Origin: Phoenix dactylifera
Taxonomy: Eukaryota > Streptophyta > Magnoliopsida > Arecales > Arecaceae
Assembly: GCF_009389715.1 (NCBI RefSeq)
Contig: NC_052397.1
Span: forward strand, 13,774,129 to 13,838,128
Direction: 5' to 3'
Length of the DNA stretch: 64,000 bases
Part shown: one piece after another, positions 1-64,000 of the stretch
Numbering within the stretch: the stretch's first letter is position 1
Layout: every line of letters starts with the position of its first letter
Made by a program: the position numbers and the translations under genes
Notes under the pieces: model-generated
Databases searched by the model: none
The model's input: the letters and a program-made list of their open reading frames with translations, nothing else
Told to the model about the DNA's origin: nothing

Positions 1-491
1 GTCAACTTTGATGGCTATGTGATAGACGACGACAGTAGAAGCAAAGTAGGATTTGTGATCAGAGGCTCGAACTCTAGATTCATAGCAGTTGGCAGAAGTC
101 CGATCTTCGATACCTCAGCCCTGTGGGCAGCTTAGGTAGGCGTTAGTTATACATGGCACTCTCTAAGAGCTGACTTCATCTTGGTTGAGGGTGACTTTGC
201 TATGGCAATTGGATTGATCCAGGGGCAGGTGAGGGGGTGGGTACACACCCCTTGTTGTAGGATTTTTGAGTCTGGCAAGAGTGGGCGGCTTCTTTGTTGC
301 AAGGCACATCTACCATGAGGCAAACGGGGCTACGAACTGGGTGGCCTCCTTCATGGGTGACCACTTAGATGGTGTGCTATGGACTGACTTGACGCTTGCT
401 CCGAGGGCCTTTCGAGGCACGTTACTTTCTGACTTTTTTGGATGTATTTATTACTAGAACAATATGAATCCCCCGTCTTAGCAAAAAAAAA
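1..491 (+). mobile_element. 3' end of a decayed LINE (RNase H domain), cut by the window edge
   Basis: The first 250 bases read as a plant LINE-type RNase H domain (RVT_3 family): VNFDGYVIDDDSRSKVGFVI, then an AELRA-like block carrying a stop (near 133), then an LVEGDFAMAIGLIQG block. A frameshift near 260 moves the reading into another frame, where the end of the domain continues with HIYHEAN, NWVASFMGDH and a C-terminal SDFFGCIYY. An A-tract at 482-491 probably marks the poly(A) end. The upstream reverse transcriptase lies outside the window or is lost. It cannot encode a working protein. The same domain recurs at 31146, 43400, 44785 and 48180. Confidence 0.75.
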
Positions 492-3325
492 GGGGATGCA
501 TGATGTGCTTGCTCTTGGCTGGAGACTGAGGTTTAAGCTTAAAGAGCTGGAGATTGAGGAGCTCTTTTTCATGTTTCTACTTGAGGGTGGTTGGATAGAA
601 CATTTGTGTAGATTAATAGGTGCATTGTTGAGAAGTTCCTTCTCTAGAAATTGAGATACAATTCATCTCTCTTGGCTGTGGGCTCTTTATAGAACTCTAA
701 ATATATTTTGATTTCAAAGCAAATGATTTTCTTTAACCAATATGGCTTTCCTTGTTTATAAGTTGAGAGAACTTATTGTTTACTTTTCATTGTAATTCCA
801 CATTGGAGATCTGGAGTGACAGTTCGAGAAATTTGAGGTGGAATGAGTGATTCCACGTTGCATAAAATGCCAATTCTTTGGTTTGGCTGAATTGTTATGT
901 AGCTTTTCTCTCTCATACATTGAAAGAGCCAAAAAAAAAAGGTAATCATTCTACATTAATTATATGATAGTATTGGTTCATGGAAATAAGCTAATGACTT
1001 CAATTTAGTATTCAGTAATGGGCATGATAATAGTACAGTAGACAAATATGGAAGTCCTTTTTCAGACACTAGCTATTTCACTCTCTCGGAGTAGGTGATT
1101 TTTTTTTCTCTCCTAATTACTTGTTAAGTGTTATATGCGTTCAAATATTATCTGCATTTGTTTCTCCCTAATTTGTGAAACAATCTGTTACTTTCAGTTC
1201 ATATTTTCTTGACTATAAAGTAAACTTGACACGGCGAGCATTATCCCTAGCATTATGTGACTCGAGCTTCTACTGGACAGTCTCATTGTACATCTGAGAT
1301 TCTGGACATTAAAATGGATTAAGTGTGGAATAATTGATTTATTTCTAAGCATACATATGAATTTGCTGTAATGTATAAGAGTTTGCTTTCAGTCTTGTAG
1401 TAGCTGTATATTGATTTCTTGATTCTTCATATTCTTACTCGCTCTTCAATAAAGTAGTGTCATCAGAGTTGACGGCATTTCTATAATAAGTTGGCTTCTC
1501 TGTGTGCTATGCTTCATTTAATTATGTCAGCTGTGATATGTAATTAAACTGCAATTTTTGCACTTCTTCTTGTTGGTCAAATATTTCATGTAATCAAGTT
1601 GAGACATGATCATGTTCCCCTGATAGTTTCTCACTTATAAACTTCCTTGTCATCATTTATATGCATTTGAATATTTGGTATAATGATCAAACTTCTTTCT
1701 TCAGTTTAAGAATTCTGGTGTTTACTATTCAGTTTAAGGATTAGCATCATCCAAAGAATGAAATGTTTCGTGGCTTTATGTGATTCTGAACTAAAATACA
1801 TTCATCACATTGGTTGTGTTTCACTTTGTCTAATAGACATACTTCAAACAAGGAATCTTGAGCTTTATTCATTCATCCAGAATAAAGAAAAAGAAGATGC
1901 CTTCCGATCGCATCCTGAAGAGCCTTTTCAGCTCACCAGCAGAAAAAGAAGAGAAAAAAAAAGAAGCTTATCTAAGTCAGGAAACCAAAATGCATTTAAA
2001 TTTGTCAAATCCTCGATTGACTTGGTGAATGGTCTGATAAACAGAAAGCTTTGTGCTAGGTTACCCTGAGACGATATTCATATAATAATGCCAAAGTACG
2101 TGAAAACAAGACCCAAGCAAATCGTCGAACAGGTATCATTTGGGTTCTGCAAGGAAACAAGTGGGCTACTTACAATTAATAAAGTCAACTAATGCTAGGT
2201 AAAGATTCACCAAGTCATAGCTTGCTGTTTAGGGTTCCGGGTTCCTGCAAATACCAAAACAATCAAGGTTGCAGGACCTTAAGTTTCTTTCAACCTTTCC
2301 TTCTATGAATTCATCAGATTCCAGTCTTTCAGTTTCTTCCCATTTGGTTGGAATAATGATTTAATAGCATCATAGCATACAAGTATAGAACATCAGAACT
2401 ATGGCAATTAATTAGCCGTATTATGATGTCGAACATCTCTGATAGCTTTGCTTTTTTTCTTCTAACGCCAGTTTTATTAAGAGAAGTATAAGAAGATTAT
2501 ATAGGAAGCAAAATTAAAAGTAAAACAAAACCACCAAAGGTGAAAAGTTGCAGATTCGGAGAAGGATTAGAAGTTGAAGCTGCCGACAGCAGATATAAAA
2601 GCTTCATCAACGTGTCATGACTTAAAACTTTTTTTTCGTAAAACCAAACAACAAAAAGGTGGTGCTGAGTTACTGCTAGCGTAGAAATAAACTGATGCTT
2701 TAGGCTAGCCATGGGCTTCGGAGTCCACCGTAGCCTATAAAACACTAAAAAATAACATCTGGGAGTTTTGGAACAATTTCAAATTGTTACATCTTCAAAT
2801 GAAGGACAGAGTTTGGTGCCTTCATCAATTAATTAGCCAAAGTTCGTACCCAGCAGCACCAGCTGCAACTCATAAAATTTTAGCAGGGAATGAGCTGTGT
2901 GCCAACTACTCCATTGTTTATAACCATACTACTCTCAGGAGAAGATTCTCAAGTGCGTAAGTATAAAAATTCTTACAGAATGGCTGCTAAGTTATAACAC
3001 CCATGAACGCATATAACCATAACATGATGGGGTTAACATAGGAATGAGATGGTCCCAATCATGAGACATAGCCAATTATGAATTGGATGCAACCAACCTC
3101 ATAAATTATCAAATAAAATCAATCATCTTACGTACAAGCCTCGCCTCATAAAAGTAAAAGAATCTAAGTGAATGTATAACCAGGACCAGCCCTGGCCCAT
3201 CCAATCAGGCAAGAGAACAAGAGATGGACCACCACAAACATAAAGAAGATCAAAGAGAATAAGGACAAAAAGAAAAAGAAATACATAGAAGACAGAGAGA
3301 TTATTTCTATATCATGGCTTCGGAT
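492..3325. other. Intergenic, no gene seen
   Basis: AT-rich sequence with short T- and A-tracts. Open frames here are short, lack family signatures and are not joined by plausible splice sites. The last few hundred bases probably include the 3' untranslated region of the minus-strand AGP gene that ends at 3326, but I see no single clear polyadenylation site. Confidence 0.5.
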
Positions 3326-4137
3326 CTAAGCAAACATGGCGATGCCCAGCAAAAGAGCCCATCCCGTGATCAGCATCTGCTTCAATGTCCCAGCTCCGTT
3401 CTGCATTAAAAAAAAAAAACACACAAAAATAATCATATTAATCAGTAATCATGTGATTAACTTTAACTAAATGTGTACTTAAATAGATATAAAGACGAGC
3501 CCACAGAGAAGGACAGGGAACAGCTGGTGATGGTAACCCTGCTGTTGTTGTCTCTACCTTGGCTTGTAGGCACCCGTGTTTCTGATATTGCCACCCGACC
3601 TTTTCCGTAGCCCACGCTCGATTTCCAACTATATGGGTAAATAATCCTGGGCATGTTACTAGGATGACAACAGCGGGACGCTACGTGGCTTAATGAACCA
3701 CAGCCGCGTGTCCAAAGGGTACCGGTAAAAATTGATGCCGCGAATCTCGAGGTCTTCTGCTTATGTCGAACGGGAAAGATTGCTTTATGTGACATGGAGG
3801 GGATAGGTTCGGGGACGAATGTGATGGATGTCCGCGTAAATATTTTAATGCGGACGTCGGATCTGCCGTTAATGGTGGCTCTGAGAGCCATCTTACCGCT
3901 CGAGTATGGCAGGGGACGGAGGTTGGCGTTTTCGCATAGAAATTTCGGTACGTTAGCATGTTATATTTTGTTCTAAGCGGATCCTAACGGCTAAATTTTC
4001 TCGCGGGAGATCGACGCGGGAATCCGGCGCACATCAGGTGATCTCCGGAGATCGCTAAAATGCGCCAGAAGAAGCGGCCCTTCCGAATCCAACGGCTAAT
4101 GGCGCAAGTTAGCGCCGTGAAGCGGTGGTGGGGAGGG

Positions 4138-4168
<31 letters not shown>

Positions 4169-4904
4169 AAGGCCATACCGTTTCGTCGGCGGCGACGCTG
4201 GGCCCGGGGGAAGCTGCGTCGCTGCCGGACGGCGAGGATGCCAGCGGCGCTAGATGGCTGGAGGCCACCGGAGCCGGGGCTGGAGCGGCGCCCTTCTTCT
4301 TCTTCTTCTTCGGCTTGGACTTCTTCGTGCTCGGCGCCGGCGCGGGAACCTCCGATGGCTGCGGCGGGGCGACGGCGGGGACCGGCGCTGCCGGGATGGT
4401 GGGAGGAGAGGCTGGGGCCGGCACAGGGGGCGACAGCTTAGGGGGAGGGGTGGGCGGGGACTTCACCGGGACGGGCGCCGGCGGTGAAGAGACCGGGGCG
4501 GCTGTCGGCGGGGTATTGGTCGGTGGAGCCGCGGCAGGGGCCTTGGCCGGAGCTTCAGCCGGGGCCTTGGCCGGAGCTTTAGCCGGGGCCTTGGTCGGGG
4601 CTTTAGCCGGAGCTTTAGCCGGGGCCTTGGAGGGGGCTTTAGCCGGGGCCTTGGTGGGGGCGGGGGTTGGAGGGGCGGAGGCGGGGGCGGGGGAGGTGGC
4701 AGCGGCGGCGGGGGAGGTGGCAGCGGCGGCGGGGGCTGGGGTGGTGGGCTTGGTGGGAGCGGGGGTGGTGGGCTTGGTGGGGGCGGCGGCCGGGGCCTTG
4801 GCGGAGACGGGGGTGGTGGTGGGGGCTGCCGCGGGGGCTTGGGCCGTGGCGTTGGAGGCGGCAATGCACAGGAGAGCGATGCACAAAATGGCTCGGCGAT
4901 CCAT
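3326..4904 (-). CDS. Lysine-rich classical arabinogalactan protein, two exons
   Basis: Exon 1 is 4904-4179 and exon 2 is 3400-3326; the 778-base intron has GT (4178-4177) and AG (3402-3401) ends in phase 0. The 266-residue product starts MDRRAILCIALLCIAAS, a secretory signal probably cleaved after Ala21, leaving Gln-Ala-Pro at the mature N-terminus. The body is Ala/Pro/Thr/Ser-rich with AP, TP and SP dipeptides, the usual sites for proline hydroxylation and arabinogalactan addition. It has a run of KAP repeats and a basic STKKSKPKKKKKK stretch, which define lysine-rich AGPs (the AGP17/18/19 class of Arabidopsis). Exon 2 adds a short Asn-Gly-Ala segment and a hydrophobic tail ending LLLGIAMFA, a typical GPI-anchor signal. 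The expected location is the outer plasma membrane and wall. An in-frame ATG exists at 5036, but the residues after it precede the signal peptide and do not resemble one, so 4904 is preferred. Family role in growth and signalling is general knowledge. Confidence 0.93.
4143..4168. repeat. (GA)n microsatellite beside the AGP donor site
   Basis: About 13 GA units. On the gene strand this is a CT tract beginning roughly 10 bases inside the intron, just downstream of the 5' splice site. Confidence 0.85.
4538..4656 (-). repeat. Coding tandem repeat: KAP triplets in the AGP
   Basis: A 9-base unit encoding Lys-Ala-Pro, with variants Thr-Lys-Ala-Pro, Ser-Lys-Ala-Pro and Ala-Glu-Ala-Pro, is repeated about ten times. 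Its third positions alternate between GC-ending and T-ending codons, so it is an imperfect minisatellite inside an exon and is likely to vary in length between alleles. Confidence 0.85.
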
Positions 4905-5340
4905 TTCGCTCGTAGTAGAAGAAAAAGGAAAAAGAGAAAGAAGAAAGAGAGAAGAGAGAGAGGAGTGGAGTAGTGGGGGGAGTGGAAGCGGGGAAGAGAA
5001 ATAAATAGAGGCGGTGTGGCGAACAGAAGCGAGCAATAGACGCGGTGGGTGATGGTATCTGGCGCCGGATCACAGACTGGCGGTGGGGTCCAAGGGGCAC
5101 ATGGGCGTGGGCGAGTGGCATTCGCAACGGAACGATTCCGGTCGGCAGGACGCGTCCGGCCAGATGGACACTGTTCGGTGGCGCCAGCTTGGCCTGTGTG
5201 TCCGTGTCGGACGTTTGGGGCCGGGAGACATCACTCTACTGTGCCTCGTAAAAAATTTATCACCCGCTCTTGGATGCACCATCGCATGCTCGGAAACCCC
5301 CTTCCATCTTCGAAGCCTTTAAAAAAGCTCACAGTTTACG
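4905..5340 (-). promoter_or_regulatory. Presumed 5' untranslated region and proximal promoter of the AGP gene
   Basis: GC-rich sequence directly upstream of the AGP start, with a purine-rich stretch on the plus strand at 4915-5000 (pyrimidine-rich in the transcript), as is common in plant leaders. No strong TATA box in the gene orientation was found. The call rests on position and composition only. Confidence 0.35.
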
Positions 5341-8300
5341 GCTCCCGTGAGGCTAGCTAGAGAGAACTTAAATTCACCGAATCCAGGCACCATCTTACCA
5401 TGTGGGACCCATGAATCCTGCTACAAATCACTTTTTTATTAGTTAGATTATAAGTTTTACATGGTAACCAAACATTGCTGCAGTACATGAAAAGATAGAT
5501 AATGTTGCTCAGGAACTCAGATACTGTTCCACTAATCACCAACTTGAGTATGCGTTGGGTTTCTTCAAAGAAACTGTAGAGCCTTGGATGAGTGGATTGG
5601 ATCGTAGAGAACTTACTCTCTCTCTGTCTCTCTCTCTCGAGAGGTGCATTGGATGGGTGGACCTGGTGATTGGTGGAGGAATGCCCGGGGGAGCGGGCTG
5701 CCTGATTGGTTCAACGGTCAAATTTTCCGGATGGATGTGCATGGGGGTGTACGGTGTACCTACCACTTATGAACTGGTTTTCTAGCCGTTGGGGCTTTCT
5801 TCACGGGTATCTAATATATATTTGCGTACCTACCGGAATTTCAGCTGTAGAATAGTACTCCAGGAAAAATGTCTTGTTACCGTTGCGGGTGGACGTTCGA
5901 GATTTCTTGGAGTTCGTGGGGGAAAAAAAAAAAATCTTTCAGGGTTCAGTTAAACATTATCTTCTGAAAGAAATCTAAAAGGTGCAGTCGGGTGTCTCTT
6001 TTTTTTTTCTTGAAAGATCACATATCAATTATCATATATTGAGTAGCTCAGAAAGAGCTTGGGATGCCAACTTGGTATAATTTATGAAATTTAATTCATT
6101 AATTCACTAAATTCTCGCTCTTTTGGTGTCAAATTGTCTGACGTCTAAAGGCATGCGTCATTTCTCCTGTTCAAACTCAGACATCAGTTCTATCTATCAA
6201 TTCAAACTCAGAACTATCTTGATCAATATAAACTAATATATCATAAGATTTTTGTTAATACACCATCAATGTAGCGGTCGAGACTTGATGGACAAGTAAT
6301 ATGCTGAGGAGATCCAGAAGTTCTAAAGTTTATTATGTATGTGGGCACTGAGCAATTAATATCTCTTAATTTCAGCATTTAAATGGTTGTCGAAGAATGA
6401 ATTTTATGTCAAGGACAAAGACACAAGGAGGTGGGGGGCCATGGTGAAACCTCTTATATCCTTCTGTTGGAGAATAAGTGGGGAATATCACCCCTAAATG
6501 AGGGATATCTTTGATCTTTCCAAGCAGACTTAAACCTGGGATGAACAGACTTATCTGATCAATGTAAAAATTGTGGAGTTGAAGACGACATTTCTATTTG
6601 ATCCTAACAGAATTATTTTTCCATCTAATTGCTATTTTGTCTCTGACCTCTTTAATGCGTTGTTCTCTTCATACTTGGCCTTTGTTTTAATAAAAGAAGA
6701 AAGGCAATTTCATTCACCTTTGAAGTATGAACTTATCCCTCCAACTATATAATATTGTCTTTATTCCTCATGGGATATTCCATGCGCAATCAAACGCACA
6801 AAATTCTATCTCAGAAAACTAAACTTTGAATAAAAAACATTCCTCCCAAAAAAAAAAGAAGAAAAGGAGTCTCACCATCAATTGTTCCCATAAGGAAATT
6901 AATGAAATCAATACAAAATAAAGAATATCACTAAATTATAAAAAACAGAGGGATTTACTTAAAAATTAATGCTTGTTTCACTCTAGATGGTGCTAATAAA
7001 GCCCAACATGACCAAAGTGACTTGAAGCTGATTCATATGCATGCATTATGTATGATCATAAATAGTTACAACCTTCTTAAAATTTTCATATACTGAATTA
7101 TCTTCAATTTTTTGATAAAAGAATTATCATTTAAATTTAATTTTTTTATATATTACTTATATTAGAATCTAAAATAAAATAAAATCTATTTTATTTTTCA
7201 CTTTGGTTTATGTTGTATCACAAATAAATTTTGAAATTAAAATAGGTACTTATCATCAACAACGTTCCATATTTTTAAAAGTACATTATTTTAAACTAAG
7301 GTCATCATATATACCCTAGTCTCTGTGTCCCGAGGTCTTGGAAGCCAATTACAGGGCTCAGTGGAGAGCTGAACTAGCTCTTCGAATCCTAGAGGTCGGT
7401 CCCGTTGGTTACTTCTGTTCCAACTGGACTGGGAGAACAACAATCAAGTGCACTCATTGGATGCTGGAGCCAATGTTCTACACATAGAAGGACTGCACAC
7501 CATACTAAAAGGTCAAAGTAAATACAAAGTACAAAATGATTAAAAAAACAAAAAAGGTTGGCCAATTAGACCATTAATTGATGTACAGACTAAGCATGAT
7601 CAATATTAAATTTCATTGGTTATGTATTGTATACTTTATGATAATAATAGAATATTATTTCCAAGCTTGCATAATTTCTTTTAGGTTATATGGTATAGAA
7701 TATCAGAACCATATTTGTTGTATATTTGATTTAACAATTGATAGTGCTTTTTATCCCAACTTTTTCCAAACCAATTGTCATGTGATGGCATGAAATAGCC
7801 ACTTTGATGTTAATCAAGTGCAATATCTCTTTAAAATCGTACATATACAGTTGATCAAAAAGCAATGTAAATTGCATGCAGTACCTAATCGACATAAGCA
7901 TGTTAGAAATTAATAGTTTGTGAGATTTCCAAATAACAATAATGGTTGTCTGTCAAAAAAAAAAAATCAATGACTTGTGAGAAAAAAATTGAATGTTTTT
8001 GGACAATCAATGCTATTCTATGAGTCATTAGACTTTTCAATTAATATATGTTAAAATTGAGGTACTTTACATTGATGCGTCATCAAAATATATTTCCAAA
8101 GAACATTTTCATGTAGGTACTTTTTATTTTTTGAGCAAGGAGCTCCATGTGGGTTCATTCTATAGTATGGTTTGGTTAATGTACAACCTACCATTTATAG
8201 AAGATGAAACAATAGCCATAATTTAAAAATATATCCCTCAATTTCCTTAAAGTTTATTAAAGAATGTTTATATTCTTTTTAACTATATAATTTTAGTTGT

Positions 8301-8709
8301 CATGCATCAGTTAAATAGTATTCAATGTCCATAAATTTGTTCACAAGCTAGTTCGGTGCCACGGGCTTGTTATATCCTCAAGCAGTTATGCAGCACTTAG
8401 AAGCTTTGCATACCTTCAATCACCTCTAAGTCAGCCTCTTAGAAAGAGGAGAAGACCATGCAAGAGGAGAGAGTTTGAGGGAACGGTTGTTCTACTCGAA
8501 AACTCCTTGCCCAGTGGTTTGGCCAATGAAATCTCTCTCTGTATTATGTACAATAAATGGTTAAATTATGTACCATGCTACAACTCTAATGGTTGGGATC
8601 ATTGTAGATCTTTTTGCAGAATATTGCCATCTAGCTTTGTTGCTAAATTTGTAGACTTTTTAAAGAATTTTGTAAATGTTTGGCTCTTTAGATAAGGAAA
8701 TATATGCAC
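5341..8709. other. Intergenic, mostly empty
   Basis: Strongly AT-rich apart from a CT-rich microsatellite near 5618-5640 and a more GC-rich scrap at 7326-7487 listed separately. No supported gene, RNA gene or complete element was seen. Confidence 0.5.
7326..7487 (+). pseudogene. Exon-like open fragment of unknown origin
   Basis: A 53-codon open frame ends at TAG 7485-7487 in a locally GC-richer patch within AT-rich DNA. The translation includes QWRAELALRILEVGPVGYFC and a balanced set of residues (several Trp and Cys), unlike the low-complexity noise around it. There is no ATG, and I cannot name the family. It could be a relic of a gene or transposon, or chance. Confidence 0.25.
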
Positions 8710-9038
8710 TAAGGACATGTTTGGTTCATTAAAAAAAAAAATTACGGAATATTTTTTTTGAAAAGATAATTCTTGAAAATATGATGCGTAAGAAAATAGT
8801 TTTGGCATATTTGGTTGATCATGAAAAAAGTCGCTTATATTTAGTTGTGCATCTATTTTTCTAGAAAATTTAATAAAATACTTATTATATCCATAATAAA
8901 GAAAAAACTTTATCATGGATTTTAACAGCTTTCCAATTTTAAATGAGTAAAAAAGTAGTTTTTTTTAATGTCCTCAAAATTTTTTCTTTTTTTTTTAATG
9001 AAAGAAGAGATTTTTTTTTACTAACCAAAGGGTCCTAA
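8710..9038. mobile_element. MITE-like element with TTTGGTT-containing terminal inverted repeats
   Basis: The left end reads TAAGGACATGTTTGGTT (8710) and the right end, reverse-complemented, TTAGGACCCTTTGGTT (to 9038). The interior is A/T-tract rich. This layout is common for plant MITEs. I could not find a convincing target-site duplication, so the superfamily and exact ends are uncertain. Confidence 0.5.
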
Positions 9039-9075
9039 GTAATTATAAACATGTACGAACTACTTGGATCTTGAC

Positions 9076-9733
9076 TAGAGATGGGCATCGGGCCGCGCTG
9101 GGCCGGGCCCGGCCCAGGGTCCACTGGGCCACAGACCAAACGGGCCGTGCCTGAACCGGCCTGTTACTAAACGGGCCGTACCTGGCACGACCCACTTAAC
9201 CTAAAGGCTAAGCCCGGCATGACCCTAGGCCCGTGGGGTGGCGGGCCATGCTGAGCCCGGCACGGGCCGTGCCTGGCATGAGACGGCCCGTCTATCCAAA
9301 AAAAATAACCATTATGGGTGGCCCATAATGGCTATTTTTTTGGCCCATAACGGCTATTTATAGCTTTTTACCCATTTTGCTCCTCCCAACAGGCATAAAA
9401 CGGCTAATTTGAGGGGTATTTTGGGGAAAACAATTGAAGTCCTATAAATACCCCTTTCCTCCCTCATTCTCACCACACCAAACCAACTCTTCCGGGCTGG
9501 CCCGCGGGCTGTGCCGTGCTTGGTCCATGAATCGTGCCAGCTCAGGCCCTTATGGGCCGTGCCGGACTCGGCCCGCGGGCTAAAAATCCTTAACCCAGCT
9601 CGGCCCCTTTTTATGAGCCGTGCTTAGCACGGCCTGTTACTGTAGCAAGCGGGCCGTGCCTGGCACGACCCGGCACGAGGCACGGCCCGCTTCGTGCCAG
9701 GTCGTGCCGGGCCAGGCCCAATGCCCACCTCTA
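9076..9733 (+). mobile_element. Non-autonomous hAT element, deletion derivative of the 37863-41155 family
   Basis: It begins TAGAGATGGGCAT and ends with the near-complement ATGCCCACCTCTA. The 8-bp flanks ATCTTGAC and GTCCCGAC match at 5 of 8 positions, a decayed target-site duplication. Both ends carry arrays of GGGCCGTGCC and GGCACGGCCC, as in the full-length hAT element. The interior (about 9370-9490) aligns with the reverse complement of about 40740-40850 in the full element, including TATA box and leader, but the transposase gene is missing. It is therefore an internal-deletion derivative in the opposite orientation. Mobility would require transposase in trans. Confidence 0.88.
9452..9460 (+). 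promoter_or_regulatory. TATA box retained in the hAT derivative
   Basis: CTATAAATA is followed by the same pyrimidine-rich leader (CCTCCCTCATTCTCACCACA) that follows the TATA box of the full hAT element. Any transcript from it would contain no transposase. Confidence 0.55.
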
Positions 9734-10943
9734 GTCCCGACATGGGGCAGTAGTTTTGATGGGCCTCGTACATAACACTAAAGCTAGTGTAATTGGATGT
9801 TGGATCTTTGAAACCATAATCATGCATTAAAAGTAAGTATTGTTGTATTCACCAACCTCACAATGTGAAAGCTCCAGCTGACAAAATTGATAAAAGGGAC
9901 AACAAAAGGGTCACGACTCACGACATACTTCAGAAGATGGGCCATCCTTACCGCCTCACCCTCACACGGCTGAGATGCCGGTGAAGGAGAGCCCGACAAA
10001 CCCCAAGCCAGCCCAAAAGAGCTGACGACATTGGAAGCCCACACGTGGGCCAGCCACAAGGCTCTGAGCCCAACCTTAATACAATGGCTCATAGCCCAAA
10101 CTTTAGCCCGACACGGCCACAGCCGTACTAGCGAGCAACCAAAACTAAAATTTTCTTGATCAAGCTTGCAATACTCTTCCGGACCACCCATGAGCACAGC
10201 CGCCGGAGAGGAGGGGTCCAAGACTATCACTGCATGCCGGACATACCAGTAACGCCTCTCGATGGGATCACTAGAAGCACATCAGCTCACTGCTTCTGGA
10301 GAAATTATTAGTTGGACCAGTTCGCCATAGACTGCTAATAAATTCATCTTAATACTTGTTGCTATTACACATAAAAAGAAAAATGATGAGGATAAAAGAA
10401 TTATTATTGCACGTGTTGCTTTTCTGGTTGGACTGGTTCACGATAGACCTGTTCGAACTCGTAAATTTTTCTCAAGGAGGTATCACCATACTTAGTTTGA
10501 TGTCTAAGATTGCAGCTCATCTTATAGATGAGGTGGAATGAGCCCCTCAACAAAATAATTGTTCAATACTTTTCTCATGCAATAAATAAAGAAACAAATA
10601 AATAGATAATTGAATAAATAAATAAATATATAAAAAAAAAGTCGCCGAGGCAGTCCAAAATCTAGCGATAATAACTCATGATTTCCTCTCCTTCCGCAGC
10701 TTCATGCACGATAATGGACGCACGTCAATCAAGACCGTCCAATTTCTTCGCTTCAATCGGCCAAAAAGTTTGCCTCATCGGACGGTCTATAATTATTTAC
10801 GAGTTCATAATATGTTTAATAGGAGCAACGTCTGTATCCCTTATGATCGCGGCGGGGAGCATTTGAGGCGCCTCTTCCTTTCTCGCCCCCTCAAACACCA
10901 AACCCTTGATTCTCGCGCTCTCGTCGGCGGCGGAGCTCCGACC
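9734..10943. other. Intergenic, including the region upstream of the SWIB gene
   Basis: A minus-strand open frame of 136 codons at 9820-10230 shows no family signature and is treated as noise. The last 300 bases become GC-rich towards the SWIB start. A TATAATTATTT stretch near 10784 is the only candidate core promoter I see, about 150 bases before the ATG. Confidence 0.4.
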
Positions 10944-13900
10944 ATGGCGGCCATAAGCTGCTTCTCCGCCTGCATCACCCGCGAGCCGGCGCCGGCCGTG
11001 CTCCCCCGCCCGGCTCTGCTGCCCTCCGGCGTGCTGCTGTCGAGGAGATGGCGGGCGGCGGTCGTGCTGCGCGCGGCGGCGGTCTCCAGGACCACGTCTG
11101 CGGAGGCAGAACCGGAGGCGGCGAAGAAGAGGCAGCCCAGGGGCATCACCAAGCCCCGGCCCGTCTCCCACGAGCTCCAGGTGCTGCTGGGCGTCAAGGA
11201 GATCCCTCGCACCCAAGCCCTCAAGCAGATATGGGCCTACATCAAAGAGAACAATCTCCAAGTACCTCTCTCTCTCTCTCTCCTAACCCTTCTCTCTTTT
11301 TAAGTTTGAATAATCTTTAATGGTGCAATCTGGTATTCAGAATTGGATAATATTTGCTTGCATATTACTTCTCGCGGATGCTTCTTATGCTTGTGTAGTT
11401 GACTGTTTATTGCTGGATAATGGGTACAAGTGTTGGGAGAATGTAGTGAGAGGTTAAAGATTGAATTTTGAAGCAAAATTTGCTTTTGCTTGGGGTTTGG
11501 TTATTACATAAAACAAATTAAGGCCATTTGCTAGTGACACATGTGGTGCTGGTAATGTGCAAAATGTCATCAGGTTTTCTTGGAGAAATTTTATGCAAGT
11601 TAATTCCGGAGACAGCAGATTCGTAAATGTTTTCTGGCACTTCCTCTGTGCATACATTCAGTAAAATATTGTACTGTTGGCCTTAGAGTTCCTCCCCCGA
11701 GACATTTCCCAACAATGTTATCATTGTTGTAGCCCAAGTCTTTTCGCATAAACATGGGCCTCCAATGGAGAGTGAATTCAATTCAATAAGGCTCTACAGA
11801 GTCATTTAGCGGACTTTCATAGCCAGTTGTGAACCTGAACCAATCCTCTAAGTGAAATAGTTATCTGATATGCTTTGAGCCCCAGGCAAGCCAGCCATCG
11901 ATTTAGAGGCTACTTGGTACCTAAAGGCCTTACTTTGGGTTATGTAGTTTGAATATATGGAGATCTAGTTATACTTATTCTTATTTGCTTGGACTCTTTT
12001 TGCTCAATGTTCTAGGGTTACAGGCCTTTTGTATCATAAAATTGTCTTTAAGTTGTCAAGAAATGCATTGGCCGTGCAGCATCAGAAAGGCTATTTTCAC
12101 GTAATTCACTCATCTTTGTTTCTATTGGGTATGATGTTTTTCTTTTCTCTTTCATATAAAAATACAAGATATTGATATAATCATTCCGTTGTATTCTTTG
12201 CTCATCTTGTTTGGCACGTTTCTTCTAATTCAACTGTACTAAAACTACATTTGTATATTCTGGTAGTATTCTATTGAATTTTGTGTCCTTGTTCCCCAGC
12301 AATTTTATGAATAATCCTAATTTAGTGCTAAACTTTTTTTAAGTCAATAAATTTAGTTTTCCGTCTAATAATATATATGTGGTATATTATTTTGTTTATC
12401 AATAACAAGTTAATACTCAATGAATGTATAGAGATGTGAGCCCAATGAGTCTTGGCTGATATCTTCTCAAAGCTGCTTTTAAATTATTGTTACATGTTTT
12501 TGAAAATCTTAATGTACCGTTTATCCATGCCTTTCCTTCCTGATGCCCATTACACAAAGCAATCCCTCATAGAATCAAATGTTATCTTTAAATCAACTAT
12601 GATAATTGGTTGCTCAATTTTTTATTAAGCCTAAGCACAAGAATAGATTCTGTTGTTAAACTTGTTAAACTCTAGGTTCTATCTAATAGTGAAGAAGCTT
12701 AAATTATTGTTGGGATGTAATAAATTATCAGGTGTCAAAACACATCATTCTTAAAAATTTAACAGTTCAAATTTGAAACAGATGGATTTTCGCTTTATTA
12801 GAGAGCTTAAAAATAATATGGTTTAGTGTTGATGCACTCCATAAATTGGATAGAGATTAGACAACCATGGGTCATGATGGAGCATTAAGTACAAGATTTT
12901 TTGAGCAATAACTTTAAGAATCATAGGAACCCATAGAACATGATGAAGGACTTGAAAACCCATGGATCCTAGTGAAGCAGCATTGCACTAATGTGGAAAG
13001 TCTTGGATGCCCATAGAACATGTAGATTTTAAGAGAGAATATTGGGGTAACACTTCATGTAAAGTGACTAGATTGAGTTGAGAGGTGCAGAAGAGCTTCC
13101 CTTTCTCGTGAGCTATTGGAATCTCCATGTCTACATGATCATCAGACTAGTCGGTACATTCTCAAGGTTTGCTCCTTTCACCTTGGTTTAACTATTGGCT
13201 AGTTACTAATGGTTCGCCGATTGTTGAAACAACTAAAGCATTCTTTGGCTAAAGGGTCTTAAAATGTTTTGGAAGCAAAGGAACAAGAATAGACAAGAGT
13301 GGTTCACCATACAAATTTATTGTTTTGATAGTCAAAAATCTCTATTTTTCCCCTTGGAGTAGACAAGAATGGATAAGAATGGAGCATGCTCAAAGATTGC
13401 ATTTACCAATCCACTATGAAGGACTATAACATTTTATTTCCTTTCCACATACAAGGATGCCTAGGGAAACACGATTGCATAAACATCTTAAGTGATATTC
13501 CTTTTTTAGGTTAAAACACATTTGCTTGGTACCAAAAAAAAAAAAACTAAAAAGTCAAGAATAGTGACCCATATGTGCCAGTTTTGGTTTTTTCGCCATG
13601 CTCTCACATAGATACATCATGACATGTGTGCCATGAGTGTGGCGTGCCAGCTACGCCACAAGGTTATAGTTCCCATGGATTGCCCTATGAAAAATAAGAA
13701 AGAAGTAAATTGAACCAACGGGGACATCCCAATCCCTATCTTGCCCAAGCAAAGGAAGGAAATTTACTTTTGGTTTTAAAGGTTGTTTGAAGAGATCACA
13801 TTCGATGGTTCGAATCTTCATTTTGGAACTCCAATATTCAAATTTCATAAAACTGAATCTAGCCTCAAATTTGATCAATCTTGTTGTAGTCTCTTACTAT

Positions 13901-14362
13901 ATAAACACACAGGACATAGGCATACAGACACACACATATAGAGAGAGACTTGGCTACACTTAGTGGATCTCTACCTAGATCCGGTTAGGTCTAGATTGGA
14001 TGATGGGGCTCCATTCTTTTTCGATTCATCTCTGGAGTTGAATACAAGCTGTTGGATGATTCAAGCTGTTGGATGTGATTTACTGTCTCTAAATAACTTA
14101 CGTACCAAAAATCTTATGATTTGGATACCCCTCGCGTATGCATCAAAAGTCAAAAAAAAAATCTACAGTATAAATAACATTAAATTATATTTTAATCACT
14201 TGATGCATATGCTCGGGGTCTCCAAATCACATGATTTTTTTATATAAGCATTTTAGAAGTAATAGATCATATCCAACAGCTTGGATCATCAATGTCGAAC
14301 CTCCATCATTCAATCTGGACCTGACAGAATCTAAGAAGAGATCCACTCATGTAGCCAAATTC

Positions 14363-14401
<39 letters not shown>

Positions 14402-15367
14402 CATATACACACATATTTACATATACACACATATATAGATATGCACACATATTTACATATGCACACATACACATATACACACATGTATACATATATACAC
14501 ATATATATACATATATATAGTGTTTTTTTCTAGAAGCCATCTTAGGAGCGAGTCCAAAATCATTGAAATACAACATCTTTGTGAAACGTTATATCTTTAC
14601 AAAAATCAGAAGAAAATCATCACTAGAGCACAGGTATAGCTTTCAGGCAGTTTTTTCCCCAAAAACCATTGGAATGCTATTAAGGAAAATGAGATATCAA
14701 TTGTAAATCTCGTAGAGTTCTTTCCAAGAAGTCTAAGAAATTTGATATTTCTCTAAAAAGTAATGCTTTTTGAAAGATTGCTTGTCCATGTAGAGTATAG
14801 CTGACTTTAACTGTTTGATCTAGCAGATCTCCAAACTACAATTCTAATATGAATTATAATGTAGTTATAATTATATACCTTACAATTATGTGATAATTGT
14901 AATATAGTATAATGGAGTATCCAAGCCTATGTAATGCAATAATTATTTATCGAACATTTTTAGTTTCAAACTATAAATCTAACAAGACTATCTTATGTAA
15001 TATGATTTTGATGAATTTTGATAATTAGGTAACAATTAGTTGTAACATTTTATTATATCTCCCCTCTTACATGTGCATTTTACACATGTACTTTTACTAG
15101 CATATGTACATATATACATTTATGGATATATTCATATACACATATATATAAATACGCATACATATAGAATCCATCCATTCTTCTAAATATTTTCCTTTTC
15201 ATCTGCATTTATTAGCATTTTACCTAATGTTTTCAACATAAGCAAGGTAGCAACTTAACATTACTGACTGCCACACTAATGTCAGTACTTGTAAGATTCT
15301 TATAGATTATTCATGAGACAAGCTGATTTCATATAAGAGGAATCCATTGTTACCCCCCATCTCCCCC

Positions 15368-15398
<31 letters not shown>

Positions 15399-16038
15399 AA
15401 AAAAAAAACCCAACAAAAAAAAAACAAAAAAAAAACAATTTTTAGAGGATCTTAAATGTTTCTTTTGTGGGTTGACTTGCCATATTTTGTCTTAATTCAT
15501 TATCAGTGTTCTATTGATTGTCTCTGTCAGTGCTATAATATTTTTGTCCAAAAGGTATCAATTATCTCTCATTCAATATTAGTGTAAACTCAAAATATGC
15601 ATGTATAATTATCCAAAAGCATAGCATGTTTATTTTGTAGAAATCGGAGGATCTGAATTCTCTTGCTTGTGTCTAACACTGAAACCAGTTGTTGCATCCA
15701 GATAAGATAGATTGTTTATATGAGTTATCATGCTATGTAAATTGCTTACTAACGTTCCTGTTACAGGCTCTGTAGCTTTGTTTTTCATATAGCATTTATT
15801 AATCTTTGTATGTCGTTCGTTCTAGATTACTATTTAGTTAATCTTTGTACTTCCATCAAATCCTATAATTCAGTGACATAGGTCATTGTGCATTTGTTTT
15901 TTGTGTTCTTTTTTACAGGATCCGGAGAACAAAAGGGTAATAGTTTGTGATGAGATGCTGAAAAAAATATTTGGAGGAAGAGATCGTGTTGGCTTCCTTG
16001 AAATCTCAGGATTGCTGAATCCTCACTTTTTGAAATGA
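10944..16038 (+). CDS. SWIB/MDM2-domain protein, probably plastid-targeted, two exons
   Basis: Exon 1 is 10944-11261 and exon 2 is 15919-16038 including TGA. The 4657-base intron has GT (11262-11263) and AG (15917-15918) ends and joins in phase 0, giving 145 residues. Residues 1-60 are rich in Ala, Arg, Ser and Pro with few acidic residues before position 54, a likely transit peptide. From about residue 67 (GITKPRPVSHELQVLLGVKE) to the C-terminus is one SWIB/MDM2 fold, including IPRTQALKQIWAYIKENNLQ in exon 1 and DPENKRVIVCDEMLKKIFGG in exon 2. SWIB domains occur in chromatin remodellers; small stand-alone plant versions are mostly organellar and nucleoid-associated, so a plastid DNA-associated role is inferred. 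The intron boundary sits at the usual ENNLQ|DP site. The stop codon lies inside an 84-bp tandem duplication. Confidence 0.93.
11268..11288. repeat. (CT)n tract at the start of the SWIB intron
   Basis: A short CT microsatellite beginning a few bases after the donor, similar in position to the CT tract just inside the AGP intron. Confidence 0.7.
13941..14398. mobile_element. Foldback MITE inside the SWIB intron
   Basis: The two halves are imperfect reverse complements along almost their whole length. TTGGCTACACTTAGTGGATC at about 13950 pairs with a right-hand copy reading TTTGGCTACATGAGTGGATC. CAAGCTGTTGGATGTGATTT pairs with CAAGCTGTTGGATATGATCT. ATGATTTGGATACCCCTCGC pairs with a similar block near the centre (about 14175). 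A GA tract abuts the left arm and a CT tract the right. The left arm has about 35 extra bases. There is no coding capacity. The transcript through the intron could form a hairpin with arms near 200 bases. Superfamily not assigned. Confidence 0.75.
14366..14520. repeat. Compound microsatellite (CT)n then (ACAT)-like repeats
   Basis: About 33 bases of CT are followed by roughly 120 bases of alternating ACACAT/ATATAC motifs. Confidence 0.9.
15363..15408. repeat. Poly(C)26-poly(A)20 block in the SWIB intron
   Basis: Twenty-six C are followed immediately by twenty A. Such tracts are unstable and hard to sequence, so exact lengths may be artefactual. Confidence 0.9.
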
Positions 16039-16192
16039 AGAATCTTCTAAGGATTTGGTTTCTGTACATGAATAACTCCTGGTTTGTCACTATTAAAGCA
16101 GGATCCTCACTTTTTGAAATGAAAAATCTTCTGAGGATTTGGTTTCTGTACATGTACATGAATGACTCCTGGTTTCTCATTATTAAAGCAGG
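16019..16192 (+). repeat. 84-bp tandem duplication across the SWIB stop codon and 3' UTR
   Basis: ATCCTCACTTTTTGAAATGA at 16019 recurs at 16103, and the following 64 bases match with a few substitutions, up to TATTAAAGCAG at the end of each unit. The second unit carries an extra GTACAT microduplication. The first copy holds the last codons and the stop of the SWIB gene; the second lies wholly in the 3' untranslated region. Confidence 0.9.
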
Positions 16193-18266
16193 TGAAATAC
16201 AACTATTGTCACACTGTGTAATCTAGTTTAGCGTATTTCTTACTCGTGGTTGGTAGTGGTTTAATATTTTGCCCTGTATCTGCTACAGACTCCAGATTTT
16301 GTGGTCCTGTCTACTTCTTTAACTGTTTGTTTCTCAGCATACCAATGCTATGAGTCGGCTGTGTATATGCGTGCAAGTGAACTTGATTACGTATCTATTC
16401 ATGGATCCTCTGTGCCGAGCTCAGTCACTCGGGTACTCAGCTTTATGAATTTTTCAGTCTTGGTCTCTTGGAAACTGAACTTCTTTTTAGTCTTTGCTGT
16501 CTGAGTTGCTTTTCTTCCAAGGATTCTTTTTTTCTGGCAGCACAGGCATTATGTTATTTCATAACCTTCTCGTTGTTGTAATGTGCAAAAGCAGATGTAT
16601 ATGTCGATGCTTCAAAACCAGACCATGTTTTATTCCTTTATTTTTTTTTTCATTTTTACAAAGTTGCTGATATCATTGTATTATCGAAGAATTATGGCTG
16701 TGAAGTCATTTTTAACCAACGGTAAGTTTCAGGCATGAGCTTGCTGAAATTCAGTGCAACAGGTAGTTCCTTGACAATGTCCACACAGGAGAGATAATTT
16801 TTTTTAAATTGCAATTAAAAATCCCAGCATTAAACAAGGGGAAAAAAGGAAAAAAATGACAGGAGGCTACAACTTGATTCCGCTAGATGCACATGCAAAT
16901 GACTTGTCAAAAGCTTCTTACTGAAATCATACTGTGGCAATCAGGCATTGATTGCTCTCCAATCTCTCTTCTGTAGAGTTATTGATAATGGTGTAACAGA
17001 ATGGCTGGTTTCTTCAAACATTACTTCTTTTTTGTTTCTGTGCCCATTTGTTTACAACACAAATGCATGAAGAAGGTCTCGACTATCGCTGGTTTTTGGA
17101 AACTCCTGCTAAGACCATGCCTGATAAATAAAAAACCTATAAGGAGCGGATTTGAAGTCATCTGATTTATCTATGCTGCTTGGTAATGTTGTTGCTCTTA
17201 TAATGAAAATGTAATTACTATTCCGAAAAAATCCTGTGTTTACAATAAGAGATGTGCTTTTCAGCCTATTGCTTCACTACAAAAATTTACACTAAACTTG
17301 CATAGGTGTATCTACCATATCTTGTTGATTGCATTCGATGCTTGCATATTCCATTACTGGTATTATAAATCATGATACAGCTTCTCCTTGCAGTTCACTC
17401 GATACAGATGCAAATCTTTTGTTTGTTAATATTAACTACCCCTTTCTAGATTTCTTCTTTCTTTCTGTGTCACACATCATTATGGAATACTCCTGTAAAT
17501 GATCCAGGACTGTGAGCTTATAAGAATGTAGTGCTCGAGTGAACTAATTAAATTTGACAGGATGGCCCTGGTCATATGTTATGGAAGTGAAACAAGGAGC
17601 CGGGCAGGGGGCTATAATTTGAAGGGGAATTTCATAAATTACCATTATGGTAGAGGCTTAATAGATAATATAAGATCAATCAAGATTCGAGGTTTTTTTT
17701 TTTTACCTCAACAGTGAAAAAGGGTAGATTGTGTTTTCAGCAAAGAAAAAAAAGAGAGGGTAGATTGTGTTATTGCACAAATGTTCATCAATGAAAAGGA
17801 ATAATTTTGCTTGAAAAGGAATTATGATGATTATATTCTCATTTTCTTCAACTGAAAGAAAAGAGATGGAGTTCCCTCCTTTGGAGTGGATTGAGCAACA
17901 ACAGAGCAGAATTAGGTCGGTCTTTATACTGTACGCTTGAATGATGCATTTACCTGCATCTCGTTACAGTAAATCTGGTACTGCCACAACCTTGTAGAGA
18001 TCCAGTAATTGCCTCCTGTTAGGAATTTAACTCTTGGAACAATGAAGCGTTTTAGTAATTGCCTGTCCTCATAGAGCTATTGAATCTAATTATCTATTTT
18101 TTCCCTCTGTTCACTGAAGGATGAATTACCATACGGTCATAAAAGATAGAAACTTATATAGACTGTGTCCAGCACCTGATAACTACGCGCAGATATTGCA
18201 GACTAGGACTCTACCTTCCCTTTTCAGCAGAAGGCATTATGTATATGAGTGCAATTCTTTGTATTT

Positions 18267-18372
18267 AAGGACATCAAATTGTCTCAGCCAGAAAAAAGAC
18301 ATCAAATTTTCTCAGCCAAAAAAAAGACATCAAATTTTCTCAGCCAAAAAAAAAGACATCAAATTTACTCCA
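18267..18372. repeat. About 3.5 copies of a 28-30 bp tandem repeat
   Basis: The unit reads approximately GACATCAAATTTTCTCAGCC followed by 6-9 A. Copy-to-copy changes are mostly A-tract length. Confidence 0.85.
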
Positions 18373-19440
18373 GCGAGAATATTTTGCTTGCTTGTACTAA
18401 AGCTTAAGCTTGTCCTCTTCTCACCAAAATAAAAAAGCAAAAAAAATTACCTTCTACCTTTCACTATCCCCTATGTGGAAAGTGAGTTATTTATTGCCAG
18501 CACTTAACTTTTGGAACAAGAGCATGATAAGGAAAATTTACTCCTGTTTCTGCCCTTTCTGAGATGGAGAATTTGGCTGTCAGCACACTTGGCTACAGAT
18601 AAGGATTTTTTAGATAAGCTGAGTGATTTGTTTTTCCACATTCATATACTAAGAAATACATGTGGAGGTTTACTTGCAAATGCTCCACCCATTTGCTTGC
18701 CTGACCTATATTATATTAAGTACACCCTTCTTATAATGCCAACATGATGAAAGAAAATGGGAGAAATCGGCGATGAGCAAGACTTATAAGAAGTTCATTT
18801 TCATAGCAAAAGTTTAATTTATACGTAGTGGCACAATTATAACGATAGTGACTTCGATAATTCAGATATCCTCAACCGATGTGCGCCATTCATATTGCTA
18901 GGATAAGCTTGTGGGGTGAAGGACTAGAATTATGAATTTTTGAGCTCATCATTGATGATATTTATGGTGTCTATGAGGCAGTCTTGTCTCCTAATCCTAA
19001 TCTAGATCATGAAAACCCAATGATGGATAACTGTGTGATAACAAAGAACAAGTTCTGTAACTGGAAGGAGTTGTTTGTGTAGTACTAGAAGACATAATTG
19101 TGTTTCTGTTTCTGTTGGGGTGTCCCAGCATCATGAGAAACATTTCTGCATCATATCATGGGATTTGAGATAAGAGATGACAGAATTCAGTCATCTGTCT
19201 CCCGACCGACTCTCTTTTCTTTATGTCTCTCTTTTTTTCTAAAAAGAAAGAAAAAATCTTCTTCTTTTTTTGTTCCACCCGAATGCTTAGCTGAGTTCAA
19301 TGAAACAAAACAGTGAATCCATTCCGGTAGTATCTTATGGGCTGGGGATGGAGAGCTACCTCGGGAGCTCTGTGATATTCTGTTTTCTGATTTTATTGAA
19401 TGTATTCGTATACGTATTGTGTGAGTTACTTGCTTTAGCA

Positions 19441-19472
19441 ACAAAAACAAAACAAAACAAAACAAAACAGAA
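19441..19472. repeat. (AAAAC)n microsatellite
   Basis: Five to six AAAAC units with a terminal AGAAC variant. Confidence 0.85.
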
Positions 19473-22400
19473 CAGTGAATTGTTTAGAGTAACTTCTTGT
19501 GATAGTGAAGTAACTGAATATGGGATTGTTCGATTTCTCGATTATTATATCTTGGGCATGTCCTTCGGGTAAATCCTGCATGAGATTAACCATGCAATTT
19601 TGACATTATATGATTAAGGTCTGATTTTTATAATTTGAATCTGCTATATAAGTTGACAAGCAGTCGTAAAAAGCGTGTCAAATTATGACAGATCCAAATT
19701 CGACTCTCATCAATAATAGGACTTTCTCTGTTGCCAATGAGGACTCATCAAGACAGTCTTATACGGAAGGATAAGACCGGATGGTTATGCTTACGGTCAT
19801 GGTATCCTTCAAGTCGTCCTACAGATGATACTTTCTTTGCAACTGTACTTAATCTCTTTCAGGTCTTCTTTGTTGCCTCTGACATTATTAATGACTTTCT
19901 TTTATAAATAATTACTTGCATTGGATCATTGAAGAAATGATCTTTAAGATGACCATCAGATATTGTTTGAGACTGCATTGCATGTTAAGACAATGGTGAG
20001 TATCTTTATCCAACTTATTGAGTTTGTTCATCAAGATTTTCTATCCAAAAATTACATGAGTATAATCTATATCTTCGATCAATTTGTGGTTCATGCAGAG
20101 CCAGTTGTGATATTCTCCTAGTGCATTTGCTTAGCTCACTACTTACTGATCAATAATCATCATTACTTGCAGTCTCCCCTGTAGAGTTTAGATTTGGAAA
20201 GAGCATGATATGTCCATGTAGACTATTTCATGTGGAGAACTCTCTTAGTTATGTTTGGACAGGGGTCTGGTGAGGTGTAAGTTATATTATGAAGCTGTGG
20301 CGGAGAATACGGCTAAGGGAGGACTCTTGTAAGGAATTGGAATATGGACCTGGTTTCATGATAGGAGATTGATCATATACAATTGATAATAAAATTCAGA
20401 AAGATATTCACAAGAGAAGTAATGTTATACCCTATTTTATTTTTAAGTATAAAATTTTAAGACAAATTTTGCATGCATGTGAATAACTGTTTCCGAGAAC
20501 TACTTTGAAAAGTTTTATGGTATTACAGTTGATATGCAATTGTTTTCAATTAATCGAGATAGGAGAAAGATACACTCACTACAAAGGTCTCTCAAGAACC
20601 ACATCCAAAGCATGGTTTTATCCTAGTGGCAACCCTAGATAGACTGGTTCAAGCTCGTTGTTTTCGCTTACATTACCTATGTCAATATCAGATTCATTTA
20701 GGAAAGTCATACGAACTGCCTGTCGGTGCTTTCTGAATGCTTGAGCTAAGATTTTAACTTCATTATCTGACAATTTTTACTACCGGACAGGCTACATGAG
20801 GAAGCCACTTAAAGACTAAAGCCTAAAGGCTTAAAGTTCTAAATGCTAAGCTGCATAATAGTTGGTGGTTTATCTATTTTCTTCACATGCTTGGTTTCTC
20901 AAAGTTAAAGAGAAAGAAACCAAGTGCATGTGTTCATCAACTGAACCAAGGGCTGCTTCCTATGTGAAAAGTATGCCACTTCAGATAAAATTTGCCATAA
21001 ACGAGGAATGTTTGGGAGGGAGGTAGCTTCATTGCCAAGGATATGTTGGAGATAAACATATTGAAAGAGGACTTCCTTAAGGGAACCTCATCTTTTGTGG
21101 GAGAGAGCAGTACAACCCCCTTTATGATCACAAGCTCATTGTGCTCCATTCCAGCTTGACAAATTGTGAAGGCCATTAAGTTTGCTAGTCCAGTCTAATG
21201 ACAACGGAGAACTAACCAACGAATAAATGATTCGGGTTAGCTCAGGCTAGGTCAGATTTTGCGGTCCCGAGCCCGAGTCGATGCGACACTGTGGTGGGTC
21301 CATTTTCAGCATCAAGCTTATTAAAAAGCTGGGCATGGTTCAGGTGTAGTCCCTCCCTGCACTAGCCAATTTTAAGTCCTCATCTTTGGTCAAGGGACTG
21401 TTCATGTGAGCATGGCCAGAACTGCTGTTGGTCCAGGTCTTGGTTTTCATGCACCTCCTAACCAGAGCTGTCTGCCTAGCGAGAAATTAGAAGATGCAGT
21501 GGCTGTCAGCAATAAAACAAGCCTGCAGTTTGGAGGAATTAAAATGAGAGGCTAGCAATTAGATGAGACACTGTTCTTGGGTTGCTAGATGGATCGAGCA
21601 GCTTAGCACCCCAGTTCAAGTAAAGGACAAGGTGAGAGCTACCCCTCAACCAAAATTTACAGGAGTCTCACAGACCAAATAAAGAGCACTGGTCAAGCAG
21701 GTCCTCAATCAGTGAAACACAAAAGAATCAGTCACAGAACCCAATCTCCAAAGGAATTAGATCACTTGAGCCATTGCCCTCCATTCATTTGAGTTTTGCA
21801 TCAGACCCCAAGTTGCAAATATACACTCAACTAGAGAAAAGGATGAGATGATACCCTCTGATACCACCTCCTTCAGGATGGTTGGAAGCTTTCGCAAAAG
21901 GGGACTTAAAACCATGGTGTTTATTTCTTTCATTAATGGCTCCTCCATTCCCCAAGGTAAACATCTCCCATCAAACAAATATATATTTCCCCCTTACAAG
22001 CACGGTATGGTAATCATGGAATTGACTTGGAGAGGCATCATGATGTGGAAGCTTCCCATTGCCTATAAACAAGTCGCCCCTCCAAGATAACAATGACTGT
22101 AAAAGCTGAGTGACAACATCACACTCATACAATATCTCAAATTAAAAAAAAAAAAAAGAGAGAGAGACCCAGGCAATGAATGAGATGAGAAACCACATGG
22201 GGGCCTTCAAACCCCCCATGCCCTTTGGTGTCATGATTCTTTCACTCACCCTTCCCCAAGGCAATGCAGAGCCTTGGGCCCTTGGTCAATAAAGGTGAAC
22301 CGAAGCCTGGACAGATGCCCACCACCCCCAATACATCCCCCTCCCCACCTGAAGATGAGCTGTGTACCTTCTTTCCCAGTAACCAACCATTGGATGCTGT

Positions 22401-23121
22401 CATGCAGCAAGAGAGAGGAAGAAAGATAAAGATGATCTCAGCATCCAAGAGGAAGAAAAGTTTGAATGTACAGTTCAACTAAGACTGTAAAGAGAGCAAG
22501 AGAGATAACATGTAAGCCTTCAATATCTGATGGAAGTTTGTTTTACATCGACTCCTCTCCCAATTAGGACTGACACATACATCCAGATACTAAAAGACAC
22601 AAATTTGGTTACAGCTTAAGGCAGGGAGGAACGGGTAGCTACTTCCCAAAACTAGCTTCTCCTGCAACATGAACAAGAGTTTTGATAACAAAGAACAAAC
22701 AAACACACATTACAACTTAATCTGAAAGGCCGTCGGAGCTGCGACGCGCCGGCCGGCCAGGCCAGTGAATTGCTGTCGCCGCCCGCAAGGCGAATTAGTA
22801 CTAGCTCCAGATCACCAGCACAAACAAGATCCTTTGGGCATGGAAGGAAGAAATCCACTCCCCATCCCACAGGGAGGTGATACTTCTAACCAATCCATCT
22901 GCCAAGAATTCTGCATCCAGAGAATAAAGATTCACCCAGGCCCTGTGAGAAGTAAGACCTGTGAACAATTATGCTCCTATATACAGAGGACAGCCCCCAT
23001 TTGGCGAAAACTCCAAATTATCTATCTCGAATCAGTGTCTACCAACCTACATTTCATGGTGAGTCAGTTAACTGGAATAACGTCTACTAGTATGAACAAT
23101 GCAATACACTACTCCTAAGTA

Positions 23122-24939
23122 TTAGACTTCGACCCTCCAAACGATCTTCTCGCCGGCATCCTGCGGCTTCTCCACCGCCGCCACCCTTGCCCGGTGGACC
23201 ATGCTGGTCTTTGCCCTCTCGCCGCCGGGCAGCTCGCAGGTTTCGCTAATGGAGCCGCACCTTATATCGGCTGGAGGAATGAAGCAATCCGCGGAGAGGC
23301 CAGGGACATTGAAGGCCACCTCCTCGATGGTCCACGCCTCCTCCATCCTTGTCTTGGTGTGGCTCATGGCCATCTCGCCGAAGCGGAACAGGGTGACCAC
23401 CGAACGGCCCGAGTGGGCTATCATGACGCCTTCAACCAGGCGGTAGTCATCGAGGAAGGAGTTGATGGTGGTCTCCCAGTAGACGGCATCGCCGCCGGCG
23501 TTGGATTGGATTCGGGTAAGGTGGGAGTCCTCCATGTGGAGGAGCAGCCCGGTTCGCTGGCTGAAGTAGCCGAAAAGGACATGTCTTATGATCTCGGCCG
23601 GGCCTTCGCTTCTAGCTTTCAGTGTCTGTGGATCAGCACAGAGCTTGAGAATGAAGCAATCCTCCCCGTTGACCTTCTTCTCTCCAATGCACCGGGCATT
23701 GGCAAACATGCTCGCCGTGGTCAACGGATCGAGTCCCTAATCGAACATTTAGCTCAGTTAGCTTCAGACAATGGAAAAGGTCGCGGCTTTGGCAAGGAAT
23801 CCAGTAATTAAGAGGCAGTGTGGGGTGTTGGAGATTCGTTAATTTGTTGCCGTTTCCGATACCTGGAGGGCTCGGCGGAGGGGGCGGACGGGGCCCTTGG
23901 CGGCGTGGGCGCCGAGCCAGGGGGTGTGGCGCCACACGAGCTTGCCGTTGGAGCCGGCGTGGACCTTGCTGCCGCCGACGGCGAGCTCGACGTACCACAT
24001 GTCGGGGGCCATCTGCCAGAGGACGAAGCCGCCGGACTCCACGGACCGCGACGAGCCGCGGTTCTTCATTACCTTGGTCGCCGTCTCGAACTCCGACGCC
24101 ACCATCCTCACCTTCCCCATGGCGTACGCGTTACGGATGGAGCTCTGGAGCTTAAGGCCTCCCGACGCCGCCGTGTACTGCTGCAGTATGTACTGCGCCG
24201 ACGAGGTCTCCTGCCGAGACGAAGCCAAAGAGTGAACCACGGAAGAGAAAAACAAAAAAAAACGCACCTGTCTTGGGTTTAACCTCGGAGAATGGAGAAA
24301 AATCCATGAATGCAAGGGTAGAATGCATCAAAATGTGATATTTTTTCCATAAAGTTCCGAATTTTATCCAAGAACGTGAAAATGTAGTGGAGAAAATGAG
24401 TGGGGAAGGCAAAAATGGAGGAGATTGGAGGAGCTCACAATGGGCGTGTCTTTGATGCTGAGGTGGGGGAGGGGGTCGGCGGAGCTGACGTGAACAGGGG
24501 CTAACGGGGCGCCCATGACGCCCAGGAGGAGGCGGAGGTCGGAGCGGCGATGGTAGGAAGAGGAGGAGGCGCCTCCGCCTCCGGCGCCGGAGGAGACAGA
24601 GGGGGCGCGGGAAAGCTGGCCCCGGACCCAGTGGCCCCAACCACCCTCCCGCCGCGACTCCCCGCCGCCGTCCGCGATGGCGTCCGGGTCGGGCCCCTCC
24701 ACGAGCGGGGCTAGCGCCTCCCCGACGGGCCGGAAGCTGCCGGATCTCGCGATCAACGGCTCCGGGAGGTGCGCCAGCGAGTGGTGGCGCCCGTTCCCGG
24801 CCTTTCGCCGCCGTGGCAGCAGCAACCCCGCCATTGGCGACGGGCTCCTCGCCGGGCTCTTCGCCCGAGACCTCGCCGGCGAGAGGCCCCTCACCACCTC
24901 CTCCTTCAGCGATGCGAAGAACCCCTGCTTCTTCTCCAT
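23122..24939 (-). CDS. DUF620-family protein, three exons
   Basis: Exons are 24939-24439 (167 codons), 24210-23863 (116 codons) and 23736-23122 (204 codons plus stop). Introns of 228 and 126 bases have GT/AG ends and are all phase 0, giving 487 residues. The N-terminus MEKKQGFFASLKEEVVRGLS is followed by a basic, Ser/Pro-rich low-complexity region (SPARSRAKSPARSPSP) with no signal peptide. The conserved plant DUF620 domain runs from about residue 168 to near the C-terminus, with TSSAQYILQQYTAASGGLKL, FVLWQMAPDMWYVELAVGGS, GKLVWRHTPWLGAHAAKGPV, GLDPLTTASMFANARCIGEK, LFGYFSQRTGLL and MAMSHTKTRMEEAWTIEEVA. Its biochemical function is not established in the family as far as I know. The length fits the family and the ATG is the first in frame before the conserved FASLKEEV motif. 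Exon 1 is GC-rich, as is usual in monocots. Confidence 0.94.
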
Positions 24940-25640
24940 ATCTCCGAAGCCTTCTCTCCAGAAAGAGAACAGAGCAAAATAGAACCGAGGGAGGAGAGAG
25001 AAAGAGAGCGAACTCCCTTAAGAGACAGGAGTATAAGAGCTCATGTACTGATCCCAGAGAATTTCTTGAAAGGACTTTGATGCAATTTTCAAGGGTCGGG
25101 AGGGACTAAAATGTGATTTCCATTCCTTTTGAGGGGGTTGAGAGGGTAAGGAATGGAAGAAGGGAAGAAGAGAAAGAGGAGCACTGAGAGACCGACCGTC
25201 CACTGGCTACACGGAGTGTGCTCAGAGAGGAAGGGGAAGGTGGGAACAAGGAGAAACATAAGGGGGGGGGGAGTGGGAGAAAATACCGTTTGTGAGAGGG
25301 ATAGATGGGGATAGTAGTATAATATTAAACAAGACCGGGTGATAAATATAAAAGGGTGGCGACAAATGCCCCCACGACAGAAACGACAAACGCCTGAATA
25401 GGGCTATTTTTTTTAATAAAAGGTAAAAGTTTAGATCCCCTCACCACAAGTTAGATTTACCCTTCCTTCACCGAGTCCGCGTCCGTGGGCTGCTGGACGG
25501 TGGAGAAGCTGACGCGGTTACGGGGCTCCTTTGGTGGTGAGGTTACGGGAGGTGGCAGTAACTACGATCCAGGACCGGAGGCAGCTAATTTACCACGCGG
25601 CGCGAAGGGACTGGGTATCAGCATGCGCAGGTCCCCCCCG

Positions 25641-25656
25641 TTAACGGCGCCGTTAA
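25641..25656. promoter_or_regulatory. Perfect 16-bp palindrome with paired AACGG cores
   Basis: TTAACGGCGCCGTTAA is its own reverse complement. It holds two inverted AACGG motifs, the core recognised by MYB proteins including the three-repeat MYBs acting on M-phase elements, around GGCGCC. It lies about 700 bases upstream of the DUF620 ATG. Binding is untested. Confidence 0.35.
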
Positions 25657-25723
25657 GAGAAGGTTCGTTCAGAACTTTGACCGGGGTTATGTGACGGAAA
25701 GGAGACGGCGGGAGTGCGCGCCG

Positions 25724-25738
25724 GACGTGGGACGTGAC
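25724..25738. promoter_or_regulatory. Tandem ACGTG cores (ABRE/G-box-like)
   Basis: GACGTGG is followed directly by GACGTGAC. Paired ACGTG cores are typical bZIP sites in plant promoters, but the position, about 790 bases upstream of the ATG, makes the role speculative. Confidence 0.3.
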
Positions 25739-26382
25739 CGTTGGGGATTATATTCTCATCAATTAAATTATGATAATTAATTATAATTACCAAGGGAGGA
25801 ACAAAGCGAAGAAAGTGTTGGGGTAGTGACCTAAACAAAGATAAATGTTGCATCAAGAACCACGAGATTTTGATCAGACGGATATAATCACCCGACCGTT
25901 ACGAAACAAGATCCAAGGATTTCATGACAGGGATGCACAAAACTTCGTCGGCTAGCTATTTCTAGAAACACGGAGGAGGAGTGCTTCGAATATCTATCAC
26001 GGCCGTCCAGTCACGATCCGTCGGCTGTTGCTAGGTAGGCATTCGATGAGGCGGACCACTCGAAAGTGAGCGAAGTGGGGTCCATCCGTGGACGGGCTTT
26101 GCCATCTTTTTCGGGCCGTTTATGCTCCCGGGGAAGCAACGTGACAGGACAGGGTGGGGAGGGATGATGAGAGCCGTCCGCACGGTGATCCCTGTCCTTC
26201 CGATTAAAGTGGGATCGGACGGTGGTCTCTCACCTACCCACAGTGGCATCTACCCATCTTCTTCCTTTAATTTTTGTGGAGTCAGCTTTTCTGGACTTCG
26301 AGTCCATGGCCATGTAGGGAGACAAGTGCCAATGACATACCAATTTGGTCTCTCTCTCTCTAGCAACTAGGAGTGAAGATTT

Positions 26383-26802
26383 TAGGGCTCGTTTGGTTCG
26401 CAGAAAAAAAAGAGAAAAAAATATTGTCAACGAAAAAGTAATAAAATATGTATTGTTTGGTTGGAGTTTTTTTAAAAAAAGAGACGATCTTTTCCATGAG
26501 AAACATAGAAAAGTTACTTTTTCATGAACCGGAAATCACTTCATTTTTATTTTTTTCTAAAAAATTCTTCAACATTAAAGAGGTATTAAAGACCTAATTT
26601 TTATTAAGGGTATAATAGGAAGTGCACATAACTTTTTTCAAAAAAGTGAATAGTCAACCAAACATAAACATTCTGAACATTTGCCAATTTTTCATTGTCA
26701 ACTAAACATGCTAAAAGTACTTTTCCAGACATCTTCTTTCCAGAAATCTGCTTCCCAGAAATCCTAAGAGGAAAAATGCTTCCTATGAACCAAATAAGCT
26801 TA
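26383..26802. mobile_element. MITE-like element, TTTGGTTC-type ends
   Basis: The left end TAGGGCTCGTTTGGTTCG and the reverse-complemented right end TAAGCTTATTTGGTTC are related, and the interior is A/T rich with no coding. The 8-bp flanks (GAAGATTT and TAAAAAGT) do not match, so the exact ends are uncertain. It resembles the element at 8710 in general style. Confidence 0.45.
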
Positions 26803-27461
26803 TAAAAAGTACATCAAAATGTATTGGAACAAATTTGGGTTATATTAAAATTAAAAATAAAGTTCTTAAAATTGTTATACAATTATTCATGCACGAAGAA
26901 GTGTGGAAGTTATAAAAATAATAAGATTAGCATAAGTAATACCTATAGACAAGATCCGCCATCTCAGTATTGAACTCCGTACCGATGCCACACTAGCATA
27001 GTATTGGTATAGTACAATATAAAATTTTTTTGGCGTATACAGTATCGGTGCACTATCTATACCGGATGCCGATACGGTGTACCATGTCTATAGATGATGT
27101 ATATAGTGTCATTGTATGTTTCATAAATAATTAAGGTTTCTTGAAATTATTTGAAAGATTTATGGATGATCAAAGAGTTTTAAAAAGGGTGTGATCAGAG
27201 AACTCTTGATTTATTCAAGTATGTAGAATGGTCTGAAGCATCATTCAGCCGAGAGAGTAATTTTAGAATTCTTCGATAATCTTAAAAACGTAGCCATCAT
27301 GAGATTCGAGTAGATAGCTTTTGAGAACAAACAATTGATATATTTTTGATTAATTGATAGTTCCTCTTTCATGTTAGAAGTTACATAAAAGTATTTCAGC
27401 TCATGTGCTTCTCCAAATCGCAGCAATTACTGCATTAATATATTATATAAAAAAAAAACGA

Positions 27462-27775
27462 AGCAAGTTCTTGCTAGGGGTTAGGTGGCTAAGCTAAGCC
27501 TTCACATTAACTCTTATTGAATGTTAACTTTAAGTCACAACTTTGCGTGGTCTTATACATTTGGCTGTGTAAAAGTTGATGTATCACATCCAGGGACTAT
27601 GAAAAAAAGTAACATAGGAGCAAGTTCTTGCTGTGGGGTAGGCAACTAAGCTAAAAATTTCCCTTAACTCTTATGGAATGTTACTTTAAAGTCACAACTT
27701 TGTGTTTTTTTTTATATATGTAGATGCGTAACAGTTGATATATCACATCCAATGAAGTTAGGTGTGCATCATTGT
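27462..27775. repeat. Tandem duplication, period about 157 bp
   Basis: AGCAAGTTCTTGCT at 27462 recurs at 27619, followed in both by a GGCTAAG/AACTAAG block, AACTCTTATNGAATGTTA, AAGTCACAACTTTG and GATATATCACATCCA-like sequence. The copies have diverged considerably. Confidence 0.8.
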
Positions 27776-28498
27776 AGGAGGTCCAAGAAGCAGAAAAAGT
27801 AGCTGAAATGCTATTAAGCTCATTTAGATAAGCAAGGTGCAATAGTTGCAGCCACATGTTTTCAACATAGTCTTATTGTTAAATGATAAAAGAAACCCTA
27901 ACATGAAAAGCCATGTCAAATATATACAGCGCAATTATATTTGTGCTGCTATTCTATTTTCACCTTTGTCTACATTCACTCAAGAAAATTCAGGTAATGG
28001 AAAACTTTGTTCTATCAACTTGTTCATGTAATAGGCTTATAGGCTTGGTCTGTATCAAACAATCTATCAGTATCCTTACCTTTTTATATCAATGATATCT
28101 TGAAATCATTTGTTTCAAACTGTCTTTTTCTATCTGTCTTGGAGTATAATGTAAGGAGACTATAATCATAAATCTCCACTAAAATTAAAATCTCACTAAG
28201 CAAAATTATTCATCCTTTAATTTTCTTAGGTGTTGACATTTTCAGTAACCGCGGAGGTCGACTCCATGTAAATCCTATATTTTTCCTTGGAGTCAAAGTT
28301 TGGACTTCAATTCCAGTATTACATATTGATGTGAAGATCATAGCCTATCCACTGATGATCACCACTCAGTTTATTTGGGATGTAGCAGTCAAGATCGATA
28401 CCAAGCATAATAGGGTTAGTGATATTGGTTGGGCTCTATCTAGCGCTCATAAATTGACTGATGATGAGAAAGAGATGATCTATAACTTTTCCTAAAAA

Positions 28499-28502
<4 letters not shown>

Positions 28503-28558
<56 letters not shown>
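28503..28558. repeat. (AT)n microsatellite, about 28 units
   Basis: An uninterrupted alternating AT run. Confidence 0.95.
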
Positions 28559-28562
<4 letters not shown>

Positions 28563-30900
28563 TTCTCTTAAAAGAGAATGGTTATCTAACTGCAAAATCT
28601 TGAAGGCATGGAAAAGGGACACCCTTTGGTGGGACATTGGCACTGGACCTCACCAAATGGAGCCCCAAGTGTGAAAGAGGGTGTGGAAGTGGGTGTTCGA
28701 GGGAACGAGAGTGGGTCCTCAAATGTACGAGAGTGTGAAACGGGTAGCACGAGGGTGGACGGGCAGGGAGGAAATCTAATGGGTCGGGAGCAGTTGAAAT
28801 TTATTGTTAGATTCTTACTATATTCGTGGATGATTTAATGGCCTTCCATGAATAAGGGTGACCCCATGTTTGGGTAAATGAGACCTTTTTAATGGTCCCC
28901 AAAAGCAATAGGTTATGGGGATCGCTTAGTAGGAGAAAAAGAATCTTGCATGTGGTGATCCACAAATATATTAAAATTTTGATTAGATAGCTTCTTTTTT
29001 TTATAATCAAAAAAAAAAAAAAACTGGGACCATATGGTTAGCCAATAATTCAGTTTTCATGCTATGATCCATTTTCTATATGCTTGTGATTTTTTTTTTA
29101 TTTATGACATATTGCAAGATGCGTTATTAGGAACACAGATGATTGAAATATTGGTTTTTTTCTCAAAATCGACTAAATGTAAGTCATATGTGAAGCCATC
29201 ATAGATTTGGTATAAATGGAATCACATGGAAGATGAGAAATAAATAGGTCATGAGCAAAAGCATGCCTTCCAAGAAAATGGTATGTATGTGTATGTGTGA
29301 GTTTCGAATTAATGATGCCATTATCTAGAAAGGAGAGGTGCCAATAAGCTAGACTTGGCTTCATTACAAAAAGACTGCATAATATCTGAATACTAATTTT
29401 TCTAACTCCAGCACATTATATGTCAAAATATGTATTTCAAGTTTAATTTGTAGATATAAAAGTGCATGCTAAAAAATTATTCGATTGATTTGGCACTTTT
29501 TTTGGGACTAACAAGGAGCAGGATGTTGCAGAGAGAATGCATATGAAAAGCCAACTTGGTTGAGTCAAAACCGCATGATTTTTTGAGTTAGTAACCATTT
29601 TAAAGTGTAACAATTAATGCAAGATGTGGTTCACAAAGTTTGCCCGGTAGGGAGTTAATAACCCACAAACTGGGCTTGCACGCACGGTTTGCATGGGATC
29701 GGTTAAGAGAGAGATTTTATAAATCGGTTTTCTAAGATTGGAATAGAAATCGAACTGACCTAATATGAAAATCAGTTTAAATTGGTCCAAAAAAAGAGCT
29801 CGATTCGGCTCAATTTATTGGTTCCATATGAGGGCCCCCATGGCTGAAGATGGTGGAAGTGGATAAGAAAAGAAAACATCAAAAAAAATATATTTTAGAA
29901 GTCAAAAAATTATCTATAACCGAATACAAAGTAACCAAGTAGATAAAAGCTAAGAATTATTAGGATTTCAAAAGACCAAAGGGATTAGGATATTATCTTG
30001 AGAGGGACAACTCCAACAAGGAATCAACGGCTAGGAACAATTTGAGGTGTGCGGAGGCAATAATGCCGTGGACAACATCAATATTGAATCGTAGGATCTC
30101 ATTTCTAGCACCGAAGTTAGCAACCTAGAGATCCAAAAGATGAGAAAGAGAACGGATTAAAGCCAAGAAAAGAGAAGGGGAGAAAAGCAAGAGGCTTTGG
30201 GTTAGAGGAGGTGAAGAAATCACCTAGAGAGGAGGGGAGCAACTCTTCTTGATGGTGTGGGTCTAGGGAGAAGGGTTTTGAAACACGCTATCATAGATCT
30301 ATGCATGGCAGTAGTGGCAGTGGTGGCGATGGTGGAAAGGGGGCCCAGCGAGAACGCCGAAAAAAATGAGGATAAGGCGAGAGCACGAAGGGCGGCTAGG
30401 GTTAAAAACTTAAGTGAACATTTTTTTATATCAGGGTCAGATAGTCCATATATGGCTATTGATGATTAATCAGAGGTTTGAAAAACTTAAAGTGCTAGTT
30501 CCATTTAGTCCTATATCAACTATTTAGATGATGCTTTCTCTCTTTAAAAGAAACAATTTTCATGGGTTTTATTTTCTTGCTTGGAGGCAAAAATTGGGGC
30601 ATTTGATATTTAGGTGTCTAGATGTTCTAGGTTTGGGTGAGACTACTGCTCCGAGCTAGCTTGCCCATTCCAAGTTGGATAGTATATATATGAGTCAGTT
30701 TGATTTAAGTTAGATTTGTTTTTAACTTAAATTGAAATCGGATCGATTTTTTTGATTTCAAAAAAATCCCAAACCAAAATCAGACAGAATGTAGAAAAAT
30801 TAGATCTAAACTAAACTGAAATAATCAGTTCGGGTCAATTTGTTGGTTTGCTCAATTTTCTTACATACCCTATTTGGTAATTTTTCTTTTTTTTAAAAAA

Positions 30901-31098
30901 AATAGAAATAAGGAATCTAATCTAAAAGAACTTGTTTAGTTATTCTAGCTCTTTTTTTAATAATTTTTATTATTTCTGAAAAAATGGAAAGAAAAAATAG
31001 AAATAAGGAATCTAATCTAAAAGAACTTGTTTAGTTATTCTAGCTCTTTTTTTTTAATAATTTTTATTATTTCTGAAAAAAATGGAAGTAAAAAAATC
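30901..31098. repeat. Tandem duplication, period about 95 bp
   Basis: AATAGAAATAAGGAATCTAA at 30901 recurs at 30996. Each copy continues through AAAGAACTTGTTTAGTTATT to TTTTTATTATTTCTGAAAAA. The copies are nearly identical apart from T-tract length, so the duplication is recent. It lies in a possible MITE starting with CCCTATTTGGTAATTTTTC near 30868. Confidence 0.88.
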
Positions 31099-31145
31099 AC
31101 TTTCTTTTTCTAAAAAAGTGGATCTTCACCCCTTTGTCATCCCTT

Positions 31146-31395
31146 TTATTTTATTTTTGTTAAAGCAGGTATTTCATACATTACGAGTACAGATACACCC
31201 AATATAATCAGCAAACAACAAGTCACAAAGTGTCTTAGGCAACTCCCCCTCTCCAGCCCACAGGGTGCATCCTGAGTAGCTGGCCACATATACTGCCGCC
31301 CAGTCTGCCACTCCATTGGCCTCTCGGCATACATGCTTAGCCTGAAAGACCACTCCATCGCTCATCATCGCCCAAATATCTCGAAGCAAGGAGTG
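31146..31395 (-). mobile_element. 3' end of a LINE (RNase H tail), minus strand
   Basis: The minus strand encodes the end of an RNase H domain: DGVVFQAKHVCREANGVADW, then AAVYVASYSGCTLWAGEGEL and LPKTLCDLLFADYIG. The HVCREAN..ADW motif is the signature of the LINE RVT_3 domain. The A-rich tail (T-rich on plus) at 31145-31163 marks the 3' end. It is 5'-truncated, as is usual for LINE insertions, and may have landed inside an older MITE. Confidence 0.75.
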
Positions 31396-32718
31396 TACCC
31401 TCTTTACCCAACCTTTCCATGATCTCTACCCAACCTCCTCATGTTTGCATCAAGGACCCATCCCTGGAGTAAGAGAGCCTCTCCAGCATCACCATCATCG
31501 AGCACATCAGCCTCTCAAACCTAGTCGACGGCTAAATCGAGTCCGCCACCGACCTCATCTATCTTTTCTATCTCCCTTGCTCCACCTCCTCTTATACCCT
31601 GACAAGCTCCTGCCAATGGCAACGATGATATTGCCTTCGATGAGATCTCCATCACCAATATAGCCGAGTGGCTCCACTCATTGTTAATATAAAAAAACAA
31701 ACATAGTTTTTACTAACAAAATTTTAAAAAAATGAAAATAAAATTTCTGACCAATAATGCCAAACAAGCCTAAAGCTTTAGATATGCGCATGCCTGTAGA
31801 CCAGTCACAGGCAATAAAGTTTTGTCTCCATCCTGATGGTTCTTCCACATTATTTTGTTCCATGAGATCTCGTCAACCTGCTACGAGTTGGACTCTAACT
31901 ATGCATGGACTACTGATATAAAGTGCTATACGATATCAAGCTTATTAACCAATCCTTCTTCTTCTTCGTGCATCCCCTAAGATTTCAACCGAACATAAGA
32001 CTTTTGAGGCTGGACAAGGTAGAGGCTTTTCAGGTTGGAGAAGTACCCTCTTTGTACTACAAATTAGCTGGCTAGCCAACTCCATTGCCTTGATGTTCTT
32101 TAGTGCCAAGCAGTGACCCATGACAAATCTGTACGTTGATCTCAAGCAATTGGATCTATCTTATGAGACAGACTCTGAATCAAATAATGCTCGTACATCT
32201 TAAAATGTTGATTCTAGCTAGCAGCATCTCTCTTTCTTAATTTCCTAGAAGCCAAATGAGAGTCATAATAATAATAATAACAATCAATTGATTGCGTGCA
32301 AACATCAAAAGTAACAGTGGTGACATGTTCATGAATTTTTTGCTTATACATATACCCCTTGTAATGTATATTTAAATATTTGCTCGAAAGATAAGATGAT
32401 GGTGCACATTTGCTTCTTTCAATAACCTAAGATTACATATCTATCCTTCTTCTTATGTTTATATTTTACTTCAATAGGTTTAATTTTGGTTTGGTTAGTT
32501 CCAAATAACTTAGAAAGATTTTTGGGTGTATATTGTAAAATTTGTGCCAACTATTTATGGATACTTTTCATTTTCTAAAGAGGTGAATAGATAATTAAGC
32601 ACCTTTAGGAGAATGTCTGTCAAAATCCTTGAATTGATAAAATGATAAATTATTCATACCTATATTTTTCTTCTTTACTTTCTTTTTCAGGATTTATGTC
32701 TATTTGGGCTTCTTTTAA

Positions 32719-32751
<33 letters not shown>

Positions 32752-34290
32752 TTAGGGAGGAGGAGGGGATGCAGTTCATTTGGCAACCAGCCAAATTCAA
32801 ATTGTTGAGTTATGACACAATCAAACATGAAGGGAAAACCAAATTATACTATAATTATCACTCATTTATTTTTCAAACATTTTAATTGAATAAAAGACTT
32901 GATATGGTTCCTTTGCTTTTTGTTTGAATACTATCATTTAACCATTAAGGATATATAGATATATCTGTGCGTGCGTGCACAAGAAAATCATGTACGTGTA
33001 AAGGACTTAGCCTTTACGTCCTAAGGGACATGCAAGCTTTTGGAGCGGAAAATATGTGCTTGTTGAAAGATGAACAACTAAACAAACACCTTTTGAAGTG
33101 TTATATATAAATTTCTATATTTTTTTGAATAAAAAAGATAGGGAGGAAACCCGCCATACATCCAGCTAATAAACAATATATGCACACAAAAAAATGAAAA
33201 AAGGAATAAGAAAATAGGATCCACATACAAGAGTCTTCTTATAGAAATTTAAGGTGCATAAAACCCTAATTACCTCATCATCTACTCAAGATAAACATGA
33301 AGCAAGACTTCCTTCAGATCTAATTAAAACTATCCTACTCTTTTTGCGCCTTATGATTTCCCAAGAGTTCCATCGAGTAATTGTTGAGCCCCAAATTTGA
33401 TTTGTAGACCTTGCCTTGTCCAAAAATATTTCGGACTTCCATTTTCTCGGATCCCTGCGGGTCTAATTTTCATAGGAATCTATCATATACCTCTACATTT
33501 TATTCATCGATCTTGAAGAAAAAAAACATACCTCTCGTTCAAGGTTATTCATTTTTTTGATGGGATAGTTTAAAGTATTTCATGTTAGATTTGGAAAGCT
33601 TGTAATCTAGAGATTCTAATTATAATACATGGCATGCCACATATGATAAATTATATATCATTGAGAGAAGAAAAGTTGGGAAGGAATTATTCAAAAGAAG
33701 TAGTTCTCATGCTGTCATGAACTTGACCTCATAAGCTCAGAAGGGTTGACACAGTGACACAGAGTTTAATCTAGAGTTACAAATTGAGGAAAGGAGGAAT
33801 ATAAAGTATGGGAAGTTTTAGGCAGCATGTGAACATGTTAGCCTGGTGGGGATATCAAAGGCTCTACTTTGACTTTCATTTTTTTTTTTTTAATTTTTTG
33901 GTCATGAATGCGTGGAAACCAATTAGATTTCGACATGTTGGCATGGTTTAGGGAATCATTGTTGGTGGACAGCAAGGGAGAACATATCATTGTTCTCATA
34001 ATAAAATTCTAGGTTGGTTGTGTCTTTAAATTAATCTATAGTCTTAAGCTGGTGTCTCTATTAGCTTATGTGTTTCTCTATAAACTATTTCCACCACATG
34101 TTTCTCAAGAATTAAGGTCAAACCACGTTAGCTAGCACATAATTAAGATAGAATCTTGGAGGGTGTAGACTCTTATGCTTGGAGTTGGTAAATATTTGAC
34201 AAAATGTAAAAGTTAGTCAACACGTATAGAACTATTTAATTTGCAATGGAATAATGCCATATCCACATATCTAATGGCATTAGATACTAT
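31396..34290. other. Intergenic, no gene seen
   Basis: Contains a (GT)15 microsatellite at 32721 and A/T-rich DNA. The segment 31430-31680 is C-rich and may be relic coding DNA, but I recognise no domain. The minus-strand 66-codon frame at 31945-32145 has no signature. Confidence 0.4.
32721..32750. repeat. (TG)15 microsatellite
   Basis: Thirty uninterrupted bases of alternating TG. Confidence 0.95.
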
Positions 34291-35135
34291 TATCCTGTGT
34301 TTGGTTGGAGTCATGAAAGGGAGGACGGATGTGGTTGGAATGATGAATGGCCTCCATCCACCGTCAGGTCCAAAAAATTTTAGAAAGGATGGATGAAAAG
34401 GAGGGATTATTTGTCCCAATAATTTGCATTCTCCCAAATTGGAATGAGGCAAAAAAAGATAGATGGAGTATATAAGCGATTGGTTTCTATATCGACAAAA
34501 TTACTCATTATTATTTTTTTTGACAAAATTTTAATACTTTTTCATTTTTTTCATTCATTCATTAATATATATATATGCGCGCGCACACACACTATTAACC
34601 CTATGCCAGGAAACTTGCATAATTTTTATAATTATGAGTAAATAATTAGAATTGTCTTCTTCTATTTTTCTATTTATATGCACTATTTTTTTAGTTAACT
34701 ATTTATATAAAAGTATTTAAATATTTAATTTAAATTAAAAGATAATTAGTTAATTATATAATTAATATATATAAATAAACTAATTCATATATAATTAATT
34801 TATAAAATTGTTTATTAAATTAATATTTTTATAATTTTTTATATAATTATAAATTATAAATATTATAAATTTATATATTACCTTACTTCTTTAGTATAAA
34901 TAAGTGTTATAAATTGATAATAATAATATTTTTTTATTAAAGGTTAGTTTAGTAAAAAAATATCATATAAATATCATCCACTAGGCTTTTTTGTTCTTTC
35001 TATACCAAATAGAGGAGGGAATCATTTCCATCCATTCTTTCATATTTCACCAAACACATGGAAGGATGGATAAAAAATCCATCCATCCTCTCCCTCATCC
35101 ATCCTTCCTCTAATTTATTCTTCATACCAAATAGT
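34291..35135. mobile_element. Possible MITE with GGATGGATG-rich ends
   Basis: The left part (GTGTTTGGTTGGAGTCATGA, then GGACGGATG and GGATGGATG) is mirrored on the right by CATCCATCC runs and ACCAAATAG motifs (34990-35135). The centre is extremely AT-rich. This fits an element of about 0.8 kb with inverted subterminal repeats. Ends and target duplication could not be fixed. Confidence 0.4.
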
Positions 35136-37854
35136 TATATAATTTCGATCCACACTTTGACCACCAAATAGTTATATAATTTTCTTACTGATCGGTAATA
35201 AGCAAAGATTTCATGACATCACCTTAGAAATATAACATTAGCTTGAAAGTATTATCAGCTATCATACTGAATTATATCAGAGATACTTCCGAATAAACAA
35301 TATGAAATGCAGTTTTTTTTTCTTTCTTTTTGAGAGAGAGAGAGAGAGAAAAGGTAGCTCCCCCATATTATAATTTATCTAAGTCCACCATTCATAATTT
35401 GAATCTAGAGCCTTTCCTTGTTAGAGAGAGTGCCTATAAATCTAAAAAAATAAAAGAATTAATGAATTGTTCAAGTGGTTGTTCCCTCTTTTTCTTTTCT
35501 TAAAGTTAGCCAAGGCCTAACCGGATTTTATTCAGAAAATGGTCTCAACTTGTTGTCCTCCTTGGATTACATATACGTACTACCAATTGACCCTTATATC
35601 CATAGAAATCTGAACATCTGCAATTATGCTAGTGTTAATAAAACACTGATTGACCTGTGAAGTTACTTTTTTATTAAGAATTATAACTTTGCAAAAAAAA
35701 AAAGAGAGTATTATTTTTAAAAAAATAGCATCTGCATTTCTCCCTCGTTAAGGGAGGTCGAGCAGCCTCCAAGCGTGATTGCGGGTATGGCTTGTCCTTG
35801 TCTTGTGACTCCTTTGCCATCATGGGAGATTACATTTGACAAAAGAAAAAATAATAATTAAACTTGTAGTTGAAAGGTATATATAGTGAAAAATGCTTCT
35901 GGTACCTACACAGTAGAACAGTGATCGATTTTGGTAACTCTACAGTAAACACGTCATGCCTAACACTAAAAAGTTATGGATTGTACCAATCCGTTCTTGC
36001 CACCTGGCAATATAATTGTTTATATACATTATACGTATAGATCGCACGACTGTAGATGCACAAAAGATTATTGATACATGTACAAGAGGAGATACCAATA
36101 AAAAAATTTAACTAGGACACTGAGAGGCTCATAGCTTTATTTATTGATGTATAAATATGGTTCTACGAAAAATAGGGATGTATGTATCTCAATTGGGTTG
36201 TATAGCAAATTTTACATTGTTTATTGGCTAATATAATAAAAGGTTTTAATATCTTCAACTCAGACCATGCCTATATGCATTCTATTTTTGAAAAAAAAAA
36301 TATAGACTCTAATACTACTTGTATACTTTTTGAAAACTAACGAGGGTCCAATACCCAACTTGACTGGTATATTTATGTTATACGAGATGCATCAAATTAT
36401 GTAGAAAATTATATTATGGGTACTCATAATAATTATATGATTACGCAAAGAATTGCTTGAAAAATTTAATTGAAGTCGTGAAACATGTAAAGAATCATAA
36501 TATTCGTGAAGTGTTTGATTATCACAATAATAATATCTATTCTTAAAAATTACCTTATGTTGAATATTACAATATTTTACTATTAAAAAAAGAAATGTTG
36601 CACCCCAAATTAAACATAAATATTATGATAATTTTAATAGTAATATTATTAAACATTTCTTTAATAGTAGAAATGAGGCTATTATTATGATTCATAAATC
36701 ATAATAATAGTTGCTTCATAAATCAAATTATCAATAGGTTAGCTTAAAAAAGTTGCTTCATAAATCAAATGAGGCTAAAGATTTCAACCTTAATAAATTA
36801 GTCCTGAAATTACAATAGGTTAGCTTAAAACACCATATTCTTTTAAACCAATGGGCTGCCCAATTTGTAGCCTTTACTTTTTTTTTTTTTTTTTAACGCT
36901 CTCACTCAAGTACACATCTTGATATTGAAAAGAAATAGATCGAGATATTACAAAGCAAATAGAGAGAAAAAAAAGAACGCAAAATCTATGGCCTACATCC
37001 ACGAGCGGGGTCGATCAAAGAAAGCTGCAATACCAGTACCTAAGAAAGTATAAAGAGGAGAAAACCCTACATAAAAATCCTCGGTTGCACAAACAATCAA
37101 GGACCCCTTAATGCAGAGATGTAATAGTTAAAGCTTATATGCCCATGGATACCTCTAAAAACACGACACCGTAACAAATCTAATACACAGACCGATATGC
37201 TTGGATCAACGGGAGAAGCTCATTGGATCACATTGATGCAGCAACTAAGAACTAGCATTATGTACATGAAGATGGTTGTTTGATTAATTTGTCATCACAG
37301 CATTTATAGGATCAAGCAATTTTCTTGTGTATTACTGGCGCCCCAGAGCATTTTCCTTATGCATGTTACATGGTAATTGGAGCCATAGGAATGCAACATC
37401 TCCATTTATACTACGCTAACATGAGTTTGCATCAATATAACCAAAGCATGCATCACCCATGGTGAAATTCCCATGAAGGCCCAAGGACCACCCATAGGCC
37501 GTCACATCCAATTCCTTTTTCATAGATCTAATAAATATAGAACAATGAAAGGGACCGAGCACAAAAATTTATATCATCCGTGAATGTCCTATTTCTAAGA
37601 TTACGAATCCAAGAGATCTATGTCGCGTGTCAAGTCGGATGTCAAACTAGATCCCCGGTACCACCCCCTTCTGGGGTAATGCCATCCAAGGGCCAGGATC
37701 CTATCATCCCATCATTGAATGGTCCATGATTAAGCGGGGCCCCATCTAGGGAGTTCGTTCGTACGTTCTTGAAATCATTTGACGTAGGAGATCTCCGGTC
37801 CAGGTGGGCCCGGTCGGGTTTAATGCCTGGTCCGGGTCGGTCCAGTTGCCACGA
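35136..37854. other. Intergenic, no gene seen
   Basis: AT-rich. A T-tract at 36878-36894 could be the poly(A) end of a minus-strand retroposed sequence covering roughly 36895-37260, but no domain is visible. Short blocks such as TTGCTTCATAAATCAAAT are duplicated at 36711-36770. Confidence 0.4.
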
Positions 37855-37862
37855 CCTCCACG
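37855..37862. repeat. Left target-site duplication of the hAT element
   Basis: CCTCCACG, identical to 41156-41163 on the other side of the element. Eight bases is the hallmark length for hAT transposons. Confidence 0.92.
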
Positions 37863-37867
37863 TAGAG

Positions 37868-38180
37868 TTGGGCACTGAGCCGGGCCGTACGTGGAGGGCA
37901 CTGAGCCGGGCCGCCCACGGCCCGGCACGAAGCGGGCCGTGCCTGGCACGGCCCGCTTGCTACAGTGCCGGGCCGTGCCTGGCACGGCCCATTTGAGAGG
38001 GCCGTGCTGGGTCACAGGGTACTGGCCCGCGGGCCGAGCCCGGCACGGCCCGCTTCGGGCCTGGGCCGGCACGGCCCGCTCTAGGCCCGCGGGCCAAGCA
38101 CGGCACGGCCCATAAGGGCCTGGGCCGGGCTGGCCCGCGGGCCTGGCACGGTCCGGGCCTGGGCCCGGCCCGGCCCGATA
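37868..38180. repeat. Left subterminal palindromic array of the hAT element
   Basis: Repeated GGGCCGTGCC, GGCACGGCCC and GCCCGCGGGCC units. One palindrome has perfect 14-base arms (37930-37943 and 37945-37958) separated by one base. It is far richer in GC than the flanking DNA. Confidence 0.85.
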
Positions 38181-38324
38181 AAAATTAATGCTTCATAAAT
38201 TTCCTAAAAAAATTAATAAATATTGAAAACTAAGGATTTATGAATATAAAGCCACCTTAATGGTGGGGGGTTTGGCATAGACCCCTACCAGTTTATTAAT
38301 TTAAATCAAAATGGTACATGAAGG

Positions 38325-38417
38325 GAGGTTTGGACCTTGGTCTGACCTCTAGAATACAATAAGAAACTAAGAAAGGGCCGAGGTTTGGACCTTGGTCTGA
38401 CCTCCAGAATACAATAA
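38325..38417. repeat. Short direct duplication in the hAT element, period 55
   Basis: GAGGTTTGGACCTTGGTCTG at 38325 and again at 38380, each followed by ACCTC(T/C)AGAATACAATAA. It lies downstream of the transposase stop. Confidence 0.85.
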
Positions 38418-38476
38418 AAATGTACAATTATAAAAAATTAAGAAATCTTACTAATCATCAGTGAATCAGTATTCAC

Positions 38477-38504
38477 TCTTCAGTCTTCAGTCTTCAGTCT
38501 TCAG
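38477..38504. repeat. (TCTTCAG)4 minisatellite at the transposase stop
   Basis: Four 7-base units. On the gene strand, CTGAAGA repeats supply the last codons and the TGA stop of the resumed frame. Confidence 0.9.
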
Positions 38505-40504
38505 TAGTGTTTGTATCATCATCATCAGAGGATGTTGTATTATGTCCACCTTTATCTTGAAGTCTTGCCTCAGCATCCAACCAATCCTTGAAGCAGAGAA
38601 GCATCTCCACCGTTTCGCCCGTCATCCTACTTCTCTTTTCGTCAAGAACACGCCGACCTGCACTAAAAGCGGATTCCGATGCTACCGTGGACATCGGCAC
38701 AGCTAAAGGTGGACATAACAGGATATTGATTTCTAACACTCTTCCACCAAGATAATACATCTAGATTCTCTATTTGATTTTCATCATATGCAGACTGAAG
38801 ATCATTTTGTAAATAAAATTCTAGTTCACTACTTAAAGATGAAGAAGATGAAGAGGAACTTGAAGCATGTGTGTGTCTTCTCTGTGCAATGAATGAAAAA
38901 ATAGATGACGAACGAGAACTACTAGAAGAAGAAATAGAGGTTTGTATTTGTGTTCTAGATCCACGAATTTTTTCATCATATATAGCATAAATATCATAAA
39001 GAAGTTGTTTTACCTCATCTTTAGCAGATTCAGAATCTTGATTCATATTTTCAGAATATGCATCAAGTAAAATTAGCACGCCATTTAATTTAACTCTAGG
39101 ATCAAATACAGCAGCTAAGTTATGCATAGGACATATCTTGTCCCAATACTCATTCCATTTAGATTCCATTAGGTCAATAATAGGCATTAAAACATCATCA
39201 TATCTATGTTCTGCAAATTTTTGACTAATTATATATGCTTGTTGTAAAAATGAACATGAAGTAGGGTAATAAATACCAGAAAGAACATTGGTAGCATTAT
39301 AAAAACTAAGCAAAAAATCTTCCAAAATTTTTCCTTTATTCCAATCAGTTTCAGACAATGTAAAGCCTAATCCACGATCATTAATATATGCACTTAATAA
39401 GTTTTTATATGGGTATGCATCATGTATCATGCTATATGTGGAGTTCCAACGAGTAATTACATCAAGTTTAAATTTTTTAAAACGTTTACCATGATTTATG
39501 CATAATTCCTTAAATTCTTGAAGTCTTGATCTTGAAGCATGAATAAAAGAAACTGCATTTCTAATTTTTGAAATCACATCTTGAATCATGCCCATGCCAG
39601 CTTGAACAGAAAGATTTAAGATATGACATGCACATCTAATATGCAGTAAATTTCCATCTAATATGGGATGCAATGAGTCTTTTAATAATGCAACAGCAGA
39701 ATTATTATTAGATGCATTATCAAAAGTAATAGACATAATTTTATCATTAATATTATATGAACATGCAGTTTGATAAATAATATTTGAAATTTGTTGCCCA
39801 GAATGTGGAAAATCAAAAGCACGAAAAGCAAGAATACATTTATTTAATTGCCAATCATTATCAATATAATGAGCAGTAATGGCAATAAAACAATTACTAC
39901 CTACAGATGCTGACCAAATATCAGAAGTTAATGAAATTTTTACATTTAAAGTAGAAAGTGTTTCAATTAAATTTTGTTTCATTGCTAAAAAGTTGGTCAT
40001 AGCTACTCTTCTAAATGTACGCCTACTAGTTCTTTTGTAAGCAGGTTGTAGGTTTAATTGAACATATTCTTCAAAATTAAAAGATTCACATAAATTAAAA
40101 GGTAATTCATCCTTAACTATCCATTTTACAAGTGCTTTTCTTTGATTTTCATGATTATATGCAAAATTACCTACAAGTAATCCCCCTTGTATATTAAGGG
40201 TACTTTGAGTTTGAGCATGAGAATCATGCATCCTATGACTCTCTTGATGTCTTTTTAAATGCCCTGTTCCCCCACTACTACTACAACTATAAAGTTTGGC
40301 ACATTTTTTACATCTAGCTTTCCAGACTCCATCAACCATAACTCTATCAAATTCATTCCATACAGCACTAGTCCTCTTACGAGAAGAGGTTTGATCTTCA
40401 CTCGGTTCACCAGTTCTAGAGGAACTAGGAACATGGGGTTGGGGATTAGTTTCTTCTCCCTCAGAAACAGGAATGCCAAACTGACTTTCCTCAAAAGATG
40501 ACAT
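38494..40504 (-). pseudogene. hAT transposase, BED zinc finger type, with one frameshift
   Basis: The reading frame opens at ATG 40504 and runs 613 codons. Near the N-terminus is a BED-type finger (VWNEFDRVMVDGVWKARCKK, CAKLYSC, then GHLKRHQESH). The RNase-H-like core shows SLTSDIWSA and ITFDNASNNN with the expected acidic residues, RCACHILNLSVQAG and VITRWNSTYSMI. The C-terminal dimerisation domain begins LDVLSWWKSVRNQYPVMS, then the frame is lost near 38705-38716. It resumes in another frame with LAVPMSTVASESAFSAGRRV and LDEKRSRMTGETVEMLLCFK and stops at 38494. Compared with family members, a few residues between YPV and LAVP are missing, pointing to a small deletion. As read it makes a truncated enzyme lacking most of the dimerisation domain. 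A sequencing error or recoding cannot be excluded. Confidence 0.9.
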
Positions 40505-40771
40505 ATCTATGATTAATTCAAAAAATAAAAACTAACCGCAAGGAGGAATTGAGTAGAGGGTCGGAGGGCAGAGGCAGAGCCGAGATTCCGAGCTTCCTCT
40601 TGTGCTCTCAACAGAAGCGACCTTCTCTTCTCAACAGGAACCTCCTCTTGTGTAGCACTTGAACAAACTAAAAATTAAATTGCTAGAAGAGCACTTTAGA
40701 AGAGAGAAATAATAGCAGTAGAGAAGGAGAGAATGAGAGGTTTGGTGTGGTGAGAATGAGGGAGGAATGGG

Positions 40772-40781
40772 CTATTTATAG
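40772..40781 (-). promoter_or_regulatory. TATA box of the hAT transposase gene
   Basis: CTATAAATAG on the minus strand, about 270 bases before the transposase ATG, followed by a pyrimidine-rich leader with CTCATTCTCACCACACCAAA. The same promoter block is kept in the 9076-9733 derivative. Confidence 0.65.
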
Positions 40782-40899
40782 AAGCCTAAAATTTTTTCCC
40801 AAAATACCCCTCAATTCAGCCGTTATTGGACTGTTGGGAGGGGTAAAATGGACTTTTTCCCGAAAATAGCCGTTGGAAACGGCTATTTTCCTCCCCCTC

Positions 40900-41150
40900 T
40901 CCAGACGGGCCGTGCCGGCACGGCCCGTCTGGAGCCGTTGCGGGCCGTGCCTGGCACGGCCCGTGGCGTGCCGTGCCCGGCCCGGCCCGCCAATAGACGG
41001 GCCTGGGGCCGGGCCGGGCTGGCGTTCCGTGCTGGACGGGCCGTGCCTGGCACGGCCCGCTTCATAAGCGGGCCGGGCCAGGCACGGCCCGTTTAGTCCT
41101 TTGGCCCGGTGGGCCTGGGCCGGGCCGGCCCGGCACGGCCCGTTGCCCAA
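40900..41150. repeat. Right subterminal palindromic array of the hAT element
   Basis: The same GGGCCGTGCC/GGCACGGCCC units as on the left, in both orientations, including a perfect hairpin at 41038-41058. It lies upstream of the transposase promoter, so transposase binding could also regulate transcription. Confidence 0.85.
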
Positions 41151-41155
41151 CACTA

Positions 41156-41163
41156 CCTCCACG
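41156..41163. repeat. Right target-site duplication of the hAT element
   Basis: CCTCCACG, identical to 37855-37862. Confidence 0.92.
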
Positions 41164-43399
41164 GCAGGTTGACTGGGAGTACCATAAAGGCTCGAAAAAA
41201 CCAACGATGTGTGCGGTCTACTCTAACCATGTCCGGCTCAATGCCGTACGTGAACCGGTTGTTAAGCAAAACTGATAGGTTCCAAAAATAAAATAAAATA
41301 TAATAATAATAATAATAATAAATTTAGGACAATAAAAATAGATTCAATTATAAAAAAATGATTTGATTGAATATCGAGAAGCAAAAACAAATTCAGTCCG
41401 AAATACCAGAAAGTAGTTTGTTTTTTTTTAAATTCCCGAAGAAGTGCATATCTTCTCGAGATCTTCGTTCATAATGGTCCGGAACAATAGTATTACTGGA
41501 GTAGATACTAGATACACAACTCATTTTTAAATACAAAAAGCCGGGTAGGCGGATCGGTCCGAGTGGAGAAAAAAATATTAAATTGAAAAGTTTTTTCGAA
41601 AAAATTTATTTTTTTAAAAAAATAAATAAGATATCCAAGCACGGCGGCATTTTGATATCACTATAGACGAAAAAGAAATCTATAAAATCAAAAAAATAAA
41701 AAAATTGTGCATGATGGAATGAGTATTAAGAAGGTCATTTGTATCATACTAGAAGGCAACATATACTGCTAATTATATAGAAATTATTTTATTTTTTTGA
41801 TTCATACAAATTATTTTTTAGATGAGTATTAATAAATTCGGCTTTATCTTTTCCGAAAAAAAATATATAACTACACTATTATTGTCGACTATGGAGTAAC
41901 ATTTCATTAATTCAAAGAACGGTAGGATTGTCCAAACTACAAACGCTCAAATCCAAATAGCATGAACTCGGGTCAGATACCATCAGATTTTCCGAGCACC
42001 TTTCCTTCCGCACCTAAACGTTGAGTTGGTGAGAAATAAAGGGCCAAGAAGGTGACTAAAGGCCTGGATCAACATAGCTTTGCTCCAATGAGGCACATTC
42101 ATCTCCCCTCTCAAGGCTGGGGAGCAAATTACACTTGGCTATTACTATCTGCACCCTTTGGGCTTCTCCTATCCTCTTTGAGTCTTGGCACCCTTTCATC
42201 TGAACTCTATCTACACTGGCAGCAAAGCAAAAGAGAAAATGGAAAAGCAAAAGTGCACTAAAAAAAGAGAGAAGAAAAATAGGAAAGCGAAAGAAAAGCC
42301 TATGGAGAGAATGGCACTGGTGATAGAGACCCAAGCTTGCATGCGCTTGGTTGAACATCGATGCTTTTATGGCATGGAGGTGGTGGAGAAGAATTTGATG
42401 CCTGTGAGATGTCTCCAGTTGGCTACTGCTACAACAAAGAAGGGTCATCATGGACAATTTGTACTTTACCCTCGTTAAGATTCATTGCCGAGTCTTAATC
42501 TTATTAGGGTTTTTATTGGTTGGTGAATAATTCTAATAATTTTAGGATTCAGGTTCATGTTAAGTTGGATTGAAGTTTGTTTTTTAGTTGAAGTGGAACA
42601 TTGATATTTTTATTTTTTGATAGGAGATTAGTGAGGTGAGGCATTTTGGCGAGCCACGAGGTTCCTTGAAGTCAAACTTATTATTTTGATCTTTATTTTT
42701 TTTGGAATAATTTTTTCTCTTCTAGACTTTTTTTTAATCACTATTGCCGATTGATTTAATTGATGCTCGTTCTAGATTTTGCTATCTATTAGACTGATGA
42801 ACACCAGAATGAGCATGCTTAGCCGGAAGTTGGTTGATTAAAGCAAGTGCTTTTCGTATGGAGCAACTAGAAGAGCTGCAGCAGCCTGTAGGCAATAGGA
42901 ATAGAAAGTATGAAATAGTTGGAGTCGTTATTGTACTATAGTGTAACATAAGAAGATTTTTTTATGTGTAATTAGTTCTCCACCCTTCGAAAGACCATGG
43001 TATAATAAAAAGTCTCTGTTGACCATAACTTTTCTTCTGTATGTGATAAGCGATGTCATGAGGTCTTTTACAGTAACTAAATATTAGAGAAGAATCCAGC
43101 TAATGTAATTGTTAACCTGGAAGAATACATTCTGGCACCTTACTTTTCGAGAAAAAATTCTGATCTCTTTATTTGTCAGGTGCATTTGATCTCTTGAATT
43201 TGATTAGCATCTGATATCTTAATGACCTATTTATATAAGCCGGTTCCTAGTTTGTTAATAGGCATGTAATCATGAACGCACACATATTTATATAGTTGTC
43301 ACCTGCACTCATACTTTTAATCCGAAATTTCGAATGGCTAAAATATAAATTTGTTACACGCTGCATAGTGCGTCCTGTCTTCAATGTAACCCCTAGAAC
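41164..43399. other. Intergenic, no gene seen
   Basis: An (AAT)n tract lies near 41303-41332. Open frames around 42052-42478 on both strands (up to 133 codons) have biased composition and no recognisable domain, so I do not call them. Confidence 0.4.
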
Positions 43400-43800
43400 A
43401 TATCTCGTCTGATGGATGGCGGAACTTCGGTCTTTGATATTTTAGTACCTGGGGCGGAGCTGAGAGCAACTTAGGTCAGTATCATCTATGCAAAATAGGT
43501 CTTGAGAACGGACTTTACTGCCATTAAAAGTGACTCAGTGACGATTATTTGGTAGATTTGGAAACAAACAGAAATAATAATCATTTTCAGCGCTTGTATA
43601 ACATTTTGAGGAGCTCGAGAGAGTGTGCATACCTACTGGCCAGATATATTTATAGAGAAGCTAATAAAGAGGCGGACTGAATTGTTTCTTTTGTTGCACA
43701 ATACTCTAGTGAAGTTTTATAGATCATTGTATTATGATCCGTCACGGTCCGTGAAATTTTTATTTTTTAATTTTGCTGAGTGTATTTATGCATGGCCGGT
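43400..43800 (+). mobile_element. Decayed LINE RNase H fragment
   Basis: With stops and shifts ignored, the sequence reads GAELRAT.VSIIYAK, DFTAIKSDSVTIIW, then YLLARYIYREANKEAD followed by TGA where Trp is expected and IVSFVAQYSSEVL. This is the order of motifs in the LINE RVT_3 domain (AELRA, EGDS, REAN.ADW). It carries several in-frame stops. An AT microsatellite follows at once, where a poly(A) tail would be expected. Confidence 0.65.
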
Positions 43801-43812
43801 CGGTCTCTTAAA

Positions 43813-43815
<3 letters not shown>

Positions 43816-43868
<53 letters not shown>
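43816..43868. repeat. (AT)n microsatellite, about 26 units
   Basis: Alternating AT, directly after the LINE remnant. Confidence 0.95.
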
Positions 43869-43871
<3 letters not shown>

Positions 43872-44784
43872 AAGCCTATCTTAGAACTCTTACCGTACAA
43901 CAATGAATGCGCGGGTTTCTACGTGCAGCAAAATGTATGCAATGGGCTTCATAGAATTCCGGGCAAAGGATTTGCGGTTCGTTTCATGTAATTAAGCGAG
44001 ATTCTGTGCAAGCCAACTTGCAGCCTCGGGAAACTTGGCTCAAACCTCGACGGCACGTACAAATAGAAGTACATATCCCTAGCTAAATCTTTGGATCTCC
44101 CATGATAGTCTGAAAGATTACAAATGAAAGAAGGACAAGCTACTCGAGAGAGAGAACTAAAGTCTCTATTTTCGAATAATAAATAAATTAATTGTGGTGT
44201 TATTAACTTCTTAATAAAACAATATCATTCTGCTGATATCCTTGTGGATTGACTTGATAACGTTACTAATATGCTGAACTGTGCAATTTTCGTATCCTAT
44301 CTTGATTCCAAGCCTTCTGATATTCTTCTAGAAATTCTTGGATGTAGCACAGAAAACATAAAATATGTAAGCTTTATTGAGACTCATACGACAGCCAAAG
44401 ATTTTTTTAAATTATTATTTTTTTCAGAATAACCATTAATTTATTTGAAAGAATTGATGTGAAAATTACTAAAGTCAAAGAGCTTGGATGCAAAAGAAAA
44501 TATAGGGTATTGATAAATATTGAAAAGTTACTTATCAACTAGTTTAACATATGAAGGGAAATATGATCGGTATATTCAAGTTGATTAATTGTTGATTTGA
44601 AGAAAATCTTTCACTCTTTCATTTATAAATAACAAAACCAACATAGAGATATCAGAACATGCAGTCAATTTTTTTTTTCTTTTTAATATATTGCATATGC
44701 CTGATTATAACATCTATTTACTTCAAAACTAATCCGAACAATATTTCATTAGAGAGAAATAAGAACCATAAATTAAGAAAGTTT
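43869..44784. other. Spacer between two LINE remnants
   Basis: AT-rich, with no supported gene or repeat structure. Confidence 0.45.
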
Positions 44785-46092
44785 ATGAGGTGCCACTATG
44801 CGGCTGACCTATCCTGATCAACCCTGGCCGGCTGGAGAGGTATAGAGTTTGCAATCTGTTTGCTTTAGGTGGGCGGGCGTAGAACGAGGACCTCGTCCAG
44901 CAGGTTTTTGGAGAGCAGCTGGCTGAGTGGGTCCTATCCCTGTCGATTACTATTGCAAAGGTTGCGGACAGGAAGGTTTGGAGCGTGACTGGAAGGTCAG
45001 AAGTGAAGGCCCGGGATTTACTTCGAGGGGTCAGGAGGACTACGGCTCGACAAATTGATGGAGACTGGATCTGGAGGCTTCGCATCCACCCATGAGCTGC
45101 CTTGTTTGTCTAGAAAGTGACATGGGGGTGCCTGCCTACCAGAGGCATGCTGGCTCGGTGAGGGGTGAGCATTTCACTAGAGTGCATGGTCTACCTGGAG
45201 GTGGAGGAGGTTATTTTTCATGTCCTCAACGGATGCCCGCAAGCCGCTCAAATTTGGGGTGCGCCTCGAGCCCCCCGACCCTCGGCAGGGGTGGGCGTCG
45301 ATCAAAGCCTTCTTGCACTTCTTGGAGATCTCCTCATAAAGGCCCAACTATGAGGAAATAGGGATTGAGACTGCCTACCTAGTTAATCACTGTTGGCTAG
45401 ATAGGAATGCCCGAGTCTTCAAGGACAGCAAAGCGCATCCAACAAAGCTCTTTTTCATGTGACGGAGGTCATTCGCACCACGATGTCATCGTCTCTTGGG
45501 ACGGCCAGAAAAATGTGGGGCTCTCTTTCTGCTCCTGCAACCTCCAAAGTTGTGCTGGTCTTCTGGAAGCCCCCACCTTCTGGCTTCTCAAGATGAACTT
45601 CGACAGTAGTGTGGGCAAGGATGGGAGCACGGGAAGTATGAGATTCATCATCAAAGATCATGATACCAGACTGATAGCAGCTGGGGGTCGGAGGACTTTC
45701 GACACATCTATAGTCAGTGCCGAGCTCAGGCTGCATGGGAGGGCATCACCTATGCGAGGCATATGTTGGGTGCGGACCACATCCTCCTCGAGGGTGACTC
45801 AGCCATGGTGATCGAGTGGATCCGAGGTTAGGAACGCGATGCTGGTTCCGAGCCGCTGCTCCACAATATCCGTAGGCTCTTAGATAAGTGTAGTCTCTAT
45901 TGGGCCACACATATCTACAGGAGGCACATAACATTGCTAATTGGGTGGCCTCCTTTGCGGCTCACCATTCTGGAGGTTTCATTTGAGAAGACCTCGTATC
46001 TGTGCCCTATCCTTTGTATCATTTTTTCTTTTCTGATTTTGTTAACGGCACCCACATCCGTCGCGTATGAGCTGTCGTTGTACAAAAAAAAA
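44785..46092 (+). mobile_element. LINE 3' half: zinc-binding RT domain and RNase H, decayed
   Basis: From 44890 the plus strand encodes the zf-RVT domain: DLVQQVFGEQLAEWVLSLSI, VADRKVWSVTGRSEVKARDL, DGDWIWRLRIHP, a stop, then KVTWGCLPTRGMLAR and, after a shift, VEEVIFHVLNGCPQAAQIWG. RNase H follows: LKMNFDSSVGKDGSTGSMRF, IVSAELR, then shifted AWEGITYARHMLGADHILLE and GDSAMVIEWIRG, then NIANWVASFAAHHSGG. A short A-tract at 46083-46091 is a likely tail. Several stops and at least three frameshifts make it a relic. No reverse transcriptase core is visible upstream, so it is 5'-truncated. Confidence 0.82.
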
Positions 46093-46720
46093 GTGGCCAT
46101 GTGAAACATCTCGTAGATGGTTGGCTTAGCTAATATTCGAGCCTGAGGCAATCATCAACTGGTCTTATTGTGCATCATCTATTTTATAATAAAGTTATAT
46201 AATTAAATACTTTCTTTGGGATAAAAAAGAAAAATATCTTATTTTTTATTAAGAAAAAACCTATGACTCAATGCTTTATTTTACATATTTGATGCTTTTC
46301 TATTTTTCACATCACGCTTATCAATTTTTCCAAAGTAACCTGAAGGGGGTAGAATGCTTGTTTGTCCCATAACTGAACCCTACAAATTATTTTGAGTCCA
46401 TAATTTTTAATGATTTTAGTGATTAATAAAACATTTTAACAGTTCTGAATTCTTGTCTTTCATTTATCAAAACACTGTAAAATGCTAACTCTAAAAAATT
46501 ATTTCTGCGTCGGGTGCTAGGAATGATGGAGACACTTCGCACAGAACAAAAATGTGGAGTAGGCATCAGAAAAAAATATATAGGACATACTTCTTATTTT
46601 ACTATTTTTTTAATACCCATCTTAAAGTTGAAACCTAAAGCCAAAGCCTCCTTTTACTAATGGTGTTGTTAATCCCATAATTAAAAAAATACGACATTCT
46701 CTTTCTTTCTTATTTTCATA
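46093..46720. other. Intergenic, no gene seen
   Basis: AT-rich spacer between the LINE remnant and the foldback array. Confidence 0.45.
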
Positions 46721-47346
46721 ATGTATTTTTTATCAGTACACACTACATGACCAGATGAGACATACTAAAAATATTAATCATCTAGCAAATCAATACATAC
46801 CTCTGGATAAATTGATATACAGTTTTCAGGACATAGTGTTCATCAATATACAGTAAACAACTACGTAATACACACTTAGTAAATTAGACAAAGTCAGAAA
46901 ATTGTGTATTGTGTATTGGTATTAATAAACACCATTATCTGAAAACTATGTATCGATTTATTTAGAGATGTGCACTAGCTTATTAGATGACTAATTTGCT
47001 TGATGTGTTTTACCTGCTATGTAGCATGTACTGATAAAAAAATATGTTCCAAAATTATGTATCAATTTATCTGGAGGTATATGTGTCACCTAGCTATGTA
47101 GTACGTACTGATAGCTAAGATTTTAGAAAACTATGTATCAATTTATTTGGAGATATGTATTGGATTACTAGGTGACTAATTTACTAAGTATGTATTATTT
47201 GGTCGTGTACTATATATTGATGAACATTATATTATCGAAATTACGTATTAATATATTTAAAGATATGCATTAATTTGATAGATGTTTAATTTATTTATAT
47301 ATATTATTTGATTATATAATATGTATCGATAAAATGTATGTTCAGA
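46721..47346. repeat. Foldback array of diverged units of about 100 bp
   Basis: On the right, units run at about 46941-47040, 47043-47115 (shortened), 47125-47226 and 47227-47338. Each has the order GAAAACTATGTATCAATTTA, GGAGATATGTATT, ACTAGGTGACTAATTTACTA, GTATGTATTATTTG, GTGTACTGATAAA-like. On the left (46728-46890) one full and one partial unit lie in inverted orientation. The outer ends are themselves inverted (TGTATTTTTTATCAGTACAC on the left against a right-hand complement with ATTTTATCGATACAT). The whole looks like one mobile foldback element built of tandem subunits. No target duplication was identified. Confidence 0.7.
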
Positions 47347-48179
47347 AAATAAGGATGAAAAATGATGCCATGATTTTTTTCGGCCCCATATGTTTTTTGC
47401 TCCTTCCGATGGGTAAAGGTCTCGAGATTTCCCTGCGACAACTCCAACCATCCAAATCTTGGGTGATGTCATGTGATCCACCTCATTACGATTCCACTCG
47501 CTCTCTTTCTTCTGCCATCTCCTTAGGATGTTCAGCAGGTACATCCAAACCAGTAGAAGCACCAGCTTTTTATTTCCGTGTACCAGCGAGAACTCCAGAC
47601 CGTCTGATCAGTGGTCCTTCGACGTGACGTTCTCTGATCCGATCTCCTTGATAACAAAAAGAGAAAAACCTTCTTTATTAGACCTATATTGTGAACTACA
47701 AAAGAGACTCACGATTAAAAATAACCACTTATGGTCCATTTATCGCGATGTTATGGGAGCCACGTGGGATTGTTGGGTCAGGGTTCCTAGTTGAGTGCGG
47801 TTTCCCCGGCCTAAAAAATAAAAGACAGCGTGTGATGACATAGGAAGCGTGACCTTGGAACTCGGGATGTCCTGGCTCCTGCGTCTGAGTCCCGACTCGG
47901 TCTCTAACTCGCATCCCAAGGGCGAGTCAAAGGCAGGGTTTTCCTCTTCTTCCCCGTCTTCCAAGACAAGCGGTGGGTCCCATATCTGCGCCTATTTTTT
48001 TTTCCCCCGCATTCCATGGTGAGTTACGGCAAGGTTAATCCAAGCCTGAACAATTTTGGGCCAAGAGTATAGTGCCATAGTAAGCCCATCTACTAGGCCC
48101 ATTATTTACCTTTGTATAGCCAGTGAGATTTTTTTTTGTAGGTTAAAATATGCTTGTGTATTTATGGAAGGATAAGCAA
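47347..48179. other. Intergenic, mixed composition
   Basis: GC-richer than its surroundings between about 47380 and 48010. Open frames of up to about 100 codons on both strands show no family signature. No gene is called. Confidence 0.4.
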
Positions 48180-48640
48180 CCCTTTTTGAGAGAATGGAAG
48201 CAGGTATTGGTGTAACTGCAAGGAATCATAGAGGTAATCTTATTATTACAACGATTGAATTAGGTGAATCGTATTGAAGTTCGGCCAGTGTGACAAAATA
48301 TTTTGTTTGGCCTTAGCATAGATCTCTGAAATGTGGGTCTAGAGGGAGATTCTTTAACATTTATTCATGGCTTGCAGAACCAAGAACCAAACTACTCATG
48401 CAGGTATATTATGGATGATGCTAAGATTTTCAGCTAAAGCTTGTAATAAGCATAGCTTTACACAAGTGCCAAGATATGGAGATCTTGTGGCGCACTTTAG
48501 GAATAACAATTCGATTTTTTTTTTCTCTCGGGAACAAAAATTCGATGGTTTCGAGTCAAAGTAGTATGGATTGATGATCCTCTCGAGTTACTTCATATAA
48601 ATTTTGTAACCATATTACCTAATGATATTTCTTATCAAAA
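48180..48640 (+). mobile_element. RNase H-like (RVT_3) retroelement fragment of a second lineage
   Basis: Motifs in order across shifting frames: MEAGIGVTARNHRGNLIITT, LEGDSLTFIHGLQNQEPNYS (partly shifted), DDAKIFS, ACNKHSFTQVPRYGDLVAHF, then VWIDDPLELLH. EGDS and the HxxR.GN.xAH-type block are diagnostic of the RVT_3 domain. The sequence differs clearly from the other RNase H relics here, so it belongs to another lineage. Frameshifts and stops show decay. A captured host RNase H-like gene is a less likely alternative. Confidence 0.65.
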
Positions 48641-48893
48641 ATAAGAATATAGCAGCTTTATATTTAGCTAACGCCTCTAGTTATATATGCATGCACCGCA
48701 CCCATTTACCGAGAAAGAAAAAACAGATGCACACAACTATTGTATCAATAGAGATAATTTTCTATAAAAAATTTAGTATCTTAATCGATTTAGTCTTTTC
48801 GTAGTTGTACGATATATAGTCAAATATGTGATATTTAATTTTTTGGAGTTTAAAAGTTTTTGGGAGAGAGAAACCTTTATGCTATTCCATATT

Positions 48894-49030
48894 TGTGAGG
48901 ACCCGTGCAGGCGTGTGTTTAGTTCCACATCGGTTATTCGCTGGGTAGATCTTAGGTACTTATATAGGATCAAGGAACCCAAATAATACCTTCCGGCTAG
49001 TCATTTTGGGTGAGGTCCTGGGTTGTTACA
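48894..49030 (+). repeat. 5' LTR of the TRIM
   Basis: It contains TTTAGTTCCACATCGGTTAT and ends TGTTACA. The LTR shows no 5S-rRNA-like block, so it is not a Cassandra-type TRIM. Confidence 0.93.
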
Positions 49031-49032
49031 AA

Positions 49033-49044
49033 TGGTATCAGAGC
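49033..49044 (+). other. TRIM primer-binding site
   Basis: TGGTATCAGAGC, complementary to the 3' end of plant initiator-methionine tRNA. The same site occurs twice in the tandem TRIM at 57163-57817. Confidence 0.9.
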
Positions 49045-49195
49045 GGACCCGACCCATAACCTATGTGGATTAGGGGACACTGCAGCACGGATCCATTGGG
49101 GCTGACCACGGACCAATCATGGTGTTTGTGATTATATTTGAATGGATTTAAACCCTTAGCCTGGCGAGGACGTCAGGATTTGAACGGGAGGAGTA

Positions 49196-49332
49196 TGTGA
49201 GGACCCGTGCAGGCGTGTGTTTAGTCCCACATCGGTTATTCGCTGGGTAGATCTTAGGTACTTATACAGGATTAAGGAACCCAAATAATACCTTCCGGCT
49301 AGTCATTTTGGGTGAGGTCCTGGATTGTTACA
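49196..49332 (+). repeat. 3' LTR of the TRIM
   Basis: Same length as the 5' LTR with four transitions between them. Confidence 0.93.
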
Positions 49333-49521
49333 ATATTATTCATCGTGATCATTGTAGTGTGAGAACACTAGGTTGTGATAGAGGGACTCACAAGAATTTC
49401 TTTTGCACATTTTCTATAGTGATTCTTGGAAATGCTACAGTTGACGAATCACAATTGCAATGAAATGTATGGCCTATTGAAAAATGGGCTGGACTTAGCC
49501 GTTGGGTCTATAAGCTAAATT

Positions 49522-49880
49522 TAAGGCTGCAAATGGGTCGGGTCGACCCGTGACCCGACCCGACCCGACCCGCGTAGACCCGACCCGACCCGAATTTTAG
49601 GACTCGCGGGTCCGGGTCGGGTCCTAAAATTGGACCCGAATCATTTTCTGGGTCGGATCTGGGTTTACCAAACGGATCCGATCCGACCCGAATGGACCCG
49701 AAGAGAGAGACCGCATCCTGCGCATCTAGCACCTACTCCCACAATCTAGCTAGCATCTAGCCTTCCCCCAAATCTACGTCATTACTCACCGTCTCGGCTC
49801 CATCGCCTTGCATGCCTAGATTACTCCACCCACTAATTACCCATGCATTCAAGTGTCCAATGACATGGCCTCTGTCGTAA

Positions 49881-49915
<35 letters not shown>

Positions 49916-50526
49916 ATATATATATATATATATATCTACCCAGTTAGAGGCCTCCTTGCGCCGACCTTTCTCTGCTGAGCTCGTACCCCGTTTCGCCCTT
50001 TGGGAAAAGCCCAGCCCAAGTGGCAGCTTTCCCTGATACAAACCGACTCCCTTTGCAGCTCCTCTTGAGGTCAATCTAATGGGCCGACAGCGACACCAGC
50101 CCATCCCTACGCTCGTGCCAGCAGTCCATCCTACCCTTCGATCTCTTTCGGCTCCCGTTCCTCTTCCCATTTATATCACGGTGGCCTTTGGCATTGGATG
50201 AGGCACTTGAGAACAACTGCACCACCAGCTTATGGGAACCACGACGCCATGGCTTTGGCTTCCGGGTTGGGAGCCGAGCTCAAGGAATGGAAGCAATGGG
50301 AAGCGTTTTGGGTTGAAGAAACCTCTATTCCATAAGCACAAAAAAATTGGACCCGATCGGATCCGAACCCGACCCGAATCAGACCCGGACCCGACCCGAA
50401 CCCGACCCGACCCAACCCGATCTTCAACCGGGTCGGGTCCGGGTCCAAAATTGGGACCCGAACAAAAAACCGGGTCGGATCGGGGTCACCTAGGACCCGA
50501 CCCGACCCGACCCATTTGCACCCCTA
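49522..50526. mobile_element. Non-autonomous hAT element, 1005 bp, GACCCG-type
   Basis: The left end reads TAAGGCTGCAAATGGGTCGG and the complement of the right end TAGGGGTGCAAATGGGTCGG. The perfect 8-bp duplication GCTAAATT flanks it (49514-49521 and 50527-50534). Both subterminal regions are arrays of GACCCGACCC units. The interior (about 49730-50330) has a different, unrelated composition with CT and AT microsatellites and an open minus-strand frame of 137 codons without a known domain. It may be captured host DNA. No transposase is present. Confidence 0.92.
49885..49935. repeat. (CT)n-(AT)n compound microsatellite
   Basis: About 30 bases of CT followed by about 22 of AT, inside the hAT element. 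Confidence 0.9.
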
Positions 50527-50534
50527 GCTAAATT

Positions 50535-51923
50535 AGGACATGAACATATAATTTAGACATGAATTGGGATGAGATTTTAAACCTTGTTTATGTGTACTAT
50601 ATTCTTGCATAACTTTATAAGAGGGGCTGGACTTATGCTTGCTGGCCGTCCTCTTGTAAATTAGCTTGGAGCCTCAAGTTAGAGTTCTCAGTCAAAAAAG
50701 ATTTTGAGTTCTGAACTTGTACAAACTCATTTCATATCTAGTTTGGATCCCCTCAAGTTTGGTCCTCAGCAGAATTACAGGATGGCCGTGATGCATCGGG
50801 CCATATACATATATAATATAGGCCTCGATGTCATTTGGCAATACATGGATGACCATGAATGCAGAATTTGATCGTCAAGTTTGATCTCCAAATTTGAGAG
50901 GATTCGCTCGTTCGTTATAATGTGCTGAATAGGATTGAGCAATGTGCTTATCCATGCTCATTTTGTAGATTAGGATCATGGGCTAAAATCAGGTTTGAAT
51001 CCAATCTAATGCGGTTTTGCCCACTAACATCCTTTACTCCTCAAACAAAAAGAGAAAATATTAAAAAGCAATAGGTCGGTCAACATTCAAGTCTGATCCA
51101 AATCTAGCCTTAATAATTACTACTAAATTCAGTTCTATTACTTTTTTAAGATACATTTTTCAGCCTGGCCTAACCTAAACTACTATGAGTTTGTTACTCG
51201 ATATATTTCATTCATCGGACTTTACTACCTAAAACTTGATCTTGAGACACACATCATAGGCGCAACATCTACTATATCTTTTTGCCAAGTTCGAAGACTA
51301 ATCACACTTTTGTGCCTCAAACTTGAGCTTAGGTCTTGCTTAACTACCTTAGAATAAATGCCATTAAGCATCGGCTAATCATGGAAAAGGCTTCGTTCAT
51401 CAGTTGTAACAAGATAAGAATTGCACATTATAGGCACAACCACTACCCCTAGTCATTGTCTTAGATAGTGCTTATTGCTAAGGGTATCGATCTAATGTTT
51501 TGAGGGGAAAAAAAGAGAGAATATACTGGGTCTTCAAGGTTGTTTCAAGAAATGGCACCAAACCCTAGCCCAGTCTAACTAATTCGATTGCACCATGCCA
51601 TGCGGTATGATAAGCGGCTCAGCCAAATCGATGAGTTGGTCGGGTAGGTCCGGTCACTCCAATGATGACCTAAAATTCGGCAGACCCGCTTCGGCCGTTG
51701 TTCTCCGATTAGCGAACAGTTCACGTCGAGCTCTCGGTACTATTAGAATTTAGAATGCAAGAAAAACGCCTAACGAGATGCTTTCCTCTCTGCTTTTTAT
51801 CCCAAGAACTGCGAAACTCGCGAAGGCACTCGTCGCTGTTCGCCATCCATTTACCTCTCCGGCCTCCCCATTTCTTCACGCCGACATCTCTTCTTAGGGG
51901 AGAGGAGAGGTGGGAAATCGGCC
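50535..51923. other. Intergenic and upstream region of the LRR gene
   Basis: No gene seen. The last 200 bases become GC-richer and pyrimidine-rich (about 51775-51900), consistent with the LRR gene leader. No clear TATA box was found. Confidence 0.4.
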
Positions 51924-54240
51924 ATGGCCTCCGATGTCTCCCAGTTGGCAGCCAGGTAGCTCATGAGTCTCTTATCTTATTCATCCCTACTCTTTTTTTA
52001 TTTTTTGGCATTGGGTTTCGATAGATATTTTGCTTCTGTTGTTTGTTTGAATTTCTCGAGATATTCACTGTGGAAAATAAATCGTGTAATTTTGTTTAAG
52101 ATTTGTCGATTCCATTGTTTCTTTTGGAAGAATTAATTGTTTCAGAGGATAGGGTATGGTTTTGTTAAACAATGATGAAAAAGTGTGATTTTTGGATGAA
52201 TTCTTGATGGGATGATTTTCCCGCAAGGAATTGTTGAGAGAGATTAGTTTTTGATGAAGCAATATGGTAAATTGGAAGATAACAAATGGGGAAGAATTCA
52301 TAAATGATGAAAAGACGTCTTGTGAGTGCAGACAGAAATTCTGCTGCATTTGTTGATGCATTTCTTGCGAGTCTGTAGACATTGCTTTCATGCTCGGTTT
52401 CTTCACAAGCTTAGCAATCATGTACATGCCTGGCCACAAAGAAAGGTGAATGCGACAAGAGACAGATTGAAAGGATTAATTGAGGATTCATGAGGGAGCA
52501 AACTCACTTAAGGGCCATTCTTTGGGGAGCATGAAACTTACCCGGGAATGTGTGAACTTTCCCATGATATTTTACCCCCAAGAACGCCCTAAGTGAAATC
52601 AAAGACAGAGTTGTTTAATATGGGTCGTGTTGAACGTTTTTGTACTTAGAGAATGTGTTGGATTAATAGGATAATGGGAAAATTCCCACACGAAAATGGC
52701 TGGAATTTCACAGGAGACTTATATTGCTGCCGCAAAACTCTATATTTCTAAAGTAGATTTCTACAATGGAATGGATTGTAGTTGTATCAATTTTTGGAAT
52801 AAGTTTGGGGGGCATTTGGATGTCTTGCCATGGCATTCAAGGATAGCATGCACGGCCTTGCCAGTGCCTTGTTGTTGGCAGCTTATTTAGTTGTTCAGTT
52901 GCATAAATGCGCTAATATACTATTTCAGAATGTTACTCCTTGTTTTAAAATATTTTTGTGCACAAGACAGCCCTCAAACAGGTTGTATGTTGATGTTGAT
53001 GATTAATTTTGTGTTTTTAATGGATTCTCTTTGACGAGCTGTTGCCAAGAACTCTGCTCTTCCATAATAGGATGTTAACGCCTTCTGAAAAACTAATGAT
53101 GAAAGATATATCTAGCTTTATGCTTATCTCTAGGTTTTGTGAACTAATTTTATGCCCAGATATATCTAAACCTTTTTCTAGTGCTTAAAGTTTGGAATAT
53201 ACAAGTAAATTACATTAATTTAGTATTGACTTCGCTTAGCAAGTTTCACAACTTCGCTAGTTATGATAATATAACTTTTATGTAATTTATATATTTGCTG
53301 TAAACCATTTTCTTATCAATCTTATGCTGATTTTGATAAGCTTCAGATTAGTTAACTCTCCATGTTGTTCTTTAGGTACCTTAATGCTTGTAGGAAGCGG
53401 GAGGTTCTACCTAATTCTTCTATTTTATCGAGTTTCTTGAAAGTAATTTTCTCATCATACAGAACCTTATTTATCTCCATTTCTTTTGGTTGAATACTTT
53501 GATCATCATGACTGTTTGCTTTATATCATAAAGTTCTACTTTATTCTATTTATTGAGGTTCTTGAACGTAATAACCATCGCATCCTATATCTTCATATCT
53601 TTTGTTTGAAATTCTCCTAGCATTTTATCCTATCTCCATTTAATCATAAAGTCATTTTTACGAGTTAAGACACAAAAAAAATGACATGATATATATCAGT
53701 GGTACTTTAAAATGCAACACTTTTCATTATATCTTGGCTTATTATTTAATTTTGGTGTGGTGCCATAAATTATGTAGTTTGGTGATTTCAAGAACTAGAG
53801 GTGCATATGAAAACCTTGGGAAAAAAGTATAAGAATGAGAAGCTGCTGGTGCACTGACTGTGCTGTTCTGTGGGAGAAACCAAAAAGGAGGAAGCTGACA
53901 ACTTATATGGATACATTGTGCACCAAAAGCTGAGCTGGTCATATGCTGAAAACCAGAGGATAAATGTTATCTGGTTTTGTATCTTTCTATTGATCCGTAA
54001 ACTTTGATATAACATGACTTGACCTCTAGGCTGACTCCATATGTATGGAATAGTGTTGCTGAGTAAGGTTCATTGGGGTGACATCTTCTTCTTCTTCTTC
54101 ATTTTCCCCCCTGCGGCTAGCAGATAGTAAGTATAGGGAACTACAATCACCTATTCTTATGACTCCTAAATATGATAGGTGAAAGAAAGGGAATAATAAC
54201 TGCAAGGGGCTTTTTACTCCCCCCTCCCCCCCCCCCCCCC

Positions 54241-54285
<45 letters not shown>

Positions 54286-57200
54286 GTTCTGTTTCCGATC
54301 TCTGAAGATTTTGGATGATCATAAGTTGTTTCTGTATTAGAAAAAGCTCTTTTCTTCGTGATATTCTGTTTCTTGAGTGACATCTAAAATATCTTTTGTG
54401 AAAAATGAACTCACGGATTAGTTTCCCAAGAGGAAGCTCTTATTTTTGCTGTTTTTTATCTTTGAATATTTTGCATGATCTTAAATTGTTTCAACATTAA
54501 TCTAAGTGTTGAATATTTTCTTCTGTAAATAAGCTATTTTCTGTTTTTGTGGATCTGAATTTGCACGTTGTGCACTGGAACCCTGCGTTTTGTTTTAATT
54601 TTAATTGAGATAGCTTATGATGGATGCCATGAAGGTTCAGACATGTAAGTTCTGAGTGATGCCTTCAGTCATTGAGTCTCTTCACATGCTGAGCTAAGTT
54701 GAGTGCAAGTTTTTGCTGCAAGATTGAAAAGAAATAACTTTCAACTTGGAGAAGTTACAATAATGTAAAAAAACTAATCATGTGATTGTTATATTAATGT
54801 TTCATGGAATTTCTAATCCTTCTGCGTCCCATTTTGGTTGGGGGAAAATAATTGTTGATGGAGAAGGAGATTCTACTAGCGATGCAACTTAGCAAGAGGT
54901 GAGGTGTATATTCCTTCTTGCACTTCAGTTCATTAGCTTGAACTAGGAGTTCTATATGTATTAGGAGTTAGCCTTTAGAAAGTCTACTGTGAGGGCTCTC
55001 ATTGACATGTTTCTTTGGTTCTCCATAAACCAAAAGCGAAGCTTTGTCCACATTAAACTAAAGTTGGCTACATGTGCAATTTAAAACAAAATGTTTCACC
55101 AAAGGATTCATAGTGACTTTTCAAAAAGCTGTGACTAGATGCTAATCCACTACTAATCTAGAGCTATCGAAAAGGAAAGACAAGAACACAGTGAATAAAT
55201 AGCAGTAAAACCAATGGCAATCACAATTATAGTAGATGGATCCATGGAAATAATAGTGACAAATGTAGAAAATAATCGAGACATCAAACATATGTACTGA
55301 ACATAAACACCACTTGCACTTAACTTTGCTTGGTACTGTCCTATCTTCGTTATCCTATTTTATCTATTTTATCATGAAGATTCCGGAAACCCCACTACTT
55401 GGAATTGAATTGGACTTCCTGCTTCATCTTGTATATCTATGAAAGAGTAAGTCGGTATTTAAATTTGGCCACAATAGATCGTTTTGGACCAGCTCCACCC
55501 TTGCCCTACGAGCACATCCACATTTCCTATTTCTTACTTGTGCCTCCTATGTAATTTGTTGTATATAAGCAAGCATCCTTGTCTTGAAATTCAAAATCTT
55601 ATTATTTATTTTTGCCTCTAATACTTGGTATTGTGCGAGTCCATCTCAACATCATCATACCTGCTGCATCATTGTTTGCATATATGCACTTTTCTTTGTT
55701 TCTTAACCATAGTTGTCAAATGGCTCAGGTGGCCCTAATAGATTTTGCCTAAGTGGCTGCCTAGGTGCTATTATTTCATCTATGTTATTAGAGTTTTGTA
55801 TTATTTTTATTAATTGACATTTTGGCACACCTTAAGGCATACATGGTGAATGTAAACAATTAAAATCACTTTAAAGATACATTATAGTTTATATGGCTTA
55901 TGCCAAACGATTGAGTAAAACTAACAGAAGTATGACATGTATCACCTACTTAAGCTCAAGTGGTAGAGATTGTTCTCCCCTACTGATCAACCTTGCTGGA
56001 AGCTAGGTTTGGTCTAGGGTTTTGATTAATTCACATCTCATGGTCCCTCGTTTAAAATTAAAGTTTTGGTATATTAATTATTTACTTGTTTGGTGGTCAG
56101 TTTGATACATCCCACTCCCTTATTAGCATCCACGTCATTTTTGTAAACAAAATAGTTTTATAATCATAATTATCTACCCTTCCTATATATACTCCCTTAT
56201 TAGTTTTATATTCCCTTATGTATGTGTCATAGTCATAATCATAATTATCTAGCCTTTTCCCGACTATTTGTGGTCATCTTTATGTAGCTTCATTCACCGA
56301 GTATTTCTATCTAGGGCCACCTGTGATGTTACTCTTAAGTTTTTTCATATCTTTTCTCACAATCTCCATCCATATTAATTTAGGCCTTCCTATTCTTTGT
56401 TTACAACGTCAGCACAAACTAGAGTACCTCTCTTTATAGGAGTCTCCAAAGATTTTCATTATTTATGTTCATGCTATCAATTCACTTTTCCTTCGTTTGT
56501 GCAACTTTTACAACTCCTCTAATATCTTCATTTCTTAATCTATCCTTCCTAGTCTATATGCATGTAAGTACAGTATGTAAATGTACAGACACATGTGTCT
56601 ATGTATTTATATATATGAACATATGTATACAAGAATGTTGTGCATATATATTCATATTCATGCATTTATGTCTACACATGCATACCAGTTGACATGCAAA
56701 AATAGATTTATGTATATGATATACATATATAGGTTCAATTTTTATATATGTATCTATGCATAAGGTCTTGGAGAGTCTTGCCTAGGTGTTCTTGCTTTAT
56801 CAACTACCCAGGTCACCACCTGTAATAATTGTATTTTCAATTCTATAGTTCAAGAGTTATTGTGGTCTTATAACCGGATTTTGGATGACCCACTATCATT
56901 GGAATTTTTTCAACACCAAACTATTTGTTATCATACTATACTTAATATCCACATATCTCTTTAATAGCCTCCACATAACATAAAATTAACAAACACCTTA
57001 TTCTTTAGCAATATTTTATCATTTTTTTTCTACAATTAAAAGAAAGCCTTATGAAAGTTCTTCATAAACTCCTCAATTCTGCACACCAATTACCTCAGAA
57101 TGAGATCATCTTGAATAATCGGTCTTACTGGTTTGGAACTAAATTAGTTCATTGATATGTTGTGTGAGGACTAAGAAACCCAAAATATATCTTCCGGTTA

Positions 57201-60200
57201 GTCTTTTTGGGTGAGATCCTAGGTTGTGACAAAAATGGTATCAGAGCGAACTCGACCCATAGCCTATGTGGACTAGGGGACACTGCAGTACGAGTTCATG
57301 GAAGCTGATCATGGTGCTTGTGATTAGATTTAAATGGATTTGAATCCTTAGCCTGACGAAAATGTCAGGGCTTAAACGGAGAGAATATATGAGGACCCGT
57401 GCGAGCATATGTTTAGTCTCATATCGGTTATTCGCTGAAGAGATCTTGAGTACTTATACATGACTAAGGAATGCAAAAAATACCTTCAGGCTTGGGTGGA
57501 GTCCTGAGTTGTGACAAAAATGGTATCAGAGCGAACTCGATCCATAGCATATATAGATTAGGAAACACTGCAACACGAGTTCATGGAGGCTGACCACGGG
57601 CCGATCGTGGTGCTTGTGATTAGATTTGAATGGATTTGAACTCTTAGCTCAATGAGGACGTCAGGGCTTGATCATGGTATGTGAGGATCCGTGCGGGCGT
57701 GTGTTTAGTCCCACATCGGTTATTTACCGAGGAGATCTTGGGTACTTATACAAGACTAAGGAACTCAAAAAAATACCTTCCAGCTAGCCTTTTTGGGTGA
57801 GGTCCTAGGTTATTACATGTTGATCATCTATTCCACAATTTTATGTTAGTTTGATCCCTCAATAATTTGTTTAATCTTCTATGTCACTTATGTTCTTTAA
57901 ATCACAACCACTATACTTCTCCAGTTATCATGCAGTTAACTATTGTATAATCTTTTTGAGAAAGTGATTAATCAAACCAATCCTTTTCTAACAATTTTTG
58001 CGCATATCATTTACTAATCTAGTTCATCCCAAAGCCTCATCCCCATCTTCTTTTCGAAAATGCTATTACATTTTACTGATAGTCCAATGATTTGTTGCAA
58101 CACCTGCAAATTATCTAAATCAAGAATCTCTCATGGAAATCCCCCTTTTCTCAATGTAGGTAATTACAAACCTTTTCATGACTTTACTATTGCAAGTCTC
58201 TTCTATGGCTACCATCTAGCTTAAGATACACAAAAGGATCTAACTTTTACTTCTATGGTAGTAGCTTCACTACATACTAGGGGTGGCAATTGGATCGGGT
58301 TGGTTGGATAATTGGATGTAGGTTAGGTCAAATATTTGTCAACTTGAATGAACTTGTTTATTAAACAGGTCAAAAATTCAAATCTGAACCTGACCTGCTT
58401 ATTGAACCGATAACCAGATCCGATCGCATAACTCATTTACTAAATAGGCTGAGTCAGATTAAATGGAATAAACAGGTTAAGTGAGTTTTTAACATATTAA
58501 ATAAATTTAAACAGGTTAAATAGGTTAAGCAGGTTAAGTTAAATAAGATAGAAATGAGCTAATCAGGTTTTAAATGGGTTAAATGGGTCAGGTCATGACT
58601 TGACCTAATTATCAAATGGGTCAAAACAGATTAAATGGGTCAAACATCTAAACTTGAACTTGTCCCATTTAATAAATGGGTCTAGACAGGTTGACCCATT
58701 TATGACCCAAGCCTATTTGTGTCAAACTTGAATCTGCTTAAAGCAGGTTGTTTGCGAGTCGGGTTGACGGGTCGAGTCATAAATTGCTACCCATACTACG
58801 TACACCAAAAGTGCTTTCAATCTTCTAGTACTCCAAGTCAATAGGCTTCTCACTCTGAAATATGGTAGATAATTAAGTGAACTACACAACTTAGCAAGTA
58901 CCCAAACATGGTGAACAACATAGTACAAACCAAAATAGAACAATAGAAATGATAAGGATACATGCTTATAACTCAAATAGTTAATATCTAGCTTATAGTA
59001 CATATCCATAAGTACACTTTGTAACGTAACATTATTTTGAAGCATCAAAATGCTTTTAAACAACTGGTATCATCAGAACCCGTGCCTTTCGTGCAAAACT
59101 ATGAAAAACACTCGTTGTAGTGTAACATCGAGATACACTTGAAACACTTGAAATACATTGTGGTACACTTAAAAATATATTAGAATTCACCAAAACTTTG
59201 TAACTCACGATCGTTTTAATTGGTTAGTGATCAACTATTACACTTGCTGATCAGGGGTTCATGGATCAATAGGCCCATTAGTTAAGGATTCACCGCATCA
59301 TGTCTCCACTGAGAACACGAAGGCTAACAACTTAGCCACTGCTGGCCAGTGTCACTGCATCATGCCTCTGTTGAGATCACGAAGACCAACAACTTTCCCT
59401 TTACTGGCCCGGGTCACCGTATGGTGTCTCAATTGAGAACATGAAGGCCAGCAACTTTCCTCCTGCTGGCTAGGGTCACTTATCACAATATTATTGACTA
59501 GAAGTTTTCATTTCAATTTGTAACAAATGAAAGTTTACACTTTCAGGCGATATAATGATTAACGAACTCCTTTGAATGACTACAGTCAAAAGAATCCCCT
59601 TTGATATATTAACATGAATTGAAATCATGAGGAGTTAATGCTGATAAATTTGGATCTCCGATAGTCGTTCAAGGCACACATTTTTTTCAAAATTCACTTT
59701 CCAAGACCAGAAACTTCTGAAAACTTTGATCATTTTCATATAAGAAGGATATATAACATATAGTAGTATTCTTGTAACCAAACACAATGTTGAACTAGAA
59801 TCAATAAGCAAAACAAGGATTGTAGACGATTTATAAACAGTGAAGAGTACAAAACATAATCTGGTCCATATAAGTTTCACAAATTAAGATTCACTGTTTA
59901 TGGACCAGATTCTGTAATTTATAAGATAATGATGCCTTACAAATTATTGTGAAACTTCATTTATGGCCATTTGATGCCTTACAATAAGATAATGAACGAT
60001 CAGAAAGGAATTATCTCTATCTACCTTTCCTGGCTACATCATCCAGGATTATGCATATATGCAGGGGCATTAGTGCGATAGCATAACTTAGCGACCTCTA
60101 TCTGTGAATTCTGAAACTGTAGTAGATTTTTTCTTCTGTACAAGCAAATAGCGTATAAGACTTCTATGGAACAAGTGCTTCTTCACTTTAATTTTGGAAT

Positions 60201-63200
60201 AATATTCACTGCAATGCCCATCATACAGTGGCATTCTTGTTGGAAGCTAGCTAAGATTTATGTTAAATTCATGATTTCCTCTCACAGAATGCTTCTATCT
60301 GCAAATCACTGCACTGCTTCTAGCTAGATATACCATTCTGAATCTTGCAACTAGTTTGCAGAAGTATTATATTGCTCATTACAAACTTTTAACTTATTTT
60401 TTTCTTTACTGTACATGTAGAGTTGTGAATTCTCTGAGACTTGAAAGACTTAACTTTTAATAAGTGCTGATATATGAAATTCTCATATTTGATTTCTGGA
60501 AAGGAATTGAATACATAAGTTATTTTTTAAAAAATTTGACTCTATGAAGTTACAAGTACTAATTGTCATCTAAAAGAGATCCAGACTTTAAATATACTTT
60601 AGCAACGTATTGTGATTAAATCTTCTTCTACCTTTTATGCTTGCTAGCATTTGAAATATAGTTTCTGATACTACTGTGCTACTCAGGTTAAGCATCAGAA
60701 GTCACGTGCAGAAGAATGCTGTTTGAAAATCATCATAGACCAGTTAAAGAGCTCTGATTTTCCTCCGCTTATAGATGTTTTATCTATGTCCAATTTATCT
60801 GAGATTGATGCAGTTGATGTATGGCAGAAGTCATCTTATATCTTGTTAGATGGAGAATATGTTCTGTCTTTGCTTCGTGCAGTCAACCAGAAGCTTCGGA
60901 TGATTGATCTCGTTGATTCGTCATCCTGGAAAGATGTTTTGCAGTATGTTTCACTATACTTCTTAAAATTTTCTTTGGTTTTAATCTTTCTGTTCAATTC
61001 TCAAACTATATTTAACTATGCCAATTCATTAACTCCATCCTTACCCGGTCTGCTAATTTGATTGCTGGAAAGAACTAAACTCCTTGTCTTTTTTCTATCC
61101 TTCTCCTAAGAATATTAGACATGAATTTAAACCTTCTATATCTTACTTTTTGATACAAATGATGGTTTTTTCTTGTAAAAGAATTGAGGACAAGGAAGTA
61201 ATCTGCCAAGCAAAAATTACCATGTTTAATTTAATGAGATGCATGTGACCTGGTCACCAAGGAAGCCTGAAGACAAATAAAGGTGCTGCCAGTGCCATGG
61301 CACAGGGAATTGAAGAGCTGGTTCGAACTGCAAGTTTTATTATAGATGCTATGTTGCAATTAGATTTGTTACCTCTGCTGTTTAAAAGTTGAGAGAATTT
61401 TAGCTTTAGCACATCATAATGCCCAACCTCCTTATAGTAGTTTCAGTGAACAAGGTTATATTGCGATGCGTTCAAGAAACACAAGATGGTGCAAAAGGTA
61501 TTCTTATATATGCTGAGGTGGAAAAACTAGTGATTGGAAATACAGTTATAAACATTGAGGAAGGAGTTCTGAAATGGTTACAATAAACTGATAATTAAAT
61601 AATATATATGACTTAGGGGTGTAAGAGATGAGGGAAAAAAGTATTACTCTTATTACTTTGTATTCTATTGCACTCATCTCTGGCTGCATACAGTTGATTA
61701 TGGGGCTTTTGTAATGCACCATAAAAAGGAAAATTTAAAGTTGCACCCTATGTTTGGCTATATAATTCAGATTTTCTTGCACGTAAGCTGAAGTGTCGTA
61801 CAAGAACACTGAAAGCTTGGACTAAAAAGAAGTGTTGCTGCAGAAAAGGTTGTCAGGTAAGCCAGCTGACTCTCTACAATGGATAGAGTACTGGAGGGAT
61901 GGAGTTCATCAGATCTTGCATTTTCATGGAGAAAGTTGTAATTTTAACCTGATTTAGCTAGGATGAACATGTTAGGTGGGCTGCTTGACCGATGTTTGAT
62001 GCACCTTGGTTGGTTAAGAAAAACTGTGCTTGCGTATGTCAGTGCATGCAGCTTCCCTAGCATGTTCATCTCCTACTGATTTCAACTGGTGCAGCAGCCA
62101 AGTGCATCCTTCTTGATCAAGCAATTGTCAGCTGTATGCTAGGTGCCTAGGAAGCTAGAATAAATGAACTAAATAAATCAAGGAATAATATCCTTGAGTT
62201 TGAATCATTTTCCCAAGGATTTCAAGTGCCATTGTTACGGGCATGCAATGTACTGATGATTAAGCAGCAAAGGATGCAAGCTGACCATGACACACCAATT
62301 TAAGAAGGTCATGCAAATAAAGAATTATCATCTTATCTGCCGAAAAAATGAGTTGCAAGATTTAAAAAATTCGGTCCGGCTCGGCCTACCTTGCTCTTGA
62401 GTGTTATGAAGATTTAAAAAATTCTTCTTTTGTTTGGCTTCTGTTTGCATGGCAGAGTCGAGTTTTGCTGGTTAAAATTATTCCATAAATCCTTCTATCA
62501 CAACTAGAAGAAATTGTCTAATTGTCTCAAATCGCCAAGCCAGGGATTGGTTCCTTTTGAGGATTTTTTTTGGATTGGTTGCTAATTTTGAAATTTTATT
62601 TATAGAGACGCTTATAGTGGTTTGGACTTTATACAAATTGTTAAGATAGTTTATGAGTTCTTAGTTCTTAGTCAAGTGCTGTTGGGAGAATTTGGTCTTT
62701 CAATATAACGAAATTGTCTTGATTGATCATGGCAAAAATAACCTGGGAAATGTTTGATGTTAGTGTGTTATAATTGTAGATATACTACTAATTCATGTAT
62801 CATATTAACAAACGATGTGATATTGTCATGGCCTACTATATGAAGCTATAATATGTTTAGTAACTTTTTCTTTAAATTGATGGTTTAATACTGAGATCTT
62901 ATTCGACAAGTGCGAGTATTGAAGATAATTCCGCCCACATTATCAAAGAAAATAAATAATTCTGGTTATGAAAGTGATTTTCGCCTTATAAATATTTCTT
63001 CTAAATTTCATAGTATTATTATTTTGCAGGCTACTTCTTATCTACTTATCGATGATTTTTCAGTATCACGCGTTTTTACTGTGATGTAGTCTAGTAGTCA
63101 CCATATTCCTTCGGATGAATTGGAACTAAAATGCAAATTTAGCAGAAATCACAGATTGTAGGCTTACTGTTCATTGCTAATACACTAAATTCATCATAAG

Positions 63201-64000
63201 AGAGCATCATGGTTTTGCTGATTTGATTTTGCAGTTGTTGAAATTGGACAGAATTTGATCTGATTTTTGTCATTAAATTATGCGTTTGTCAACTACTGGT
63301 CACAATTGCTGCCAAACTACTGATGCCAATAGATAATAGATCAGTATTCTATAGCTTCACTCAATATCTAACATGTGCTTAGGATTCTCATTACAGTTCT
63401 ACAACTTGCTCCTAGCTTCTTCTATGTTTTAAATTTATTGTATATATGTCTCTGAGTTCTTGTGGTATATTATCTAAACTTCCAGGATTATTTTGGTGAT
63501 ATGAAGAAATACCTTGTCTCTCATTCTTTTTCCCTTCCAAACTCAGTTGCATGTTTTTAATGCCAGATTTTTATCTTTTATTTTTTTATTATATATTTTT
63601 TCCATTACATGCTTTAGTTACTTTGATTTTTGTTCTGCTGGATACCATCAGAATTTGCTATTCTATTTCAGCTCTTCTTGATCACATATCAAGTTAAATG
63701 TAGTTCTGGTTGTGTTAAAATTTTTGTAATTCTGACATAATTATGGTCCTTATGTAATTCCTCTATTCCCAGTGATATTTACCAAAAAGGGATAACATGC
63801 CAGATTTTAAACTTGCGCTTCTCTCCTATTCAGAAGCTCAGCATGACCGGGAAATTCATGCAGCTGCACACTCTTAAACTGGACTTCAGTGTTCATCTGA
63901 CCAGTTTCCATGCAAGTTGCTTTAGTTGCATGCCAAAGCTAATGCGGCTCTCTATGTGTGACACAAGAGTTACCAATCTTTGGATGACAAGTGCTGCACT
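51924..64000 (+). CDS. Leucine-rich-repeat (RNI-like) protein, 5' part, cut by the window end
   Basis: Four exons join without breaking frame: 51924-51955 (ATG within GCCATGGCC), 53376-53442, 60687-60943 and 63773 to beyond 64000. All introns visible have GT/AG ends (1420, 7244 and 2829 bases). The protein begins MASDVSQLAARYLNACRKRE, then VLPNSSILSSFLK, then VKHQKSRAEECCLKIIIDQL. It continues with SDFPPLIDVLSMSNLSEIDA and VDVWQKSSYILLDGEYVLSL. Exon 4 shows leucine-rich repeats: MQLHTLKLDFSVHLTSFHAS, then CFSCMPKLMRLSMCDTRVTN. There is no signal peptide or membrane segment, so an intracellular protein is expected. I recognise the plant LRR style but cannot name the gene; the LRR array presumably continues. 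At least 194 codons are in the window. Intron 2 has absorbed a TRIM tandem and an hAT MITE. Confidence 0.88.
52512..52589. mobile_element. Very short Tourist-like MITE in LRR intron 1
   Basis: The ends GGGCCATTCTTTGGGG and (complement of right) GGGCGTTCTTGGGGG are inverted, and TAA flanks both sides, fitting the 3-bp TWA target duplication of PIF/Harbinger elements. At 78 bp it is short even for this class, possibly internally deleted. Confidence 0.5.
54226..54284. repeat. Poly(C)15-A-poly(C)33 followed by poly(A) in LRR intron 2
   Basis: A long C tract with one interruption, then G and nine A. It resembles the C/A block in the SWIB intron. Length may be unreliable in any assembly. Confidence 0.9.
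55940..56100 (+). mobile_element. Possible tRNA-derived SINE relic in LRR intron 2
   Basis: AGCTCAAGTGGTAGAG (55953-55968) resembles a tRNA A box, and about 40 bases later GGTTTGGTCTA (56006) is a weak B-box match. There is no cloverleaf and no clear tail. Confidence 0.3.
57236..57247 (+). other. TRIM primer-binding site, first unit
   Basis: TGGTATCAGAGC, four bases after the end of LTR 1. Confidence 0.85.
57521..57532 (+). other. TRIM primer-binding site, second unit
   Basis: TGGTATCAGAGC, four bases after the end of LTR 2. Confidence 0.85.
58278..58795. mobile_element. Non-autonomous hAT element, 518 bp, in LRR intron 2
   Basis: It begins TAGGGGTGGCAATT and ends AATTGCTACCCATA, inverted with two mismatches. 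The flanks CTACATAC (58270-58277) and CTACGTAC (58796-58803) match at 7 of 8 bases. The interior repeats degenerate AAATGGGTCA and AACAGGTTAA motifs in both orientations, a subterminal style like that of the other hAT elements here but with a distinct motif. No coding capacity. Confidence 0.88.
60944..63772 (+). other. LRR gene intron 3
   Basis: Donor GTATGT at 60944 and acceptor CCCAG ending at 63772. The intron is AT-rich and holds no recognisable element or nested gene. Reading on past the donor gives a short hydrophobic tail and a stop, as expected for intron sequence. Confidence 0.75.

Follow-up and report, generated by a model that had tools for sequence, protein, structure and literature searches.

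The date palm (Phoenix dactylifera) window analysed here, a continuous stretch of 64,000 nucleotides, contains a full-length hAT element of 3,293 bp at 37863-41155. Its transposase gene is broken at one point, and its left end bears a second scar. We consider it very probable that this full-length date palm hAT was later made non-autonomous by a short-range inverted template switch in its transposase gene, and that a second switch of this type scarred its left end. The features on which this explanation is based are listed in Table 1.

Table 1. Coordinates of the hAT element, its two scars and a related short element in the window.
Feature	Position	Strand	Evidence
Left target site duplication, 8 bp, CCTCCACG	37855..37862	no strand	sequence match to right copy
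Right target site duplication, CCTCCACG	41156..41163	no strand	perfect match to left copy
Left terminal inverted repeat, TAGAGTTGGGCA	37863..37874	+	11/12 match to right end
Right terminal inverted repeat, TAGTGTTGGGCA (minus-strand reading)	41144..41155	-	11/12 match to left end
Left subterminal GC-rich array with palindromic GGGCCGTGCC/GGCACGGCCC units	37863..38180	no strand	word counts, folding
Right subterminal GC-rich palindromic array	40896..41155	no strand	word counts
TATA box TATAAATA, transposase promoter	40773..40780	-	sequence motif
Main transposase ORF, 613 codons from ATG 40504, with BED-like finger, RNase-H fold and first two catalytic Asp; out of frame past the break	38663..40504	-	
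Transposase 3' part in shifted frame, with remaining dimerisation domain and catalytic Glu	38494..38703	-	ORF, Pfam, alignment
Frame break (net -14 nt, filler at least 3 nt), which forms the recipient arm of the 15-bp inverted repeat	38704..38718	-	comparison with relatives' residues
Donor arm of 15-bp inverted repeat, inside C-terminal codons	38540..38554	+	exact inverted match
Left-end scar, putatively post-insertion; 18-bp stretch twice (37870-37887, 37896-37913) with TACGTGGAGG at the join	37870..37913	+	sequence comparison
Related non-autonomous element, 658 bp, no ORF of at least 150 aa	9076..9733	-	70-73% identity in two aligned ends

Structure of the element

The element is a complete hAT transposon, a cut-and-paste element probably of the BED-finger type known from plants, that was inserted with an 8-bp duplication. 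The hAT superfamily is recognised by 8-bp target site duplications, short terminal inverted repeats, an RNase-H transposase with a C-terminal dimerisation domain, and alignable DDE residues. Both copies of the duplication were identical, and the first 12 positions of the terminal repeats were alike at 11 of 12. The GC content of the subterminal arrays (left 318 bp, right 260 bp) was 78%. With both strands counted, the left array contained 7 copies of GGGCCGTGCC, the right array 8 and the element interior none; elsewhere in the window, the related element near 9076-9733 had 5 copies and the remainder had none. As single-stranded DNA, the left array folded better than 100 of 100 shuffles (z = -10.3). 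The interior holds a single gene on the minus strand, with its TATA box at 40780. The first-pass annotation had described a full-length hAT element with a perfect 8-bp duplication, palindromic subterminal arrays and a TATA promoter, and the boundaries, the GGGCCGTGCC counts and the position of TATAAATA bear this out.

The CpG observed/expected ratio was 0.79 and 0.87 in the two arrays, 0.39 in the interior and 0.76 in the short element at 9076-9733, and as a measure of the age of the element at 37863-41155 it was not decisive. The insertion was regarded as recent because the target duplication is perfect and the frame is otherwise open. The left flank (37800-37854) is also GC-rich and has GGTCCGGGTCGGTCC-like words; it is perhaps a remnant of another element that served as the insertion site. 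The window yielded neither an Rfam family at the gathering threshold nor a tRNA.

Transposase gene and its relatives

The results of the Pfam search showed that the transposase domains are spread over two frames in this copy. The first piece matched the hAT-like RNase-H domain (E 2.6e-9), and the second matched part of Dimer_Tnp_hAT (E 3.6e-14). The first piece ends in the other part of the dimerisation domain, which was matched below threshold (E 0.005); the domain resumes in another frame, which is open over 38497-38730. The same combination of RNase-H and dimerisation domains was also seen in relatives. The near-complete BED-finger transposase that had been proposed for this element was supported in its RNase-H and dimerisation domains, and its finger fell below the Pfam cut-off (E 0.047 in P0001, 0.089 in P0003 and 0.021 in P0004). 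In the relatives P0005 and P0010, the BED finger was above the cut-off. Three of its ligand positions, C66, C69 and H87 (P0003 numbering), were conserved in 90% or more of 44 relatives, which were picked by eye from the longer rows among the 120 matches listed out of 253 (alignment A2).

These 253 relatives were obtained by a search of approximately 5.8 billion proteins. Among the 120 matches listed, two were more than 80% identical to the transposase, namely P0003 (97% identical, 675 aa, 6 member sequences) and P0004 (84% identical, 670 aa, 16 member sequences). Both represent the same transposase, known as proteins, and both are continuous across the point where the frame breaks in the window. 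Because they read through the break, intact close relatives exist at the protein level; in this genome, an intact sister copy acting as the source of the family, as the first-pass annotation had suggested, is hypothetical. Compared with P0003, 584 of 598 aligned residues before the break were identical (14 substitutions and 1 gap), and after it all of the 70 residues were identical. The break is the sole frame lesion seen in the transposase gene. An autonomous element has an intact transposase gene, and this one is interrupted at 38704-38718. A collection of viral contigs gave no match to patterns drawn from P0003.

Catalytic residues and loss of function

P0001 alone matched no solved structure, but the profile of the 44 relatives matched the Hermes transposase (E 2.6e-43). 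The predicted structure of P0003 had a mean pLDDT of 82.1 and a pTM of 0.76, and Hermes was the best Foldseek match to this fold (9.8e-18). By positions counted by eye, D196 of P0003 aligns with Hermes 180 and E616 with Hermes 572; D263 sits 2-3 columns off Hermes 248, with no exact match. D196, D263 and E616 were invariant in 44 of the 44 relatives aligned. This DDE alignment was assessed on relatives without the broken copy, in which the Glu is out of frame. In Hermes, changes of D180, D248 and E572 are described as affecting activity, and E572 mutants as carrying out no transposition step (PMC2533014).

The residues missing at the break are covered by helix 596-606 in the P0003 model. Within this helix, A602 was conserved in 43/44 relatives, D604 in 39/44 and L606 in 40/44 (P0003 numbering). 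Since the break lies within the helix and just upstream of the catalytic Glu, no catalytic activity is to be expected of the truncated product. Judging from homology, this copy should encode no working transposase, with a conserved helix partly missing and the third catalytic residue out of frame. On reasoning, recoding or splicing past the break is disfavoured, because the missing residues belong to a helix and the two closest relatives, P0003 and P0004, run through this place unbroken.

It is very unlikely that the truncated 613-codon product has been retained as a putative DNA-binding repressor of the family. The N-terminal half and the open frame are intact, and hAT DNA-binding domains are reported to have been domesticated repeatedly (PMC8097297). 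However, one copy was seen, and a recently broken gene would look identical.

Sequence of the frame break

One break in the dimerisation domain with a change of frame had been noted in the first-pass annotation, and this was found at 38704-38718. The few residues described as missing there are indeed lost; the lesion itself is more exactly a net loss of 14 nt with a filler of at least 3 nt. This loss was measured against the residues of P0003 and P0004, the pre-mutation bases being deduced from the relatives' proteins alone. Under any codon choice for these residues, a pure deletion cannot yield the junction, and the filler must comprise at least 3 nt. The junction, 38718-38704 on the minus strand, forms one arm of an exact 15-bp inverted repeat whose second arm lies 149 bp away. 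In the other arm, the 3 filler nucleotides adjoin the shared word. The two arms can pair within one strand (z = -2.3), and 2 of 200 shuffles folded equally well. Just downstream of the transposase gene, at 38325-38420, a 41-bp stretch with a partly palindromic core is repeated 55 bp apart (95%).

The left-end scar

The left-end scar is an addition to the first-pass annotation, which did not describe it. TACGTGGAGG (37888-37897) is the reverse complement of 37855-37864, that is, of the target duplication plus TA, the two bases with which the element begins. When words with fewer than three different bases were excluded as matches, 37 of the 58,643 positions outside the hAT elements were followed within 60 bp by an inverted 10-mer partner. 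Because the template of the scar includes the flanking DNA of this locus, the scar would have arisen after the insertion here. No microhomology was seen at its first jump.

In maize Ds2-31, a duplication-deletion at one end is thought to interfere with mobility (PMC3260210). By this precedent, the left-end scar may hinder the date palm copy even when active transposase is present. An intact relative may still be able to move the copy in trans, although the copy's altered left end may make this less efficient.

Origin of the two scars

Short-range template switches are described as mutation clusters in which nearby sequence is copied inverted, often giving a perfect inverted repeat, and the published test compares ancestral DNA (PMC7954356). 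Inverted copies were present at both scars of the date palm element, the ancestral sequence at the frame break being taken from proteins. At the frame break, synthesis would have reached an 8-nt word and then jumped to the complementary copy 149 bp away. After the jump, three further bases would have been copied from the inverted template, and rejoining at a 4-nt match downstream would have left the net loss of 14 nt, as read from the junction. A second switch, following insertion, would have duplicated 18 bp beside the left terminus, where the flank/element boundary would also have been copied in inverted orientation.

Within this explanation, both scars could belong to a single event, in which the element was excised and the gap was then filled by copying the sister chromatid, the template being switched twice over the leftmost 860 bp. 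We hold this version to be possible but not probable. Both scars lie within the leftmost 856 bp, and the flank was used as the donor for the left scar, hence the element was in place. In rice, where DNA transposons of all superfamilies were pooled, foreign segments were reported in 58 of 94 putative excisions (PMC4423477). On the other hand, there is no temporal tie between the scars, the frame break could predate this insertion, and switching at a replication fork accounts for each scar separately. A doubtful proposal is that both scars stem from one abortive, error-prone repair of the gap following an attempted excision at this locus, with the element's GC-palindromic subterminal arrays causing the polymerase to switch strands twice.

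Unlike template switching, a plain deletion of 14 nt by slippage or end joining would need an ancestor with a Thr codon and a 15-bp inverted match arising by chance, and we believe it to be unlikely. Deletion is the commoner mutation type. Thr instead of Ala would make a 14-nt deletion sufficient, and Thr is found in that column in 2 of the 44 relatives. However, both closest relatives have Ala, an extra substitution would be required, and the arm of a chance repeat must land exactly on the junction. This repeat was the longest exact inverted repeat in the non-array interior. A Markov null of 200 first-order sequences contained 2 inverted pairs of at least 15 bp overall and none within 300 bp. 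In real DNA of the window, such pairs were not rare: 22 comparable stretches, from which two-letter words had been removed before counting, contained 6 pairs, 5 of them within 300 bp. Read by eye, 2 of the 6 came from A-rich DNA, 3 from the GC arrays of hAT-like elements and 1 from elsewhere. Because the window DNA is richer in inverted repeats than the Markov sequences, the argument for template switching rests on the arm hitting the junction and supplying the filler.

The first-pass annotation had also allowed that the frame was misread at one place. A sequencing or assembly error at a locus with an intact gene fits the 613 codons that are otherwise open and a junction known from the assembled sequence alone, but it is most improbable, because a net change of 14 nt, with filler that copies a sequence lying inverted at a distance of 149 bp, has the appearance of a mutation and not of a base-calling or homopolymer slip, and the left end bears a second scar of the same type.

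Comparison with known elements

Hermes, a hAT element of the house fly (PDB 4d1q, 8edg), has a transposase fold and catalytic residues in common with the date palm family. The two differ in sequence, with 16-19% identity in structural alignments between insect and plant, and the GC-palindrome subterminal arrays of the date palm element are a further difference from Hermes. Rice nDart1/aDart1 is also a plant hAT system, and its terminal repeats are presumably similar to those of the date palm element. nDart1 resembles the short element of 658 bp at 9076-9733; nDart1 elements (nDart1-3 is 607 bp) are reported to be mobilised by the autonomous aDart1-27 (PMC4585910). The 8-bp duplication, short terminal repeats, subterminal transposase-binding repeats and non-autonomous derivatives are points of likeness to maize Ac/Ds, which was compared by description; the subterminal motif is AAACGG in Ac/Ds, in contrast to GGGCCGTGCC here. 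Maize B73 is reported to have 3 Ac-like copies that differ from Ac by small indels (PMC3260210).

Other elements and genes in the window

The two aligned ends of the short element at 9076-9733 correspond to the promoter end and the opposite array of the element at 37863-41155, and the array motif is the same. Its terminal repeats are TAGAGATGGGCA and TAGAGGTGGGCA. The target duplication looks decayed (ATCTTGAC and GTCCCGAC, 5/8 alike, with all three differences being transitions), so that the insertion is probably older. At 49522-50526 lies a third hAT-like element, which is 1,005 bp long and lacks any ORF of at least 150 aa; it has a perfect 8-bp duplication (GCTAAATT), ends TAAGGCTGCAAATGGGTCGGGTC and TAGGGGTGCAAATGGGTCGGGTC, and GGGTCGG arrays. 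At 48898-49335, two near-identical direct copies with GAGGACCCGTGCAGGCGTGTGTTTAGT were seen by eye approximately 300 bp apart, and these are perhaps the ends of another repeat. The neighbouring gene encodes a SWIB-domain protein, with exons read by eye at approximately 10944-11261 and 15919-16035. This protein was identical to a Phoenix dactylifera protein at 145 of 145 residues, and the next matches were coconut (92%) and oil palm (82%), which assigns the window to date palm or to a plant extremely close to it.

Significance

The element is of an ordinary, well-known kind, a plant hAT. A look through the titles and abstract openings of the open-access literature found no description of it, which is not evidence that it is unpublished. 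What is new here is that the break is read as templated, that a second scar, which would postdate insertion, was recognised, that the catalytic Glu is out of frame, and that intact relatives exist at the protein level. Since these relatives are intact and nearly identical, they point to a possibly mobile hAT family in a crop tree. If the abortive-repair proposal were true, cut-and-paste mobility would be self-mutating, and an autonomous hAT could become defective in a single step. Read as very probable template switching, the element offers a legible case in which an autonomous element would have become defective through short inverted template switches and not through scattered point mutations.
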